DNA of 64,000 nt from the NCBI GenBank assembly GCA_947259505.1, contig CAMYLT010000007.1, positions 1-64,000 of the forward strand, read 5' to 3'. The notes below the pieces were generated by a model that ran no database searches, was not told where the DNA came from, and worked only from the letters and a program-made list of their open reading frames with translations. Positions 1 through 64,000 of the stretch are shown in pieces. A program made the position numbers and the translations under genes. Source of the DNA: an uncultured Porticoccus sp. (GTDB lineage: Bacteria > Pseudomonadota > Gammaproteobacteria > Pseudomonadales > Porticoccaceae). Numbering within the stretch: position 1 is the stretch's first letter; the number at the start of each line of letters is the position of its first letter.

Positions 1-94
1 CGACTTGCTCGACTTGCTCGACTTGCTCGACTTGCTCGACTTGCTCGACTTGCTCGACTTGCTCGACTTGCTCGACTTGCTCGACTTGCTCGAC
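1..94. repeat. 9-bp tandem repeat (VNTR) inside chpA
   Basis: The unit CGACTTGCT is repeated 10 times without error from position 1, then breaks off 4 bases into the next copy at 94. The array may continue left of the window. On the minus strand, in the chpA frame, each unit encodes Val-Glu-Gln, so the array is an in-frame tripeptide repeat lying after the third visible Hpt-type domain. Because 9 is divisible by 3, copy-number changes would not shift the frame. Confidence 0.95.
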
Positions 95-3000
95 AGCAGA
101 TGGGAACGCCGTTGTTTCCTCTACACCACCATAAGAACCGGCATCACCGCTCTCCGGCAGCGGCCAGGCAATATCCTCCAGTGCTTGCCGCAAGGATTCC
201 GGTGGAGGAAGCAAATCCTGATCGGCCGCCACGGCATCCACCATCGCCAACAGGACATTATGGGCCTCCAGCAGTACGGCGACCAGTTTGTTCTCCGGCT
301 CACTGACAGTCTCGATAATGGTGTTATAGGCAGCGCCAAGCAATTGTGACAATTGGCTCATCGCCGTCGCGCCAGCTCGCTCTGCGGCCCCGGATAATTG
401 CGCCAGCTCGTCACGAAGCTGCCTGACCGGGGCATCGTCAGTGGGTTGTTGGCGCCATTGCTGTATCCCGTCTTCGGCATCCAGGAGCGGCTGCATCCCT
501 TCTGTCATGAGCAGGTGCAACAGCTCAGGATCGATACGATGGGGGTCTTTTTCTCCGCCGCCAAGTATGTCCGCCATGGCACTATCCCGAAGATCCGACA
601 AGCGCTCCAGGTACTCGGGTAGTTCGGGTATATCTTCAACCCGGTACTGACTTTGAATGACTGACAGGGACAAGCGACTATAGGTGATCGCGTCTTCCAG
701 CAGATTGAGAATCCCTTCGTTTACATTGAGCTGATAGGTATAGAGTTCCTTGATAAAGTGTTCCAGCGGCGTTACCAGATCGCCGATGGACTCTACTCCC
801 GCCATCCTGGCGCTGCCCTTGAGGGTATGAAGGGCGCTTTGCAGGGCACTGGTCGGTGGGGAATAAACCGGCGCATCCTGGCTTTGTTGCTGAACAAACT
901 GGCTAACCACTGACAGGTGCTCGGCCGCTTCTTCGTCAAAAATGGTCAATAGCTCTATCTGCTCGGCATCCACTTCATTGGACACCGGCAGGGTTGTAGC
1001 TGGTTCGACACCCACTTCGCTAGCATCGTTAGCGCCAGCGTCTTCATTACTGGCAAGCGTCGCTTCAGCCAACGGCAGCGCGGTCTCTTCACCCTTGGCG
1101 AGGGCTTCGGCAGCAATCACTAGCTGAGCAATATATTCCGCCTGCCGGGGTTGCCGATGCTGACGGAAAGACTCGGCCAGCTCAGGAATGACTTCGCGAC
1201 CAAGATCGACCAATGCAATCAGCGTGGGAGTCACTGTCACCCGGTTTTCCAAGGCCCGATTCAGCAAATTTTCAAGCGCCCATGACAAGTCACCCAAGGT
1301 GGTGGCGCCAACCATACGAGCGCCGCCCTTGAGGGTGTGGAACGCACGGCGAATTTCTGTCATCGCCTCGTTGCTGTTCGAATCCGCCGCCCACAGCTCA
1401 TACTGCTCCTGAATCAGTGACAGGACTTCGGCCACCTCTTCCAGAAAGACTTCGGCGATCTCATCGTCCACGGCTTCTTCCGGCTCAGCAGCAGCCTCAC
1501 CCTGTTGATCAGGCTGATCATTGCTACTCGGGGCCTGGAGCTCTGGCTGCAGAGTCGGGATTGTTGAGTGCTGAGGCGCCGGAGAATCCAGTGACGTTAC
1601 CGGGTAACCCAGTTTAGCCGTGCCCTGCTCCGCCAGTGAGAGGATCATTTCCTCGGACGCTTCATCCCGCTGATCGATCACGTCAAGATAGTATTCGATA
1701 CTGGTGAGTGCTTCAGCCAAGGCATCCAACATGTTCCAGTTGGGAACACTCCCCTCTGCCAGCACTTCATCTTCAAGGTAACGCTGACTAGCCTCGAGTA
1801 CTTTTGCAGCCCTCGGCAATTCCAGAACACGCAATGCCCCGCGCACGTCAGCGATCAACTGTGTTACGCCGGTTAACTTCTCTCGCTGCCAACGGGAGGC
1901 AATAAAATCGACAATGGCCTCTTTGACCTTGTCCAGCCCCCCTTGCGCTTCTGCCAGCAGCGCAGCTTGGGCACGATTTACTTCTACCTGCATTTCCTGA
2001 TTGGTTGCCGAGCCCTCAATCAGTTGTCGATTCTGCTCGAGCCAACCATGGAGGCCATTTTCTGCCGCCACCAGATTGTCAGCCATGGCCAACAGGCCAC
2101 TGCGATCTTCCGGGGCCTGCAGATAGGCGGTCCACTGCTTTCTGGCATTGTCCACCTGCTGACGCTGTTCAGTTCTGCCGAGCATCGCCAATGAGTCGGC
2201 AACCCGCTTCAAACGCTGGTCGCTTTCATCCACGAGACCGCGATCATCAACTCGGGACTCTACCAGTTGTGCCAGTGCTTCCTTGAGAAAGTGAAATTCT
2301 TCATCCAGCGCCATCACCATGACACGGGCTGTATCGGGTTGGTATACCGGCGACAAGCCACTCCCGGTGTCCTGCATCAGCACTTCGGGCAGTGCCTGGT
2401 CGAGCTGGTATTGCTGCCTGACCAGTGTGGCCCGGGGGCCATCGCTTTTGGCATGAGCAATATAGAAGAGCACATTTTTCAGCAGTACGTCCGGCAGCGG
2501 CTGTAACAAACCATCGTAGCCAGCCTGAGAGAGACGACGAATTTCAACTTCCAGCTCCCTCAGCAACATTTGCACCGCTTGGCCCAGAGGGATGTCTTTT
2601 GCCGCAATACCTTCCAACAACGCCAACACAACTGTCCAGAGCTGCTCCCGGGGCATACCCTTGCTGAGTTCTCTGAGACGGGAAAAAACCTTATCCAGAT
2701 AACCGAAGTTTTCCTCCGTTTTTTCGCCCTTTACTACGCCCAACATGGCGTATTGGTACATTTGCCGCAATTTGCGCAACAAATTGGCCATGGCGATCGG
2801 ATCCGGCTGGCGGTTGTAAGGTTTACTGAGCGACTGAACCGAGATCGGTTGCGGCGTGAAAAAAGCTGTCTCTGAAACCAGCGTCTCACCTTTTGCCGCC
2901 CGCAACTCATTCAGGAACCACAGCAGTGTTTCCGGCTGGTCGTGTCGGCTGGTGAGCAGTTGTCGCAGATAACCTGGCAGCCTGATGATGGCCTCGACCA

Positions 3001-3277
3001 GAACCTCTGCAGCATCAGTAAGCGCCAATACACGCTTGTCCACTATGCGCTGGGCCAGCTGCTGCATTTCTTCTGCCAATAACAGCGGACCATGACACCC
3101 GGAAATTTGCAGCGCCCCGTGAACCTGATGTATCAGCTCAAGACAACGACGAATCGATGTATCGTCGGAGCTGTCGGTAAGAAAAGCCTCCAATTCACTG
3201 GAGGCCTCAGCAAGGGAGGCATCTACCTCATCTGCCAGCCACGACAAGCCGTGCAATATGCCCTGCGTGTTCTCCAT
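1..3277 (-). CDS. chpA: ChpA, CheA-like hybrid kinase of the type IV pilus chemosensory system (partial)
   Basis: N-terminal 1092 codons of a very large CheA-type protein; the 3' end lies beyond the left edge. ChpA takes signals from PilJ and phosphorylates PilG and PilH to control pilus extension and retraction. The frame is open from the ATG at 3277, which directly abuts the pilK stop codon (TAG then ATG). Hpt-type histidines are visible at about residue 50 (IHQVHG), 647 (FHTLKGGARM) and 817 (LHTLKGSARM), separated by long helical, acidic stretches. This matches the multi-Hpt layout known for ChpA. The HATPase, CheW-like and receiver domains expected at the C-terminus are outside the window. 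The visible end of the frame is a (VEQ)n tract encoded by the 9-bp repeat. It is the last gene of the pilGHIJK-chpA run. Confidence 0.93.
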   Translation of the reverse strand, partial: MENTQGILHGLSWLADEVDASLAEASSELEAFLTDSSDDTSIRRCLELIHQVHGALQISGCHGPLLLAEEMQQLAQRIVDKRVLALTDAAEVLVEAIIRLPGYLRQLLTSRHDQPETLLWFLNELRAAKGETLVSETAFFTPQPISVQSLSKPYNRQPDPIAMANLLRKLRQMYQYAMLGVVKGEKTEENFGYLDKVFSRLRELSKGMPREQLWTVVLALLEGIAAKDIPLGQAVQMLLRELEVEIRRLSQAGYDGLLQPLPDVLLKNVLFYIAHAKSDGPRATLVRQQYQLDQALPEVLMQDTGSGLSPVYQPDTARVMVMALDEEFHFLKEALAQLVESRVDDRGLVDESDQRLKRVADSLAMLGRTEQRQQVDNARKQWTAYLQAPEDRSGLLAMADNLVAAENGLHGWLEQNRQLIEGSATNQEMQVEVNRAQAALLAEAQGGLDKVKEAIVDFIASRWQREKLTGVTQLIADVRGALRVLELPRAAKVLEASQRYLEDEVLAEGSVPNWNMLDALAEALTSIEYYLDVIDQRDEASEEMILSLAEQGTAKLGYPVTSLDSPAPQHSTIPTLQPELQAPSSNDQPDQQGEAAAEPEEAVDDEIAEVFLEEVAEVLSLIQEQYELWAADSNSNEAMTEIRRAFHTLKGGARMVGATTLGDLSWALENLLNRALENRVTVTPTLIALVDLGREVIPELAESFRQHRQPRQAEYIAQLVIAAEALAKGEETALPLAEATLASNEDAGANDASEVGVEPATTLPVSNEVDAEQIELLTIFDEEAAEHLSVVSQFVQQQSQDAPVYSPPTSALQSALHTLKGSARMAGVESIGDLVTPLEHFIKELYTYQLNVNEGILNLLEDAITYSRLSLSVIQSQYRVEDIPELPEYLERLSDLRDSAMADILGGGEKDPHRIDPELLHLLMTEGMQPLLDAEDGIQQWRQQPTDDAPVRQLRDELAQLSGAAERAGATAMSQLSQLLGAAYNTIIETVSEPENKLVAVLLEAHNVLLAMVDAVAADQDLLPPPESLRQALEDIAWPLPESGDAGSYGGVEETTAFPSAVEQVEQVEQVEQVEQVEQVEQVEQVEQVEQV

Positions 3278-4105
3278 CTAGCACTCCAGCCTGCTGTCTG
3301 TACTGCGCACAAACGCCAAGACGTCGCTCCGCTTTTCCCGCTGCATGCCGGGAATGTGCCGGTATAGATACTCCCCTGGCCCCAACACCAGACAACCATT
3401 TGGCTTTAAACAGCGCGCCAGCCTGGCCACCACGGCATCGCGCCGCTCTGGGCCGAAGTAACCCAATAGATGCTGACAAAAAATAACATCCATGCCCTGA
3501 GTTTCCCTCGGCCAACGGCGATCGACCAAGTTGTGATGAACAAAGTGAACGTAGCTACGCAAGGATGCCTCAACCTGCACCCGGCCTTCACCGAGTGATA
3601 GAAAGCCAGTATGTTCTGGGGGCATCAATCCGGCGAGGCGACTGGCCTTGTATGTTGCCGCACGCGCCTGGTTCAGAGCAGCCTCGGAGATATCGGTAGC
3701 CAGTACCTGGAACTGCTCATTAGGCCACACCTGCTGAGCCGTCATGGCCATTGAATAAGCTTCTTCGCCACTGGCACAGCCTGCGCTCCAGAGTCGCAGC
3801 GTCCTTTTTTCCCCCGTTGATGCCTTGTCTGCAAGGTAACAACGCAGGTAATCAAAGGAGGCGCGATGCCGAAAGAAGGTTGTTTCCTTAATTAACAACT
3901 GGTCGAGCAATTCTCGCCACCAGCCAGCCAGCCCTTTACGACTGGCCAACAGGGCAGGATGCTTGTCGTTGATCTTGAGGTCATGCAAATGCGCGTTCAG
4001 GATACGTCGAGCATGTCCTTCCCATGCGGGAGTGACCCGCACGCCAATTCTTGACTCCAGCAGGGCGGCCCATCGGCTGAATGCGCTATCGCTTAACGGC
4101 TCCAT
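3278..4105 (-). CDS. pilK: PilK, CheR-type chemoreceptor methyltransferase
   Basis: 275-residue protein of the CheR family, expected to methylate glutamates of the receptor PilJ using S-adenosylmethionine. The N-terminal all-alpha CheR segment (about residues 1-85) precedes the SAM-binding domain. That domain carries LWSAGCASGEEAYSMA at about residues 104-119 and the acidic strand end ATDIS. Its position between pilJ and chpA, 20 bp after pilJ, is the standard Chp cluster order. The stop codon touches the chpA start, so the two are probably translationally coupled. Confidence 0.93.
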   Translation of the reverse strand: MEPLSDSAFSRWAALLESRIGVRVTPAWEGHARRILNAHLHDLKINDKHPALLASRKGLAGWWRELLDQLLIKETTFFRHRASFDYLRCYLADKASTGEKRTLRLWSAGCASGEEAYSMAMTAQQVWPNEQFQVLATDISEAALNQARAATYKASRLAGLMPPEHTGFLSLGEGRVQVEASLRSYVHFVHHNLVDRRWPRETQGMDVIFCQHLLGYFGPERRDAVVARLARCLKPNGCLVLGPGEYLYRHIPGMQREKRSDVLAFVRSTDSRLEC

Positions 4106-4125
4106 ACGAGCTCTCCACTAAGGGA

Positions 4126-6678
4126 TCAGGTCTGCTCGGGACTCAATTCCGGCTGCTTACTGGCCCGCTGATTCTGCTCGGCATTGTCAATTTTCTGCTT
4201 AGAGACATCGTCTTCAGCGTAGAAGTCCGCCGTCAAGGCATCAAAATCAAGCTCTCCATCCAAATCATCTTCCTGCAGGGACTTAAGCAGAGCGGCTTCA
4301 TCGTAGTCGCCAAAATCGTTCAGCTCTGTACTGAGATCCTCTGTCAACTCATCCCGAGTCGCCTCTGCCTCTTTCAACATCTCATCAATGTCATCGGCAG
4401 CTTCTTTGGGTACTTCACCGCCCTGGTGGAGTGCCCGATCAATTAAGTCAAACTCATCATCACTCAGCGAGGCACCACGCAGCGGTCGCCGCTCCCGCGT
4501 CGCCTGGGCGTTCATGGCGGGGGCTTCTGCGGTCGATGGTTCGGACGATGACTCAGCACCGGGATCTGCCAGCTCGATACTATCTTCTTCGACGGCGGCT
4601 ACTGCTTCCTCTTCAAAGTGATACTCATCGTCGTCATCTTCAGACGCCGAGAAGGGGTATTCCGACAGCGCTCTTTCCATGGATGCCGGCAGCTTGAACC
4701 CCGATACCGAATTGCGCAGCTCTATGGCCAGTTCAGCCAGTTCGCCAATAGACTGGGCGGTATTGTTGGTGCCGGAGAGGGTCTGCGAGGTAATGTCCTG
4801 AATGACATTCATGGTTCGCGATACATGCCCAGCCGTAGTAGCCTGGTGTTTAGCCGCTGTTGAAATATCCTGAATCAATTCCGCCAGATCTGCAGATACC
4901 GTCTCGATTTCTTCCAGTGCCACACCTGCTGCATGGGCACGTTCGGCGCCTTTCACCACCTCGGAAGTCGTCTGCTCCATCGAACTGACCGCCTCGTTGG
5001 TATCGGTCTGAATGGTCTTAACCAGCGAGGCAATTTGTTTGGTCGCTCCGGCTGAACGTTCGGCGAGTCGCTGCACTTCGTCCGCAACCACCGCAAAACC
5101 CCGGCCCGCGTCACCGGCCATGGATGCCTGGATGGCGGCGTTCAAGGCGAGGATGTTGGTTTGATCAGCGATGTCGTTGATCAGGGATACGATATCGCCG
5201 ATTTCCTGGGAGCTCTCACCCAGTCGCTTGATGCGCTTGGAGGTGTCCTGGATCTGCTCGCGGATGGTATCCATGCCACCGATGGTGTTTTGCACCACCT
5301 CTGCGCCTTTCTTGGCGATCGACACCGATTTTTCCGCCACGTTGGCGGATTCAGTGGAATTGGCCGAGACTTGATCGATGGTCACCGCCATTTCATTGAT
5401 CGCTGCCGAGGCCCCGGCAATTTCCTGGGCCTGATGCTCGGAAGCCTCCGCCAGCTGCAATGCCGTGGCGCGGGTTTCGTTGGCGGCCGCCGAGACGTTT
5501 TCCGACGTGTCCTGGATTTGTGCCACCAGAATGCGTAACTGGTCGATGGCGTAGTTGATGGAGTCAGCAATAGCACCGGTAAAATCTTCCGTCACCGTGG
5601 CATGATTGGTCAGATCCCCTTCACCGAGTCCGGCAATCTCATCCAATAAACGCAAAATGGCCTGCTGGTTCTGCTCATTGTCGGTAGCGGAGTCCCTCAG
5701 TCGGCGTCGAGTTTGTGCGGAATTCATAAACGCAATCAGCATCATCACGACAATGCCGAATACCCCCGCATAGAGTGCGTTGCTGTAGGAAAAATCCCTT
5801 GTCTCCGGCAGCTTGGCAATGGCGTCAGACATGGTGCTGAGTTGTTCCTGCAGCAACGGTGATTTATCGAGGATGGCATTGGTTGCCTTGATAGCGCTGA
5901 ACAACGCAGGGGTCGCATCAAAAATTTCCTGCATTGAGCTGCTGACAAAAGCAAACTGCTCGGTAATGCTCGCCAAACTGGTAACGGCTGATGGCACCGT
6001 CACACGGCTGATACCCATGGCCGGGTTGCCTGCTTTCATCGCGGCCAGAACTTGGCCAAACAATTTGATGTCGCGTGCAAACTGGTCAGCTGCCTGCTCA
6101 GCATCCGCTCCGCCAGCGAGCATCCGGTCGACATTGCGACCTATGCGCTCAGCCCGCCAGGACTGCGCCTGTGCAAATGCGGCCTGATCCGCTGGGGCGC
6201 GATTGGCCAGCAAGACCTCCACCACCTGAGTGTGTTCCTGTTGTAAATCCGGCAGGGTACGATTGAGGGTGCGCGCGATCTGATTAAGAAAAATCACCGG
6301 CTGTTTGTTATCAATAATGGTCTGGGCATTCTGATGGGCCTGCATCCATGCACTCTCGAGCCCACTTAACTGCTCCCTGTCGATTTCCCCCTGGAGATTG
6401 CCATTGAGCCGTCCCCAACTCTGTTGCATCTGATCAACCAGACTCTGCATTTCGCCAAAAGCTTCCTCATTGCCGGATGCAGATTCCAGGGAAAGACTTA
6501 CCAAACGATAAGACTGCGCACGCAATTCGGACATCAGCTGCAGGCTTTCCTGATCCCGGGAGGTCTGCTTGAATACCACCAGCAAGTCGAATCCAAGAAA
6601 GACCACCACCACCGCCAGCACTACCGACAGAAAGGTGATAAACGAATTGGTCTTTGATTTGTTGGTTCCAGATTTCAT
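4126..6678 (-). CDS. pilJ: PilJ, methyl-accepting chemoreceptor for twitching motility, with an acidic C-terminal extension
   Basis: 850 residues. I start at the ATG at 6678 ([10 protein letters not shown]), which has GGAG about 10 nt upstream; an in-frame ATG lies 36 nt further out. Order: cytoplasmic stub, TM1 (about 15-37), periplasmic sensor region rich in coiled coil, TM2 (about 308-328), HAMP-like linker, then the methyl-accepting domain with the signalling tip motif [17 protein letters not shown]. The usual PilJ ends near residue 680. Here roughly 179 further residues follow, very rich in Asp and Glu and with no methyl-accepting helix pattern. It probably receives pilus-contact signals and feeds ChpA through PilI. 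Confidence 0.93.
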
Positions 6679-6747
6679 TTCTATGTCACTCCGGGAAAGA
6701 GATAACCGCTCCACGGTTCAGGTACAAATGCAGGTAACGATGGCAGA

Positions 6748-7287
6748 TCAGGCTGCCACCTCCATAAAGCGCTGGTCATTCAATAGCTGACAGGGACGCA
6801 ACAGCATCCAGACACTATCCTGTTGGGCAAAACTGCCTTCCACATAGGGTGCTAGTGTCTCGGGGACGAGATCGGCGCGGCGAGTAAACGTATCCACTTT
6901 GAAATGGCGCATACCATACACCCGGTCCACTGCCAGGCCGACAAACACGCCCGACATGTCAATAACAATGACGCGTTGCACCTTGGGAGCGCCGCTCAGT
7001 TTTCCGCCCAAAAACTCTGCCAGATTGATCACCGGCAACAGTCGACCACGCAAGTTGGCCATGCCGAGCACCCAATATTTCACCCTCGGCAAGGGGGTGT
7101 ATTGGGGCATTTCGATAATTTCTATCAGCTCTTCCAGTGGCAGCGCAAGGTTATGCCCCAGCAGAGAGAAACACACCACTTTGCGAGTGGCGACGATATC
7201 CTGCTGAGCAGGCAGACCTCGCGCATTTTCAGCATAGCGCTGCGCAAGAGAGAGAAGCACCTTGAACGGTGAACGCTGGCTAGTCAT
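6748..7287 (-). CDS. pilI: PilI, CheW-like coupling protein
   Basis: 179-residue CheW-domain protein that links the receptor PilJ to the kinase ChpA. The CheW fold spans about residues 33-170, with the typical segments KVVCFSLLGHNLALPLEEL and VLGMANLRGRLLPVINL. It lies 20 bp after pilH and 69 bp before pilJ, in the conserved pilGHIJ order. Confidence 0.93.
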   Translation of the reverse strand: MTSQRSPFKVLLSLAQRYAENARGLPAQQDIVATRKVVCFSLLGHNLALPLEELIEIIEMPQYTPLPRVKYWVLGMANLRGRLLPVINLAEFLGGKLSGAPKVQRVIVIDMSGVFVGLAVDRVYGMRHFKVDTFTRRADLVPETLAPYVEGSFAQQDSVWMLLRPCQLLNDQRFMEVAA

Positions 7288-7307
7288 TCCTCGTCAGCAA
7301 CCAGTCT

Positions 7308-7670
7308 TCAACTGATTACTTCCTTTAATATGCTGATCAGGCTTTTTTCGCTGACCGGCTTGGTCAAGTAGGCTTTGGCACCTTGCCGCATGCCCCAAAC
7401 CTTATCGGTATCCTGGTCTTTAGTGGTCACAATAATCACCGGGATATGTTCTGTTTCACTGGCCTTGTGCAACTGACGAGTCGTCTGAAAACCATTTACC
7501 CCGGGCAAGACGATGTCCATGAGGATAGCGTCCGGCTGTTCTTTCGCAGCCAACTCCAGTCCGTCTTCACCGCTCTCTGCGCACAAAACCTCATAGCCAT
7601 TCTTCTCCAGCATGCCGGTCAGTTTGTGCGTTTCCGTGGGTGAATCGTCAACGATCAATATTCTCGTCAT
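7308..7670 (-). CDS. pilH: PilH, CheY-like response regulator
   Basis: 120-residue stand-alone receiver domain. I use the ATG at 7670 (MTRILIVDD), preceded by GAGGGG; the frame extends upstream to 7751, but that part lies within pilG. The phosphoacceptor Asp is in ILMDIVLPG, with the acidic pocket VDDS and the conserved Lys in YLTKPVS. PilH counteracts PilG and is linked to PilT-dependent retraction in Pseudomonas. It overlaps the 3' end of pilG by 23 bp, which suggests translational coupling. Confidence 0.93.
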   Translation of the reverse strand: MTRILIVDDSPTETHKLTGMLEKNGYEVLCAESGEDGLELAAKEQPDAILMDIVLPGVNGFQTTRQLHKASETEHIPVIIVTTKDQDTDKVWGMRQGAKAYLTKPVSEKSLISILKEVIS

Positions 7671-8103
7671 ATGGCCCCTCGCTTGGGATATCCATGGTTT
7701 CAGATGCGGCGTCCGTGGCACTTCTGTTGGAAAACTTCTCCAGGGCGTCAAATAATTCGGTCTTACTGAAGGGCTTGGTCAGGTAGTCATCCGCCCCAAC
7801 AATACGACCTTTGGCTTTGTCAAAGAGCCCATCCTTGCTCGACAGCATCACCACCGGGGTATGCTTGAACTGACTGTTGTTCTTGACCAGCGCACAGGTC
7901 TGATACCCGTCAAGACGGGGCATCATGATGTCCACAAAGATGATGTCAGGGTTCGTATCCGCAATTTTGGAAAGCGAGTCGAAGCCATCTATGGCAGTGA
8001 TGACTTCACATCCGGCTTTGCTGAGTAACGTTTCCGCTGTTCGCCGAATGGTATTGCTGTCATCAATCACCATCACTTTCAGGCCGTTAAATTGTTCTTC
8101 CAT
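7648..8103 (-). CDS. pilG: PilG, CheY-like response regulator
   Basis: 151-residue receiver domain with VIDDSNTIRRT at the N-terminus, phosphoacceptor Asp in IFVDIMMPRLDGYQ and Lys in YLTKPFSK. PilG promotes pilus extension in Pseudomonas. Compared with the usual length of about 135, it has a short polar C-terminal tail (from SNRSATDAASE) that covers the pilH start region. First gene of the minus-strand Chp operon and divergent from gshB, as in Pseudomonas. Confidence 0.93.
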   Translation of the reverse strand: MEEQFNGLKVMVIDDSNTIRRTAETLLSKAGCEVITAIDGFDSLSKIADTNPDIIFVDIMMPRLDGYQTCALVKNNSQFKHTPVVMLSSKDGLFDKAKGRIVGADDYLTKPFSKTELFDALEKFSNRSATDAASETMDIPSEGPYDENIDR

Positions 8104-8340
8104 TCCTGCTCGCCCCGTTGTTTGTGTTCGCTCAGGCTACTCATGCCAGCAGAGGATTATGTAACACAATCACCAGTTTTTATCTATAACGGCCTATTAC
8201 TGTTAACACTTGAGCACACTTTTCACACCTGACTGTTGCGCTACCGAGTGGCTGCCCTTACCTTAAGCCAATCGACCAGCAACCCGTATCGCCATCATAA
8301 AGAACATCGCGTTTTTCATGGCGTGACAAAGGTAACACTT
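8104..8340. other. Intergenic region between divergent pilG and gshB
   Basis: 237-bp gap between divergently transcribed genes that must hold promoters for both. The stretch 8160-8235 is AT-rich, but no -35/-10 pair there is good enough for me to name. The gshB start at 8341 is preceded by AAAGG at a usable distance. I see no open frame with a plausible start signal here. Confidence 0.5.
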
Positions 8341-9288
8341 ATGAACAGAACTCTGGGGGTAGTGATGGACCCCATTGAAGCCATTAACCCGAAAAAAGAT
8401 ACGACCCTGGCCCTACTACTGGCCGCCCGTCAAAAGGGTTGGCAACTGATGTATATGAAGCAATCTCAGCTAGCCATTGAAAACGGTAAACCCACCGCCA
8501 TCATGGCACCACTGGACGTTCAGGATGATCTGCAACACTGGTTCACCCTGGGTGCGGCCCGGCAGGCACCACTCTCGTCGCTAGACGTGATTTTGATGCG
8601 CAAGGATCCGCCCTTCGATAGTGAGTACATCTATTCCAGCTATATACTTGAGGCTGCCGAAAACCAGGGCACACTTGTGGTCAACAAACCTCAAAGCCTG
8701 CGGGATTGCAACGAGAAGGTCTTCGCCACCCTGTTTCCGCAGTGCTCACCCCCATTGCTGGTCAGCAGAGACGCAACGCTGCTCAAGCGCTTCCGGCAAA
8801 TACACGGGGATGTCGTCTACAAACCTCTTGATGGCATGGGGGGCACCGCGGTATTCCGGGTACGCCCCGACGACCCCAACCTCAGCGTCATCCTCGAAAT
8901 GCTGACCGAAAACGGCAAAAAAACCATCATGGCACAAAAATTCATTCCCGATATCAGCAATGGCGACAAACGCATTTTGATGGTGGACGGAGAACCCATC
9001 CCATACTGTCTGGCACGCATCCCGGCTGAGGGCGAATTGCGCGGCAACCTGGCTGCCGGGGGTAGTGGTGTAGTTCGCCCTTTGACGGAGCGTGACCAAT
9101 GGATTGCCGCCCAGATAGGTCCTGCACTGAAAGAGAGAGGTATTCTGTTTGCGGGCCTTGATGTAATCGGCGATTACCTAACCGAAATCAACATCACCAG
9201 CCCCACCTGTGCGCGGGAAATTGACCGCGAAAAAGGCACCGACATCGGCAGCAAATTAATGGACGCCATTGCAAAGAGACTGCATTGA
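8341..9288 (+). CDS. gshB: Glutathione synthetase
   Basis: 315 residues. It joins gamma-glutamylcysteine and glycine with ATP in the second step of glutathione synthesis. The ATG at 8341 (MNRTLGVVMDPIE) matches the usual family start; the frame extends upstream without family similarity. ATP-grasp features include VYKPLDGMGG (about 160-170), MAQKFIPDI, and the C-terminal TEINITSPTCAREIDR that binds metal and ligand. The stop overlaps the tonB start (TGATG), so the two genes are coupled. Length agrees with the E. coli enzyme. Confidence 0.96.
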   Translation: MNRTLGVVMDPIEAINPKKDTTLALLLAARQKGWQLMYMKQSQLAIENGKPTAIMAPLDVQDDLQHWFTLGAARQAPLSSLDVILMRKDPPFDSEYIYSSYILEAAENQGTLVVNKPQSLRDCNEKVFATLFPQCSPPLLVSRDATLLKRFRQIHGDVVYKPLDGMGGTAVFRVRPDDPNLSVILEMLTENGKKTIMAQKFIPDISNGDKRILMVDGEPIPYCLARIPAEGELRGNLAAGGSGVVRPLTERDQWIAAQIGPALKERGILFAGLDVIGDYLTEINITSPTCAREIDREKGTDIGSKLMDAIAKRLH

Positions 9289-10163
9289 TGCCTGTTGCCA
9301 TTCCGCAGACACGCAGCCAGGATCAGCCGGACCGATTCGGTTTTTCGCTGTTCCTGGCCATTGCCATTCACGCCCTGCTGATCTTTGGAATCGGCTTTAA
9401 GCTCTATCAGCAACAGGCTCCGGCAACAACACTGGAAGTCACGCTGGCCCAACATCGCATTGAGGAAGTGCCGCAACAAGCGGACTTTCTTGCCCAGCAC
9501 AACCAACAGGGCAGCGGTAACGAAAGCGAGATGCAGGAGCTGACTACCGACCGCCCGCCTGAAATTATTGACAGCCAAATTAAAAAAGTTGGCGCTCAAC
9601 CGGCCCAACCTCAACAGCAACCAAATGCAGGAACGACCCCGGTAATCAGTACCGCAGCTGACAGCATCGATGTAGCCAGCAACAAGTTGCTCAAAGAACG
9701 TACCGAACCCAGCATCACGCCATCACTGCCGCCCGCCACACAAATGGAATTTGCCAGCCTGAAGGCCAAGCTAGATGAGCAGCAGCGCCAATACAGCAAG
9801 TTACCAAGGGTGTTGCGAGTGACCTCTGCCAGCACCATGGCCGCAGAACATGCGGCTTACCTGCAATACTGGATCGACCGCATCGAGTTGGTGGGCAACA
9901 CCAACTACCCCGAAGAGGCCCGCCGTCGCGGCATCTACGGCGACCTGAGATTAGCGGTGACTGTGCTCCCGGACGGTGCCGTGGAAGGCATTGAAATTCT
10001 GCTCAGCTCCGGGCAACGCGTACTGGATCAGGCGGCGGTAAGGACTGTTCGTCTGGCCTCACCCTTTGCACCTTTTCCCGCCGAAATGGCGCAATGGGAC
10101 AAATTGGAAATCATCCGCACCTGGCGTTTTGAGGCTGGCCATCGCCTCAACACAGATAATTAA
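9288..10163 (+). CDS. TonB-family energy transducer (TonB3-like)
   Basis: 291 residues. One N-terminal membrane anchor (about 16-37, FSLFLAIAIHALLIFGIG), a Gln/Pro-rich periplasmic spacer, and a C-terminal TonB domain (about 205-290) containing YPEEARRRGIYGDLRL. The ATG at 9288 overlaps the gshB stop by one base; a TTG lies one codon upstream. In Pseudomonas the gene at this exact position (between gshB and algH) is tonB3, reported to be needed for twitching and pilus assembly. A pilus-related role is therefore likelier than siderophore uptake, but this rests on synteny. Confidence 0.85.
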   Translation: MPVAIPQTRSQDQPDRFGFSLFLAIAIHALLIFGIGFKLYQQQAPATTLEVTLAQHRIEEVPQQADFLAQHNQQGSGNESEMQELTTDRPPEIIDSQIKKVGAQPAQPQQQPNAGTTPVISTAADSIDVASNKLLKERTEPSITPSLPPATQMEFASLKAKLDEQQRQYSKLPRVLRVTSASTMAAEHAAYLQYWIDRIELVGNTNYPEEARRRGIYGDLRLAVTVLPDGAVEGIEILLSSGQRVLDQAAVRTVRLASPFAPFPAEMAQWDKLEIIRTWRFEAGHRLNTDN

Positions 10164-10189
10164 AATGACTATTCGAGCGATCGCCGCAC

Positions 10190-10217
10190 TTGTTTTCCGT
10201 GGCGTCGGGGCCATACT
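10190..10217 (+). promoter_or_regulatory. Possible sigma-70 promoter of algH giving a near-leaderless mRNA
   Basis: TTGTTT (10190-10195), 16-nt spacer, CATACT (10212-10217). Transcription would start about at the algH ATG (10224). No Shine-Dalgarno sequence precedes that ATG. Confidence 0.4.
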
Positions 10218-10223
10218 CCCAGT

Positions 10224-10805
10224 ATGAACGACAAAACTGCAAGCCACGACTTTCCGTGCCTGGCCAACCACTTTCTGGTGGCCATGCCTGGCTTGCATGA
10301 CCCCAATTTCTCTCACTCAGTGATCTATGTCTGCGATCACTCCAAAGACGGCGCCATGGGTCTTGTGATCAACAGTCCACTGGAAATCCCTCTCAGTCAG
10401 ATTTTTGAACAATTTGAACTCAGTTATTCACCCCGTGTAGGCACAGAGCCTCTCATGTCCGGAGGACCTGTCCAGATTGACCGGGGCTTCGTCCTGCACC
10501 GCCCAGGCCAAAGAGAATGGGAGGCCACTCTGCCAATCTCCAGTGATATCAGCCTCACATCATCCCGCGACATCATCTCCGACATTGCAGAAGAACAGGG
10601 ACCGAGCGACATGATGGTGACGCTCGGCTATGCAGGGTGGGGACCGGGTCAACTGGAGGGCGAACTAGCCAACAATGCTTGGCTGACCGTACCCGCTGAT
10701 GCCAATATTATCTTCAATGTGCCCTGCGAACAGCGCGCCCACGCAGCAGCCGCCATAATCGGCATCGACCTGAATCTGCTAAGTAGCAATGCCGGCCACG
10801 CCTGA
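10224..10805 (+). CDS. algH: AlgH/YqgE family protein (DUF179)
   Basis: 193 residues of the UPF0301/YqgE family, whose biochemical role is unsettled; in Pseudomonas the gene was named algH for an effect on alginate genes. Family signatures are NHFLVAMPGLHDPNFSHSV near the N-terminus, GAMGLVINSPLEI and the central LMSGGPVQIDRGFVLH. The start agrees with homologues. It overlaps ruvX by 17 bp, the arrangement seen as yqgE-yqgF in many gammaproteobacteria. Confidence 0.93.
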   Translation: MNDKTASHDFPCLANHFLVAMPGLHDPNFSHSVIYVCDHSKDGAMGLVINSPLEIPLSQIFEQFELSYSPRVGTEPLMSGGPVQIDRGFVLHRPGQREWEATLPISSDISLTSSRDIISDIAEEQGPSDMMVTLGYAGWGPGQLEGELANNAWLTVPADANIIFNVPCEQRAHAAAAIIGIDLNLLSSNAGHA

Positions 10806-11259
10806 TGTAAAACCAGCCACAAGGCAACCCCGCTCTCTGCTGGCCTTTGATTTTGGCACCGGCCAAATTGGTGTGGCCATTGGACAAACGCTGACCAACA
10901 CAGCCAACCCTTTGACCGTCCTCAAAGCGCGAGATGGCATACCCAGCTGGCAGCAAATCGAGCAGCTATTGCTGGAATGGCAACCGGATCAATTGCTGGT
11001 GGGGCTACCACTAAACATGGACGGCAGTGAAAGCGAGTTTTGCCAACGCGCCCGCAAGTTTGCCCGACGGTTACACGGTCGTTTTGGTATTTCGGTCGCA
11101 ATGGTCGATGAGCGTCTCACGACTTTTGAGGCCAAAGGACATCAACAGGCCCAGGGGAAACGCGCCACCAGTTACCGTCAGCAGCCGGTGGACGACCTCG
11201 CTGCGGTGATAATCCTCGAAACCTGGCTATCAGATCCGTCCGCAGCGATATCGCCCTAA
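10789..11259 (+). CDS. ruvX: RuvX/YqgF family Holliday junction resolvase-like nuclease
   Basis: 156 residues with an RNase H-like fold. Acidic residues typical of the family occur in LAFDFGTGQIGVA (about 19-31), DERLTTFEA and the C-terminal DDLAAVIILETW. Homologues are implicated in pre-16S rRNA 5' end processing and have been described as putative resolvases. It starts inside the end of algH and is probably translated from the same message. Convergent with pilU. Confidence 0.92.
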   Translation: MPATPDVKPATRQPRSLLAFDFGTGQIGVAIGQTLTNTANPLTVLKARDGIPSWQQIEQLLLEWQPDQLLVGLPLNMDGSESEFCQRARKFARRLHGRFGISVAMVDERLTTFEAKGHQQAQGKRATSYRQQPVDDLAAVIILETWLSDPSAAISP

Positions 11260-11268
11260 GCGCGACAA

Positions 11269-12414
11269 CTAGAACCGGTTAATACGGTCATCCCGCTCTT
11301 CCTCTACCTGCAACTCATCCGCCGCATTGGAGAGGTAGCCGGCATCGGTTTCCGATTGAAGCTTGATCAGCAGACGCAGATCGTTTTTCGAATCGGCGTA
11401 GGTCATGGCGTCTTCATAGGAAATGAGTCCTTCTTCGTAGAGCTTGTACAGCGCCTGATCAAAGGTCTGCATGCCAAGCTCCGTAGAGCGCGCCATCAGC
11501 TCCTTCAGCTTGTGCACATCACCCTTGCGAATAATGTCGCTAACCAGCGGCGTGTTAATCAGAATTTCAATGGCGGCACGACGACCCGTACCGTCTGCCA
11601 ACGGAATCAGCTGCTGAGCAATCATCGCTTTCATGTTCAAGGACAGATCCATCCAGAGCTGCCCATGGCGTGCTGGCGGGAAAAAGTGCTGTATACGATC
11701 CAGCGCCTGGTTCGCATTGTTGGCGTGCAGTGTCGCCAACACTAAGTGACCCGTTTCCGCAAAGGTGATCGCATGCTCCATGGTTTCGGGGGTGCGAATC
11801 TCACCGATCAGGATCACGTCCGGGGCCTGCCGCAAGGTATTGCGCAGCGCAACTTCAAAGGATTCGGTATCCACCCCCACTTCACGCTGGGTAACAATAC
11901 AACCTGCATGCTGATGAACGAATTCAATAGGGTCTTCTACAGAAATAATATGACCATGGGTGTTGCGGTTGCGGTGCCCGATCATCGCCGCCAACGAGGT
12001 GGACTTACCTGTACCGGTAGCCCCAACAAAGATGATGATGCCTCGCTTGGTCATCACCAACTCGTTAAGAATCGGTGGCAACAACAGCTCTTCGACGGTA
12101 GGAATAATGGTTTCAATGCGACGCAACACCATGCCCGGCTCGTTGCGCTGATAGAAGGCACTAACCCGAAAACGGCCCACTCCGGGTCGGCTGATGGCAA
12201 AGTTGAGTTCCTTCTTATCGCGAAACTCTAGACGCTGCTTTTCATCCATGATGCTTTCAACCACCTGATGAGCCTTTTCCGGCGTCAATGGCGTTTTGCC
12301 AACGGGCAAGATCACACCGTTCACCTTGATGCTGGGGGCCACACCAGTGGTAATAAACAGGTCGGACGCTTCTTTCTCGACCATCAATTTAAGCAGTACA
12401 TCAAAATCCATCAC
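11269..12414 (-). CDS. pilU: PilU, type IV pilus retraction ATPase accessory subunit
   Basis: 381-residue PilT/PilU-family hexameric ATPase. Walker A is GATGTGKST (about residue 130), followed by VEDPIEF, the Walker B segment DVILIGEIRTPETM and the His box ETGHLVLATLHANNA. The C-terminus is longer and more acidic than PilT, as expected for PilU. Encoded downstream of pilT on the same strand with a 72-bp gap. It works with PilT to retract pili. Confidence 0.95.
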   Translation of the reverse strand: MMDFDVLLKLMVEKEASDLFITTGVAPSIKVNGVILPVGKTPLTPEKAHQVVESIMDEKQRLEFRDKKELNFAISRPGVGRFRVSAFYQRNEPGMVLRRIETIIPTVEELLLPPILNELVMTKRGIIIFVGATGTGKSTSLAAMIGHRNRNTHGHIISVEDPIEFVHQHAGCIVTQREVGVDTESFEVALRNTLRQAPDVILIGEIRTPETMEHAITFAETGHLVLATLHANNANQALDRIQHFFPPARHGQLWMDLSLNMKAMIAQQLIPLADGTGRRAAIEILINTPLVSDIIRKGDVHKLKELMARSTELGMQTFDQALYKLYEEGLISYEDAMTYADSKNDLRLLIKLQSETDAGYLSNAADELQVEEERDDRINRF

Positions 12415-12486
12415 ATTCTCCCAAACTCGAATTCAACTATGTTCGCCTCGACATGTATCTGAACGGGCAGCATCCTGTGCTTGAAA

Positions 12487-13521
12487 TTAGAAATCATCCG
12501 ACATTTTGGCTTTCTCTTTGGCCACTTCACGGGTGATAACCTTCTGACTGACCAGGCGATGCAGGTTTTGGTCCATGGTCTGCATACCATAAGAGGCCCC
12601 GGTTTGAATGGCCGAGTACATCTGTGCAATCTTATCTTCGCGTATCAGGTTACGAATTGCCGAGGTACCGATCATGATTTCGTGGGCAGCGATACGTCCG
12701 CCACCAATCTTCTTCATCAGGGTCTGTGAAATTACCGCCTGCAGGGACTCGGACAACATCGCCCGCACCATGGATTTCTCCGCCCCAGGAAACACATCCA
12801 CAATCCGGTCAATGGTTTTGGCTGCGGAGGTGGTGTGCAGCGTGCCAAACACCAAGTGACCTGTTTCTGCTGCCGTCAGTGCCAGACGTATGGTCTCCAG
12901 GTCTCGCATCTCGCCCACCAGAATAATATCCGGGTCTTCACGCAGCGCTGAACGCAAGGCCTCGCTGAAACCATGGGTGTCACGGTGCACCTCACGCTGG
13001 TTAACCAAACACTTTTTGCTCTCATGCACAAATTCGATCGGATCTTCGATGGTCAAAATATGCTGATAACGGTTCTCGTTGACATAGTCCACCATCGCCG
13101 CCAACGTCGTGGATTTACCCGAACCGGTGGGCCCTGTGACCAGCACCAAACCTCGCGGCAGCATGGACAGGTTGCGGAAAACCTGCCCAAAACCAAGGTC
13201 TTCCAAGGTCAAAACTCGGGAGGGAATGGTTCGAAATACAGCCGCCGCACCGCGGTTCTGGTTGAAGGCATTCACCCGGAAACGGGCTACTCCGGGCACT
13301 TCAAAAGAAAAATCTGTTTCCAGGAATTCTTCGTAGTCACGACGTTGCTTGTCATTCATGATGTCGTAGACAAGCTGGTGAACTTCCTTGTGCTCCAGGG
13401 GCGGCAGGTTAACCCTCCGCATATCTCCGTCAATCCTGATCATCGGCGGCAAACCGGCAGAAAGGTGCAAATCCGATGAACCCTGTTTTACGCTGAATGC
13501 CAGCAATTCCGTTATATCCAT
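12487..13521 (-). CDS. pilT: PilT, type IV pilus retraction ATPase
   Basis: 344 residues, the normal PilT length. N-terminal PAS-like domain (about 1-100), Walker A GPTGSGKST (about 130), IEDPIEF, Walker B DIILVGEMRDLET and His box ETGHLVFGTLHTTSA; the C-terminal EVAKEKA segment matches PilT. AGGA lies 8 nt before the ATG. PilT powers pilus retraction, the output controlled by the Chp system encoded at the left end. Confidence 0.96.
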   Translation of the reverse strand: MDITELLAFSVKQGSSDLHLSAGLPPMIRIDGDMRRVNLPPLEHKEVHQLVYDIMNDKQRRDYEEFLETDFSFEVPGVARFRVNAFNQNRGAAAVFRTIPSRVLTLEDLGFGQVFRNLSMLPRGLVLVTGPTGSGKSTTLAAMVDYVNENRYQHILTIEDPIEFVHESKKCLVNQREVHRDTHGFSEALRSALREDPDIILVGEMRDLETIRLALTAAETGHLVFGTLHTTSAAKTIDRIVDVFPGAEKSMVRAMLSESLQAVISQTLMKKIGGGRIAAHEIMIGTSAIRNLIREDKIAQMYSAIQTGASYGMQTMDQNLHRLVSQKVITREVAKEKAKMSDDF

Positions 13522-13592
13522 GACTCATTCCTGTTATTCTGGGTTAACCTACTGCTCTCCTGAGAGCCGTAGGACGGGCCTTGTTCAAGTAT

Positions 13593-14294
13593 ATGCCTAC
13601 TATAACTGACAATCTCCACCAAGTTTACCGACAGATTCACGACGCGGCCGTTCAGGCAGGACGCGATCCTGCTGACATCCGACTCCTGGCCGCGAGCAAG
13701 GGCCAACCGGCTGACGCCCTTCGTACCTGCTATCGCGAGGGCCAACGCCACTTCGGTGAAAATTACCTGCAGGAAGCGCTGGACAAACAACAGGCGCTGC
13801 AAGACCTGGCAGATATCTGCTGGCACTTTATCGGCCCGATACAAACAAATAAAACACGAAAAATCGCTGAACAGTTTGACTGGGTTCACAGTGTTGACCG
13901 CCCACGGGTAGTGGAGCGTCTGAGCGCCCAGCGTCCCACCGAAAAAGGCCCCCTCAACATTTGTATCCAGGTCAATATCGACGAAGAGCAGAGCAAGGCT
14001 GGAGTCTGCCCAAGCGAACTAGAGGCTCTGGCAAGAATGATCATGACATTGCCCAATCTGAGACTCAGAGGCCTAATGGCCATTCCTCGCAACCAAGACA
14101 ACATCGAACAACAACGACAACCCTTTGCCGTGTTGGCAAAACTACTTCGCGAGCTGCAGCACTCCACTCACCTGCCTACATTGGATACACTGTCCATGGG
14201 CATGTCCAATGATCTGCAGGCAGCCATCACGGAAGGTGCCACTATAGTGCGAATTGGCACAGCCATTTTTGGCCCACGGCTCGCCCGCCCATAA
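13593..14294 (+). CDS. yggS: YggS/PipY, PLP-binding protein of pyridoxal phosphate homeostasis
   Basis: 233 residues from the ATG at 13593 (MPTITDNLHQV), which matches family starts. A TTG at 13581 has the better-spaced AGGACGG and could add four residues. Alanine-racemase-like N-terminal TIM barrel; the PLP lysine is in LLAASKGQP, and the phosphate end of the cofactor meets the C-terminal TIVRIGTAIFG. The family has no known catalytic activity but buffers PLP. It precedes proC and yggT, a widespread gene order. Confidence 0.93.
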   Translation: MPTITDNLHQVYRQIHDAAVQAGRDPADIRLLAASKGQPADALRTCYREGQRHFGENYLQEALDKQQALQDLADICWHFIGPIQTNKTRKIAEQFDWVHSVDRPRVVERLSAQRPTEKGPLNICIQVNIDEEQSKAGVCPSELEALARMIMTLPNLRLRGLMAIPRNQDNIEQQRQPFAVLAKLLRELQHSTHLPTLDTLSMGMSNDLQAAITEGATIVRIGTAIFGPRLARP

Positions 14295-14330
14295 CAACAC
14301 ACGCTGAATAACATTGACCAAGGATTAGTT

Positions 14331-15152
14331 GTGAACAAACCCAAACTGACTTTTATCGGTGGCGGCAACATGGCCACCAGCCTGATCGGCGGACTGGTGG
14401 AAAAGGGCTACCCAGCGACAGCTATCACCGTTTCTGAGCCGCTGAAAGAAAATTGCACCAGACTATCGGACCAGTTCGGCATTAACACCACTGACGACAA
14501 CGCTATTGCCTGCCGCACCGCTGATGTCATCGTATTGGCGGTAAAGCCTCAAGTCATGAAACAGGTCGCAGAAAGCCTCGTTGGCTCGCTGAACCATCGA
14601 CCTCTGATTATTTCCATTGCGGCAGGCATCTCAATGGAGGCCCTCGCCAGCTGGCTAGGCACTGATCTGCCAATCGTTCGCTGCATGCCTAACACACCGG
14701 CTCTGGTGCAAACCGGTGCCGCCGGTCTGTTCGCCAACGCCAATGTCAGCTCTATACAAAAACAACTGGCTGGCGATATCCTGGATGCAGTCGGCATTTC
14801 CTGCTGGCTAAGCGAGGAGGCAGACATCGATGCAGTGACCGCCCTCTCCGGCAGCGGCCCAGCCTATTACTTCCTGATAATGGAAATCATGGAGCAGATT
14901 GGCGTGGAACTGGGACTTTCGTCAGATGTAGCGCGTCAACTCACCTTGCAAACTGCACTGGGTGCGGCAAAAATGGCCCTGGATAGTGATGTGGATGTAG
15001 GGGAATTGCGGCGCCGGGTGACATCCCCGGGTGGCACCACTCAGCGCGCCATCGAAACCTTTCAACAGGGCGACCTCAAGGCGCTGTTCCGCCAGGCCAT
15101 GAATGGTGCAGTGATGCGTGCACAGGAAATGTCTGCCGAGCTAGCCGACTAG
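14331..15152 (+). CDS. proC: Pyrroline-5-carboxylate reductase
   Basis: 273 residues; last step of proline synthesis, reducing 1-pyrroline-5-carboxylate with NAD(P)H. GTG start at 14331 with AAGGA 6 nt upstream. Rossmann motif FIGGGNMATSLIGGL at the N-terminus and the C-terminal dimerisation domain with the signature AVTALSGSGPAYYF and RRRVTSPGGTTQRAI. Length is normal. Confidence 0.96.
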   Translation: MNKPKLTFIGGGNMATSLIGGLVEKGYPATAITVSEPLKENCTRLSDQFGINTTDDNAIACRTADVIVLAVKPQVMKQVAESLVGSLNHRPLIISIAAGISMEALASWLGTDLPIVRCMPNTPALVQTGAAGLFANANVSSIQKQLAGDILDAVGISCWLSEEADIDAVTALSGSGPAYYFLIMEIMEQIGVELGLSSDVARQLTLQTALGAAKMALDSDVDVGELRRRVTSPGGTTQRAIETFQQGDLKALFRQAMNGAVMRAQEMSAELAD

Positions 15153-15187
15153 TCATCCAGGAAAGCAATAACAACACAGAGCATACA

Positions 15188-15775
15188 ATGAGTACATTTT
15201 CCCAGGCGGGTACATTTTTGTTTCAATCCATCGGTGGGTTTTACCTGGCAGTGGTGATGCTGCGTTTCCTGCTGCAACTGTCCAGAGCGGATTTTTACAA
15301 TCCCATTTCCCAGTTCCTGATCAAGGCCACCCACTTACCCAGCAAACCACTGCGCAGAATATTTCCCGCCTACCGCAGCTTTGACCTGGCCAGCCTGGTG
15401 CTGGCACTGCTGGTCCAGCTGCTGGTGATTGAAATGACTGCGCTGATCAACGGCTATGCGATGGTTAACATCCTCTATGCCCTGGCTTGGGGCGCGGTAG
15501 GCATTCTGTCACTGGCGCTCAATTTTTATCTATATGGTCTTTTGATCATCATTATTGTTAGCTGGGTGGCACCCCAGAGCCAACATCCGGCACTGGTTTT
15601 GTTGAGTCAGTTGATCCGCCCGGTCATGGCGCCTTTTCAGCGGATTATCCCGCCGCTTGGCGGCCTTGATCTATCACCCATATTTATGTTCCTGGTGATC
15701 AACATGCTGCAGATATTCTTGAATGGCATTGCCAAGGGTATCCAGCTGCCCTCGGGTATTGTTCCCGGCATCTGA
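15188..15775 (+). CDS. yggT: YggT family integral membrane protein
   Basis: 195 residues with two YGGT repeats, each contributing hydrophobic segments (about 15-35 and 60-120 in the first, 120-190 in the second). The motifs NPISQFLIKATHLPSKPLRR and SQLIRPVMAPFQRIIPP are the two equivalent repeat cores. Function is poorly defined; homologues have been linked to osmotic tolerance and membrane organisation. Its stop codon overlaps the yggU start (TGATG). Confidence 0.9.
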   Translation: MSTFSQAGTFLFQSIGGFYLAVVMLRFLLQLSRADFYNPISQFLIKATHLPSKPLRRIFPAYRSFDLASLVLALLVQLLVIEMTALINGYAMVNILYALAWGAVGILSLALNFYLYGLLIIIIVSWVAPQSQHPALVLLSQLIRPVMAPFQRIIPPLGGLDLSPIFMFLVINMLQIFLNGIAKGIQLPSGIVPGI

Positions 15776-16071
15776 TGCCCGAACACTACCAATGGCAACA
15801 GAGCCAGCTGCTGCTGCACTGCTTGCTGCAACCCCGCTCATCGAAAAATGAAATTGTGGGGATTCAGGGGGACCGCCTGAAAATTCGCATTACAGCCCCT
15901 CCGGTGGATGGCAAGGCCAACCAGCATCTGGTCGCCCTGTTGAGCAAATGGTTCGGCGCCCCCAAGAGCGCCATTACCATCGTTCGCGGCGAAACCAGCC
16001 GACAAAAAACCGTCGCCATCGAAAGTCCATCAAAACTGCCTGATGCAGCCCATATCAAGCAGCCCTGCTAA
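15775..16071 (+). CDS. yggU: DUF167/YggU family protein
   Basis: 98-residue small protein with the DUF167 core LQPRSSKNEIVGIQGDRLKI and APPVDGKANQHLVALLSKWF. No established biochemical function. ATG overlaps the yggT stop by one base, so it is translated as the last cistron of yggS-proC-yggT-yggU. Ends 11 bp from the convergent rph. Confidence 0.9.
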   Translation: MPEHYQWQQSQLLLHCLLQPRSSKNEIVGIQGDRLKIRITAPPVDGKANQHLVALLSKWFGAPKSAITIVRGETSRQKTVAIESPSKLPDAAHIKQPC

Positions 16072-16082
16072 CCATTACTGAG

Positions 16083-16811
16083 CTATCTTCCTACCTGAGC
16101 CAGGGCCATTTTTTGCACCTTGACCAGGTCGGTAATACCGCGCTTGGCCAACGCCATCATTTGCTGGAATTCTTCTTCACTAAAAGGTGCGGACTCAGCA
16201 GTGCCCTGAACCTCAATAAAACCACCATTGCTGTTCATCACTACATTCATGTCGGTATCTGCATTGGAATCTTCGGCATAGTCCAGATCCAATACCGGTT
16301 CACCCTGGTAGATTCCCACTGAAACCGATGCCACCATATTCGAAATGGGGTTGTCTTTGATCTTCCCTGCGGCCTGTAAATGTGCCACAGCATCGGCCAG
16401 CGCCACACACCCCCCGGTTATTGACGCCGTGCGGGTGCCACCATCCGCTTGGATCACATCGCAATCCACGGTGATGGTATTTTCCCCGAGGGCTTCCAGA
16501 TTGACCGCAGCACGCAGGGAACGCCCTATCAAGCGTTGAATTTCAAGGGTCCTGCCACCCTGCTTGCCGCGGGCCGCTTCACGGGCCATGCGCTCGCCGG
16601 TAGATCGCGGCAACATACCGTATTCGGCGGTCACCCAGCCCTGGCCCTTGCCGCGCAAAAAGCGCGGCACACTGTTTTCAATACTGGCGGTACAAATCAC
16701 TTTGGTTTCACCAAATTCAACCAGAACCGATCCCTCGGCGTGTTTGGTGTAGTTGCGAGTGAGCTTTACAGCACGGAGTTGTTCAGGGCGACGGCCACTG
16801 GGTCGAGACAT
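16083..16811 (-). CDS. rph: Ribonuclease PH
   Basis: 242 residues; phosphorolytic 3'-5' exoribonuclease that trims tRNA 3' ends. N-terminal [19 protein letters not shown] is the classic family start, with AGGAAA before the ATG. RNase PH fold motifs include [14 protein letters not shown], the phosphate-site region [15 protein letters not shown], and [16 protein letters not shown] with catalytic acidic residues. Divergent from yicC, as in Pseudomonas and E. coli. Full length, unlike the frameshifted gene of E. coli K-12. Confidence 0.96.
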
Positions 16812-16921
16812 GGTAATTTCCTGTTAACCAGATAAGGATGGCGGCATTTTAGCGGAATTACTGGCGCCATGCGCCCGCGTGTTACCATGACGGCCCTTTT
16901 TCTGCACAAACGGAGATCGCC

Positions 16922-17785
16922 GTGCCCAGCAGTATGACCGCTTTTGCCCGCCAGACCATCGAATGCCCCTGGGGCACCGCCGCCTGGGAAATCCGTTCGG
17001 TCAATCATCGCTACCTGGAGACCGGCTTCCGCATGCCGGAGACGGTACGTGATATCGAAATGGCCCTCAGAGAATTGGCGCGCAAGCACCTGCAACGTGG
17101 CAAGGTAGACTGCACACTGCAATTGAACATCGCCCAAGAGTCCGGCGATGTGGCCGTCAATGAATCGTTGGCCCGCCAGTACATTGACGCCAGCGAGCAA
17201 CTCTCCGGACTGATGGGCAATCCTGCCCCGGTCTCTCCGCTCGATATCCTGCGCTGGCCCGGCGTATTAAAAGAACCGGAAATTGATCGCGAAGAGCTCA
17301 AGAAAACCCTGCTCGACCTGTTCGGCCAGGCACTGACCCAACTGACGGAGGGCCGTCGCCGGGAGGGTGAGAGGCTTGGACAGCTGATCGAACAGCGACT
17401 CGATGCCATTGCCGTGGAAGTCACCGCAGTTCGCGGCAATCTGCCACTACTGCTGGCCGCGCAGCGTCAAAAAATTCTTGATCGACTGGCAGAGGTCAGC
17501 GCCAATCTCGATCAGGACCGACTCGAACAGGAGCTGGTTCTACTGGCCCAGAAAGCTGATGTAGATGAGGAGCTGGATCGACTCGAAACCCACCTCGGGG
17601 AAATTCGCCGGGTGCTGAAACGCAATGAGCCCGTCGGTCGACGGCTGGATTTTCTGATGCAGGAGCTGAATCGCGAAGCCAATACCCTGTCCTCCAAATC
17701 CATTGCCAGCGATACCACCAACTCTGCGGTGGAACTGAAAGTGTTGATTGAACAAATGCGTGAGCAGATCCAGAACATTGAGTAG
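16922..17785 (+). CDS. yicC: YicC family endoribonuclease-like protein
   Basis: 287 residues. YicC_N region opening with SMTAFARQT and RSVNHRYLETGFRMPE, long coiled-coil middle, and DUF1732 at the C-terminus with DFLMQELNREANTLSSKS. E. coli YicC has been reported to take part in sRNA (RyhB) degradation, so an RNA-related role is likely. GTG start at 16922 with GGAG 6 nt upstream; ATG at 16934 is an alternative. Precedes gmk. Confidence 0.93.
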   Translation: MPSSMTAFARQTIECPWGTAAWEIRSVNHRYLETGFRMPETVRDIEMALRELARKHLQRGKVDCTLQLNIAQESGDVAVNESLARQYIDASEQLSGLMGNPAPVSPLDILRWPGVLKEPEIDREELKKTLLDLFGQALTQLTEGRRREGERLGQLIEQRLDAIAVEVTAVRGNLPLLLAAQRQKILDRLAEVSANLDQDRLEQELVLLAQKADVDEELDRLETHLGEIRRVLKRNEPVGRRLDFLMQELNREANTLSSKSIASDTTNSAVELKVLIEQMREQIQNIE

Positions 17786-17803
17786 CCACGCGATTCAGGG
17801 TAA

Positions 17804-18529
<726 letters not shown>

Positions 18530-18555
18530 TTACCACAATTTTGTAAACTCGAGAG

Positions 18556-18579
18556 TCCCGCGGCTCGCCGCGGGATTTT
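18556..18579 (+). terminator. Rho-independent terminator after gmk
   Basis: Perfect 8-bp stem TCCCGCGG/CCGCGGGA (18556-18563 and 18568-18575) with loop CTCG, followed by TTTTG, 27 bp after the gmk stop. Confidence 0.8.
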
Positions 18580-18633
18580 GTCTGTGTTGATTGAAGATCA
18601 ATCGCACCCAACATCTGAAGAACGGAATTAAGT

Positions 18634-18927
18634 ATGGCCCGTATTACCGTGGAAGACTGCCTTGACCATGTCGACAATCGCTTTGAGTTGGTAATGGTCA
18701 GCTCAAAACGCGCTCGCCAACTCGCTACAGGCGGCAAACAACCTCATCTGCCTTGGGAAAACGACAAGCCCACTGTGATGGCATTGCGTGAAATTGAAGA
18801 AGGCTTTATAACAGCCAAAATTCTCGACGAGAAAGAAGAACCCGAAACTTCACTATTGTTGGAATCTGTCGGCAGCGATGAAGACGCGGTTATTCCAGAA
18901 CAACCAGAAACCCCTGAAGCTGAGTAA
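18634..18927 (+). CDS. rpoZ: RNA polymerase omega subunit
   Basis: 97 residues. Begins [20 protein letters not shown] and contains the beta'-binding part [15 protein letters not shown] and [14 protein letters not shown]. The acidic tail after about residue 70 is usual for this clade. Its place between gmk and spoT is conserved from E. coli to Pseudomonas and fits coupling of omega with (p)ppGpp signalling. Confidence 0.96.
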
Positions 18928-18947
18928 TCCGTGCCCCGGGGGAAATC

Positions 18948-21050
18948 TTGCAAGCCATTGATGTTCTGAGTAAGAAGCTTTCCTCCTACCTCGAGCCAGC
19001 CCAAGTACAGGAAATCATCAACGCCTACCAATTCGCGGCGCAATGTCATGAGGGGCAGTTTCGCCAAAGTGGCGAACCCTACATTACACACCCGGTAGCT
19101 GTTGCCAATATCCTCGCTAACATGCATCTCGACGCCGAAAGCCTGATGGCGGCGTTGTTGCACGATGTTATCGAGGACACCCATGTCAGCAAGGAAGACG
19201 TAAGCGAGCGTTTCGGACCCACTGTCGCCGAATTAGTGGATGGGGTCAGCAAGCTAACCGAAATCGAATTCGCTTCAAAAGCTGAACAGCAAGCAGAAAA
19301 TTTCCAAAAAATGACCCTAGCCATGGCCAAGGACATCAGGGTGATGCTGGTCAAGCTGGCAGACAGACTGCATAACATGCGTACCCTCAAGGTGTTGAGC
19401 GCGGCCAAACGCCGCCGCATCGCCAGAGAAACCTTGGAAATCTACGCGCCTATCGCCCAGCGTCTCGGCATTAACGATATCCGTATTGAATTCGAGGATC
19501 TCGGTTTCGCCACCATGCACCCGATGCGCTACCAGCGCATGCGGGCAGCATTGAACGCTGCCCGGGGGCACCGCAAGGAAATCGTCGAGGATATCAAAAA
19601 CAGCATTGAAGTCCGACTGGCCAAGGAATCCATCAACCCGGAAGTAACTGGTCGCGAAAAGCATCTCTGGAGCATCTACCAGAAGATGAAAAACAAGCGG
19701 AAGTCCTTTCGCGACATTATGGACGTGTTTGCCTTTCGAATCGTGGTGGAATCAGTAGACGACTGCTATCGCACCCTCGGTATCATCCACAACCTGTTCA
19801 AACCGGTTCCCGGCGAGTTTAAGGACTATATCGCCATTCCCAAGGTTAATGGCTACCAGTCCCTGCACACCGTGTTGGTCGGCATGCACGGCGTCCCCAT
19901 TGAAGTCCAGATTCGTACCCGCGATATGGATGCCATGGCCAATTTCGGTATTGCTGCCCACTGGCTCTACAAATCCAGCGAAGAGGGCAACCCACGCGCC
20001 AATCGCTGGGTGCAGGGGTTGCTGGAGATCCAGCAGAAAGCCGGTAATTCACTGGAATTTATTGAACACGTTAAAACTGATCTTTATCCCGACGAGGTTT
20101 ACGTCTTTACCCCTAAAGGCCAGATTATCTCCCTGCCCCTGGGGGCTACTGCGGTAGATTTCGCCTACGCAGTACACACCGATGTCGGCAATAGTTGTGT
20201 GGCCAGCAAGATCAACGGCCAACTCACCTCGCTTTCCGAACCGCTGCAAAGTGGCTGTAAGGTCTCGGTCATTACCGCCAGGGATGCCCAGCCCAACCCG
20301 TCCTGGCTGAATTTTGTCGTGACAGCCAAGGCCCGCAGCGCCATTCGTCACTTTCTGAAGCACCAGCAACACGAAGAATCTGTAGATCTAGGCAAACGAC
20401 TGCTGGATCGTGCCCTGGACAACTTCGGTACCAACTACCAGAGCATACGCAAGTCATGGATCAAGCGACTGTTGACAGAGACAGGTGCTGCCACCTTTGA
20501 GGAAGTACTGGAGCAGATTGGCCTCGGCAACCGCCTGGCCTACGCAGTAGCCAACCTGATGGCTCCGCCGTCCATGCGCAAGGAAATCACACCAGAGGAA
20601 TTTGATTCCCCCATCATGATCGACACCAGCGATGGCCTGATCATCAACTATGCCCGCTGCTGCCACCCCATCCCCGGCGATCCGATATTGGGCCACCTCA
20701 GCCCCGGTCGCGGCCTGGTCGTACACCGTGATTCCTGCAAAAACCTCAATGAAATCCGCACCAGTGTGGAAAAGTGCATAGCCCTCAACTGGTCGCCCAA
20801 GGTGAACGGCGATTTCCAAGTGGAATTCAAAGTTGAACTGGTGGCAGAGCGCGGCATTATAGCCACCCTGGCTTCACGCATTACGGAAGCTGAAGCCTCC
20901 ATCAACCAGATCAGCGTGAAAGAGCGGGACGCCCATTCCAGTATTGTAGACATGGTCATCAACGTAAAAGGTCGGATTCACTTGGCCAACGTGATGCGCC
21001 GCATCCGTGGCTTGAAACAGGTACAGCGGGTCTACCGCACTAAAAATTAG
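18948..21050 (+). CDS. spoT: SpoT, bifunctional (p)ppGpp hydrolase/synthetase
   Basis: 700 residues. TTG start at 18948, directly after a G-rich stretch; the next in-frame ATG would cut into the hydrolase domain, and homologues start at this point. Order: HD hydrolase domain (about 20-180) with LLHDVIEDTH, RelA/SpoT synthetase domain (about 230-350) with RIVVESVDDCYRTLG and PKVNGYQSLHT, TGS domain (about 385-450, VYVFTPKGQIISLP), helical/zinc-finger-like region with ARCCHPIPGD, and a C-terminal ACT domain. The hydrolase site looks intact, so it should be able to degrade (p)ppGpp. Confidence 0.96.
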   Translation: MQAIDVLSKKLSSYLEPAQVQEIINAYQFAAQCHEGQFRQSGEPYITHPVAVANILANMHLDAESLMAALLHDVIEDTHVSKEDVSERFGPTVAELVDGVSKLTEIEFASKAEQQAENFQKMTLAMAKDIRVMLVKLADRLHNMRTLKVLSAAKRRRIARETLEIYAPIAQRLGINDIRIEFEDLGFATMHPMRYQRMRAALNAARGHRKEIVEDIKNSIEVRLAKESINPEVTGREKHLWSIYQKMKNKRKSFRDIMDVFAFRIVVESVDDCYRTLGIIHNLFKPVPGEFKDYIAIPKVNGYQSLHTVLVGMHGVPIEVQIRTRDMDAMANFGIAAHWLYKSSEEGNPRANRWVQGLLEIQQKAGNSLEFIEHVKTDLYPDEVYVFTPKGQIISLPLGATAVDFAYAVHTDVGNSCVASKINGQLTSLSEPLQSGCKVSVITARDAQPNPSWLNFVVTAKARSAIRHFLKHQQHEESVDLGKRLLDRALDNFGTNYQSIRKSWIKRLLTETGAATFEEVLEQIGLGNRLAYAVANLMAPPSMRKEITPEEFDSPIMIDTSDGLIINYARCCHPIPGDPILGHLSPGRGLVVHRDSCKNLNEIRTSVEKCIALNWSPKVNGDFQVEFKVELVAERGIIATLASRITEAEASINQISVKERDAHSSIVDMVINVKGRIHLANVMRRIRGLKQVQRVYRTKN

Positions 21051-21068
21051 TCTATTAAGGAACATCAC

Positions 21069-21452
21069 ATGTTAAATAAAGCCGTCATCAGCACGGAAAA
21101 AGCCCCCGCCGCTATCGGCACCTATTCTCAAGCTATCAAGGTCAACAACACTGTCTATCTGTCAGGACAGATCCCGCTAAATCCGGAGACAATGACGGTA
21201 GTCGATGGTGGTATCGCCGCAGAAATCGAGCAGGTTTTCAAGAACCTGACCGCCGTATGCGAAGAAGCGGGCGGCAGCCTCAAGGATATCGTTAAACTGA
21301 ATATCTTCCTCACGGACTTGGGCAATTTTGCCACCGTCAACGAAATCATGGCCCGCCATTTTGCCGAACCCTATCCCGCCAGAGCGGCTATTGGTGTGAA
21401 GGAGCTGCCCAAAGGGGTCGGCGTTGAAATGGATGGCATTATGGTCATCTAG
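21069..21452 (+). CDS. ridA: RidA family 2-iminobutanoate/2-iminopropanoate deaminase
   Basis: 127 residues, the standard RidA length. It hydrolyses reactive enamine/imine intermediates formed by PLP enzymes. Family signatures are [16 protein letters not shown] at the N-terminus and the C-terminal [14 protein letters not shown], with the substrate-binding Arg, and VEMDGIMVI. Nineteen bp after spoT, the arrangement found in Pseudomonas. Confidence 0.95.
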
Positions 21453-21458
21453 GCTGGG

Positions 21459-22346
21459 CTATTCTGTATTCTCAGCCAGTATTTGAAGATACCCCTCCCG
21501 GAAAGTGGGATAGCGGAACACAAAACCGCTATTCCTCAACCGCTGGTTACGACAACGTCGGTTACCCGTCCGGGTCCCCGATTCACCCGCATCGCTCGAA
21601 AGCCCAGCAGGCATTGTTGCGCCGATTTGCCCAGCCAGCCACGCATGCACGTCATGTAATGGCACTGGCTCGTTATCGGTAGCCAGATAGCGCTGCTCAA
21701 CCAGCTCACCTTGCAGGAACTTCTGCAGTAAATGCACCAAGACCCCAGCGGCATCATCAGCGTGAATTCGGTTGCTCCACTGTACCGGCTCCGCAGGCGC
21801 AATATGCCCCTGCCTAATCTGCTGTAGCAACCGACCCCGGCCCGGCCCGTAGACCCCCGAATACCTCACTACCACCGACGGAACCGGCAGGTGCTGGATG
21901 ATACCTTCCGCCTCCAGCAGTCGCTTACCATGATAGGAGGTAGGTAACGTTTCCGTTAATTCATCCACCCACTCACCATGGCTTTGGCCATAAACGCCGG
22001 TGCTTGATACCCAGATCACCCCTGATGGCTTGTAACGGGTCCGCTCCACAGCCATTGCCAGCGCACTGGCCCCCGCCACATAGCTGTCCCGATAACCCCG
22101 GTCGCTCATGCTATCCGGGGTCATCGTCACCACCACAGCATCAAACTGTCCCGCATCCATAAGAGCTGTCATGGCTTCGATATCACGGATATCCCCAGCC
22201 GTCGCCTGAACGGTTGTCGGCAGAGCCTCTACACGACGACGCACGGCGTGACATATAACATTGCCGAATGCCGGCTTTGTGCTATCACGCAACTGCCTGA
22301 TGGCCCTCAGCGCAATATCACCACAGCCCAAAAACAAAACTTTCAA
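21459..22346 (-). CDS. NAD-dependent epimerase/dehydratase-like SDR protein (YeeZ-like)
   Basis: 295 residues, atypical short-chain dehydrogenase fold. N-terminal Rossmann motif VLFLGCGDIALRAIRQL, strand ending in VVVTMTP, then WVSSTGVYGQSHGEWV, and YHGKRLLEAE, which supplies the Tyr-x-x-x-Lys pair. WSNRIHADDAAGVLVHLL is typical of sugar-nucleotide epimerase relatives. The substrate cannot be told from sequence. Divergent from oxyR with a 55-bp gap, so shared regulation is possible. Confidence 0.8.
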   Translation of the reverse strand: MKVLFLGCGDIALRAIRQLRDSTKPAFGNVICHAVRRRVEALPTTVQATAGDIRDIEAMTALMDAGQFDAVVVTMTPDSMSDRGYRDSYVAGASALAMAVERTRYKPSGVIWVSSTGVYGQSHGEWVDELTETLPTSYHGKRLLEAEGIIQHLPVPSVVVRYSGVYGPGRGRLLQQIRQGHIAPAEPVQWSNRIHADDAAGVLVHLLQKFLQGELVEQRYLATDNEPVPLHDVHAWLAGQIGATMPAGLSSDAGESGTRTGNRRCRNQRLRNSGFVFRYPTFREGYLQILAENTE

Positions 22347-22401
22347 TTAACTTTACCTTTTCAATTTGCTTTAGCTATTATTCTGTCAGGAGGAGACACC
22401 C

Positions 22402-23331
22402 ATGACTCTCACTGAACTGCGTTACATCGTGACCTTGGCACAGCAACAGCATTTTGGCCAGGCGGCTGAATTGTGTCATGTCAGCCAACCCACCCTTAGT
22501 ATTGCCGTCAAAAAACTCGAACAGGAGCTCGGTGTCGAATTATTTGAACGCTCAAAAAACAGTGTTCGCCCAACCCCCGTTGGCGAACAGGTGGTTTCCC
22601 AGGCACAGCGGGTGCTGGAAGAAAGTGCTTCGATCAAAGACATCGCCTCTGCGGGCAAAGACCAACTCAAAACTCCGCTGCATGTGGGTGCGATCTTTAC
22701 CATTGGTCCCTATCTCTTCCCCAATTTCATTCCTGCCTTGCAACAGAACGTCCCGCAAATGCCTTTAGTTGTGGAGGAGGGATTTACTGCCACTCTGCGA
22801 CAGCGGCTGCGCAAAGGGGAACTGGATGTGATTATCGTCGCACTTCCTTTTACCGAACCCGACGTGGTGACCCAACCTCTCTACTCAGAGCCTTTTGTTG
22901 TACTGCTCCCCAGCGATCATCCCTTGGCAACAAGGGACCATATCGATCCAAAGGACTTGGACAACCAGAATGTATTGCTGCTCGGCGAGGGACATTGTTT
23001 TGGCGACCAGGTGCGTGAGGCACTACCCAACCTCAATCAACACCTGGACGAAACCCAGCGGCAGATTCGCACCCACAGCGAAGGCAGCTCTCTGGAAACC
23101 CTGCGTCACATGGTTGCATCCCGCCTCGGCATCACCATCCTGCCCCTTTCTGCCGCGATTGGTTCCGGCTACAAAGAGGGGCTGCTGGTCACCCGTGAAT
23201 TTACCCCCCCGGCTCCCTGCCGCACCGTTGCCCTTGCCTGGCGTGCCAGCTTTCCCCGACACAAGGCCATCGATGCACTGCGGGAAGCCATCAAACAACA
23301 TTCCCTGCCCAGCTGCCCTACTGCCGCGTGA
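22402..23331 (+). CDS. oxyR: OxyR-family LysR-type peroxide regulator lacking the second redox cysteine
   Basis: 309 residues. Winged-helix domain (about 1-60) with MTLTELRYIVTLAQQQHFG and CHVSQPTLSIAVKKLE, then a LysR substrate domain (about 90-300). The peroxidatic Cys199 is at the same residue number as in E. coli OxyR, in LLLGEGHCFGDQ. The resolving position 208 is Leu (EALPN), where E. coli and Pseudomonas have Cys. Other cysteines (25, 273, 305) are not at equivalent sites. Strong AGGAGGA before the ATG. The oxyR-recG pairing with a 4-base overlap is as in Pseudomonas. Confidence 0.92.
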   Translation: MTLTELRYIVTLAQQQHFGQAAELCHVSQPTLSIAVKKLEQELGVELFERSKNSVRPTPVGEQVVSQAQRVLEESASIKDIASAGKDQLKTPLHVGAIFTIGPYLFPNFIPALQQNVPQMPLVVEEGFTATLRQRLRKGELDVIIVALPFTEPDVVTQPLYSEPFVVLLPSDHPLATRDHIDPKDLDNQNVLLLGEGHCFGDQVREALPNLNQHLDETQRQIRTHSEGSSLETLRHMVASRLGITILPLSAAIGSGYKEGLLVTREFTPPAPCRTVALAWRASFPRHKAIDALREAIKQHSLPSCPTAA

Positions 23332-25397
23332 ACGAACATCTCCTCGCCACCATGCCGACCACCCGTTTGCGGGGCGTCGGCACCCAGCTGGCTACCAACC
23401 TGACCAAGCTCGGTATAGAAACGGTCCAGGACCTGCTGTTTCACCTGCCCTTACGCTACATGGACCGCACGAAAGTGACGCCTATTGGCGCCCTGCAGCC
23501 GCACGCCGACGTGGTGATCGAGGGAGAAGTGCGAGGTTGTGATCTGGTCTATGGCCGGCGCCGCAGCTTGATGTGCCGCCTGCAGGACGGTACCGGCATC
23601 ATCACCCTGCGTTTTTTCCATTTCTCCAATGCCCAGCGTGAAACCCTCGCCAAGGGTGGGCGCCTGCGCTGCTTTGGCGAGGTGCGCCGCAGCAGTTCCG
23701 GACTGGAGATCTACCATCCGGAATACCAATTTCTGGACCAACTCCAACCTTTACCGCTACAACAGCACTTAACTGCAGTTTATCCCTCCGTTGAAGGCAT
23801 CAGCCAAGCTCGACTTCGCACCATCATTAATCAGGCACTATCCCTAGTGAGCGAGCGCTCACTTCCAGAATTATTACCGGAGAAAAAATGCCAGTTAACC
23901 CTTATTGAAGCACTGGAATTTATCCATCACCCACCGTCAACGGCGCCTCTCGAGCAATTCAGCAACGGCTCCCATCCCGCCCAGCAGAGACTGGCCTTTG
24001 AGGAAATGCTGTCACACCACCTCAGCCTGTTACAGTTGCGCCAGGCTATACAGCGTCACCCTGCACCCAGCCTCAATGGCGATAACCGCCTGCAACAACG
24101 CTTTTTGACATCCCTGCCATTTCCCCTGACGGCTGCCCAACAACGCGTGCAGCAAGAAATCGGCGCTGACCTGGCCAAATCCCACCCGATGCTGCGCCTG
24201 GTACAGGGGGATGTGGGTTCCGGCAAAACAGTCGTTGCAGCTCTGGCGGCACTACAGGCAGTGGCCAGCGGCTTCCAAGCCGCGATCATGGCCCCCACCG
24301 AAATACTTGCTGAACAGCACCGCAACAGCTTTCAGGAGTGGCTGGAACCGCTGGGGATTGAGCTGGCCATGCTCACTGGCAGGGTCAAGGGCAAGGCCCG
24401 GGAGCGGCAGTTACAAATGATTCGTGATGGTTCCGCCCGGATTGTGATTGGGACTCACGCACTCTTTCAGGAAGGCGTCAATTTTCACAATCTGGGGCTG
24501 ACTATCATTGATGAACAACACCGCTTTGGCGTCCACCAGCGGCTGGCCTTGCGCGAGAAAGGCCGGGGAGCGCTGCTGCCCCACCAACTGATTATGACTG
24601 CCACACCGATCCCCCGCACCCTGGCCATGAGCGCCTATGCGGACCTGGATTGCTCCATCATCGATGAGCTACCGCCGGGCCGGTTTCCCGTCAACACCGT
24701 CGTAGTCGCCAAGCATCGGCGCGGAGAGATCATTGAACATATTCGCAATGCCTGCGCCAAAGGTCGCCAGGCCTATTGGGTTTGCACCCTGATAGAGGAA
24801 TCTGATGTGCTTGAAGCCCAGGCAGCGGAAGCGACGGCGGATGAATTGCATCTGCTCCTGCCAGGACTAAACATCGGCCTGGTGCACGGCCGCCAGAAGC
24901 CTGCTGAAAAGGCGGCCACCATGGCGGACTTCAAGCGTGGTGATCTCCAGTTACTGGTGGCCACCACGGTAATCGAAGTAGGCGTTGATGTACCCAATGC
25001 CAGCCTGATGATCATCGAGGACCCTGAACGGCTGGGTCTGGCACAGCTGCACCAGTTGCGCGGCCGTGTCGGTCGGGGCGAGCAGGAAAGTCACTGTGTG
25101 CTGCTCTACAGTCCACCACTGTCGCGACAGGGCACAGAGCGGTTGCGCATCATGCGCCAGACTAACGATGGTTTCCGTATTGCCGAAAAGGATTTAGAAC
25201 TTCGCGGCCCCGGCGAGGTGTTGGGCACCAGGCAAACGGGTGAAATGCCACTGCGCATCGCCGATCTGCAACGGGATAGCCATCTACTGCCCGAGATCAA
25301 GGACACGGCCATCTCGCTGCTGGCACACTCGCCAGATCGAGCACAAGCCATCATCGAGCGTTGGCTGGGAGGTAGTCAGCGCTACGGGCAAGTTTAG
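23328..25397 (+). CDS. recG: ATP-dependent DNA helicase RecG
   Basis: 689 residues. GTG start inside the oxyR stop (GTGA overlap). N-terminal wedge/OB domain (about 55-150), helicase motif I GDVGSGKTVVAALAAL, Ia MAPTEILAEQH, II IIDEQHRFGVHQR, III MTATPIPRTLAM, and V/VI ATTVIEVGVDVPNA and HQLRGRVGRG. It remodels stalled replication forks and Holliday junctions. Length and motif set are normal. Confidence 0.97.
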   Translation: MNEHLLATMPTTRLRGVGTQLATNLTKLGIETVQDLLFHLPLRYMDRTKVTPIGALQPHADVVIEGEVRGCDLVYGRRRSLMCRLQDGTGIITLRFFHFSNAQRETLAKGGRLRCFGEVRRSSSGLEIYHPEYQFLDQLQPLPLQQHLTAVYPSVEGISQARLRTIINQALSLVSERSLPELLPEKKCQLTLIEALEFIHHPPSTAPLEQFSNGSHPAQQRLAFEEMLSHHLSLLQLRQAIQRHPAPSLNGDNRLQQRFLTSLPFPLTAAQQRVQQEIGADLAKSHPMLRLVQGDVGSGKTVVAALAALQAVASGFQAAIMAPTEILAEQHRNSFQEWLEPLGIELAMLTGRVKGKARERQLQMIRDGSARIVIGTHALFQEGVNFHNLGLTIIDEQHRFGVHQRLALREKGRGALLPHQLIMTATPIPRTLAMSAYADLDCSIIDELPPGRFPVNTVVVAKHRRGEIIEHIRNACAKGRQAYWVCTLIEESDVLEAQAAEATADELHLLLPGLNIGLVHGRQKPAEKAATMADFKRGDLQLLVATTVIEVGVDVPNASLMIIEDPERLGLAQLHQLRGRVGRGEQESHCVLLYSPPLSRQGTERLRIMRQTNDGFRIAEKDLELRGPGEVLGTRQTGEMPLRIADLQRDSHLLPEIKDTAISLLAHSPDRAQAIIERWLGGSQRYGQV

Positions 25398-25430
25398 GGT
25401 GGAGTCGATCTATCGAAATTTTTTCCACCC
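25397..25430 (+). terminator. Possible terminator-like inverted repeat after recG
   Basis: GGGTGGA and TCCACCC flank an inner TCGAT/ATCGA hairpin followed by a run of T. It begins at the recG stop. Two folds compete, so this is a tentative call. Confidence 0.35.
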
Positions 25431-25447
25431 ATAAACACAGCTTAAAT

Positions 25448-25476
25448 GTGACATTTTTGTTTCAGCTTCATATACT
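25448..25476 (+). promoter_or_regulatory. Sigma-70-type promoter of the DUF47-pit operon
   Basis: GTGACA (25448-25453), 17-nt spacer, TATACT (25471-25476), about 22 nt before the strong ribosome site AAGGAGGAG of the DUF47 gene. I see no convincing Pho box here. Confidence 0.6.
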
Positions 25477-25505
25477 CGCGCCCTACATAAGAAGGAGGAG
25501 TACAC

Positions 25506-26186
25506 ATGGTTTTCAATAACCCACTTTCCAGCCTCTTTGGTAAGTCTCCAATCAGTCCCCTCCAATCCCACATGACCGTCGTGGTCGCCTGCACTGAACT
25601 CCTCTCTGACTTTATGGCCGCCGCTATTGCCAACAACTGGCAGCAGGCCTCAGAAGTGTTTGATCGCATGTCGGAGCTGGAACACGAAGCAGATTCCATG
25701 AAGCGCAAGCTTCGGTTGCACCTGCCGAAAAGCCTGTTCATGCCGATGGATCGCACCGACCTGCTCAACATGCTCAGCCAGCAAGACCGTATTGCCAACC
25801 GCTCCAAGGATATTGCAGGCCTGATGCTCGGCCGCAAAATGACGGTCCCCGCAGGGCTGGAAGAGCAAATGATGGAGTTTGTCACCACCTCTGTCGAAGC
25901 CTGCCGCCAGGCCCACAAGGCCATCAACGAGCTGGATGAACTGCTCGAAGTGGGCTTTATCGGCAAAGAAGTGGATTTTGTGGAAAACCTGATCCGCGAA
26001 CTTAATGCACTAGAGGATCGCACCGACCAACTGGAACAGGATATTCGCCACAACCTGTTCGAGAAAGAAAAAGAGCTGCCGCCAATTGATGCCATGTTCC
26101 TCTACCAGGTCATCGACATCATCGGTGAGGTGGCCGACCTCTCACAAAGCGTGGGTGGCAAACTGCAATTGCTACTCGCCCGCTAA
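25506..26186 (+). CDS. DUF47/TIGR00153 family protein, PhoU-like partner of Pit
   Basis: 226 residues, all-helical, with heptad-like repeats of the PhoU fold (for example ELEHEADSMKRKLRLHLPKS and LEDRTDQLEQDIRHNLFEKE). Proteins of this family are encoded directly upstream of Pit transporters and are thought to modulate them; direct biochemical evidence is limited. Very strong ribosome site (AAGGAGGAG). 33 bp before pit. Confidence 0.9.
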   Translation: MVFNNPLSSLFGKSPISPLQSHMTVVVACTELLSDFMAAAIANNWQQASEVFDRMSELEHEADSMKRKLRLHLPKSLFMPMDRTDLLNMLSQQDRIANRSKDIAGLMLGRKMTVPAGLEEQMMEFVTTSVEACRQAHKAINELDELLEVGFIGKEVDFVENLIRELNALEDRTDQLEQDIRHNLFEKEKELPPIDAMFLYQVIDIIGEVADLSQSVGGKLQLLLAR

Positions 26187-26219
26187 AACAACAAAAACGA
26201 TCAACGGGAATACAAACCA

Positions 26220-27494
26220 ATGACGCTATTTGCTGAGTACGGCCAGATATTGATTATTCTGGCCTGCGTATTCGGGGTCTTTATGGCCTGGGGAGTGGGC
26301 GCCAATGACGTAGCCAATGCCATGGGCACTTCAGTAGGCTCCCGGGCGCTAACTGTTAAACAAGCCATTTTTATCGCCATGATCTTCGAATTCGCCGGAG
26401 CCTACCTGGCTGGTGGTGAAGTGACGGAGACCATCCGCAAGGGCATTATCGATCCAGCCATCATGGCGGGGGAGCCAGAACTCCTGGTCTTCGGCATGAT
26501 GTCTGCGCTGTTGGCCGCCGGTACCTGGCTGTTACTGGCCAGTGTCATGGGCTGGCCAGTTTCCACTACCCACTCCATTGTCGGCGCTATTGTCGGCTTC
26601 GCTGCGGTTGGCATCTCTGCGGATGCCGTCAACTGGGGCAAAGTGGGCAGTATTGTCGCCAGCTGGGTCGTCTCCCCTCTGCTCGCCGGTGCGCTTTCCT
26701 ACATGCTGTTTCGCAGTGTGCAAAAACTCATACTGACCCAGGAAAACCCATTCCTGCGCGCCAAAAAAATCATTCCCTTCTACATGTTTGCGGTGGGGTT
26801 TTTGATCGCCATGGTGACCATGCTGAAGGGGTTAAAGCATGTCTTTAAAGACATTGGCATCCACCTCAGTTTTGGCCAATGCACACTGATAGCTGCTCTT
26901 ATAGGCATTGCAGTGATGGCGTTGGGCACCGTCCTGCTCAGCCGGGTGAAGCCCGATGAGGCGGCGGAACGACTCAATCGATTTGCCAATGTCGAGCGGG
27001 TCTTTGCCATTCTTATGGTGTTCACCGCTTGCGCCATGGCCTTTGCCCACGGTTCTAACGATGTCGCCAATGCGGTAGGTCCACTGGCCGCCGTGGTCAA
27101 CGTGGTCACATCTGGCACTGTGGAAGCGAAAAGCACCATGCCCCACTGGATTCTGTTGCTGGGAGGAGTCGGCATTGTGTTGGGACTGGCAACCTATGGC
27201 TTCAAAGTGATGGGCACAGTCGGCACCAAAATTACTGAACTCACCCCCAGTCGTGGTTTTGCCGCCGAACTCGGTGCCGCCGCCACTGTGGTGTTAGCCT
27301 CAGGTACCGGATTGCCTATTTCCACAACGCACACCCTAGTCGGCGCTGTACTGGGCGTCGGTTTGGCTCGCGGTATCGCCGCACTGAATTTGCGGATTAT
27401 CGGCACTATTTTTATGTCGTGGCTGGTAACACTGCCCGCCGGGGCGGGACTGGCAATCCTGTTCTTCTATTTCTTCAAGGGGCTTTTTGGTTAA
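26220..27494 (+). CDS. pit: Low-affinity inorganic phosphate transporter (Pit family)
   Basis: 424-residue inner-membrane protein with about ten hydrophobic segments and the two internal PHO4 repeats: GVGANDVANAMGTSVGSRA near the N-terminus and AHGSNDVANAVGPLAAV at about residues 280-296. The repeated VSTTHSIVGAIVG and ISTTHTLVGAVLG motifs belong to the two halves. Takes up metal-phosphate with protons or sodium. Followed by an intrinsic terminator. Confidence 0.94.
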   Translation: MTLFAEYGQILIILACVFGVFMAWGVGANDVANAMGTSVGSRALTVKQAIFIAMIFEFAGAYLAGGEVTETIRKGIIDPAIMAGEPELLVFGMMSALLAAGTWLLLASVMGWPVSTTHSIVGAIVGFAAVGISADAVNWGKVGSIVASWVVSPLLAGALSYMLFRSVQKLILTQENPFLRAKKIIPFYMFAVGFLIAMVTMLKGLKHVFKDIGIHLSFGQCTLIAALIGIAVMALGTVLLSRVKPDEAAERLNRFANVERVFAILMVFTACAMAFAHGSNDVANAVGPLAAVVNVVTSGTVEAKSTMPHWILLLGGVGIVLGLATYGFKVMGTVGTKITELTPSRGFAAELGAAATVVLASGTGLPISTTHTLVGAVLGVGLARGIAALNLRIIGTIFMSWLVTLPAGAGLAILFFYFFKGLFG

Positions 27495-27527
27495 TCTCCT
27501 CTCCAAACGGAAAGAACAACCCTGATC

Positions 27528-27556
27528 AAAAAAGCCCGGCTAATGCCGGGCTTTTT
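27528..27556 (+). terminator. Rho-independent terminator after pit
   Basis: AAAAAGCCCGGC, loop TAAT, GCCGGGCTTTTT. The stem has A and T tracts on both sides, so it may also act for the converging symporter gene on the minus strand. Confidence 0.85.
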
Positions 27557-27592
27557 CAGTTCAGGGCAACGTCTCGACATCTCAACTTTACG

Positions 27593-28861
27593 TTAAGTCA
27601 GTACGCCATGCTCCCCCTCGCTGCGGGCGATCACCACCGCGCCGCAGGAGTCGCTGAACACATTGACGGCGGTGCGCATCATATCGAGAATCCGATCAGT
27701 CACCAGCAACATGCCTATGCCTTCCAGCGGCAAACCGATCACACCTAGAATCACCGTAATGGCCACCAGACTGGCGGCGGGAATACCTGCTACACCAATA
27801 GATGTGAGCAACGCCACCAACACCACGATGAACTGGGTGGCAAAGCTAAGTTCCAATCCATAGGCCTGCGCAATAAACATCGCCGCCACGCACTCATAGA
27901 GCGCCGTGCCATCCATATTGATAGTGGCACCGAGGGGCAGTACAAAGGCGCTGGTACGATTGGAAACGCCAGCATTTTTCTCTACACACTCTATGGTTAC
28001 CGGCAGGGTGCCAGAGGAGGATGCGGTGGAAAAGGCTGTCAGCATGGCTGGTAACATTGCACGGTAATGGCGTAGCGGGTTAATTCCCGCCAATCGCAGC
28101 ATCAGCGAGAGGGTGATGAAGGTGTGAATCGCCAACCCCAGAGCCACCGTACAGAAAAAAATCAGCAACGGCTGAAAGGCCGCAAAGCCGGTGGCAGATA
28201 CGGTTTTTGCCACCAGGCCAAACACGCCCAGCGGCGCAAACTTCATAATAAACAGGGTCACCTGCATCATTGTCTCGTAAACGCCATTCCAGAAACTCAA
28301 CATGGTCTGGCTGTATTCACGAGTAATGCGCGTCATGAATACCCCGAACAGCAAGCTGAAAAAGATTAGCCCGAGCATCTGACCATCCGAGGCGGCCTTG
28401 ATAATATTGGGCGGCACCATGCGCAAAAAGACTGCCGTAATATCCCCCGCTCCGCGCCCATCCACTTGAGCCAACTGCTCAGCCACTGCCTCCGGGGCAC
28501 TGAGGTTAAGACGACTACCTGCTGCTTCACCATCTATCACGCCGGGTGTGAGTAAGTTCACCAACAACAGGCCTACGGTGATCGAAAACAGGCTGGTGGA
28601 CAGGTAAAACGCAATGGTCTTGACGCTGAGCCGCCCCAAATTGTCACTGCCACCCAGACCCGCTACACCAGCGATAATGGACGACATCACCAGCGGGACA
28701 ATGATCATCTTCAGTGCGTTCAGGAACAACGTGCCAATAAAATCAAATACATCATAGAGGTGAATACCCAACAGCACGCTGTCCTGCCCGGCCCACAGCC
28801 CTACCAGCACAGCCGAGAGAATGGCTATCAGCATCTGCCAGTGAAGTTTCAATCTACCCAT
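27593..28861 (-). CDS. Dicarboxylate/amino acid:cation symporter (DAACS family)
   Basis: 422 residues from the ATG at 28861, chosen because AGAAGGA lies 6 nt upstream; the frame extends to 28924. Polytopic, with about eight membrane segments and two re-entrant loops. The conserved SSSGTLPVTIECVE, LPLGATINMDGTALYE and AGIPAASLVAITVIL match GltP/DctA relatives. Substrate (C4-dicarboxylate, glutamate, aspartate or serine) cannot be fixed. Downstream of the MFS-PlsC gene on the same strand with 34 bp between them. Confidence 0.9.
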   Translation of the reverse strand: MGRLKLHWQMLIAILSAVLVGLWAGQDSVLLGIHLYDVFDFIGTLFLNALKMIIVPLVMSSIIAGVAGLGGSDNLGRLSVKTIAFYLSTSLFSITVGLLLVNLLTPGVIDGEAAGSRLNLSAPEAVAEQLAQVDGRGAGDITAVFLRMVPPNIIKAASDGQMLGLIFFSLLFGVFMTRITREYSQTMLSFWNGVYETMMQVTLFIMKFAPLGVFGLVAKTVSATGFAAFQPLLIFFCTVALGLAIHTFITLSLMLRLAGINPLRHYRAMLPAMLTAFSTASSSGTLPVTIECVEKNAGVSNRTSAFVLPLGATINMDGTALYECVAAMFIAQAYGLELSFATQFIVVLVALLTSIGVAGIPAASLVAITVILGVIGLPLEGIGMLLVTDRILDMMRTAVNVFSDSCGAVVIARSEGEHGVLT

Positions 28862-28895
28862 GGGTGTTCCTTCTGGAGTTGTGGTTGGTTGGACG

Positions 28896-30806
28896 TTATC
28901 GTCCGTCACCGCGCAGACCTGCAACCAGCGCTTGCAGATGTGCCGCTTTGGCGAGTTGGGCCATCACCGGCGTTCCTGCCACTACCGCTACTCTGCGCCA
29001 GCCGGGACGAAATGGCCTGCGAAAAGCACCGCCGTTACTGCGGCTGAAAAAACTCTGCCACAAACCGCGCAATGCCATCGGCACCACCGGTACTGGATTG
29101 CGCTCGAGGATGCGCTCTATCCCCTGTCTGAATATGTCTATCTCGCCATCATGGGTCAGTTTGCCCTCCGGAAACAGGCACAGCAACTGCCCCTGATCCA
29201 GAGCCTCGGCGATACTGTCCATGGCCTGCTGGTAGGCCTGCGCATCTTCCTTGGGTGAGCAGATGGGGATCGCTCCACCAGTGCGGAAAATAAAATTGAG
29301 CACCGGCAGCTCGTAAATCGGCTTGTACATGATAAAACGGATCGGACGCCTTACCGCGCCCGCCAACAACAGTGCATCCACATAACTGACATGGTTACAG
29401 ACGATGATTGCCGGACCGCGCAATGGAATCTGCTCCAGTCCATGGTGATCCACCCGGTAAAGACTGTGGCCCATCAGCCATACCAGAAAGCGCATGGTAA
29501 ATTCGGGCACCTGTAAAAAAATAAACAGTGCCACCGCGATATTCATCAGAGCCAGCGTCAAAAACAGTTCGGCGATGCTAAACCCGGCCACCCCCAAAAA
29601 CAGGATACCCAGCACGCTGGCCAACACCATGAACAGGGCGTTGAGAATGTTGTTGCTGCCAATAATGCGCGCCCGTTTGTCTGGCGCCGTGCGCGCCTGC
29701 ACCATGGCATACAATGGAACGATATAAAGTCCACCAAACAGCCCCAGCAGGAAAATATCCAGCAACACGCGCCAGCCATCACCCCCGGCAAGAAAGGCCA
29801 GCGGACCCAACACCGTCTCGCTCTGGTAAGCCTCAGCAGCAAAATACAGATCAATACCCAGCACACTGAGTCCCAGCGAACCGAGCGGCACCAGGCCAAT
29901 CTCAACCCGAGGACCGCTGAGCCGCCCGCAGAGCATCGAGCCAATGGCCACACCCACGGTAAACGCCGACAGAACCAGCGCGATCACCCCCGGCTCACCT
30001 TTCAGCACCGTCACGGTAAAGTTGGGCATTTGGGTCAGGTAACTGGCACCCAACATCCAGAACCAGGAGATTCCCAGAATGGCGAGGAATACTGTGCGCT
30101 TTTCCGCTGCCAGCTTCACTAACTGCCAGCTAATGCGGGGTGCGTTCCAGTCCAGCTCAAAGGTACTCGCTCTCGGTTCCGCGGGAGGAATCTCGCGGCT
30201 GCTCAACCAGCCCATCACTGCAATAGCCAGCACTGCGACTCCCGCCAGCCAGACAACATGACTAGAGCCACCGATGAGACTACCCGCTATGGTTCCGAGT
30301 AAAATTGCCACAAACGTGCCCATGCCCACTCGGGCATTACCCGCCAAGAGTTCATCCTCCGCAAGCTGCTGGGGCAGAATCGCGTACTTCACCGGCCCAA
30401 AGAACGCTGACTGAGTCCCCATCAAAAATAACACTGCCAGCAACAGCCACAGTGAACCCGCCAGAAAAGCCGCGGCACCCAACAGCATGATGAAAATTTC
30501 CGCCAGTTTGATATAGCGGATAATGCGGGATTTCTCGTATTTGTCCGCCAGCTGGCCAGCAAGGGCGGAAAATAAGAAGAAAGGCAGAATAAATAGCCCG
30601 GCCGCCAAATTGACCACGGTATTCACTTCCGTCGCCATGGCGATACTGGCGCTGACGATCATCACCAGCAAAGCATTTTTGAACAGGTTGTCGTTCAGGG
30701 CACCAAAGAATTGCGTCAGGAACAATGGCAGGAAACGCCGGGATCTCATCAACTCAGACAGACCTATTCCCTTCACAGCAATACCCTTCATTGAACAAAT
30801 ACGCAT
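28896..30806 (-). CDS. LplT-like MFS transporter fused to a PlsC-type acyltransferase
   Basis: 636 residues. Residues about 25-430 form a twelve-helix MFS domain with FLPLFLTQFFGALNDNLFKN, typical of lysophospholipid flippase LplT. Residues about 450-620 are a 1-acylglycerol-3-phosphate acyltransferase domain with NHVSYVD (HxxxxD catalytic motif) and FPEGKLTHDGEI. E. coli splits this pathway into LplT and Aas; here the acyl-ACP synthetase part of Aas is missing. Likely role: import and re-acylation of lysophospholipids. No good ribosome site for either candidate start (30806 or 30791). Divergent from the LpxR-like gene. Confidence 0.88.
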   Translation of the reverse strand: MRICSMKGIAVKGIGLSELMRSRRFLPLFLTQFFGALNDNLFKNALLVMIVSASIAMATEVNTVVNLAAGLFILPFFLFSALAGQLADKYEKSRIIRYIKLAEIFIMLLGAAAFLAGSLWLLLAVLFLMGTQSAFFGPVKYAILPQQLAEDELLAGNARVGMGTFVAILLGTIAGSLIGGSSHVVWLAGVAVLAIAVMGWLSSREIPPAEPRASTFELDWNAPRISWQLVKLAAEKRTVFLAILGISWFWMLGASYLTQMPNFTVTVLKGEPGVIALVLSAFTVGVAIGSMLCGRLSGPRVEIGLVPLGSLGLSVLGIDLYFAAEAYQSETVLGPLAFLAGGDGWRVLLDIFLLGLFGGLYIVPLYAMVQARTAPDKRARIIGSNNILNALFMVLASVLGILFLGVAGFSIAELFLTLALMNIAVALFIFLQVPEFTMRFLVWLMGHSLYRVDHHGLEQIPLRGPAIIVCNHVSYVDALLLAGAVRRPIRFIMYKPIYELPVLNFIFRTGGAIPICSPKEDAQAYQQAMDSIAEALDQGQLLCLFPEGKLTHDGEIDIFRQGIERILERNPVPVVPMALRGLWQSFFSRSNGGAFRRPFRPGWRRVAVVAGTPVMAQLAKAAHLQALVAGLRGDGR

Positions 30807-30875
30807 CTTGCCGGTCTACCAAGCGATATACAATGCCGTTGCCCCTATAGAGGACAAACCCCCATAATTACTGCC

Positions 30876-31925
30876 ATGCGGCCGGAAAGACCCTTGAAAT
30901 TACTCAGCCTTATTCTCATCGCGTTGCTGCCGCTCTGTTGTCTGGCAGAAGAGGAACGACCGCGCTTCTGCAACACCCTCAACCTCTATCTTGAAAATGA
31001 CCTGTTCGGTGAAACAGACCGCCACTACACTAATGGCATCCGCGTATCCTGCGTGTCACCAGATCTCAGCTCCTATCTGGACGATCCCAGCCTTCCCGCC
31101 TGGGTGAGCACAACGAACCGCAAGCTGCGCTTCTTTCACGGCCTTAAGGATGAAGAAGACCTGGAGCGCAATCTGGTGATCAGTTTTGGTCAGTTGATGT
31201 TTACCCCCACCGACAAATTCGCCTCCGAATTGCTCAAAGATGATCGCCCCTATGCCGGCTTTTCGTATCTTGGCTTTGCCTACCATACCCGTGACGATGA
31301 GCAGCTCGACTCCCTGGAAATGAATGTGGGCATGGTCGGCCCCTACTCGCTAGCCGAGGAATCCCAGAACTTTATTCACGATATCCGCGGCATCGACAAA
31401 TTTGAGGGCTGGAACAACCAGCTGCACAATGAGCTGGGACTGCAATTCGTCTACGAACACAAGCACCGCTTTAAACTCAGCCAACACTGGCCCCATCAGG
31501 ATTTTATCGCCCACAGTGGCATCAGCCTGGGCAATGTAGCCACCTATCTGAATTTTGGCGGCGAATACCGCATTGGCTGGCAACTACCGGAAGATTTCGG
31601 CACGGCTGCTGTGCGCCCCGGCGGAGACAACAGCGCCCCAGGGCGCGGGGATGCCCGCTATTGCAAACGCTGGATTTGCGGGCTGCACGCTTTTGTATCG
31701 CTGGATGGTCGTCTGGTCGCCAGAGATATTTTCCTCGACGGCAACACCTTCGATGACAGCCACAGTGTCGATCGTCGACCAGCTGTGGCCGATGCGGCAA
31801 TCGGTTTCAGCTTTCTGGTGAATGGCTGGAAAATCTCCTATGCCAAGGTATTCCGTACCCGTGAATTCGAAGAGCAACAAGACCCTAACCAATACGGCTC
31901 ACTGTCTATTTCTTACTCATTCTGA
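30876..31925 (+). CDS. LpxR-like outer-membrane lipid A 3'-O-deacylase (DUF2219)
   Basis: 349 residues with an N-terminal signal peptide (about 1-24, LILIALLPLCCLAEE) and an antiparallel beta-barrel pattern ending in SISYSF with a terminal Phe. The family active-site segment is LNLYLENDLFGETDRHYTNG, where the Asn-Asp pair and the YTNG motif match LpxR; DDRPYAGFSYLGFAYH is the second signature. LpxR removes the 3' acyloxyacyl group of lipid A. Without the catalytic His and Ser mapped by alignment, activity remains inferred. Confidence 0.85.
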   Translation: MRPERPLKLLSLILIALLPLCCLAEEERPRFCNTLNLYLENDLFGETDRHYTNGIRVSCVSPDLSSYLDDPSLPAWVSTTNRKLRFFHGLKDEEDLERNLVISFGQLMFTPTDKFASELLKDDRPYAGFSYLGFAYHTRDDEQLDSLEMNVGMVGPYSLAEESQNFIHDIRGIDKFEGWNNQLHNELGLQFVYEHKHRFKLSQHWPHQDFIAHSGISLGNVATYLNFGGEYRIGWQLPEDFGTAAVRPGGDNSAPGRGDARYCKRWICGLHAFVSLDGRLVARDIFLDGNTFDDSHSVDRRPAVADAAIGFSFLVNGWKISYAKVFRTREFEEQQDPNQYGSLSISYSF

Positions 31926-32135
31926 GACATATCCCCACTATTTTTTACAACCTTTGGGCGTATCACCATATTTTATAGGGACTTTATATAAGACTACTAT
32001 TTTCCTCTTCGCTAATTGCTTACTATTATCAAACTGCGAAGTTGTTCACAACGTTAGACTACACTTTGAACGTCAACGATGACCTGACATGCGCGGACTG
32101 ATCTACGGACACCACTCTTACCGCAAGGAACAGCT

Positions 32136-33440
32136 ATGAGTCCCAGGTTACGACGACACTGCACCCCTTCCTGTAAAATTGTGTTCGGCTATATCATCGC
32201 CGCAAGCCTGTGGATATTTTGTGGCGACTGGGTGCTTTTCAAGCTGTGGCCGGATCAGACCAAGATATTTGAACTTGGCCTGTTCAAAGGCCTGGGCTTT
32301 GTTGCTTTTACCTCCCTGGCGCTGTTTCTGCTGCTCCGAAAAAATGCCCGGTTAATCTTCAAGGCCCATATGGCGGAAACAGCCAACCAGGTCCTGCCCA
32401 CCTCTATTGCCAAAATATTTTCAGCAACACCTGTGATTGTCTATTCACTGGAATACCACGACGGCACAACTGTTCCCACTTGGGTGAGCAGTAATGTTGA
32501 GAAAATTCTCGGTTATAGCGAAGCGGATACACTGTCCCTCGACTGGTGGGAAAAAAACCTGCACCCCGAAGACCGCGAAACAGCTATCAGAGAGAGTGTG
32601 CGAATATTACAGGGCAGCGGCGGCAGTCATGAATACCGCTTTCGCCGGGCCAACGGCAGTTACCTCTACGCCAAGGACGAGCTGCAATTGATCGAAACCA
32701 ACCCTTCCGATAAAAAATTGTTTATCGGTGTCTGGACCGATCTCAGTGAAAACCACCGCTCACAGTTAGAGATAAAGAGTTATGCCGAGCGCATCGAGCG
32801 AGCCATGTACAACACCGTTACCGTGATCGCGGACTTGACGGAACTTCGTGACCCCTACACCGCCGGCCACGAGGCCAGAGTGGGGGAACTGGCGGCAGCC
32901 ATCGCAGCCGAAATGGGTTATGACGAGGATTATCAGCAAGGTCTGCGCATTGCCGGGATGCTGCACGATGTCGGTAAAATTGGCATACCGTCTGAGATCC
33001 TGATCAGGCCACGCCGACTTAATACCGCACAACACGAACTGCTTAAGACCCACGCCGAATACAGCTACCTGCTGGTTAAAAATATCGACTTTCCCTGGCC
33101 CACCGCACAAACAGTTTATCAGCACCACGAGCGCCTTGATGGTAGCGGCTATCCCCGCGGCCTGAAAGGAGACCAGATTATTTCTGAAGCACGCATACTG
33201 GCCATCGCCGATGTGGTGGAATCCATGTCGTCTCACCGGCCCTACCGTGCCGCGCTGGGCGTAACGCTTGCGCTGGAAGAAATTGAGCAAAATGCCGGCA
33301 GACTCTACGATAGCAATGCGGCAGCCGCCTGCCTGCGACTGTTCCGAGAGCGGGGATATGAAATGCCAGATACGAATAAATTTGATACCACCTTTAACAA
33401 AATACAGGAAACCCGCTCGGCACAGCTCGCGGACCATTGA
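32136..33440 (+). CDS. PAS domain HD-GYP cyclic-di-GMP phosphodiesterase
   Basis: 434 residues. Two hydrophobic segments near the N-terminus (about 12-32 and 50-68), then a PAS_3-type fold (about 95-215, WVSSNVEKILGYSEAD and EYRFRRANGSYLYAKDEL). The HD-GYP domain (about 235-400) has GHEARVGELA, LHDVGKIGIP and HHERLDGSGYPRGLKG, so metal ligands and the GYP motif are present. Expected to degrade cyclic-di-GMP in response to a signal at PAS or membrane. AAGGAACAGCT precedes the ATG. The 210-bp upstream gap is AT-rich with no clear promoter pair. Confidence 0.9.
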   Translation: MSPRLRRHCTPSCKIVFGYIIAASLWIFCGDWVLFKLWPDQTKIFELGLFKGLGFVAFTSLALFLLLRKNARLIFKAHMAETANQVLPTSIAKIFSATPVIVYSLEYHDGTTVPTWVSSNVEKILGYSEADTLSLDWWEKNLHPEDRETAIRESVRILQGSGGSHEYRFRRANGSYLYAKDELQLIETNPSDKKLFIGVWTDLSENHRSQLEIKSYAERIERAMYNTVTVIADLTELRDPYTAGHEARVGELAAAIAAEMGYDEDYQQGLRIAGMLHDVGKIGIPSEILIRPRRLNTAQHELLKTHAEYSYLLVKNIDFPWPTAQTVYQHHERLDGSGYPRGLKGDQIISEARILAIADVVESMSSHRPYRAALGVTLALEEIEQNAGRLYDSNAAAACLRLFRERGYEMPDTNKFDTTFNKIQETRSAQLADH

Positions 33441-33604
33441 TTAGCAAACTCCCCGGCTTTTCGTCATCCCCATAGGCATGGCGCCCGTCTCCAGTATTTT
33501 TTGAGCAGTGCTGATCGCGGCAAGAACGACGACAGGCACGCAACCGCTCGCCCTCGCTTTGATAGATCCATCTTATGGTGCGGTGCGATGTTAGAATGGC
33601 CGTT

Positions 33605-34759
33605 ATGATCACAGCACATCTATTCTTGCCACCTCTATCCCTTTACGTTCACATCCCCTGGTGTGTCCGCAAATGCCCCTATTGCGATTTCAACTCCCAC
33701 GCAGCGGGTGACGAGCTGCCGGAGGAAGAATATGTACAAGCGCTGATTCGTGAACTTGAAATAGAACTACCGTACACACAGGACAGACAGCTCACATCGA
33801 TATTTTTCGGGGGTGGTACGCCAAGTCTGTTCTCTGCCGAAAGCATCGGCCGCATTATTCAGGCCGCACGACGACGCATCGGGTTTCAGGAAGATATTGA
33901 GATCACTCTGGAGGCCAACCCCGGCACATTTGAGCAGGAAAAGTTCACTGGGTATCGCAGTGTTGGCGTCAATCGACTGTCCATCGGCATCCAGAGCTTC
34001 AACGACCTCCACCTGCAAAAGCTTGGCCGTATTCATTCCGGCGAAAATGCCATTGCCGCAGTGATCATGGCCCGGCAAGCAGGCTTCGACAATTTCAACC
34101 TGGATCTGATGCACGGCCTGCCGGGACAGACAGAAGCCGAGGCTCTAGCCGATTTACAGCAAGCTATTGATCTGGCTCCCAGCCATATTTCCTGGTACCA
34201 GTTAACCATTGAACCGAACACCGAGTTTTACCGCAGACCACCAGAACTTCCCGAAGAAAATATACTTGATAATATTCAGGAAGAAGGTCAAGAACTATTG
34301 CAGAAAAATAATTATTTTCAATACGAGATTTCTGCTTTCTGTCTTGATTATAAACAATCTAAACACAACAAAAATTATTGGCAGTTTGGTGATTACCTTG
34401 GTATCGGCGCGGGTGCGCACGGAAAAATCACACTGCCAGATGAACAGCGTATTATTCGAACCACTAAAACACGCTTTCCGGCGGATTATTTACAGCGAGA
34501 AAATTCCTATACGGCAAGCTGTAAAAATATCAGCAAAGAAGAACTACCGCTTGAATTTATGATGAATGCCCTGCGACTTAACGATGGCGTAAAAAGAGAA
34601 TTCTTTTCCGAAAGGACCGGAATACAGTACTGCAACATAAAAAATATCTGCGACAAATTAGTCGGCATGTCTTTATTGGAAAATAATCCAGATCGAATTT
34701 GTACGACACCAAAAGGTCATCAGTTTTTAAACTCTGTTCTGGGATTATTTTCTGAATAA
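33605..34759 (+). CDS. hemW: HemW, heme chaperone / radical SAM coproporphyrinogen oxidase-like protein
   Basis: 384 residues from the ATG at 33605 (upstream in-frame starts at 33596 and 33575 exist). Radical SAM cluster motif with cysteines 20, 24 and 27 in WCVRKCPYC, followed by FFGGGTPSLF and the HemN-like NRLSIGIQSFN. The C-terminal HemW domain has NYWQFGDYLGIGAGAHGK. HemW binds heme and lacks HemN oxidase activity. From about residue 218 onward the coding sequence becomes very AT-rich (15 G/C in 34261-34320, 16 in 34321-34380), unlike its 5' half. Confidence 0.93.
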   Translation: MITAHLFLPPLSLYVHIPWCVRKCPYCDFNSHAAGDELPEEEYVQALIRELEIELPYTQDRQLTSIFFGGGTPSLFSAESIGRIIQAARRRIGFQEDIEITLEANPGTFEQEKFTGYRSVGVNRLSIGIQSFNDLHLQKLGRIHSGENAIAAVIMARQAGFDNFNLDLMHGLPGQTEAEALADLQQAIDLAPSHISWYQLTIEPNTEFYRRPPELPEENILDNIQEEGQELLQKNNYFQYEISAFCLDYKQSKHNKNYWQFGDYLGIGAGAHGKITLPDEQRIIRTTKTRFPADYLQRENSYTASCKNISKEELPLEFMMNALRLNDGVKREFFSERTGIQYCNIKNICDKLVGMSLLENNPDRICTTPKGHQFLNSVLGLFSE

Positions 34760-34782
34760 ATAAAAATTTAATGTTTTATTTT

Positions 34783-35823
34783 TTAACAGCACCCACCGGT
34801 TTTTTTGGCACCACTATCAAAGGGCAAATCACTGCCACAGCCTGAAAATATTCCCAGATGTTTATCAAAATTTCCTGCAAATTCAAAATGTGGATTAAAT
34901 CGGGTTTCTTTCAACATGCGATAACTGTTTCCACACACCGGAAAAGGTTTCCCAGCTTCAATAATATGATGCTTGTCCAGCAAAAAATAATTCTGCATAT
35001 TTGGAATTGAACCTCGATAAATCACCGACTGACCATAATCTTCACAAGCAGGCTCAAGGTTGGCCAGCTTGAACAACCGGTAAGTGGCCGAATAGAAATT
35101 AATATCGCCCACCTTCTGACTGATTTCCTCACTGCCTACTAGCAACGGCCGATCTTCCACGAGGCGCGGATCAGCAAATCCTGCCTGCTTGGCCAATGTC
35201 AGAAAATCATTCCAGTAGAGTGCACCTGCCAGGCATTCACCGTAGAGTACAGAATCGTTTAGCAGATGTTCCGGCACCCGACGGTCGGCATAAACATCGG
35301 AGAAATACAGTTCACCACCAGGTTTTAACAGCCGATGGGCCTGCTCGAGCACGGCCTGCTTGTCTGGGGATAAATTGATGACACAATTGGACACAATGAC
35401 ATCGAAACTATTGTCCTCCAGGCCGAGTTGATCAAGTTTTTCTATATAGCCTTTGATGAAACGCACATTGGCTTTTTCAAAGCCAAACACCTCGCGATGA
35501 TAATCGACATGGCGATTCGCCACTGCCAGCTGCTCGTCAGTCATGTCCACGCCGACCACCTCACCCTGCTCACCCACCAGAGCAGAGAGCACATAGCAAT
35601 CCTGCCCGGAGCCACTGCCCAGATCGAGAATGCGCATGCCTGCCAACAGGTCCGGCGCCACCAGACCACAGCCATAATATTTACCACTCACTTCAGGGTG
35701 GATTTTCGCCATGATAGGCTTGATATAATCAGGCACGTTGTCCACCGTACAGCAGGCATCGGTTTTCAAATCACCGGAACCCTGTAGTTCCTTGCCGTAA
35801 TAATCCTTAACAGTATCGTACAT
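34783..35823 (-). CDS. ArsM-like SAM-dependent methyltransferase
   Basis: 346 residues from the ATG at 35823 (MYDTVKDYYGKELQG), with GGAAA upstream; the longer frame to 35922 would overlap the preceding gene. SAM motif ILDLGSGSGQDCYVLSALVG (about residues 94-113). Arsenite-methyltransferase features are DACCTVDNVP, KYYGCGL, SNCVINLSPDK and YGECLAGALYWNDF, whose cysteines correspond to the arsenic-binding set. The C-terminus has further Cys residues (FSGCGS and terminal GGCC). It is 26 bp after the VTT/reductase gene and probably cotranscribed. No classical ars genes adjoin it, so the substrate is unproven. The 3' 300 bp are AT-rich. Confidence 0.8.
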   Translation of the reverse strand: MYDTVKDYYGKELQGSGDLKTDACCTVDNVPDYIKPIMAKIHPEVSGKYYGCGLVAPDLLAGMRILDLGSGSGQDCYVLSALVGEQGEVVGVDMTDEQLAVANRHVDYHREVFGFEKANVRFIKGYIEKLDQLGLEDNSFDVIVSNCVINLSPDKQAVLEQAHRLLKPGGELYFSDVYADRRVPEHLLNDSVLYGECLAGALYWNDFLTLAKQAGFADPRLVEDRPLLVGSEEISQKVGDINFYSATYRLFKLANLEPACEDYGQSVIYRGSIPNMQNYFLLDKHHIIEAGKPFPVCGNSYRMLKETRFNPHFEFAGNFDKHLGIFSGCGSDLPFDSGAKKTGGCC

Positions 35824-35849
35824 CGTCAGTTTCCAATATTTGTCAGATC

Positions 35850-37964
35850 TCAGTGGCGCTGCCAGCGGTGGTATTTTTCCACCCACCCCAGAATTCGTTG
35901 CGGGGTGTGGGCTCGCTGCCAATTACCCGCGGCGTATTTGTTCGCCTCGCTGAGGGTAGGGTAGCTATGGATGGTGCCGAGTATTTTCTTCAGACCAATT
36001 CCCTGCTTCATCGCCAACACCAATTCAGCGATCAGTTCTCCGGCATGACTACCCACTACCGAGGCGCCGAGGATGCGATCCTTGCCCGGTACGGTAAGCA
36101 CTTTAACAAAACCGCGGGCACTGTTGTCTGCAAGGGCGCGATCCAGATCATCTAGACCATAACGGGTCACTTCAAATTCAATTCTCTGGGTCCTGGCTTC
36201 TGTTTCTGTCAAACCTACCTGTGCCACTTCAGGATCGGTAAACGTTACCCGCGGAATCACCCGGTAATCCACTTTGAATTTGCGAAAACGCCCAAACAAC
36301 GCATTTACCGATGCGTACCAGGCCTGGTGAGCTGCCGTGTGGGTAAACTGATAGGGTCCGGCCACATCGCCGCAGGCAAAGATATTGGGAATGCGTGTGC
36401 GCAGATACTCATCCACTGTCACTGTGCCATTGGTATTCAGTTCGATACCCAGTGATTCAAGCCCCAAACCCTCTGTGCGAGCCTTTCGTCCCAAGGCGAT
36501 CAAAACTCGGTCAAACGTAATTTCCTGTGTGTCCTGGTCCGATGCAACCAGCGCGATCTGGGCTGTTCCGCGTGTCACCATTTCCTTTACCCGGTACCCG
36601 AGCAACAATTCAATACCATCTTCCTGAAAACTCTCCATTACTGCTCTAGAAACATCCTCGTCTTCCTTTGGCAGCAATCGCGGCCCGACCAGGGTCACCT
36701 GTGACCCAAGGCACTGAAAGGCCTGCGCCAACTCACAACCTATTGGACCGCCGCCTATCACCAGCAAACGTTTGGGCAGCACATCAAGTTCCCAGATATT
36801 CTCGGAGGTCAGATAGTCCAGTTGCTCTAGCCCAGGAATAGGTGGCACGAATGGACTGGCGCCAGTAGCGATAATGATATTTCGCGTGGTGATGACAGAA
36901 CCGTTAACGGTGAGTTCCCAAGGCGACTTGATAACGGCTTCGCCCTGAACACAATCCACGCCCAATGCTGAATAGCGCGCCACCGAGTCGTGGGGTTCTA
37001 CCTGCCGTATCACCTTTTTGACCCGACCCATTACCCTGTCGAAGTCCACCGAGGGTGCCGACACATCGATACCCAACTCGGCTGCGCGGTTAATTTCTTT
37101 TACAGCCCGTGCAGCTCGGATCAAAGACTTACTGGGCACACAGCCTGTGTTGAGGCAGTCACCCCCCATCCGGTGCTTCTCCACCAATGTCACTTTTGAC
37201 TTCATAGCAGCCGAGATGTAAGCGCTCACCAACCCCGCGCTTCCCGCACCAATTACTACCAGATTCCGGTCAAAAGATGATGGGCAGGCATAATCACGAT
37301 AAATACGGCGGCGTTTGATAGCATCCAGCACGCCTCTGGCTAAATAGGGAAAAATGGCCAATAACAGAAATGAGATCCATAGACCCGGCGTCAGGAGTCC
37401 TGCCGCAGAAAATTCTTCCAGTGAACCGATCTCGGCACCCGCATTCACATAGACCATCGTACCTGCCAGCATGCCTAGCTGACTCACCCAATAGAACCGG
37501 AAAGCCGATATGGGCATCAAGCCCATCACCAGATTAATCACCCAAAACGGGATTGCAGGAATCAGGCGCATCGAAAACAGATAGAAGGACCCATCACGTT
37601 CAATGCCCCGATTGACCGTGACAAGATAACGGCTGAATCGCGCCTGCACCCAATCTCGCAGCAGCAGGCGCGAGACCATAAATGCCAGTGTGGCACCCAA
37701 TGAGCTGGCAAAGGAAACCAATACCACCCCGGTCCAGAGTCCGAAAATCATGCCAGCTATTACCGTCAGCAGCGCCGCACCCGGCAGAGAAAAGCCGGTG
37801 GCCACCACGTACACCAGAAAATACACCCCCGCAGTGAGTAGAGGTTTTTGTTGATAAAGGGACTGGTAAAAACCAGGGTGCAGATATTGGTCGCCATCGA
37901 AAAAGAGGTAGGCTCCGACAACCAGGGCTATAACTATCAGGGTGGCTATTTTTTTGATGGGCAT
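35850..37964 (-). CDS. Fused VTT (TVP38/DedA-like) membrane domain and mercuric-reductase-like flavoprotein
   Basis: 704 residues. The N-terminal part (about 1-225) has six hydrophobic segments and a VTT core with FSLPGAALLTVIAGMIFG and SMRLIPAIPFWVINLVMG. From about residue 235 a class I pyridine nucleotide-disulfide oxidoreductase begins: VVIGAGSAGLVSAYISA, redox-active GGDCLNTGCVPSKSL, NAD-binding VIGGGPIGCELAQAF, FACGDVAGPYQFTHTA, and a dimerisation domain with HSYPTLSEANKYAAG. Such fusions are known in gammaproteobacteria but their substrate is not established. Upstream of the ArsM-like gene on the same strand. Confidence 0.88.
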   Translation of the reverse strand: MPIKKIATLIVIALVVGAYLFFDGDQYLHPGFYQSLYQQKPLLTAGVYFLVYVVATGFSLPGAALLTVIAGMIFGLWTGVVLVSFASSLGATLAFMVSRLLLRDWVQARFSRYLVTVNRGIERDGSFYLFSMRLIPAIPFWVINLVMGLMPISAFRFYWVSQLGMLAGTMVYVNAGAEIGSLEEFSAAGLLTPGLWISFLLLAIFPYLARGVLDAIKRRRIYRDYACPSSFDRNLVVIGAGSAGLVSAYISAAMKSKVTLVEKHRMGGDCLNTGCVPSKSLIRAARAVKEINRAAELGIDVSAPSVDFDRVMGRVKKVIRQVEPHDSVARYSALGVDCVQGEAVIKSPWELTVNGSVITTRNIIIATGASPFVPPIPGLEQLDYLTSENIWELDVLPKRLLVIGGGPIGCELAQAFQCLGSQVTLVGPRLLPKEDEDVSRAVMESFQEDGIELLLGYRVKEMVTRGTAQIALVASDQDTQEITFDRVLIALGRKARTEGLGLESLGIELNTNGTVTVDEYLRTRIPNIFACGDVAGPYQFTHTAAHQAWYASVNALFGRFRKFKVDYRVIPRVTFTDPEVAQVGLTETEARTQRIEFEVTRYGLDDLDRALADNSARGFVKVLTVPGKDRILGASVVGSHAGELIAELVLAMKQGIGLKKILGTIHSYPTLSEANKYAAGNWQRAHTPQRILGWVEKYHRWQRH

Positions 37965-38055
37965 CCGTATTCCTGAGCAGTATGACTGACTTAGCAGCTT
38001 TAGAGGGGTTAATCCCGTTTCGGTTCAGTTAGGACGCCATCGCAGGCGTGGGCAG

Positions 38056-38089
38056 CTGTCATATAACTGACCAATAAACGACATATTTT
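38056..38089 (+). promoter_or_regulatory. Pho box and promoter upstream of ppk1
   Basis: CTGTCAT (38056-38062), 4-nt spacer ATAA, CTGACCA (38067-38073): two 7-bp direct repeats 11 bp apart as in PhoB sites; the first half is exact and the second is 5 of 7. A -10-like TATTTT (38084-38089) begins 11 nt after the box, the usual spacing for PhoB-activated promoters. Confidence 0.65.
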
Positions 38090-38126
38090 CTTTAGAGAAT
38101 ATTAATATCTCGCCTAGGTGCTGCCC

Positions 38127-40250
38127 ATGAACAACATGCCTGAACCACCGGACCAACCTGTACAGGAATTTTATGTGAGCAGGGAAAAGCTGGACATCAC
38201 CAGCGCCCCGTACTTCATCAATCGCCATATGAGCCTGATGCAGTTCAACCTGAGGGTGCTGGAACAGGCGCTGAATGAGGATTATCCCCTACTGGAACGC
38301 TTCCAGTTCTTGATGATTTTCAACAGTAACATGGATGAATTTTTTGAAATTCGCCTAGCGGGCCTGAAACGCCAAATCAGTTTTTCCCGCGAGACGGTCA
38401 ACGTCGATGGCATGCGCCCAAAGGATGTACTGGATAGGCTCAGCGAACAGTGCAAAGCCGCCACCAGCAAACAGTACCAAATCCTCAACGACATACTGCT
38501 TCCAGCTCTGGAGCAGCAGAAAATCAGGGTACTTAATCGCCAGAGCTGGAGTGCCGACATGGCTCTCTGGGCTGAAGATTATTTTCGCCACCAAGTGATG
38601 CCCGTCATCAGCCCCATTGGCCTCGACCCGGCGCACCCCTTCCCGCGGCTGGTCAATAAAAGCCTCAACTTTATTGTCTCACTGGAAGGCAAAGATGCCT
38701 TCGGCCGCGACAGCGGCATGGCCATTGTGCCGGCGCCCCGCTCCCTACCGAGACTAGTACGCGTCCCGGACGAACTTTGTGAGGACGGTGATAACTTTGT
38801 CCTGTTGTCCTCGTTGATCCATGCCCACATCGACGACCTGTTCAACGGCATGACTGCCACCGGGTGCTATCAATTCCGCATCACCCGGGACGCCGATCTG
38901 GATCTTAATGCGGCAGAGGTAGAAGACATTGCCCGAGCTCTGCGCGGAGAACTCCATTCCCGCCGCTTTGGCAGCGCCGTGCGGCTGGAAGTGGACAAAT
39001 ACTGTCCCGATGACCTGGTCAGCTTTCTACTGGAGCAGTACAAACTCAGCGAAAGCGAGCTCTATCTGGTAGATGGTCCGGTCAACCTGGGGAGAATGAT
39101 GCAACTTCAGCAGATGGTGAGCCGCAGCGATCTGTTATTCCCGACTTTTATTCCCTCCATTCCGAAGTCCCTGCGAGATCCGGATACCAATATCCTTGAT
39201 GCAGTGAGGAAAGAAGACATCCTGCTCTATCACCCCTTTCAGTCCTTCACCCCGATCATTGACCTGCTGCGCCAGGCGGCCAGAGACCCCTCCCTGCTGT
39301 CCATCAAGATGACACTGTACCGCACGGGATCGTCTTCACAGGTTGTGGATGCCCTGGTGGAAGCCGCACGGGCCGGTAAAGAGGTGACCGTGGTGATCGA
39401 ACTGCGTGCGCGCTTTGACGAGGAAGAAAATCTGCAATTGGCTACCCATTTACAAGAAGCAGGCGCCGTGGTGACTTACGGTGTGGTGGGTTACAAAACA
39501 CACGCCAAAGCACTGCTGATGGTTCGCCGCGAAGGCAACCAGTTGACCCGCTATGTACACTTGGGCACCGGCAATTATCACGCGGGTAATGCTCGTCTCT
39601 ACACCGATTACAGCCTGCTCAGCGCCGATCCGGACCTATGCAGCGATGTACACAAAATATTTCAACAGCTCACTGGCATGGGCAAGGCCGAACGCATCAA
39701 AACCCTGTTCAGCGCACCTTTTACCCTGAAAAAAAATCTGTTGCGCTTGATTGAAGCCGAAGCCGAAGCCGCACGACAGGGCAAGGACGCGCATATCATC
39801 ATCAAGGCCAATGCACTCACCGAGCCAAAAATCATTTCCTCACTGTACGAAGCCAGTAATGCGGGGGTAAAAATAGACCTGATTATTCGCGGTATGTGTT
39901 GCCTGCGCCCTGGCATCGAAGGGGTATCCAGCAATATCCGGGTGCGCTCCATCATCGGCCGCTTTCTCGAACACTCCCGCGTGTACTACTTTCACAACGC
40001 CACACCCCGGATTTTTTGCTCCAGCGCAGACGCCATGGAACGAAACCTGATGCACCGGGTAGAAATCTGTTTCCCGGTGCTCAACGCTCGTCTGCAAGCG
40101 AGAATTCGCAGTGATTTGCAGAGTTATTTACAAGATAACTGCCAAAGTTGGGAATTGCAGTCTGACGGCAGTTACCTGCTGAACAACCCTGAAAAGGGAG
40201 AACCACGGTATTCAGCACAGCTGGAACTGTTACATAACCTTACTGCCTGA
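38127..40250 (+). CDS. ppk1: Polyphosphate kinase 1
   Basis: 707 residues from the ATG at 38127, preceded by TAGGTG; a GTG at 38118 is possible but has no ribosome site. Reversibly transfers the ATP gamma-phosphate to polyphosphate. N-terminal NRHMSLMQFNLRVLEQA, phosphate-binding core LSIKMTLYRTGSSSQVVDAL, and autophosphorylated His459 in GYKTHAKALLMVRR; the second phospholipase-D-like motif is HSRVYYFHN. Convergent with ppx at 10 bp, as in Pseudomonas, and preceded by a Pho box. Confidence 0.96.
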   Translation: MNNMPEPPDQPVQEFYVSREKLDITSAPYFINRHMSLMQFNLRVLEQALNEDYPLLERFQFLMIFNSNMDEFFEIRLAGLKRQISFSRETVNVDGMRPKDVLDRLSEQCKAATSKQYQILNDILLPALEQQKIRVLNRQSWSADMALWAEDYFRHQVMPVISPIGLDPAHPFPRLVNKSLNFIVSLEGKDAFGRDSGMAIVPAPRSLPRLVRVPDELCEDGDNFVLLSSLIHAHIDDLFNGMTATGCYQFRITRDADLDLNAAEVEDIARALRGELHSRRFGSAVRLEVDKYCPDDLVSFLLEQYKLSESELYLVDGPVNLGRMMQLQQMVSRSDLLFPTFIPSIPKSLRDPDTNILDAVRKEDILLYHPFQSFTPIIDLLRQAARDPSLLSIKMTLYRTGSSSQVVDALVEAARAGKEVTVVIELRARFDEEENLQLATHLQEAGAVVTYGVVGYKTHAKALLMVRREGNQLTRYVHLGTGNYHAGNARLYTDYSLLSADPDLCSDVHKIFQQLTGMGKAERIKTLFSAPFTLKKNLLRLIEAEAEAARQGKDAHIIIKANALTEPKIISSLYEASNAGVKIDLIIRGMCCLRPGIEGVSSNIRVRSIIGRFLEHSRVYYFHNATPRIFCSSADAMERNLMHRVEICFPVLNARLQARIRSDLQSYLQDNCQSWELQSDGSYLLNNPEKGEPRYSAQLELLHNLTA

Positions 40251-40260
40251 CGGGTAGCCA

Positions 40261-41766
40261 CTACGCGCCGTGCAACCACAATTTGAAACCAATTTTTTTC
40301 AGAACCCGCTGTTCCGCCTTTAGTGCCTCACTGGTCAACGGGTGACGGGCTAACCAACCGGTATCAAAATGCAATGCAACGTCGTTACCGGACACCTGCG
40401 TTGAAAACAATGGCTCGCCCTCCACCGGCGTCACATATTTAAACAATGCTGCGAGGCGCATTAAGGCACATAGCCGCTGCAGATGACTGGTCTGCTGCTC
40501 ATCCAGACCCGCAAAATCTTCTATCGGGAAGCGCTGCCGATGACTCCGCACCAACAAGCCCAGCGCCGTTTGCATCTGCTTGCTGAAACCCGGCAGGTCC
40601 GAGTGTTCAATCAGATACTGGCCGTGCTTGTGAAACTGGGTATGCGCAATGCTCAAACCCACTTCGTGCAGGCGTGCAGCCCAGCGCACCAGATTCCGGT
40701 CCACCTCGCTCAACTGCCAGTTGACTGCGGCCGCATCAAACAGCAGCATCGCCATCGCCTCTACCTGATCGGCGTTCTGCTGATCGACCTCCGCACGGCG
40801 CATCAAGGCTGAAACTGTCCGCTCGCGAACGTCCTCGTGCTCCAGCCGACCCATCATTTCGTAGACCACACCCTCGCGCAGGGCTCCCGGCGAGGTATGC
40901 AGATGTTTGATGCCCAACGCATCAAAAACACCACTGATAATGGCCACACCCGGTACGATGACGCCCCGGCGACGCTCACTGAGGCCCGGCAGATCCGTCA
41001 ACTCATCAATGTGTTTGTGGGACAGCAATAACTTGCGAAGCAAGGTGAGGTTATCCGAATTGATACCTTCATCAGCCCAACCCTGCTGGGTAACAATCAG
41101 CTCGGCGCTACGCATGGTGCCCGAAGAGCCGACGACATTGTCCCAACCGTGGTGCGTGTAGGCTTTGCGGATGCGGAGCACTTCTTGATAAGCAGCTTGA
41201 TATGCCTTGGCAAAACGCTTGGCGGAAATTTTCCCCTGTGGGAAAAAACGGTCCCGGTAGGTGACACAACCCATGTGCAAGCTTTCCCGCAACCTTGATT
41301 CAAACCGCTGGCCGATAACAAATTCCGTACTGCCGCCACCAATATCCACCACCAATCGGGCATCATCGTCATCGGCAAGTGTATGGGCCACGCCTAAATA
41401 AATGAGACGCGCCTCCTCGCGGCCGGGGATCACTTCCACAGGGCAACCCATCAGTGCTTCCGCCGGCCTGATAAACAAGGCGGCGTTTTTAGCCGCACGG
41501 AGAGCATTGGTGCCCACTATCCTGATCTGATCAGGATTCAATTTATCGATGACTTGGCGAAACCGCGCCAGGCAGGCGAGGCCTCGCGCAATAGCATCCT
41601 GTGTGAGACGGTTCGACTTCATCTCCGCTGCCAGCTGGACACGCTCACCAAAGCGTTCAACAGGCCGCATCTCCCCGTGGTTAACCCTTGCCACAATCAT
41701 GTGAAAGCTGTTGGAGCCGAGGTCGATGGCTACCAGCGTCTGGTCTTGTTCCGCAATGTTATTCAA
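40261..41766 (-). CDS. ppx: Exopolyphosphatase (Ppx/GppA family)
   Basis: 501 residues. Actin-like ATPase-fold domain with phosphate motifs VAIDLGSNSFHMIVARV and VVDIGGGSTEFVIGQ, catalytic-site Glu region in IPGREEARLIYLGVA, and a C-terminal helical HD-like domain (RWAARLHEVGLSIAH). It releases phosphate from polyphosphate ends or cleaves pppGpp. Length fits Ppx. Divergent from trxA. Confidence 0.95.
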   Translation of the reverse strand: MNNIAEQDQTLVAIDLGSNSFHMIVARVNHGEMRPVERFGERVQLAAEMKSNRLTQDAIARGLACLARFRQVIDKLNPDQIRIVGTNALRAAKNAALFIRPAEALMGCPVEVIPGREEARLIYLGVAHTLADDDDARLVVDIGGGSTEFVIGQRFESRLRESLHMGCVTYRDRFFPQGKISAKRFAKAYQAAYQEVLRIRKAYTHHGWDNVVGSSGTMRSAELIVTQQGWADEGINSDNLTLLRKLLLSHKHIDELTDLPGLSERRRGVIVPGVAIISGVFDALGIKHLHTSPGALREGVVYEMMGRLEHEDVRERTVSALMRRAEVDQQNADQVEAMAMLLFDAAAVNWQLSEVDRNLVRWAARLHEVGLSIAHTQFHKHGQYLIEHSDLPGFSKQMQTALGLLVRSHRQRFPIEDFAGLDEQQTSHLQRLCALMRLAALFKYVTPVEGEPLFSTQVSGNDVALHFDTGWLARHPLTSEALKAEQRVLKKIGFKLWLHGA

Positions 41767-41812
41767 CAGCCTGTTTCCTTGACGTGGTTGTGGTGGCGGT
41801 GGGAAGAGGTAT

Positions 41813-41842
41813 TTGTTACTCGCTGGGCACGGGTGTTATGAT
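41813..41842 (+). promoter_or_regulatory. Probable sigma-70 promoter of trxA
   Basis: TTGTTA (41813-41818), 18-nt spacer, TATGAT (41837-41842), about 54 nt before the trxA ATG. Confidence 0.5.
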
Positions 41843-41895
41843 TCAGCGTAATTCTACCCCCTTACCATTCAATAGACATTAATCTGGAGAACCCC

Positions 41896-42222
41896 ATGAG
41901 CGACAACATCGTTCACATTACCGATGCTGGCTTTGCCGGTGAGGTACTGGACGCCGAACTGCCGGTACTAGTCGATTTCTGGGCAGCCTGGTGCGGCCCC
42001 TGTAAAATGATTGCCCCGATTCTGGATGAGCTGGCAGTCGAATATGCCGGTAAAGTGAAGATCTGCAAAATGGACGTGGATTCCAACGCAGAAACACCCG
42101 CTAAATTCAATGTCCGCGGCATCCCCACACTGATCCTGTTTAAGGACGGCAATATCGAAGCTACCAAAGTTGGCGCCCTGTCGAAAACCCAACTGGTTGA
42201 ATTCATCGACGCCAGCCTTTAA
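41896..42222 (+). CDS. trxA: Thioredoxin 1
   Basis: 108 residues with the active site WCGPC in [21 protein letters not shown] and the cis-proline segment [13 protein letters not shown]. Cytoplasmic dithiol reductant for ribonucleotide reductase, peroxiredoxins and others. CTGGAG lies upstream of the ATG. Followed by rho, the order found in E. coli and Pseudomonas. Confidence 0.97.
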
Positions 42223-42230
42223 AAACCGCT

Positions 42231-42254
42231 GCGGTGGCGCTCAGGGGCCACCGC
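42231..42254 (+). terminator. Stem-loop after trxA
   Basis: Perfect 8-bp stem GCGGTGGC/GCCACCGC with an 8-nt loop, 8 nt after the trxA stop. No T tract follows, so it may be an mRNA 3' end stabiliser or weak terminator rather than a full intrinsic terminator. Confidence 0.5.
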
Positions 42255-42262
42255 ACCAGTTA

Positions 42263-42321
42263 TTGCGCTTTAATCTTGCCGCGCCTATACTGCATCCAAA
42301 TCACGTCGATGTCCTTCGACG
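42263..42321 (+). promoter_or_regulatory. rho promoter and leader hairpin
   Basis: TTGCGC (42263-42268), 17-nt spacer, TATACT (42286-42291) give a start near 42298 and a leader of about 130 nt. A 6-bp hairpin CGTCGA/TCGACG (42304-42309 and 42316-42321) lies just inside it. E. coli rho also has a leader used for autoregulation. Confidence 0.55.
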
Positions 42322-42430
42322 ATTGCTAAGAACTAACACACAATTCGATAAGCCCTTCCAGGACACCTGCTCAATTTCTCGACCGGCTGTCAGCCTGTCT
42401 CAATTCCAAAAAATTACTATGTCTGTACTT

Positions 42431-43690
42431 ATGAACTTAACTGAACTTAAAACCAAACCAATCGATGAGCTTCTGCAAATCGCCGAAGAAATTGGCCTCG
42501 ATAATCTCGCCCGCTCCCGCAAACAGGATGTCATTTTCAGCATTCTCAAACGCCACGCCAAAAGTGGTGAGGACATCTACGGCGATGGAGTACTGGAGAT
42601 TCTGCCCGACGGGTTTGGCTTCCTGCGTTCAGCTGACAGCTCCTACCTGGCTGGCCCCGATGACATTTATGTCTCTCCCAGCCAAATTCGCCGCTTTAAC
42701 CTGCGAACCGGCGACAGCATTTCCGGCAAGATCCGCCCCCCCAAAGAAGGCGAACGCTATTTCGCCATGCTCAAGCTGGACGAGATCAATTTCGAAAAAC
42801 CGGAAAATGCCCGCAACAAAATTCTGTTTGAAAACCTGACGCCACTGTTTCCAGATGAGCGCCTGGTACTGGAAACAGGCAACGGCTCCACAGAAGACAT
42901 CACTGGACGCATCATTGACCTGATATCCCCCATCGGCAAAGGACAGCGTGGTTTGATCGTGGCACCGCCGAAAGCCGGTAAAACCATTCTCATGCAACAC
43001 ACCGCTCAATCCATCATTCGCAACAACCCTGAGTGCTACATCATCGTGTTATTGATTGATGAGCGCCCGGAGGAAGTGACCGAGATGCAGCGTTCAGTTC
43101 GCGGTGAAGTGATCGCCTCTACATTCGATGAGCCACCGGCCCGACATGTACAAGTTGCCGACATGGTAATTGAAAAAGCCAAACGTCTGGTTGAGCACAA
43201 AAAGGACGTGGTGATTCTGCTTGATTCCATCACCCGTTTGGCCCGCGCATACAACACGGTACAGCCCTCTTCCGGTAAGGTGCTGACCGGTGGTGTCGAT
43301 GCACATGCTCTGGAGCGTCCCAAACGCTTTTTTGGTGCCGCTCGTAATATTGAGCAGGGTGGCAGCCTGACTATTATCGCCACAGCGCTGGTGGAAACCG
43401 GTTCCAAAATGGACGAAGTCATCTACGAGGAGTTCAAAGGTACCGGCAACATGGAACTCCACCTGGATCGCAAGGTGGCAGAGAAGCGGGTCTACCCGGC
43501 TATCAATATCCGTCGGTCTGGTACTCGCAGAGAAGAATTGCTGATGGGCGAAGAAGAGCTGCAACGTGCCTGGATTCTGCGCAAGTTGCTGCACAGCATG
43601 GAAGACGCCGACGCCACTGAGTTCTTGATCGACAAGCTGAAGGATTCTAAAACTAATGATGAATTCTTTCTGTCGATGAAGCGTAAATAA
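42431..43690 (+). CDS. rho: Transcription termination factor Rho
   Basis: 419 residues from the ATG at 42431 ([15 protein letters not shown]), exactly the E. coli length; an ATG four codons upstream is also in frame. RNA-binding cold-shock domain (about 48-125, [17 protein letters not shown]), Walker [11 protein letters not shown], Walker [19 protein letters not shown]-loop and R-loop [23 protein letters not shown]-dependent hexameric helicase. Followed by a strong intrinsic terminator. Confidence 0.97.
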
Positions 43691-43705
43691 GCCTTTAATT
43701 CCAAC

Positions 43706-43734
43706 AAAAAGCCCGGCTTCTGCCGGGCTTTTTT
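43706..43734 (+). terminator. Rho-independent terminator after rho
   Basis: AAAAAGCCCGGC, loop TTCT, GCCGGGCTTTTTT. A tracts on the left make it usable in the opposite direction for the DUF2892-sqr operon. Confidence 0.9.
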
Positions 43735-43755
43735 AATTCCTAAAGAAAACTCTTT

Positions 43756-43959
43756 TTACTTAAAGGCACAACCACTCTGCACCCCCAGTTTTTTTAGCAA
43801 CATGGCCATCGGACAGAAGCCGGTGAAGGACGCCTGGAACATATTGGCTCCCACAAAGGCGGTAAACCACAGCCAGTAAACCGAATGAAGCTGGCTGAGC
43901 AGCAAACTACCCAAAATAAACAGTCCTGCAATAGTAAACACCAGTCGATCGACGTTCAT
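43756..43959 (-). CDS. DUF2892 (YgaP transmembrane-like) small membrane protein
   Basis: 67 residues with two hydrophobic helices (about 5-24 and 28-46) and the typical DUF2892 core [17 protein letters not shown]. Domains of this type are attached to rhodanese in YgaP and are frequent beside sulfide and persulfide genes. GGAG 8 nt before the ATG; 15 bp after the sqr stop, so the last gene of the bigR-sqr operon. Confidence 0.85.
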
Positions 43960-43974
43960 GGGTAAATCTCCCGC

Positions 43975-45246
43975 TTATTTCAGCTTTTCAATGCCTAGCA
44001 TCTTGAGAATAAACTTCTCGTGGATAGGGTCTGTATCACCCTTGCGCACTTTGCGCATAAAGTATTTTTCAAAACCAATTTTCGCCAAATGCACCCACTT
44101 ACCCTTTTTCGCCCAGGTAACATTGCGCGGTGGAATTTGCGGTAACGCGACAAATGCCATACCGGTATCACCCATATCTGCCAAGCAAATGGCGTTCCAG
44201 GTGGCCTCGGCTACCGGCTGCTCTCCTGCGATACAGGCCCGGATGTTTTTCACGGTGGCGGCTACCATGGATTCAATCATGTAGCCGGTTTTAGGCACAC
44301 CGGTGGGCACCGGGGTAGGTCTCTGCGGAGCGATCGCAACACAGACACCCACCGCATAGATATTTGGATAGGTCGGATTGCGCTGCTGGTCATCAACGAC
44401 CACAAATCCGCGCGGATTCACCAGCCCCTCTACCTCTCTGACGGCATCAATACCGGTAAACGCCGGTAAAATCATGGAGTATTTAAAGGGCAGTTCATGG
44501 CGCTTTTTCTCTTCGCCATTCTCATCGCACTCAGCTACCGTCATGGTGCCATTTTCAATTTTGATGATTTTGGCATTGGTGATCCAATTGATATGACGGT
44601 CGCGGAATTCGCTTTCCATCAGGCTCTTGGAGTCTCCCACTCCATCCAATCCCATGTGGCCCACATAGGGCTCTGAGGTGATATAAGTAATCGGAACTTT
44701 GTGGCGCAGCTTGCGTTTACGCAGATCTGCATCAACGATAAAGGAAAATTCGTAGGCCGGGCCAAAGCAAGATGCTGCCTGAGCAGCACCAATCACTACC
44801 GGACCGGGATCCTTAACGAATTCGTCCCATTTTTCTTTAGCCGATACCGCGTGATCCACATGGCAAACGGACTCGGTGTAACCATTGACCGGCCCCAAGC
44901 CCTCAATCTCATCAAAGGCCAGCCGTGGCCCGGTGGCAATAGCAAGATAATCGTAATCCACCATCGAACCGTCGTTCAGTTCAATCTGATTTTGTTGTGG
45001 ATGGACTTTTTTCACCCCCAGAGATGAAAAACCAATATTTTTACGCGTCAGACAGGGCTCGATCTCGATCACCACATCCTTGCGTTTTCGCCAATCCACC
45101 GCCACCCAAGGGTTAGATGGCACAAACTGAAATTCCGGCGAATCCGACACCACCAGAATATCGTTGTCCGCACTCAGCGCTTCCCGCAGTTCATAGGCCA
45201 GCGATACGCCACCGATGCCCGCACCCATTATCACGATTTTGGCCAT
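43975..45246 (-). CDS. sqr: Sulfide:quinone oxidoreductase
   Basis: 423 residues from the ATG at 45246, with GAGGGA 6-7 nt upstream. FAD-binding MGAGIGGVSLAYEL at the N-terminus. Cysteines at 128, 160 and 354 correspond to the three redox cysteines of bacterial SQR (128, 160 and 356 in the Acidithiobacillus enzyme); 128 and 160 have identical numbers. The amphipathic C-terminus (KIGFEKYFMRKVRKG) fits monotopic membrane binding. Expected to oxidise sulfide to sulfane sulfur and pass electrons to quinone. Cotranscribed with a BigR-like sensor. Confidence 0.9.
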   Translation of the reverse strand: MAKIVIMGAGIGGVSLAYELREALSADNDILVVSDSPEFQFVPSNPWVAVDWRKRKDVVIEIEPCLTRKNIGFSSLGVKKVHPQQNQIELNDGSMVDYDYLAIATGPRLAFDEIEGLGPVNGYTESVCHVDHAVSAKEKWDEFVKDPGPVVIGAAQAASCFGPAYEFSFIVDADLRKRKLRHKVPITYITSEPYVGHMGLDGVGDSKSLMESEFRDRHINWITNAKIIKIENGTMTVAECDENGEEKKRHELPFKYSMILPAFTGIDAVREVEGLVNPRGFVVVDDQQRNPTYPNIYAVGVCVAIAPQRPTPVPTGVPKTGYMIESMVAATVKNIRACIAGEQPVAEATWNAICLADMGDTGMAFVALPQIPPRNVTWAKKGKWVHLAKIGFEKYFMRKVRKGDTDPIHEKFILKMLGIEKLK

Positions 45247-45272
45247 GAGATATCCCTCTGTATCTGTTATAG

Positions 45273-45593
45273 CTACCGTTGTGTACCCGCACCGCAATAA
45301 ATGCCGTGCATGGTTTGCAGAATTGCCGCCACATTGGGGTTGGACAGGCGATAGAAGACTCGCTGTGCCTCGCGACGCGGACTGACGATGTTTTCCTCAC
45401 GCAACCGTGCCAGGTGTTGAGACAGCGCTGACTGACTGAGCCCTGTCAGCTCTTCCAGCTCTGTAACCGTATGCTCACGGGTTACCAGTGCGCAAAGCAC
45501 CAAGAGTCGAGCAGGGTTGGCAAGTGACTTGAGCAATGCGGAAGCCTTTGCTGCATTGGCTTCCATCATTTCCAGATCCATACTGTTATTCAT
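45273..45593 (-). CDS. BigR/SqrR-type persulfide-sensing ArsR-family repressor
   Basis: 106 residues. Winged helix-turn-helix with recognition part LTGLSQSALSQHLARLREE. It has only two cysteines, Cys34 (LLVLCALV) and Cys100 (GIYCGAG). Their 66-residue spacing is the same as between the paired cysteines of BigR (42/108) and SqrR (41/107), which form a tetrasulfide or disulfide when reactive sulfur is present. First gene of the operon with sqr and DUF2892; a palindromic operator candidate lies directly upstream. No clear ribosome site; the ATG at 45581 is an alternative start. Confidence 0.88.
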   Translation of the reverse strand: MNNSMDLEMMEANAAKASALLKSLANPARLLVLCALVTREHTVTELEELTGLSQSALSQHLARLREENIVSPRREAQRVFYRLSNPNVAAILQTMHGIYCGAGTQR

Positions 45594-45617
45594 AAGCGAT
45601 TCAACGTGGCAATAAAT

Positions 45618-45656
45618 ATATTAGTTGACTCTAATATGAGTCGTTACTAATATTAG
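45618..45656. promoter_or_regulatory. Operator-like palindromes between bigR-like gene and RND exporter gene
   Basis: Perfect inverted repeat ATATTAG-N6-CTAATAT (45618-45637), then a second palindrome CTAATATTAG (45647-45656). Both share the half-site CTAATAT/ATATTAG. They sit in the 115-bp divergent gap, where a repressor bound there could control both directions. Confidence 0.7.
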
Positions 45657-45708
45657 ACAGGTCTAAAGTGCTGGTCAAGTAGCAAACAACCAAGGAAGCA
45701 ACACCACT

Positions 45709-48342
45709 ATGCTTAACATGCTTTGTAAAGGAATGGTCCATCTCGCATTGAACCGTCCCAAATGGGTGGCTTGGGTGATGACAATCTCCACACTGCTGAT
45801 CATCACCGTAGCGGCGGTGCCTTCAGTTTGGCCGGAGAAATTCCCCCAGCTTCACCACATCACCGTTGATACCGATCCGGAAAATATGCTCTCCCAGAAT
45901 GAACCGGTGCGAGCATTTCACCACGAAGCGAAAGAACGCTTTGGTCTGAGCGATATAGTGGTGGTGGGCATCATCAACCACCAGCACGAGCAGGGTGTAT
46001 TTAACGCTGAATCCCTGAAGCGCATTTACCAACTGACCGAGTTTTCCAAGCGCCTGCAGTGGGACGGCGAAGGCGTCATCAGCATCGACCTGATCGCACC
46101 CTCCACCGTCGACAATATCGAGCAGGGCGGTCTCGGCAGCGTCAATTTTTCCTGGCTGATGCAGGCTCCGCCAAAGACCGACGAAGCGGCACTCAAGGTA
46201 TTGCAACGCGCCCAGAATATCCCGTTCCTGAATGGCACTCTGGTCTCTGAAGACGGGCAGGCACTGGCGCTGTACCTACCCATCACTCAAAAAGATCTCT
46301 CCTACCGCATCCGTTCGGAGCTGCTGGATTTCACCAGGGACTGGGCGGATTATGGTGACGAGGTCCATATCACCGGATTGCCGGTAGCCGAAGATACCTT
46401 CGGTGTGGAAATGTTTATCCAGATGGCAATTTCAGCGCCGCTGGCAATGCTGGTGATCTTCCTGCTGCTGTGGTGGTTCTTCAAGAAACTGATTCTGGTG
46501 GTGTCACCGATGATTATTGCCATGGTCAGCTCTCTGGCGACCATGGGACTGCTGATTGCCACCGGCAACACTATCCACATCATGAGCTCGATGATTCCCA
46601 TCTTCATCATGCCCATCGCGGTACTCGATGCTGTGCATATCCTCTCCGAATTCTTCGACCGCTACCCGGTTTATAAAGATCGTCGCAAAGCAGTCGAAGA
46701 GGTGATGAATACACTGTTCGCACCGATGCTATTCACCACCCTGACCACCATGGCCGGGTTCGGCTCATTGATGTTGACACCGATTCCGCCGGTGCAAGTG
46801 TTCGGTCTGTTTATCGCCATCGGCGTATTTCTGGCCTGGCTGTGGACCATTCTGTTTATTCCCGCCTACATTATGCTGATCGATGAAAAACGCCTTGAGG
46901 GCTATGGTCACCATGTCGGCGAAGAAGACCACAGCACCTTGGGGCGCGCCCTCAACGCCACTGGCAAATTCACCACTCGCCGACCCTGGGCGGTGATAGC
47001 ACTTACCGTGGTAGCAGTAGTTGTGGCCGGTTACGGTATCAGCAAGATTGTGGTCAACGACAACCCCACCCGCTGGTTCGAGGCAGAGCACCCGATCCGC
47101 GTGGCCGACCGGGTGCTGAACGAGCACTTTGGCGGCACCTATATGGCCTATCTGGAGCTCGCGGCACCGGACAACGCCGGCACTGTGGACAAGCAGGCGC
47201 TGCTGCAACAACTGGCCTCTCGCCAGGCGGACGGTGAAGCAATGGGCAATACCCCTGAACCCTATCGGCAATTCGCCACCGCCATTGAACAGGGCGATGC
47301 CCGTAATGCCGACAGCTTTATGGCGGGCCTCGCCGAGCTGGCGGAACAAGGCATAGCTAATGCCAGTGACGAGGACTACTACGCCTGGGACGACATCCAG
47401 TTGTTCCTGGAGGAACAGCAACAGCGCAATGACCTGTTCAAACAACCCGAGGTGCTGCGCTGGATGGAAACACTGCAGGCCCACCTGCTGGACAATCCGC
47501 AAGTGGGCAAGGTCAACTCCCTGACCGATGTGGTGAAAACTGTCTACCGGGAACTGCAATTGGGAGAGGATAGCCAGTTCCGTATCCCGGACAGTTCAAA
47601 TGCCGTGGCGCAGACGCTGATCACCTACCAGAACAGCCACCGCCCCCACGACTTGTGGCACTTCGTCACTCCCGACTACCGCCGCACCGTGCTGTGGCTG
47701 CAATTGAGCAGTGGCGACAACAAGGACATGGAAGGGGTGGTGGAAACCCTGGACGACTTCATGGCCAGCAATCCCCCACCAGGGGCCATCAACAGCCAAT
47801 GGTTCGGCCTCACCTACATCAATGTGGTATGGCAGGGCAAGATGGTGTCCGGCATGCTGGAAGCCTTCCTCGGTTCCTTTGTGGTGGTGCTGATCATGAT
47901 GATCGCCCTGTTTCGCTCCCTGATTCTGGGCGTGTTGGCGATGATCCCGTTGGCGGTCACTGTGGGATTGATCTACGGCATCATCGGGCTGATCGGCAAG
48001 GACTACGATATGCCGGTAGCGGTGCTGAGTGCCCTCAGTCTCGGCTTGGCGGTGGACTACGCGATTCACTTTCTGGCCCGTGCGCGCATATTGGTACAGG
48101 ACTCCGGTAACTGGCGAGACGCTGTTCCGAAAATCTTCGGAGAACCGGCCCGGGCCATTTCCCGCAATGCCATTATCCTCGGTGCCGGATTCCTGCCTCT
48201 GTTAGCCGCGCCTCTGGTGCCCTATCAGACTGTGGGTATTTTTATCGCATCCATTATTCTCAGCGCAGGGGCTGCAACCCTGTTGATCTTGCCAGCCATT
48301 CTGACGCTGATGAAAAAACTGATTTTCAAGGTAGAGGTGTAA
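45709..48342 (+). CDS. RND superfamily (MMPL-type) exporter
   Basis: 877 residues, twelve predicted membrane helices in the 1+5 plus 1+5 pattern: TM1 near 18-38, a group at about 225-400, TM7 near 425-445, and a final group at about 715-870, with two large periplasmic loops between. Motifs include GNTIHIMSSMIPIFIMPIAVLDAVHILSEF (residues about 280-310) and its C-terminal counterpart ALSLGLAVDYAIHFLARARI. Related proteins move hopanoids and other lipids or hydrophobic compounds. AAGGAAG precedes the ATG. First gene of a three-gene operon with the LolA-like and barrel proteins; substrate unknown. Confidence 0.88.
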   Translation: MLNMLCKGMVHLALNRPKWVAWVMTISTLLIITVAAVPSVWPEKFPQLHHITVDTDPENMLSQNEPVRAFHHEAKERFGLSDIVVVGIINHQHEQGVFNAESLKRIYQLTEFSKRLQWDGEGVISIDLIAPSTVDNIEQGGLGSVNFSWLMQAPPKTDEAALKVLQRAQNIPFLNGTLVSEDGQALALYLPITQKDLSYRIRSELLDFTRDWADYGDEVHITGLPVAEDTFGVEMFIQMAISAPLAMLVIFLLLWWFFKKLILVVSPMIIAMVSSLATMGLLIATGNTIHIMSSMIPIFIMPIAVLDAVHILSEFFDRYPVYKDRRKAVEEVMNTLFAPMLFTTLTTMAGFGSLMLTPIPPVQVFGLFIAIGVFLAWLWTILFIPAYIMLIDEKRLEGYGHHVGEEDHSTLGRALNATGKFTTRRPWAVIALTVVAVVVAGYGISKIVVNDNPTRWFEAEHPIRVADRVLNEHFGGTYMAYLELAAPDNAGTVDKQALLQQLASRQADGEAMGNTPEPYRQFATAIEQGDARNADSFMAGLAELAEQGIANASDEDYYAWDDIQLFLEEQQQRNDLFKQPEVLRWMETLQAHLLDNPQVGKVNSLTDVVKTVYRELQLGEDSQFRIPDSSNAVAQTLITYQNSHRPHDLWHFVTPDYRRTVLWLQLSSGDNKDMEGVVETLDDFMASNPPPGAINSQWFGLTYINVVWQGKMVSGMLEAFLGSFVVVLIMMIALFRSLILGVLAMIPLAVTVGLIYGIIGLIGKDYDMPVAVLSALSLGLAVDYAIHFLARARILVQDSGNWRDAVPKIFGEPARAISRNAIILGAGFLPLLAAPLVPYQTVGIFIASIILSAGAATLLILPAILTLMKKLIFKVEV

Positions 48343-48346
48343 CGCC

Positions 48347-49192
48347 ATGAAGAACTACATTCCCATGACAATGGCCAGAACATTTATGCTGGTCGGCAGT
48401 GTGCTAGCCACCCTGTGGTTGACCGGCGCCAGCGCTGACACCGCGCCCAGCGTGGATGAAATCATTCACCGGGCAAACCAGACGTCGTACTACCAGGGCA
48501 AGGACGGCCGCGCCCAGGTGATGATGACCATCACCGATAGCCAGGGCCGTGAACGGGAGCGTCGCTTCACCATCCTGCGTCGAGATGTTTCCGACAGCGA
48601 CGACATTGCCGGGGAAGCCTACAACGGCGACCAGCAGTTCTACGTGTTCTTCCAGCGTCCGGCGGATGTTAACAAAATGGCCTTTCTGGTATGGAAACAC
48701 CTGGGCACCGATGATGACCGCTGGCTATACCTCCCTGCCCTGGATCTGGTGAAGCGCATCGCCGCCACTGACCAACGCACCAGCTTTGTTGGCTCTGACT
48801 ACTTCTATGAAGATGTCAGCGGTCGAGATATCAACGCCGATACCCACGAACTGCTGGAGATAACCGACAACTATTATGTGCTAAAACATACCCCTAAGGA
48901 CCCGGACAGCGTCGAATTCTCCCACTATGTGATGTATGTGCACAAAACCAGTTTTATTCCCGTTCAGACCGAGTACTTTGATAAAAACGGAGAGAAATAC
49001 CGCGTGGCCACAGCCCTGGGAGTGGATACCATTGACGGCTATCCCACCGTTACCAAAGCCAGTATGGAAGACCTGCGCAGCGGCAGCAAAACCCTGATGA
49101 GCTACAGTGCTGTCACCTACAATGTGGGTCTGCCGGAAGACATTTTCAGCGAACGCTACCTGCGCCGGGCACCGGTGCAATATCTGCGCTAA
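48347..49192 (+). CDS. LolA-like outer-membrane lipoprotein-sorting family periplasmic protein
   Basis: 281 residues with a signal peptide (cleavage probably after about residue 31, GASA). Beta-rich fold of the outer membrane lipoprotein-sorting protein family (PF17131-like), with DGRAQVMMTITDSQGRERERR, FYVFFQRPADVNKMAFLVWK and RWLYLPALDLVKRIAATDQR. Four bp after the RND gene. It probably carries a hydrophobic cargo across the periplasm for the exporter, by analogy with LolA folds; this is inference. Confidence 0.85.
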   Translation: MKNYIPMTMARTFMLVGSVLATLWLTGASADTAPSVDEIIHRANQTSYYQGKDGRAQVMMTITDSQGRERERRFTILRRDVSDSDDIAGEAYNGDQQFYVFFQRPADVNKMAFLVWKHLGTDDDRWLYLPALDLVKRIAATDQRTSFVGSDYFYEDVSGRDINADTHELLEITDNYYVLKHTPKDPDSVEFSHYVMYVHKTSFIPVQTEYFDKNGEKYRVATALGVDTIDGYPTVTKASMEDLRSGSKTLMSYSAVTYNVGLPEDIFSERYLRRAPVQYLR

Positions 49193-49207
49193 TCGGAAAC
49201 AAGATGC

Positions 49208-50641
49208 ATGAAAAGGACTGTTAGCACCCTGCTGTTTTCCAGTGCCATTCTGGCCAGTTTGACGGCGATGGCTGAACCACCGCTTCCCGGGGGGCTCGGC
49301 CCCGCAGAACTGGGTCAGGGCAAACCTGCACCCACGACCCCAGCGCTACCGAGCGGACTGAGTTTGCCAAACGGTGCCGCTACGGAACCCACACTCCCTG
49401 GCGGACTGGGAGATGACAACACTTTCAGCAGCACAGCAGCACATCACAGCCCGTTCTCCCTGCATGGCTTTGCCGAGACACGGATCGGCCAGCGCCTTCA
49501 CGACGACGAACTGCAACGCAACACCTCCATCGGCGAGGGCCGAGTACAACTGTCCCTCGATTACACCGGAGACAAGGTAACCGCCAACGTGACCGGCGAC
49601 TTTCTGTTCGACGACGTGCAGCGGGATAAATCGGTACAGCTGGATCGTGGCAGGGGTCCTTTCGACTTGCGCGAGGCCTGGATACAGACCCCGGTCAATC
49701 GGCATCTGGATATCAAGGCTGGTCGCCAAATTCTCACTTGGGGGGTAGGCGACCTGCTGTTTATCAATGACCTGTTTCCCAAGGACTGGAACAGCTTCTT
49801 CAGCGGGCGCGACACCGAATACCTGAAGGCACCCTCGGACGCGCTGAAACTGGCCTTCTATTTTGAGCCCGCCAACCTCGATGTGGTGTATGTGCCAGAG
49901 TTCGACAGCGACCGCTTTATCGACGGCCAGCGCATCTCCTTCTACAACCCGTTGATCGGCGATCACAGTGGCCGAGACATGCCAGTGAATCCGGACTTTC
50001 CCCACGGTCGTGAACTGGCGGTGCGTCTCTACAAAAACCTCGCGGGAGCGGAACTGGCCTTCTACGGCTATGACGGCTACTGGAAAAGCCCCAACGGTTA
50101 CGATCCTTACAAAGAGCAGAATACCTTCCCGGAATTACGGGTGTGGGGTGCCAGCCTGCGGGGCAACCTGGGCCAGGGTATCGCCAGCGCCGAGGTGGGC
50201 TATTACGACTCTCGGGAAGATCGGAACGGCTCCGACCCGCTGATCAACAACAGTGAAACCCGGCTGCTGCTGGCCTACGAGCAGGAGCTGGTACGCGACC
50301 TGACCGGGACGTTGCAATACTATGTAGAGCGACTCGAGGATTACGATGATTACCGGGACAACCTGCCAGCGGGCATACCCCAGCGGGACAAATACCGGCA
50401 GCTGTTGAGCAGCCGTCTGACCTGGCTGACCCACAACCAGAATGTCACCTGGTCACTGTTCGTCTATTACTCCCCCACCGACAAGGACTGGTACGCCCGT
50501 CCCAAGGTCAGCTGGAAAGCCTCAGACCAGTTGCTGCTGGAAACCGGCATCAACAGTTTCGGCGGCAGCGAGGAAACCACTTTTTTTGGCCAATTCGAGG
50601 AAGCGAGTAATCTCTACGCGGCAATCCGCTACAGCTTCTAG
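49208..50641 (+). CDS. DUF1302-type outer-membrane beta-barrel protein
   Basis: 477 residues, signal peptide (about 1-22) and a C-terminal barrel ending in AAIRYSF. Between them is a Pro/Gly-rich linker with recurring LPGGLG (residues about 27-32 and 64-69) and a related LPSGLS. Barrel segments such as IKAGRQILTWGVGDLLFIND and FFSGRDTEYLKAPSDALKLA match DUF1302 family proteins, which are co-encoded with RND exporters and LolA-like proteins. It probably forms the outer-membrane end of that system. A MITE-like element begins at its stop codon. Confidence 0.85.
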   Translation: MKRTVSTLLFSSAILASLTAMAEPPLPGGLGPAELGQGKPAPTTPALPSGLSLPNGAATEPTLPGGLGDDNTFSSTAAHHSPFSLHGFAETRIGQRLHDDELQRNTSIGEGRVQLSLDYTGDKVTANVTGDFLFDDVQRDKSVQLDRGRGPFDLREAWIQTPVNRHLDIKAGRQILTWGVGDLLFINDLFPKDWNSFFSGRDTEYLKAPSDALKLAFYFEPANLDVVYVPEFDSDRFIDGQRISFYNPLIGDHSGRDMPVNPDFPHGRELAVRLYKNLAGAELAFYGYDGYWKSPNGYDPYKEQNTFPELRVWGASLRGNLGQGIASAEVGYYDSREDRNGSDPLINNSETRLLLAYEQELVRDLTGTLQYYVERLEDYDDYRDNLPAGIPQRDKYRQLLSSRLTWLTHNQNVTWSLFVYYSPTDKDWYARPKVSWKASDQLLLETGINSFGGSEETTFFGQFEEASNLYAAIRYSF

Positions 50642-50774
50642 CAGCCTGTTGAAAAACTATCTGCGTCGTTAACACTGAACTCAACATGCTCATTTATGAG
50701 CAATAAAATCCGCCTTTTCGTCCGATGTTGCCTTGCATAACCGGCCTCGAAAACGTTTTTCAACTGGCGGCTGC
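50641..50774. mobile_element. MITE-like element with terminal inverted repeats
   Basis: 134 bp bounded by GCAGCCTGTTGAAAAAC on the left and, read inward from the right, GCAGCCGCCAGTTGAAAAAC. An internal hairpin GCTCAT-TT-ATGAGC lies at about 50689-50702. No reading frame of its own. The TGTTGAAAAAC end resembles ends of some transposase-bearing elements, but I cannot assign a parent IS. It fills the gap between the barrel gene and pdxH. Confidence 0.6.
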
Positions 50775-50785
50775 CGATCGATGTC

Positions 50786-51421
50786 TCAGGGCGCCAGCCG
50801 GGAAATATTCCAGGCGCCCTGTTCCAGCAAATATTGAAAGCGGTCGTGCAGACGATTCTCACCGCCCTGCCAGAACTCGAATTCCCGCGGCACCACCCGG
50901 TAGCCGCCCCAGAAGTCCGGCACCGGCACCTCACCGGCAGCAAACTTTTCCTTCATCTGCATAAACTGGGTTTCGAGTGCCTGGCGTGAAGTAATTCGTG
51001 AGCTCTGTTTTGAGGCCCAGGCCGCCAGCTGGCTGCCCCGAGGCCGCTTGAGAAAATATTTCAACACTTCAGTCTTGGACAATCTTTCCGCCCGCCCCCC
51101 GATAATCACCTGTCGATCCAGGTCCAGCCAGGGAAAGATCAGGCAGACATTGGGATTACCGGCCATATCATGGGCCTTGCGGCTGCCGAGGTTGGTATAA
51201 AACAGGAAACCTTGCTCGTCAAAACCCTTTAGCAACACCGTGCGCTGCCAGGGTTTACCCTCATCATCCACGGTCGCAAGGCACATGGCGGTGGGATCGG
51301 ACAGCTCTGAATGGATGGCCTGCTCCATCCACAGGTTGAATTGTTCAAACGGTGAGTCCTGCAACGACTCTCTGGTCAGGCGGCCATGTTGGTACTCTCG
51401 GCGGGTATCTTCCAGCGACAT
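50786..51421 (-). CDS. pdxH: Pyridoxamine/pyridoxine 5'-phosphate oxidase
   Basis: 211 residues. FMN enzyme making pyridoxal 5'-phosphate. Signatures: [18 protein letters not shown] (FMN binding), [19 protein letters not shown], and the C-terminal [20 protein letters not shown] with RLHDRF. Length and motifs are normal. Its 3' end lies 12 bp from the MITE-like element. Confidence 0.96.
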
Positions 51422-51594
51422 TGTTCTTCTCCCAAGACAAACTGCATTTTAGCCCGCATCCAGAATCACTGTCCTGCTTCCCGAAGAAGGTTTAGTCCCG
51501 CTCGTTGCCAGTAAGAAGAAGAAATGGCTGATATTCCATGTGCCCCGACATAGAATGTTGTGGTTTCAACGCCTTAAACTCCGGAGTGCTCAAC

Positions 51595-53694
51595 ATGCCC
51601 CGAACAAAATACCTTGCTCTCACAGTCAGCCTGCTCTTCAGTCCGCTGCTGTTTGGCCAGGAGGGCGGCTTTATCACCGAAGAAGACTTACTTGCTGAGC
51701 TGCCCGTGGTGACATCGGCATCACGCATGGCGCAACCGCTATCGAAGGTGCCTGCCAGTATCACCATTATCGATCAGCAGATGATCAAAGCATCCGGGGC
51801 TCTGAACTGGGTAGATATCTTTCGCTTGGTACCCGGCTTTGAGTCTTACGCTATCAATGGTAACCGCTACGGTATTTCATACCACGGCTACGGCAGAGAG
51901 TTTCCCAATCACCTTGAAATCATGGTGGACGGACGATCCATCTACGATCCTCTTTTTGCCAGTATTGAATGGGGATCCCTTGGTATCGATCTTGACGATA
52001 TCGATCATATAGAAATTGTTCGCGGCTCAAATGCACCCGCCTATGGCTCAAACGCCTTTTTGGGGGCTGTGAATATCATTACCCGTAAACCGGTGCAGGA
52101 TCATGGCTGGCATATGAGTGCCACCAGTGGCGAACAACACACCCGCAACAGCAATATCCGCTACAGCGGCAATGCGGGAAAACTGGATTACCGCGCCAGC
52201 TTTAATTATGAGCACAATGAAGGATTTCCCTCCGTTACAGGCGGCGATAGCCCGGGTTCCATGGAGGATGGCAAAGAAAAACTGGCCTTGAATCTCCGTG
52301 GGATGTACACGCCCAACATTAACGACACATTTGATTTTCAGGCCGGGTACAGCCACGCCAATATGGGCTGGGGAGATGCCGATCACCCGGATGAGTACGC
52401 ACAGGTCAATTTCAAGAACCAATTTCAGTCAGTAAAATGGACTCGAGATCTAGGCTCCAGTGATGGCGTACAGATACATTTCTATCACAATAAACTCGAA
52501 GGCGAGAACTACGTAAACCTGGGGAAGGTTTCCGACCTGCTGTCGCAGGAGTTGGGGGCTACCATCGCCCCGGCCGATGTGCCTGTTTTTTTCAAAACCT
52601 ATGTTGATTCAAACCTGAACATTCAGGACCAAGACTTCATTACCGGTTTTCGGGGTATTGAATCCGAGCGCTATGATCTGGAACTGGAAAACCACCTTCA
52701 GCTCACCGACAACTTCCGCGCCACCTGGGGCACGGGTATACGTTATGACAGCATCAAAGGTGAATCGATACTCGGCAACAATGACCGTGAATCCCTTACC
52801 AGCAAGCGCTTATTCAGTCATCTGGAATGGCAGCCCACCAGACACTGGACCCTGAATGCTGGCTTGATAGTTGAGGACAACCATATTGTCGATACCATTG
52901 GCTCTGCACGGGCAGCCATCAACTACCATCTCAACGACTACCATACCCTGCGTATCGGGTACGCTGCAGGACGACGCTCCCCTTCTCTGGCAGAAGCAAA
53001 GGAATTCAACGCCGACATTCTCGACGATCAAGTCCTGATAACCGCCATTCGCAGAAGTGCGGATAACTTGCATGAAGAAAAGCTGCGCAGCCTGGAGTTA
53101 GGCTATCTGGCACAGTTTCCCCAGAGCGGATTGACGTTTGATATGAGGCTCTTTCGTGAAGAAGTTCGTGGCGGTTTAGAGCAATATCGAGAACCCGTTG
53201 ACCTGGACATCCCCGCACTGGATCCCAGTGTGAAGTTCGCGGTCAGGGATAACCTCCTGAAAAGTGACATGACGGGAGTGGAACTTCAGCTTCGCTACCA
53301 ACCCTCTGACCGCACGCTGATCAATGCCCACTATGGTTACCGTGATGTAGACAGCTCTTTTACTGATCGACTCGAACCAGATGTTCATTTCACCGATCTC
53401 AACGACCGCAGCCCACGACATATCGCCGGGCTGCTGCTCCATCAGAAGTTTTCCTACGGCTTATCATCCGGCGTGAATTTCTATCACATGTCTGATGCCA
53501 ATTGGCGGGATGGTAATGCAGTAAACCAGTTTGTCCGCATTGATGCCGTACTGGGTTACGACTTCAATGTGGGGACCACCGCAGGAAACCTGTCTCTGAT
53601 CGCCAGAAACCTGGGCAAAACCTACGAAGAACATGCTCAGAATAATGTTTTTGAATCGCAATATTTTTTACGCCTTACCCTGGACTTCGACTAA
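51595..53694 (+). CDS. TonB-dependent receptor
   Basis: 699 residues from the ATG at 51595 (MPRTKYLALTVSLLFS), with CCGGAG 8 nt upstream. Signal peptide about 1-20; plug domain about 35-150 with VPASITIIDQQMI, IMVDGRSIYDPLF and IEIVRGSNAPAYGSNAFLG; 22-strand barrel to the C-terminal LRLTLDFD. No textbook TonB box is visible; the acidic ITEEDLLAELPVVTSAS segment may serve. Ligand unknown. Followed by a periplasmic binding protein and a hybrid kinase on the same strand. Confidence 0.92.
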   Translation: MPRTKYLALTVSLLFSPLLFGQEGGFITEEDLLAELPVVTSASRMAQPLSKVPASITIIDQQMIKASGALNWVDIFRLVPGFESYAINGNRYGISYHGYGREFPNHLEIMVDGRSIYDPLFASIEWGSLGIDLDDIDHIEIVRGSNAPAYGSNAFLGAVNIITRKPVQDHGWHMSATSGEQHTRNSNIRYSGNAGKLDYRASFNYEHNEGFPSVTGGDSPGSMEDGKEKLALNLRGMYTPNINDTFDFQAGYSHANMGWGDADHPDEYAQVNFKNQFQSVKWTRDLGSSDGVQIHFYHNKLEGENYVNLGKVSDLLSQELGATIAPADVPVFFKTYVDSNLNIQDQDFITGFRGIESERYDLELENHLQLTDNFRATWGTGIRYDSIKGESILGNNDRESLTSKRLFSHLEWQPTRHWTLNAGLIVEDNHIVDTIGSARAAINYHLNDYHTLRIGYAAGRRSPSLAEAKEFNADILDDQVLITAIRRSADNLHEEKLRSLELGYLAQFPQSGLTFDMRLFREEVRGGLEQYREPVDLDIPALDPSVKFAVRDNLLKSDMTGVELQLRYQPSDRTLINAHYGYRDVDSSFTDRLEPDVHFTDLNDRSPRHIAGLLLHQKFSYGLSSGVNFYHMSDANWRDGNAVNQFVRIDAVLGYDFNVGTTAGNLSLIARNLGKTYEEHAQNNVFESQYFLRLTLDFD

Positions 53695-53774
53695 TTGCCT
53701 AAACTCACTTTTACAGCGTACGATATATAATTGACCGTATATTCCAGAATACAGACAACGCCAAAGGAAGGGCA

Positions 53775-54743
53775 TTGAACATTTCAGTCAGGATACGACT
53801 ACTCGGCAAAGCTCTGCTAAAAAGCAGCGCTTTGTTTTTTGCTGTTTTGATGAGCAACGTTTGCAACGCGAGCGTGCTGTTACTGCTGTCCAGTAAAGCG
53901 CCCTATTACCGGGAAACGGCTGACGTTCTCCAGGCAACCGTAGCCAGTACCTTGGCCACACCGCTCCCTTTCGAAAGGGCATCCTTGGACAGCCCTGATC
54001 TCAAAGAGGTGCTGGCAAAGCCCTATGAGCTCATTGTTGCCATTGGCAGCAATGCCACTCATGAGACCTTGGCGAGATCTGACCGCACGCCTGTGCTGAG
54101 TATCTTTACGCCCAAGAATGCATTTGATGCCCTGCAGCCAGCGCAGAGCAGCCCCACAGATCGCTCCATTGCCGTCCTTTATCTGGATCAACCACTCAAT
54201 CGAGTGATAGAACTGGCCTCTCTGCTGAGGCCATCAGCAAAACGTTTTGGCACCGTCTTCGGCCCCATTTCAAAAGAGTGGGAAAGCGACCTCAAGTCAC
54301 TTACGACAGAGCGCGGCATTAGCCTCGAACATGCCTACCTACACCATGATGACAATCCAGTGTCCATCCTGCGACCCTTGGTACAAAACTCCGATCTCTT
54401 TATTGCACTGCCCGACCAAGCCATTCTCAATCGGGCCATTGCCAAATGGATATTGCATTTGAGTTTTCAGCAAAAAGTACCTGTGATCGGCTTTTCCAAG
54501 GCATACACCAACGCTGGTGCCCTCGCCTCTATTTATTCGGCACCAACCGATGTCGGAAAACACGCGGGTGAGGTTATCTCTGCCTGGTTACTAAATAAGA
54601 ACTCGCTGGATCAGCTCCGGCAGTATCCACGCTATTTCACCATCAGCACCAACCCAGCCGTCGCCAGATCACTGGGTGTCACTCTGCCCCCGGAAAACCA
54701 GCTCTATCGAAACATTGAACAACAGGAAAAGCCGCTGCCATGA
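53775..54743 (+). CDS. ABC_sub_bind-type periplasmic binding protein
   Basis: 322 residues. TTG start at 53775 with AAAGGAAGGG upstream. Signal peptide about 1-32 (LFFAVLMSNVCNA). The fold resembles the ABC transporter substrate-binding family PF04392: YELIVAIGSNATHE, RSIAVLYLDQPLNRVIELA, FIALPDQAILN and PVIGFSKAYTNAGALASIYS. No ABC permease or ATPase lies nearby. The stop overlaps the kinase start (ATGA), so it probably supplies ligand sensing to that kinase. Confidence 0.82.
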   Translation: MNISVRIRLLGKALLKSSALFFAVLMSNVCNASVLLLLSSKAPYYRETADVLQATVASTLATPLPFERASLDSPDLKEVLAKPYELIVAIGSNATHETLARSDRTPVLSIFTPKNAFDALQPAQSSPTDRSIAVLYLDQPLNRVIELASLLRPSAKRFGTVFGPISKEWESDLKSLTTERGISLEHAYLHHDDNPVSILRPLVQNSDLFIALPDQAILNRAIAKWILHLSFQQKVPVIGFSKAYTNAGALASIYSAPTDVGKHAGEVISAWLLNKNSLDQLRQYPRYFTISTNPAVARSLGVTLPPENQLYRNIEQQEKPLP

Positions 54744-57400
54744 CCAATAAACAGCTGCTCCGCAAGTCTATTCATCAGCGCTTTTTGGCCACAGCCCTTT
54801 TACCGCTGCTGCTGATCACCTCACTGTTAACGCTTTACACGATTGAAGTACGGCGCTCAGATCTTTCGGCAAACTTGCTGCGCACCGGCGACACATCATC
54901 AAGTTATCTTGCGACCATTTCTGACCTTCCGCTCTACTCACGAAACCTCAAGGCATTGGCAGAAACAGCTACATCTGCACTCCATATCCCCGATGTGGCG
55001 GGTATCGCCTTCCTTGATGACAACCAGGCTGTTGTATTGAGGACCGGGCATGTCCCCGATGAGATACTGCCTGACCTGACAGAACAGTTGATGCCCTTAC
55101 AAACACCCCAATACATCTATTTCAGGAAGCCGGTGTACTTGTCCGGGGTCGAGTTCAATGATTATCAAGAGGAGTCGCTCTCCGAAGTTGATGTTCAAGA
55201 ACTGGTAGGCTGGCTAGTGCTGGTCATTGATCGCACCAGCATGCTCGAGCAACAAAAAAATATTCTCATCACCTCTGCATTGCTGTTTCTGATTGGCCTC
55301 CTGATTGCGGCGGTCTTTACCTATTACCTCAGCCTCGGACTCATTTCACCGATCCAGAAACTCACGGCCACCATCAAACAGATGGCTGGGGGAAATCTTA
55401 AAGTTAGAGCAGAAACCGGCACAGATGATGAACTGGCCATCCTGGCTGCGGGGATCAACCAGCTGGCCGAGTCGGTGGCAGAGGGCAAAGAGACCCTAGA
55501 GCACCGCATCAGATTTGCCACTCGACAATTGCAGGACACCCTCCAGAGCCTACAAATAAAAAATCAGGAGCTGGAACTCTCCAGGCAGACAGCAGAAACC
55601 GCCAACCAGGCCAAGAGCGATTTCCTGGCCAGAATGAGTCATGAGTTGAGGACGCCCATTACCTCTATCCAGGGTTTCGTGCGACTCCTGGACATGACCA
55701 AACTGGCGGAAAATGACCGCCACTACTGCCATATTATCGACCAGGCAGCCATGCAATTACTGACATTGATTGATGACATCCTGGCGTTCTCGAAGCTGCA
55801 ATCCAATACAGTTGAACTGGTCATGCAACCCCTGGATCTGGCGGAATGTGTCGAACAGGTCACGGCCATGTTCACCCCCCAAGCTCAGCACAAGGGTCTT
55901 TACCTGGCGGTTGATTTCGCAGCCGACCTGCCACTCGACCGCATTGGCGACTCCATTCGAATTCAACAAATTCTTGGCAACCTGATCGCCAATGCCATCA
56001 AGTTTTCCGATGAGGGCGGCATTTTTATCTCACTGAAAACCAATGCTCAACAAGCTGTGATTATTGAGGTAAAAGATACTGGTATTGGTGTCCCAAAGTC
56101 AGCTCAAAACCAACTGTTCAACGCATTTGCCCAGGCTGATACCTCTATTTCACGACGCTACGGTGGCACCGGACTAGGCCTCTCCATTGTCAAAAGCCTG
56201 GTAGATCTAATGGGAGGCAGTATTTGCCTTGAAAGCACGGAAGGTAAGGGCTCGACGTTTATCATCCAATTGCCTCTTGCCCTATCAACACCACCACGCA
56301 GTTGGCATCTGAAACCTCGCCGAGTAATTATTTGCGGTTGTCACCACTTTATTAACCAGGCGCTTATCCATGCCATGTCACGCTTCGCGATTGAAGATGT
56401 GAGAGTTGTTACCCTGGATGAACTGACTGCTGCCTCTGCGACATTGAATGCTGGTGACAGTATTATCATTTGCACCTCGGCACTGCTCACTCCGGATACC
56501 GATCTGGCATCGCTCATTCTGCGATTACGGGACATCTCCCCAGCCAAATTGATTTTGCTGGCAGCGCAATTCAATTTTTATCAGCAGTTCAATGCCAAAG
56601 AACGGGCCATGTTACAACCCGCAGCCTTTCTGGCCATGCCCCCGCCACTGGCAGAGCTACACCGCGCACTGAATGAGACAAATGCCCCCAACAACAGTGC
56701 CGCTGCGCTGGCCCCATGCGACGATCAGATACTGGATGGCATCAACATTCTGATTGCCGAAGACAATCAATTTACTCGGCTGCTGCTTGACACGCTACTT
56801 AGCAGATTCGGGGCTTACTGCACGCTGGCTGACAACGGCAACGAGGCCCTCGCCGCCTGCCAACTGGATCGCTTTGATCTGTTGTTGATTGATGTACACA
56901 TGCCCCAGAAAAATGGTATTGAGACGCTGGCCACATTGCGCAGCAGCAAAAACATTAATGCCAACGTCCCGGCACTGGCGTTGACAGCCGACATCCTGCA
57001 GCAAGAGGAACAGTCCCTGTTCAAGGCCGGCGCCAATGGACTTTTGCTGAAACCGCTGGATGAAGAGAAATTACTGGCTCAAATCTGTGAACTGCTCCAT
57101 CTTGGCCAGCCCGTCACGCCAATGCCGTCCGCAGATGTCCTGGATGAGATCCCGCCCGATTTGTTCAGGCAGGAGGTACAGGACTTACTGGAACGCTCAC
57201 GGGCAGCACTAGCATCGGGCAAGATCAACGAGTTACGTGAGGAAATCCACCAGCTGCTGGGCATCGCCGGGGTATTCAACTTCACAGAACTTGAACTAAA
57301 AGTCAGGAAGCTTCACCAACTGGTGAAGAACGGTCAACTGGATCAAGTTGAAATGTTACTGGCTGAATTGGATCTTGATGCAGAAAAAATCGAACTCTGA
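54740..57400 (+). CDS. BarA/GacS-like hybrid sensor histidine kinase with receiver and Hpt domains
   Basis: 886 residues. TM1 about 15-36, periplasmic sensor of the sCache_4 sort (about 40-165), TM2 about 173-195, HAMP, coiled coil, HisKA with His301 in SHELRTPITSIQGF, HATPase with DTGIGVPKS and GGTGLGLSIVKSL. Next comes a degenerate receiver-like domain (about 520-640) without an obvious phosphoacceptor, then a true receiver with Asp718 (LLIDVHMPQ) and KPLDEE, and a C-terminal Hpt with His837 (EIHQLLGIAG). The cognate output regulator is not encoded here. Starts within the stop of the binding-protein gene. Confidence 0.92.
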   Translation: MTNKQLLRKSIHQRFLATALLPLLLITSLLTLYTIEVRRSDLSANLLRTGDTSSSYLATISDLPLYSRNLKALAETATSALHIPDVAGIAFLDDNQAVVLRTGHVPDEILPDLTEQLMPLQTPQYIYFRKPVYLSGVEFNDYQEESLSEVDVQELVGWLVLVIDRTSMLEQQKNILITSALLFLIGLLIAAVFTYYLSLGLISPIQKLTATIKQMAGGNLKVRAETGTDDELAILAAGINQLAESVAEGKETLEHRIRFATRQLQDTLQSLQIKNQELELSRQTAETANQAKSDFLARMSHELRTPITSIQGFVRLLDMTKLAENDRHYCHIIDQAAMQLLTLIDDILAFSKLQSNTVELVMQPLDLAECVEQVTAMFTPQAQHKGLYLAVDFAADLPLDRIGDSIRIQQILGNLIANAIKFSDEGGIFISLKTNAQQAVIIEVKDTGIGVPKSAQNQLFNAFAQADTSISRRYGGTGLGLSIVKSLVDLMGGSICLESTEGKGSTFIIQLPLALSTPPRSWHLKPRRVIICGCHHFINQALIHAMSRFAIEDVRVVTLDELTAASATLNAGDSIIICTSALLTPDTDLASLILRLRDISPAKLILLAAQFNFYQQFNAKERAMLQPAAFLAMPPPLAELHRALNETNAPNNSAAALAPCDDQILDGINILIAEDNQFTRLLLDTLLSRFGAYCTLADNGNEALAACQLDRFDLLLIDVHMPQKNGIETLATLRSSKNINANVPALALTADILQQEEQSLFKAGANGLLLKPLDEEKLLAQICELLHLGQPVTPMPSADVLDEIPPDLFRQEVQDLLERSRAALASGKINELREEIHQLLGIAGVFNFTELELKVRKLHQLVKNGQLDQVEMLLAELDLDAEKIEL

Positions 57401-57423
57401 ACCGGGCAGAAAAGTCATCTCGA

Positions 57424-58593
57424 TCAAATGGCGCGCACCGCAACAACACCTTCAACGGCACGGATAGCCGCCAGCAATTCTTCAGATGGCTCACTGGCCA
57501 CATCAATAATGTTGTAGGCAATCTCTTCCCGGCTCTGATTCACCATGTCGATGACATTCATATCGCGGTCAGCGAGCAAAGAGAGCACATGGCCAAGGAC
57601 TCTGGGCACATTTTCATTGCAGAACGTAATACGGTAGCCACCATTGCGAGCCATTTTTGTGGCTGGAAAATTCACAGCATTACGGATATTGCCATTTTCC
57701 AGGTAGTCCATTAACTGGTCTGCAGCCATTACCGCGCAATTTTCCTCCGCCTCCTCCGTACTGGCGCCGATATGCGGCATGAGCAACACATCCTTGCGCC
57801 CCAGCAACGCCGGTGCCGGAAAGTCGGTGACATACTTGGACAAGCGTTTCTCGTCCAATGCTGCCACGATTGCCGGCAAATCCACCACCTCATCTCGAGC
57901 AAAGTTCAGCAACACAGCGGAAGGCTTAAGGCAGCGCAGTGTTTCACTGTTGATCAAATGGCGAGTGGCCGCTATCGCCGGCACGTGAAGGGTGATGAAG
58001 TCGGAATGTGCCAGCAAACTCTGCAGATTCTCCATTTTCTGCACTCGGCGGGACAAGCGCCAGGCCGCTTCCACGGAGATTGCCGGGTCGTAGCCAAATA
58101 CTTCCATACCCAGTTCTACGGCCATATTCGCAACCAGGGCTCCGATTGCACCGAGTCCGACCACACCCAAACGCTTACCCGCAACTTCGCAACCGGCGAA
58201 TTGCTTTTTCTGCTTTTCCAGCAACTTTGACATTTCGCTTTCATCGCGGATATCCGTGAGGCTCTGCACATAGTTCATGCCGCCTAAAATATCTCTGGAG
58301 GCCAGAAACAAAGCCGATGCCACCAGCTCTTTTACGGCATTGGCATTAGCACCGGGGGTGTTAAACACTACAATACCCCGGTGGGTATAGTCTGCCACCG
58401 GAATATTGTTGACCCCGGCACCAGCGCGGGCCACCGCCCTAACACTCTCCGGAATCACCTCATCGTGCAACTTTTGACTACGCAGTAAAATCGCATCGGG
58501 ACTGCTGAATTCACTGGCAATTTCGTAGTGTTCGCGAGGAAAGCGGTCTAACCCCTTAGCGGAAATCTGGTTGTAAGTATGCACCTTGAACAT
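57424..58593 (-). CDS. serA: D-3-phosphoglycerate dehydrogenase with ACT domain
   Basis: 389 residues from the ATG at 58593 (MFKVHTYNQISAKGL). First step of serine synthesis. Substrate domain start DAILLRSQKLHDEVIP and AGAGVNNIPVADYTHRGIVV, NAD motif VVGLGAIGALVANMA, NFARDEVVD, YVTDFPAPALLG and PHIGASTEEAEENCAV with the catalytic His. C-terminal ACT domain (about 320-389, RDMNVIDMVNQSREEIAYN). It is of the short class with the TDFP motif, not the E. coli-like form. 29 bp after serC. Confidence 0.93.
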   Translation of the reverse strand: MFKVHTYNQISAKGLDRFPREHYEIASEFSSPDAILLRSQKLHDEVIPESVRAVARAGAGVNNIPVADYTHRGIVVFNTPGANANAVKELVASALFLASRDILGGMNYVQSLTDIRDESEMSKLLEKQKKQFAGCEVAGKRLGVVGLGAIGALVANMAVELGMEVFGYDPAISVEAAWRLSRRVQKMENLQSLLAHSDFITLHVPAIAATRHLINSETLRCLKPSAVLLNFARDEVVDLPAIVAALDEKRLSKYVTDFPAPALLGRKDVLLMPHIGASTEEAEENCAVMAADQLMDYLENGNIRNAVNFPATKMARNGGYRITFCNENVPRVLGHVLSLLADRDMNVIDMVNQSREEIAYNIIDVASEPSEELLAAIRAVEGVVAVRAI

Positions 58594-58622
58594 GACTCGC
58601 TTCCCCGAATAGTGATAGAAAT

Positions 58623-59738
58623 TTATTGTGATACTTGCTGGTAAGCCCATGTAATCCAGGGCATCAGTGCCTCCAGATCGGTTTTTTCTACCGTCGCCCC
58701 ACCCCATATGCGCAAGCCTGCAGGGGCATCCCGATAAGCGCCTATATCGTAGGCAACACCTTCAGCATCAAGTAGTTTTACCACTTTTTTCACCTGATCG
58801 GCGTCCAGATCCAAACTCAGACAAATGCTGGTATTGGAGCGAGTCGCCTCGTCCTGAGCGAGAAAGTTGATCCAGTCATTTTCCGCCACAAACTTTTCTA
58901 TGACAGCGAGGTTTTCTGCAGACTTGGCAATGGTGGCTTTCAGTCCACCAATGGATTTCACCCAATCCAAGGCATCCAGATAATCCGCCACACAGAGCAT
59001 TGATGGCGTATTAATTGTTTCACCTTTGAAGATACCATCAATCAGCTTTCCGCCTTTTGTCATGCGGAAAATCTTCGGCATGGGCCAGGGGGGCGTGTAA
59101 TTTTCGAGACGTTCAACGGCACGCGGGCTGAGAATCAGCATACCGTGGGCACCTTCACCACCCAACACCTTCTGCCAGCTAAAGGTCACCACATCGAGCT
59201 TTTCCCACGGCATTTCCATGGCAAACACAGCAGAAGTAGCATCGCAAATGGTCAGACCTTCGCGATCATCGCTGATCCAGTCGCCATCGGTGATTTTCAC
59301 ACCAGAGGTAGTGCCATTCCAAGTAAAGACGATGTCATGGGATGGATTTGCCTGACTCATATCGGGCAAGAGTCCATAGTCGGCAGCGTACTCGTTAACT
59401 TGCGCCAGCTTCAGCTGCTTGACGATATCGGTCAGCCAGCCCTGTCCGAATGATTCCCAATAGAATACATCTACTGGACGCGGACCGAGCAACGACCACA
59501 GCGCCATTTCCACAGCGCCCGTATCTGAGGCGGGCACTACGCCCACCCGGTAACCTTCTGGCAAACCGAGTACTTCGGCGGTCTCACTACAGACACGTCC
59601 CAAAGCAACCTTGCCAATGGCCGCTCGGTGAGAGCGACCCAGCGTGGTCAAATCGAGATTGGTAACATTGTAACCGGGCCGCTTGCTGCAAGGGCCAGAG
59701 GAAAAATTGGGGTTAGCCGGCTTTTGTGTCGGTTTCAT
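58623..59738 (-). CDS. serC: Phosphoserine aminotransferase (TIGR01365-like class)
   Basis: 371 residues, PLP class V aminotransferase; second step of serine synthesis. N-terminal [15 protein letters not shown], then [11 protein letters not shown], and the PLP lysine in [36 protein letters not shown] follows. These segments fit the class common in alphaproteobacteria rather than the usual gammaproteobacterial SerC beside pheA. First gene of serC-serA, with its own promoter. Confidence 0.92.
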
Positions 59739-59772
59739 GCGGTCCCACCTGGAAGATCAAAAGAAGCGGATC

Positions 59773-59800
59773 ATTCTAAGTGGGATTACTGTCTAGGCAA
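59773..59800 (-). promoter_or_regulatory. Probable sigma-70 promoter of serC-serA
   Basis: On the minus strand: TTGCCT (59800-59795), 16-nt spacer, TAGAAT (59778-59773), about 35 nt before the serC ATG. Confidence 0.55.
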
Positions 59801-59863
59801 AGTCGTCGACAGGAAATTTTTGACGTGCCGGCCACACAACATGGCAAGCCGTATCTGAGATAT

Positions 59864-59899
59864 TGCAACCCGGGGGCAACGGATAGCCCCCGGGTTGCA
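59864..59899 (-). terminator. Strong GC-rich hairpin after dsbA
   Basis: Perfect 14-bp inverted repeat (59864-59877 with 59886-59899), loop of 8 nt, 6 nt beyond the dsbA stop. No T run follows on the minus strand, so termination or 3' end protection are both possible. Confidence 0.6.
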
Positions 59900-59905
59900 G
59901 CGGGT

Positions 59906-60550
59906 TCATTGCTGAATTGCCGACCGCTCTTTGTTGATCAGATAAGCGGCCACCTTGAGCATACCTTCCTGGCTGCCATTTTCTCTGCTGGATATACGGT
60001 ACTTACCATTTACCACGATTTCCGGGGTGCCCTGAGTACGATAGCGAGGCTGCTTACTGGCAGCCAAATCTACCGCCATCTCAATGCCCTTGGAATTAAA
60101 CACTTTCAGGAAACGCTCCCTGTCTACACCTTGGGCTTCAAAGAGATCCGCAATTTCATCTTCGCTGCCCAACTTTTGCTTTTTCAGGTTCATGGCCTCA
60201 AAGATTGGCTCATGCAGCTTGTCGAGCACTTTCAGCGCCCGAGCGGTAAAGTAAGCACGGGCGTGCAATTTCATGATCGGATGCCAGATCGCGGGAACGC
60301 GCACAAAATTGACGTCTTCTGGCAGTGCCGTCACCCAGGGATTCAATTTGGGCTCAAAAGAAAAGCAGTGGCTGCAACCGTACCAAAACACTTCAACCAC
60401 CTCGATTTTCGCGGGGTCGGCTGTGGCCACCGGCTCAGGCAGGATTTCATAATTGACACCTGCCTTGTAGGGCTCATCTGTTTCGGCATGGCAGGCTGCC
60501 ATCGGCAGTAAGAGCAAGGCAAAGAACAGGTTGAAGAGATAATGACGCAT
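59906..60550 (-). CDS. dsbA: DsbA-type periplasmic thiol:disulfide oxidoreductase
   Basis: 214 residues with a signal peptide (about 1-22, ALLLLPMAACHA; the Cys20 is within a lipobox-like context but cleavage after HA is likelier). Thioredoxin fold with helical insertion; active site Cys59-Ser-His-Cys62 in FWYGCSHCFSFEP and the cis-Pro segment QGTPEIVVNGKY. The dipeptide is Ser-His, where E. coli and Pseudomonas DsbA have Pro-His. Introduces disulfides into exported proteins. Neighbour of cytochrome c4 as in Pseudomonas. Confidence 0.93.
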   Translation of the reverse strand: MRHYLFNLFFALLLLPMAACHAETDEPYKAGVNYEILPEPVATADPAKIEVVEVFWYGCSHCFSFEPKLNPWVTALPEDVNFVRVPAIWHPIMKLHARAYFTARALKVLDKLHEPIFEAMNLKKQKLGSEDEIADLFEAQGVDRERFLKVFNSKGIEMAVDLAASKQPRYRTQGTPEIVVNGKYRISSRENGSQEGMLKVAAYLINKERSAIQQ

Positions 60551-60628
60551 GCTAAATTCCTTTCACATTAAACTGGTCAGTACCTGATAGACCACTATGA
60601 TCCCCCAGGTTCCCCAAAATGCAAACAC

Positions 60629-60654
60629 AAAAAAGGCGGCTTCCGCCGCCTTTT
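60629..60654 (-). terminator. Rho-independent terminator after cytochrome c4
   Basis: Stem GGCGGC/GCCGCC (60635-60640 and 60645-60650) with loop TTCC. On the minus strand it is followed by TTTTTT, 14 bp beyond the cytochrome stop. It separates the cytochrome gene from dsbA. Confidence 0.8.
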
Positions 60655-60667
60655 CGGATCCAAACCC

Positions 60668-61306
60668 TTACTTCAGGCCGGCAATAAAGTTCGCTACAGC
60701 GTCGATTTCCACGTCGCTCATATGCGCAGCGACACCGCGCATGATACTGGCATCACCATCATTGGTGCGGGCTGCAGGGTTTTGAGGATCATCTGCTCCC
60801 GTGCGGAATGCGCGCAACTGCTTGGCCGTGTACTGGGCAAATTGTCCACCCAGTGCCGGGTAGCCTGCAGGGCCATTACCGTTACCGGCGGGAGAATGAC
60901 AACCGGTACAGGCCGGAACACCGGTTTCAATGTTACCACCCCGGTAAACACGTTCACCGCGATCCAGATTCTCTTCCTTGGCACCCGCCATCTGTATCGT
61001 TTTAGATTCGAAATAGGCAGCGATATCTGCCAGGTCCTGATCAGAGAACGCATTCAACATGCCCGTCATTTCAGGAACAGCACGGGCGCCCGACTTAATG
61101 TCATTCAGTTGCTTGGTAAGGTATTTCTCACCTTGGCCTGCGAGCTTGGGGAAGTTCGCTAAGGGACTATTACCATCTACACCGTGGCAACCTGCACACA
61201 TTGCTGTTTTAGCCTGTCCAGCAGCGGCATCACCGCCAGCAAAGACCAGGGAGGAGGCCAGGGTCAAACCCAGCATGGCAGCCATTCCTAGAATCATTTT
61301 TTTCAT
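60668..61306 (-). CDS. Diheme cytochrome c4
   Basis: 212 residues. Signal peptide about 1-23 (SSLVFA); heme-binding motifs CAGCH at 37-41 and CTGCH at 133-137, one in each of two similar halves, with the distal Met ligands probably in EMTGMLNAF and the C-terminal half (SIMRGVAAHM). Periplasmic electron carrier, usually to terminal oxidases. Its position between engB and dsbA is conserved in Pseudomonas. Confidence 0.94.
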   Translation of the reverse strand: MKKMILGMAAMLGLTLASSLVFAGGDAAAGQAKTAMCAGCHGVDGNSPLANFPKLAGQGEKYLTKQLNDIKSGARAVPEMTGMLNAFSDQDLADIAAYFESKTIQMAGAKEENLDRGERVYRGGNIETGVPACTGCHSPAGNGNGPAGYPALGGQFAQYTAKQLRAFRTGADDPQNPAARTNDGDASIMRGVAAHMSDVEIDAVANFIAGLK

Positions 61307-61364
61307 TGGTTAATCCGCTCTCTGCATTCCGCTACAATAGGAAACTTGTATTGCCTTCTAAAAA

Positions 61365-61401
61365 GCGGGGGCATTATATACCAACTCCCCCGCGATCTTA
61401 A
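61365..61401 (-). promoter_or_regulatory. Cytochrome c4 promoter overlapping a terminator-like stem-loop
   Basis: On the minus strand: TTAAGA (61401-61396), 17-nt spacer, TATAAT (61378-61373). The inverted repeat GCGGGGG/CCCCCGC (61365-61371 and 61387-61393) flanks the -10 element and is followed by TTTTT on the minus strand, so read-through RNA entering from the engB side would fold into an intrinsic terminator. Confidence 0.6.
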
Positions 61402-61435
61402 TAGGTGATATCAGCTTACTCTCTCAGGACTCCCC

Positions 61436-62071
61436 ATGTCAGACGTGATTTCCTTCCGCAAGGCGCAATTTCTCATCAGCGCACCGACCCTCACTCAGTG
61501 TCCAGAGGACAGCGGCTGTGAGGTGGCCTTTGCCGGACGCTCAAACGCCGGCAAGTCCAGCGCCATCAATGCGTTAACCGACAATGCCAAACTTGCTCGC
61601 ACCAGTAAAACACCGGGGCGGACGCAGCTGCTCAATTTTTTCTCCCTCTCTGAACAGTGCCGTTTGGTAGATTTACCCGGTTATGGCTTCGCCAAGGTGG
61701 CCAAATCCCTTAAAAAAGAATGGGATAAACACCTTGCCGAATATCTACAACAACGAAAATCGCTAAAAGGGCTAGTCCTGTTGATGGATATTCGCCACCC
61801 CCTACAGGAATATGATTGGCAAATGATTCGCTGGGCATATCAGTCAGAGATGCCTGTTCACCTGCTGCTGACCAAAGCGGATAAATTCAATCATGGCCCA
61901 GCCAAGGCGATACTGTTGAAAGTACAGCGGGAACTGAGCATGGCCGGTTTCAGTGACAACATCAGTCTCCAGACCTTTTCTTCCCTTAAAAAAACGGGCT
62001 TGGACGAACTGGAAGCCGTGCTTCGCAACTGGCTATCCGCCCAACAGGAATCTCACAACCCGTTGATTTGA
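61436..62071 (+). CDS. engB: Ribosome biogenesis GTPase EngB/YihA
   Basis: 211 residues. G1 [16 protein letters not shown]2 region [15 protein letters not shown]3 DLPGYGFA, G4 LLTKADK and G5 region at the C-terminus. Needed for 50S subunit assembly. Divergent from cytochrome c4 and convergent with the small-RNA units and polA, as in the engB-spf-polA region of enterics. Confidence 0.96.
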
Positions 62072-62084
62072 AAATGTTTCTACC

Positions 62085-62189
62085 AAAAAAAGCCCTGATC
62101 AATATCGATCAGGGCTTGCTTTGCTGTTGCTTGGGGATTAATCAAGCTTTGCATCTAGTTTGGGGAGAAAGCAGCAATGTTGCTTGCGT
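62085..62189 (-). ncRNA. Small RNA candidate, copy A (Spot 42/ErsA locus)
   Basis: Predicted transcript of about 105 nt on the minus strand, from near 62189 to the T7 run at 62091-62085. It ends in a perfect 11-bp hairpin (AAGCCCTGATC with GATCAGGGCTT, 62090-62117), an intrinsic terminator on this strand only. The body carries two unpaired C-rich motifs, TTTCTCCCCAAAC and TTAATCCCCAAGC, of the kind that pair with ribosome sites. Positions 62110-62198 repeat at 62300-62388 with 3 differences in 89. Same place and orientation relative to polA and engB as spf in enterics. No convincing reading frame. Confidence 0.75.
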
Positions 62190-62194
62190 GAAGA

Positions 62195-62221
62195 TTAGAG
62201 AAGGGATTCTCGAGATAGTTC
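62195..62221 (-). promoter_or_regulatory. Sigma-E/AlgU-like promoter of small RNA copy A
   Basis: Minus strand: GAACTA (62221-62216, with G before it), 16-nt spacer, TCTAA (62199-62195). This fits the extracytoplasmic-stress consensus GAACTT-N16-TCTRA. Confidence 0.65.
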
Positions 62222-62272
62222 CAAACACGTTAAAAATATTTCTTACTCACTTACACCACTCACGACGAACCC

Positions 62273-62379
62273 AAAAAAAAGCCCTGTATCAAATCGATTC
62301 AGGGCTTGCTTTGCTGTTGCTTGGGGATTAATCAAGCTTTGCATCTAGTTTGGGGAGAAAGCAGCAATGTTACTTGCGT
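62273..62379 (-). ncRNA. Small RNA candidate, copy B (Spot 42/ErsA locus)
   Basis: Predicted transcript of about 107 nt on the minus strand, from near 62379 to the T8 run at 62280-62273. Body nearly identical to copy A, with both C-rich motifs intact. The terminator stem (62279-62307) has one T-T mismatch and a different loop from copy A, so the hairpin has been kept while its sequence drifted. It is the copy nearer polA. Separate promoter and terminator mean both copies could be expressed. Confidence 0.75.
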
Positions 62380-62384
62380 GATAA

Positions 62385-62411
62385 TTAGGCATGGTCAAAA
62401 GCGCAAAGTTC
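62385..62411 (-). promoter_or_regulatory. Sigma-E/AlgU-like promoter of small RNA copy B
   Basis: Minus strand: GAACTT (62411-62406), 16-nt spacer, CCTAA (62389-62385). The -35 is an exact match. Its two elements sit at the same 190-bp offset from copy A as the transcribed parts, although the spacer sequences differ completely. Confidence 0.65.
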
Positions 62412-62494
62412 CCATCTGGATAAAAATTTTTATATTATTTTACCTGTATATCCACCCTGGTTCAGACCAGACCCTTATATGTAGCCCACTGCGG

Positions 62495-64000
62495 TTAATG
62501 GGCCTCATCCCAGTTCTCCCCCATACCCACGTCCACAATCAACGGCACATCCAAAGTCACCGCACCTGACATTCTATCCCTCAGCCCTGCCCGAACGATC
62601 TCCAGCTCCTCTTCAGGAACTTCCAACACCAATTCATCGTGAACCTGCATGATCATTTTGGCCCTGAGTGGCGCCTCCTGCAGCCAACTATCCACAGCGA
62701 TCATGGCTAGCTTGATAATATCAGCGGCGGTACCTTGCATGGGGGCATTGATTGCAGTGCGCTCTGCCGCCTGCCGACGCATACCATTACTGGATTTAAT
62801 CTCCGGGAGATAGAGCCGCCGCCCCATCAGGGTTTCCACGTAGCCTTTTTCAGCCGCAGTCTGGCGTATGCTGTCCATATAACCCTGAACCCCGGGATAA
62901 CGTGCAAAATAAAGATCGATATATTCCTGCGCCTGGTTGCGGCCTATTTTAAGCTGTCGAGCGAGCCCGAATGCGGACATGCCGTAGATCAATCCGAAAT
63001 TAATGGCCTTGGCACTGCGCCTCTGTTCGGTGGTAACCTCGTCGAGACCAACGCCGAATACTTCTGATGCCGTCGCCCTGTGAACATCGAGTCCTCCCGC
63101 AAACGCTTCCTTCAACCCCTTATCCCCCGACAGGTGGGCCATTATCCTTAGCTCTATCTGCGAATAATCAGCGGCCACAATTTTGCAGCCGGGAGCGGCC
63201 ACAAAAGCCTGGCGGATGCGTCGTCCCTCGGCTGTGCGCACCGGGATATTCTGGAGGTTCGGATCAGATGAGGACAGGCGCCCTGTTGCCGTCACAGCCT
63301 GGTGATAGGATGTGTGAATTCTACCCGTCGCGGCATTGACCAGCCCCGGCAGTTTGTCGGTATACGTGGCCTTCAATTTTGAAAGGCTACGGTGTTCCAA
63401 CAGCAACTTGGGCAGCGGGTAATCCAGCGCCAGCTCCTGCAACACTTCTTCCTTAGTTGAAGCGGCACCCTTGGCCGTCTTTTTCTGCACCGGGATCTGG
63501 AGTTTTTCAAACAGGATATAACCGAGCTGCTTGGGCGATGCCAAATTGAACTCTTCACCAGCCAGCTCATAGGCTTGCTGTTCCAGTTTCTTCAGGCGAG
63601 TGCCCAATTCACCACTTTGGGTACGCAGTAGTTCAGCACTCACTCTGACACCATTGCGCTCAATACGAGACAGTATTGGCACAAGTGGTATCTCTATATG
63701 TTCGAAGACATGCTTCAAGCCGTCCACCGATGCGAGCTTTGGCCATAATGTCTGGTGCAGCCTCAACGTTATGTCTGCGTCTTCCGCCGCATAAGGCCCT
63801 GCCTGTTCGAGGGCAATCTGGTTAAAGGTCAGCTGGGATGCGCCCTTACCTGCTATATCCTGAAAATGAATGGTTTTTTCACCCAAATATTTCAGTGCCA
63901 GGCTGTCCATGTCATGGCGCGATGCGATTGAATCGAGCACGTAGGATTCCAGCATGGTATCAAAGCGAATACCCCTTAATGTAATGCCATGGTTGGCCAG
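62495..64000 (-). CDS. polA: DNA polymerase I, C-terminal part (partial)
   Basis: 501 residues visible; the gene continues past the right edge, so the 5'-3' exonuclease domain and part of the 3'-5' exonuclease domain are missing. The first visible residues ([20 protein letters not shown]) lie in the 3'-5' exonuclease domain. Polymerase motif A is [16 protein letters not shown], the O-helix region [16 protein letters not shown], and motif [18 protein letters not shown]. An in-frame ATG at 63955 is internal and not the start. The stop lies in a short GCCCA/TGGGC hairpin. Confidence 0.96.

Follow-up and report, generated by a model that had tools for sequence, protein, structure and literature searches.

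The polA locus carries C-rich small RNAs (sRNAs) in several groups, and a passage of PMC3771888 raises, as an interesting question, whether other bacteria have them too. The window analyzed here, a stretch of 64,000 nucleotides from an uncultured Porticoccus sp., has two units on the minus strand in the gap between polA and engB (Table 1). Each unit consists of a promoter-like motif followed by a predicted RNA of about 106 nt that runs to a hairpin and 7–8 T. An ungapped comparison of positions 62197–62109 with 62387–62299 gives 86 identical bases of 89 at an offset of exactly 190, with no match between the two units at offsets of 189 or 191. The earlier observation of twin units 190 bp apart, each ending in a hairpin plus T7–T8, is therefore confirmed, with T8 at unit 1 and T7 at unit 2. 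The upstream neighbor, on the same strand as the units, is a gene that we take to be polA, in line with the earlier note. The convergent neighbor engB has relatives in 56 of 56 genomes of the order searched; among named genomes the closest EngB proteins are those of Porticoccus MAGs (74–77% identity), followed by Porticoccaceae such as SAR92 clade H231, HTCC2207, and MOLA455 (64–66%). A sequence search of the window's own genome found no further copy of the units anywhere, and besides the units themselves it returned one 40-base match, which is the complementary strand of the same hairpin.

Table 1. Features of the polA–engB gap and its flanks, in window coordinates
Feature	Position	Strand	Basis
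engB, convergent neighbor	61436..62071	+	211-aa open reading frame; name from the earlier note
sRNA 2, start inferred	62085..62190	-	fold z -4.23; 121.8 bits with model R1, by construction (unit sits in the model)
Terminator 2, perfect 12-pair stem + T7	62085..62117	-	fold; simple terminator scan
Second UCCCC of sRNA 2, predicted unpaired (0.80)	62133..62137	-	fold
UCUCCCC of sRNA 2, predicted unpaired (0.93)	62162..62168	-	fold
Promoter 2, GAACTA-N16-TCTAA, sigma-E type	62195..62221	-	GAACTA 62221–62216, TCTAA 62199–62195, N16 between; boxes same as rpoE promoter
A/T run before promoter 2	62230..62241	-	such a run in 26/44 family units
sRNA 1, start inferred from -10 position	62273..62380	-	fold z -3.10; 110.7 bits with model R1, by construction (unit sits in the model)
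Terminator 1, hairpin with internal mismatch + T8	62273..62307	-	fold; helix covariation
Second UCCCC of sRNA 1, predicted unpaired (0.80)	62323..62327	-	fold; less conserved
UCUCCCC of sRNA 1, predicted unpaired (0.85)	62352..62358	-	fold; conservation
Promoter 1, GAACTT-N16-CCTAA, sigma-E type	62385..62411	-	GAACTT 62411–62406, CCTAA 62389–62385, N16 between; motif, compare rpoE promoter
A/T run, UP-element-like, before promoter 1	62420..62442	-	such a run in 26/44 family units
polA 3' part, runs off window	62495..64000	-	open reading frame; PolA C-terminus aligned in relatives

We read the units as two sibling genes for trans-acting, sigma-E-activated sRNAs that were multiplied in Porticoccus and whose bodies were gene-converted, an account that we regard as probable. 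Transcription of each RNA would be initiated by RpoE (the AlgU homologue) in response to envelope stress, from a GAACT(T/A)-N16-(T/C)CTAA promoter of its own, and would end at the terminator of the same unit. Through the unpaired UCUCCCC, and also the second UCCCC, the RNAs would then pair with G-rich ribosome-binding sites and block translation, with Hfq probably assisting the pairing between sRNA and mRNA. The pair would descend from a single sRNA of a polA–engB family that was later multiplied in Porticoccus; in this genome gene conversion would have equalized the bodies and left the promoters different, and unlike promoters combined with like bodies may provide more RNA and two separately tunable inputs.

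The extent of the family was followed with a covariance model built from 24 units of Porticoccus and G023, which matches 54 of the 112 Porticoccaceae genomes scanned, some of them weakly. Two or three matches are present in each of 14 of the 17 Porticoccus genomes, compared with one match in each of 40 genomes from other genera. Among the latter, G023 contributed a unit to the model and the other 39 hold single relatives with no unit in it; several of the single matches are weak (E 0.001–0.01), and their position in the gap was checked for a part of them. On these counts the multiplication of the units is genus-wide in Porticoccus, and the duplication proposed in the earlier note extends beyond the window. 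The model has no match in three genus genomes (G001, G011, and G014), and a single weak unit is visible in the G001 gap (16.4 bits, E 0.54). When the gaps themselves are read, most Porticoccus genomes have two units and two have triplets (L008 of G007 and L015 of G016), compared with a single unit in L012 (G023), L025, L026, and the majority of the other named Porticoccaceae; no unit was recognized by the motif pattern in the L046 gap. The third match in G004, 64 bases long, lies at the end of a contig and probably reflects the edge of the assembly. In unit 1 of L006 (G003) and unit 2 of L015 (G016) the middle of the RNA is lost, with promoter, first CCCC, and terminator kept, and these losses offer natural deletions for asking which stretch matters. 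L013/L039 (G015, UBA2511) has a stretched engB and a polA match broken into three segments in differing frames, both possibly the result of assembly errors.

The similarity of the two window units is mosaic. Their bodies differ at 1 of 72 aligned positions, whereas 13 full-length pairs, taken from 11 other genomes, differ at 12–25 of 69–71 positions and three pairs with truncated units at 5/44, 7/42, and 12/43, so the near-identity is peculiar to the window's genome and not a rule of the genus. The window's two promoters, in turn, differ at 14 of 29 positions. These near-identical bodies, set against the divergence of the pairs elsewhere, suggest, as the simplest account, that gene conversion acted on the bodies of two older units. 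The units could also have been duplicated anew in this lineage, which would fit bodies with a single difference and would agree with the finding that the unit-1 copies of the genus do not form one clade, a constraint rejected at p 0.0004 in a likelihood tree that comprises 25 units and excludes the near-duplicates L005, L011, and L013. A fresh duplication is hard to reconcile, however, with the unlike promoters and with the terminator of unit 1, which is nearest to that of L006 unit 1 (5/34 differences) and not to that of its own neighbor (10/33). In the same tree the window's unit 1 joins L006 unit 1 at 96/92, and a clade of both window units is weakly rejected (p 0.045); grouping of the window's unit 2 with L006 unit 2 is allowed (p 0.42). 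Repeated duplication in several clades is possible, and for the window itself we consider renewed duplication rather doubtful and favor conversion.

The location of the units invites comparison with ErsA of Pseudomonas. Partial texts of PMC8575079 place ersA in the polA–engB gap and describe it as Hfq dependent, and those of PMC7264166 and PMC5819304 place ErsA under AlgU/sigma-22 control. The window units likewise lie in this gap on polA's strand and, by motif alone, carry putative sigma-22/sigma-E promoters. The earlier note had called them an ErsA-like pair, and this description holds for locus, promoter class, C-rich stretches, and terminator; it fails for membership in the ErsA or Spot 42 families as defined by Rfam models. 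The pair could be pictured as ErsA itself, duplicated and diverged within the same family, as the shared gap, strand relative to polA, promoter class, and C-rich RNA would have it. The Rfam model of ErsA (RF01719, Pseudomon-1) has no window match at its gathering score and none up to E = 10 in 61900–62600, yet the same model finds the two ErsA loci scanned as positive controls at 136.7 bits (L288) and 134 bits (L294). Conversely, our models R1, which defines the Porticoccaceae polA–engB family, and R2 have no match up to E = 10 in eight ErsA loci. These loci were located by the probe sequence printed in the available part of PMC7565897, with one mismatch allowed, which occurs in 9 of 390 genomes of the order, and these nine are inferred to be Pseudomonas; eight of the nine sites lie in a polA–engB gap, and the ninth (L286) has neither polA nor engB in reach. 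A duplicated ErsA is therefore an improbable origin for the pair, although both RNAs might go back to an ancestor too remote for these models to reveal. The Spot 42 model (RF00021) gives 21.8 bits on the window against a gathering score of 80, so the covariance search that the earlier note had proposed brings neither known RNA to its threshold, and identity with ErsA or Spot 42 by sequence is rejected at the level of covariance models. The units are better placed in a putative sRNA family of their own, new and absent from the Rfam copy searched.

ErsA and the window RNAs nevertheless share the gap, a GAACT(T/A) promoter, and C-rich stretches, and all eight ErsA sites in polA–engB gaps are preceded by GAACT(T/A)-N-GTCAG. 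They differ in length (about 132 nt for ErsA, according to the accessible text of PMC7565897, compared with about 106 nt for each window unit) and in number, as each of the eight gaps read holds one unit with the probe sequence compared with two in the window. A shared address and promoter class with no detectable common body is what this comparison suggests. ErsA regulates targets such as algC, oprD, and amrZ in an Hfq-dependent manner, and the window family probably works in a similar way; it is by analogy with ErsA that the CCCC stretches would be expected to bind G-rich ribosome-binding sites. Spot 42 shares with the window sRNAs a gene adjoining polA; its promoter is CRP-repressed, as the title of a reference in PMC3771888 has it, in contrast to the sigma-E-type promoters of the window units. 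Where a Spot 42 gene would have a sigma-70 promoter under CRP control, the minus strand of 61900–62600 shows no sigma-70-like site. The sX13 RNA of Xanthomonas and the alpha-r7 sRNAs also lie beside polA, are C-rich, and are thought to pair with G-rich mRNA sites, and sX13, which works without Hfq, folds into three stems topped by C-rich loops (excerpts of PMC3771888). The UCUCCCC of the window RNAs lies in an open stretch of the predicted fold, unlike the sX13 loops, a distinction drawn from description; no sX13 entry is among the Rfam matches in 61900–62600, from a library in which the presence of an sX13 model is unconfirmed.

The earlier note had placed GAACTT/A-N16-(T/C)CTAA at the same offset before both units, and the boxes are indeed found there. 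The rpoE gene of the window's genome is preceded by GAACTA-N16-TCTA, equal to the unit 2 promoter in boxes and spacing, and because of this shared motif and spacing sigma-E control of both units is probably the best-supported reading. Of the 16 genus genomes that could be tested (one further locus being truncated), nine have the motif no more than 200 bases from rpoE and seven lack it, namely five of the G008 clade, G001, and G014; at -10, ACAAA is found in five unit-2 copies from the G008 clade. Across 35 non-identical intergenic sequences of the family, four of them from loci without polA, GAACT[TA]-N16-[TC]CTAA occurs 21 times, whereas 200 mononucleotide shuffles average 0.025 occurrences and reach 2 at most. 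Throughout the order, a looser motif was sought in 20 gaps; of 29 loci, 9 lacked a polA end near enough. Six of the 20 gaps have this motif on the polA strand, compared with a mean of 0.43 and at most 4 in shuffles, and two have it on the opposite strand, which suggests that sigma-E promoters may occur in the polA–engB gap across the whole order. Bases 11–20 before GAACT are 83–93% A/T across 44 units, and an A/T run just upstream of -35 is present in 26 of 44 compared with 7.1% in the control. UP elements sit at this distance upstream of -35. The earlier claim that the spacers are unrelated is thus only partly right, as both promoters are preceded by such a run. The window's genome encodes Hfq and one RpoE above the curated cut-off, and rpoE is followed by genes that resemble, as read by eye, rseA/mucA and rseB/mucB. 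A sigma-E regulon defined by the strict pattern was dropped, the sole further site in the genome lying inside a reading frame.

The units also lie on polA's strand downstream of its stop, an arrangement that would suit 3' ends of the polA mRNA, with the hairpins as polA terminators, the sRNAs cut from the 3' UTR, and the motifs incidental. Each unit is preceded, however, by a promoter-like site that has the same boxes as at rpoE and is far more frequent in the family's gaps than expected by chance, and this makes an origin from the polA transcript very unlikely. That the two near-identical copies with hairpins are a non-transcribed element of the REP kind is scarcely credible, as position and promoter are kept through the family and the repeat occurs in this genome at the polA–engB locus only, by which a scattered repeat, named in the earlier note as a finding that would refute its reading, is rejected as well.

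The predicted folds are consistent with structured RNAs. The fold energy of sRNA 2 is matched by none of 200 dinucleotide shuffles (z -4.23) and that of sRNA 1 by one of 200 (z -3.10). A simple terminator scan of the minus strand lists the unit 2 hairpin only, the unit 1 stem having an internal mismatch. Across the 24 units of alignment A1, 97.7% of cells in the terminator helix are paired and three of its base pairs show changes in both partners, which bears out the earlier statement that the stems drifted while remaining paired and shows covariation across the genus. A long-range helix between 5' CAAGC and GCUUG pairs in 97.4% of cells in the same alignment; one of its pairs is swapped in five rows, all from a single clade, which amounts in effect to one event; as a control, sliding the helix partners reduces pairing to 14–51%. 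By comparison, the alternative hairpin of GCUUG with 3' CAAGC, which places the second UCCCC in its loop, is disfavored (90% of cells, two pairs failing in 5 and 6 of 24 rows), and the two pairings may be alternatives to one another. In a third helix, formed by UGCUUU and AAAGCA, pairing is retained in 84% of cells. When the whole family is aligned, support is limited to the terminator and to a short GCA:UGC stem close to the 5' end. CTCCCC is kept in 24 of 24 rows of A1, up to shifts, and the second UCCCC is less conserved. Both C-rich stretches are predicted to be unpaired in both sRNAs, in agreement with the two seed regions of the earlier note.

The target search proposed for the CCCC motifs found no conserved target. 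In the window's own genome GGGGAGAA occurs at 66 sites compared with 47 for the reversed pattern, and among 63 distinct sites examined 18 lie near a possible start, most of them inside longer frames. GGGGAGA-N3-11-ATG occurs at 35, 18, 30, and 32 sites in G000, G006, G008, and G010, compared with 14, 22, 21, and 18 for the controls. The reading of the GGGGAGA sites excluded G010, the sRNAs' own complementary strands, one polA-end site, and two sites already examined; 36 predicted products have 40 or more residues, and not one of them matches a product from another genome at E 1e-5, and no such site before ATG is common to orthologues in the three genus genomes. In L269–L273, of the G008 clade, a Porin_O_P gene with the ribosome-binding site TGGGGAGAA is the strongest individual case and a candidate target for that clade only. 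Its family assignment stands at 22 bits with a cut-off of 20.9, and the first 230 residues alone match no Pfam family. Pairing of the porin's TGGGGAGAA and start-codon region with the genomes' own sRNAs is better than in 197 or more of 200 shuffles for all 10 pairs from five G008-clade genomes, in a test biased by the choice of the porin for its GGGGAGA, by shuffles that keep letter pairs only partly, and by the close relationship of the five genomes; among the other eight genomes tested, the pairing does not hold in the window's own and is not clear in the remaining seven. The logic of the sigma-E response is to cut synthesis of outer-membrane proteins, and the porin pairing in the G008 clade fits it.

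Tandem sibling sRNAs are well known, as noted in the available text of PMC4211561, and, judged by sequence, the window's genome would carry at least two highly related sRNA genes, as siblings do. PrrF1/PrrF2, OmrA/OmrB, and AbcR1/AbcR2 are similarly related sRNA genes side by side (same excerpt of PMC4211561); these lie at other loci under other regulators, whereas both window siblings have a sigma-E-type promoter. Porticoccus further differs from the known siblings in holding two or three copies, two of them with the RNA middle lost (L006 unit 1 and L015 unit 2). The family thus provides one answer to the question raised in the cited passage of PMC3771888. With it come a defined locus and a covariance model for RNAs that the Rfam copy searched does not recognize, and the matching genomes include SAR92-type marine bacteria. 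The natural series of one, two, and three copies, middle-lost copies, and bodies alike or unlike serves the question of why bacteria keep sibling sRNAs, which PMC4211561 leaves open in the portion available. The finding is of interest for sRNA evolution and ordinary in kind. Among the titles and abstract beginnings listed from the open-license literature no description of these Porticoccaceae polA–engB RNAs was found, and what is listed there for SAR92 sRNAs deals, by title, with another subject. More speculatively, the polA–engB gap might be a recurrent birthplace and amplifier in which lineages independently stack sigma-E sRNAs, conversion resets the bodies, and promoters diverge; we hold this view only tentatively, and if true it would give one RNA several differently tuned stress inputs.

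Besides Porticoccus, several other lineages are candidates for such stacking. The gap of Gammaproteobacteria BRH_c0 contains a different tandem repeat of 76 nt (L040:3161–3236 and 3372–3447; 86% identity, spacing 211), apparently an independent tandem expansion, and this repeat adjoins a weak relative of the window family (26.4 bits). In the gaps L018, L226, L228, and L230, two dissimilar promoter-to-terminator units each were recognized by eye.
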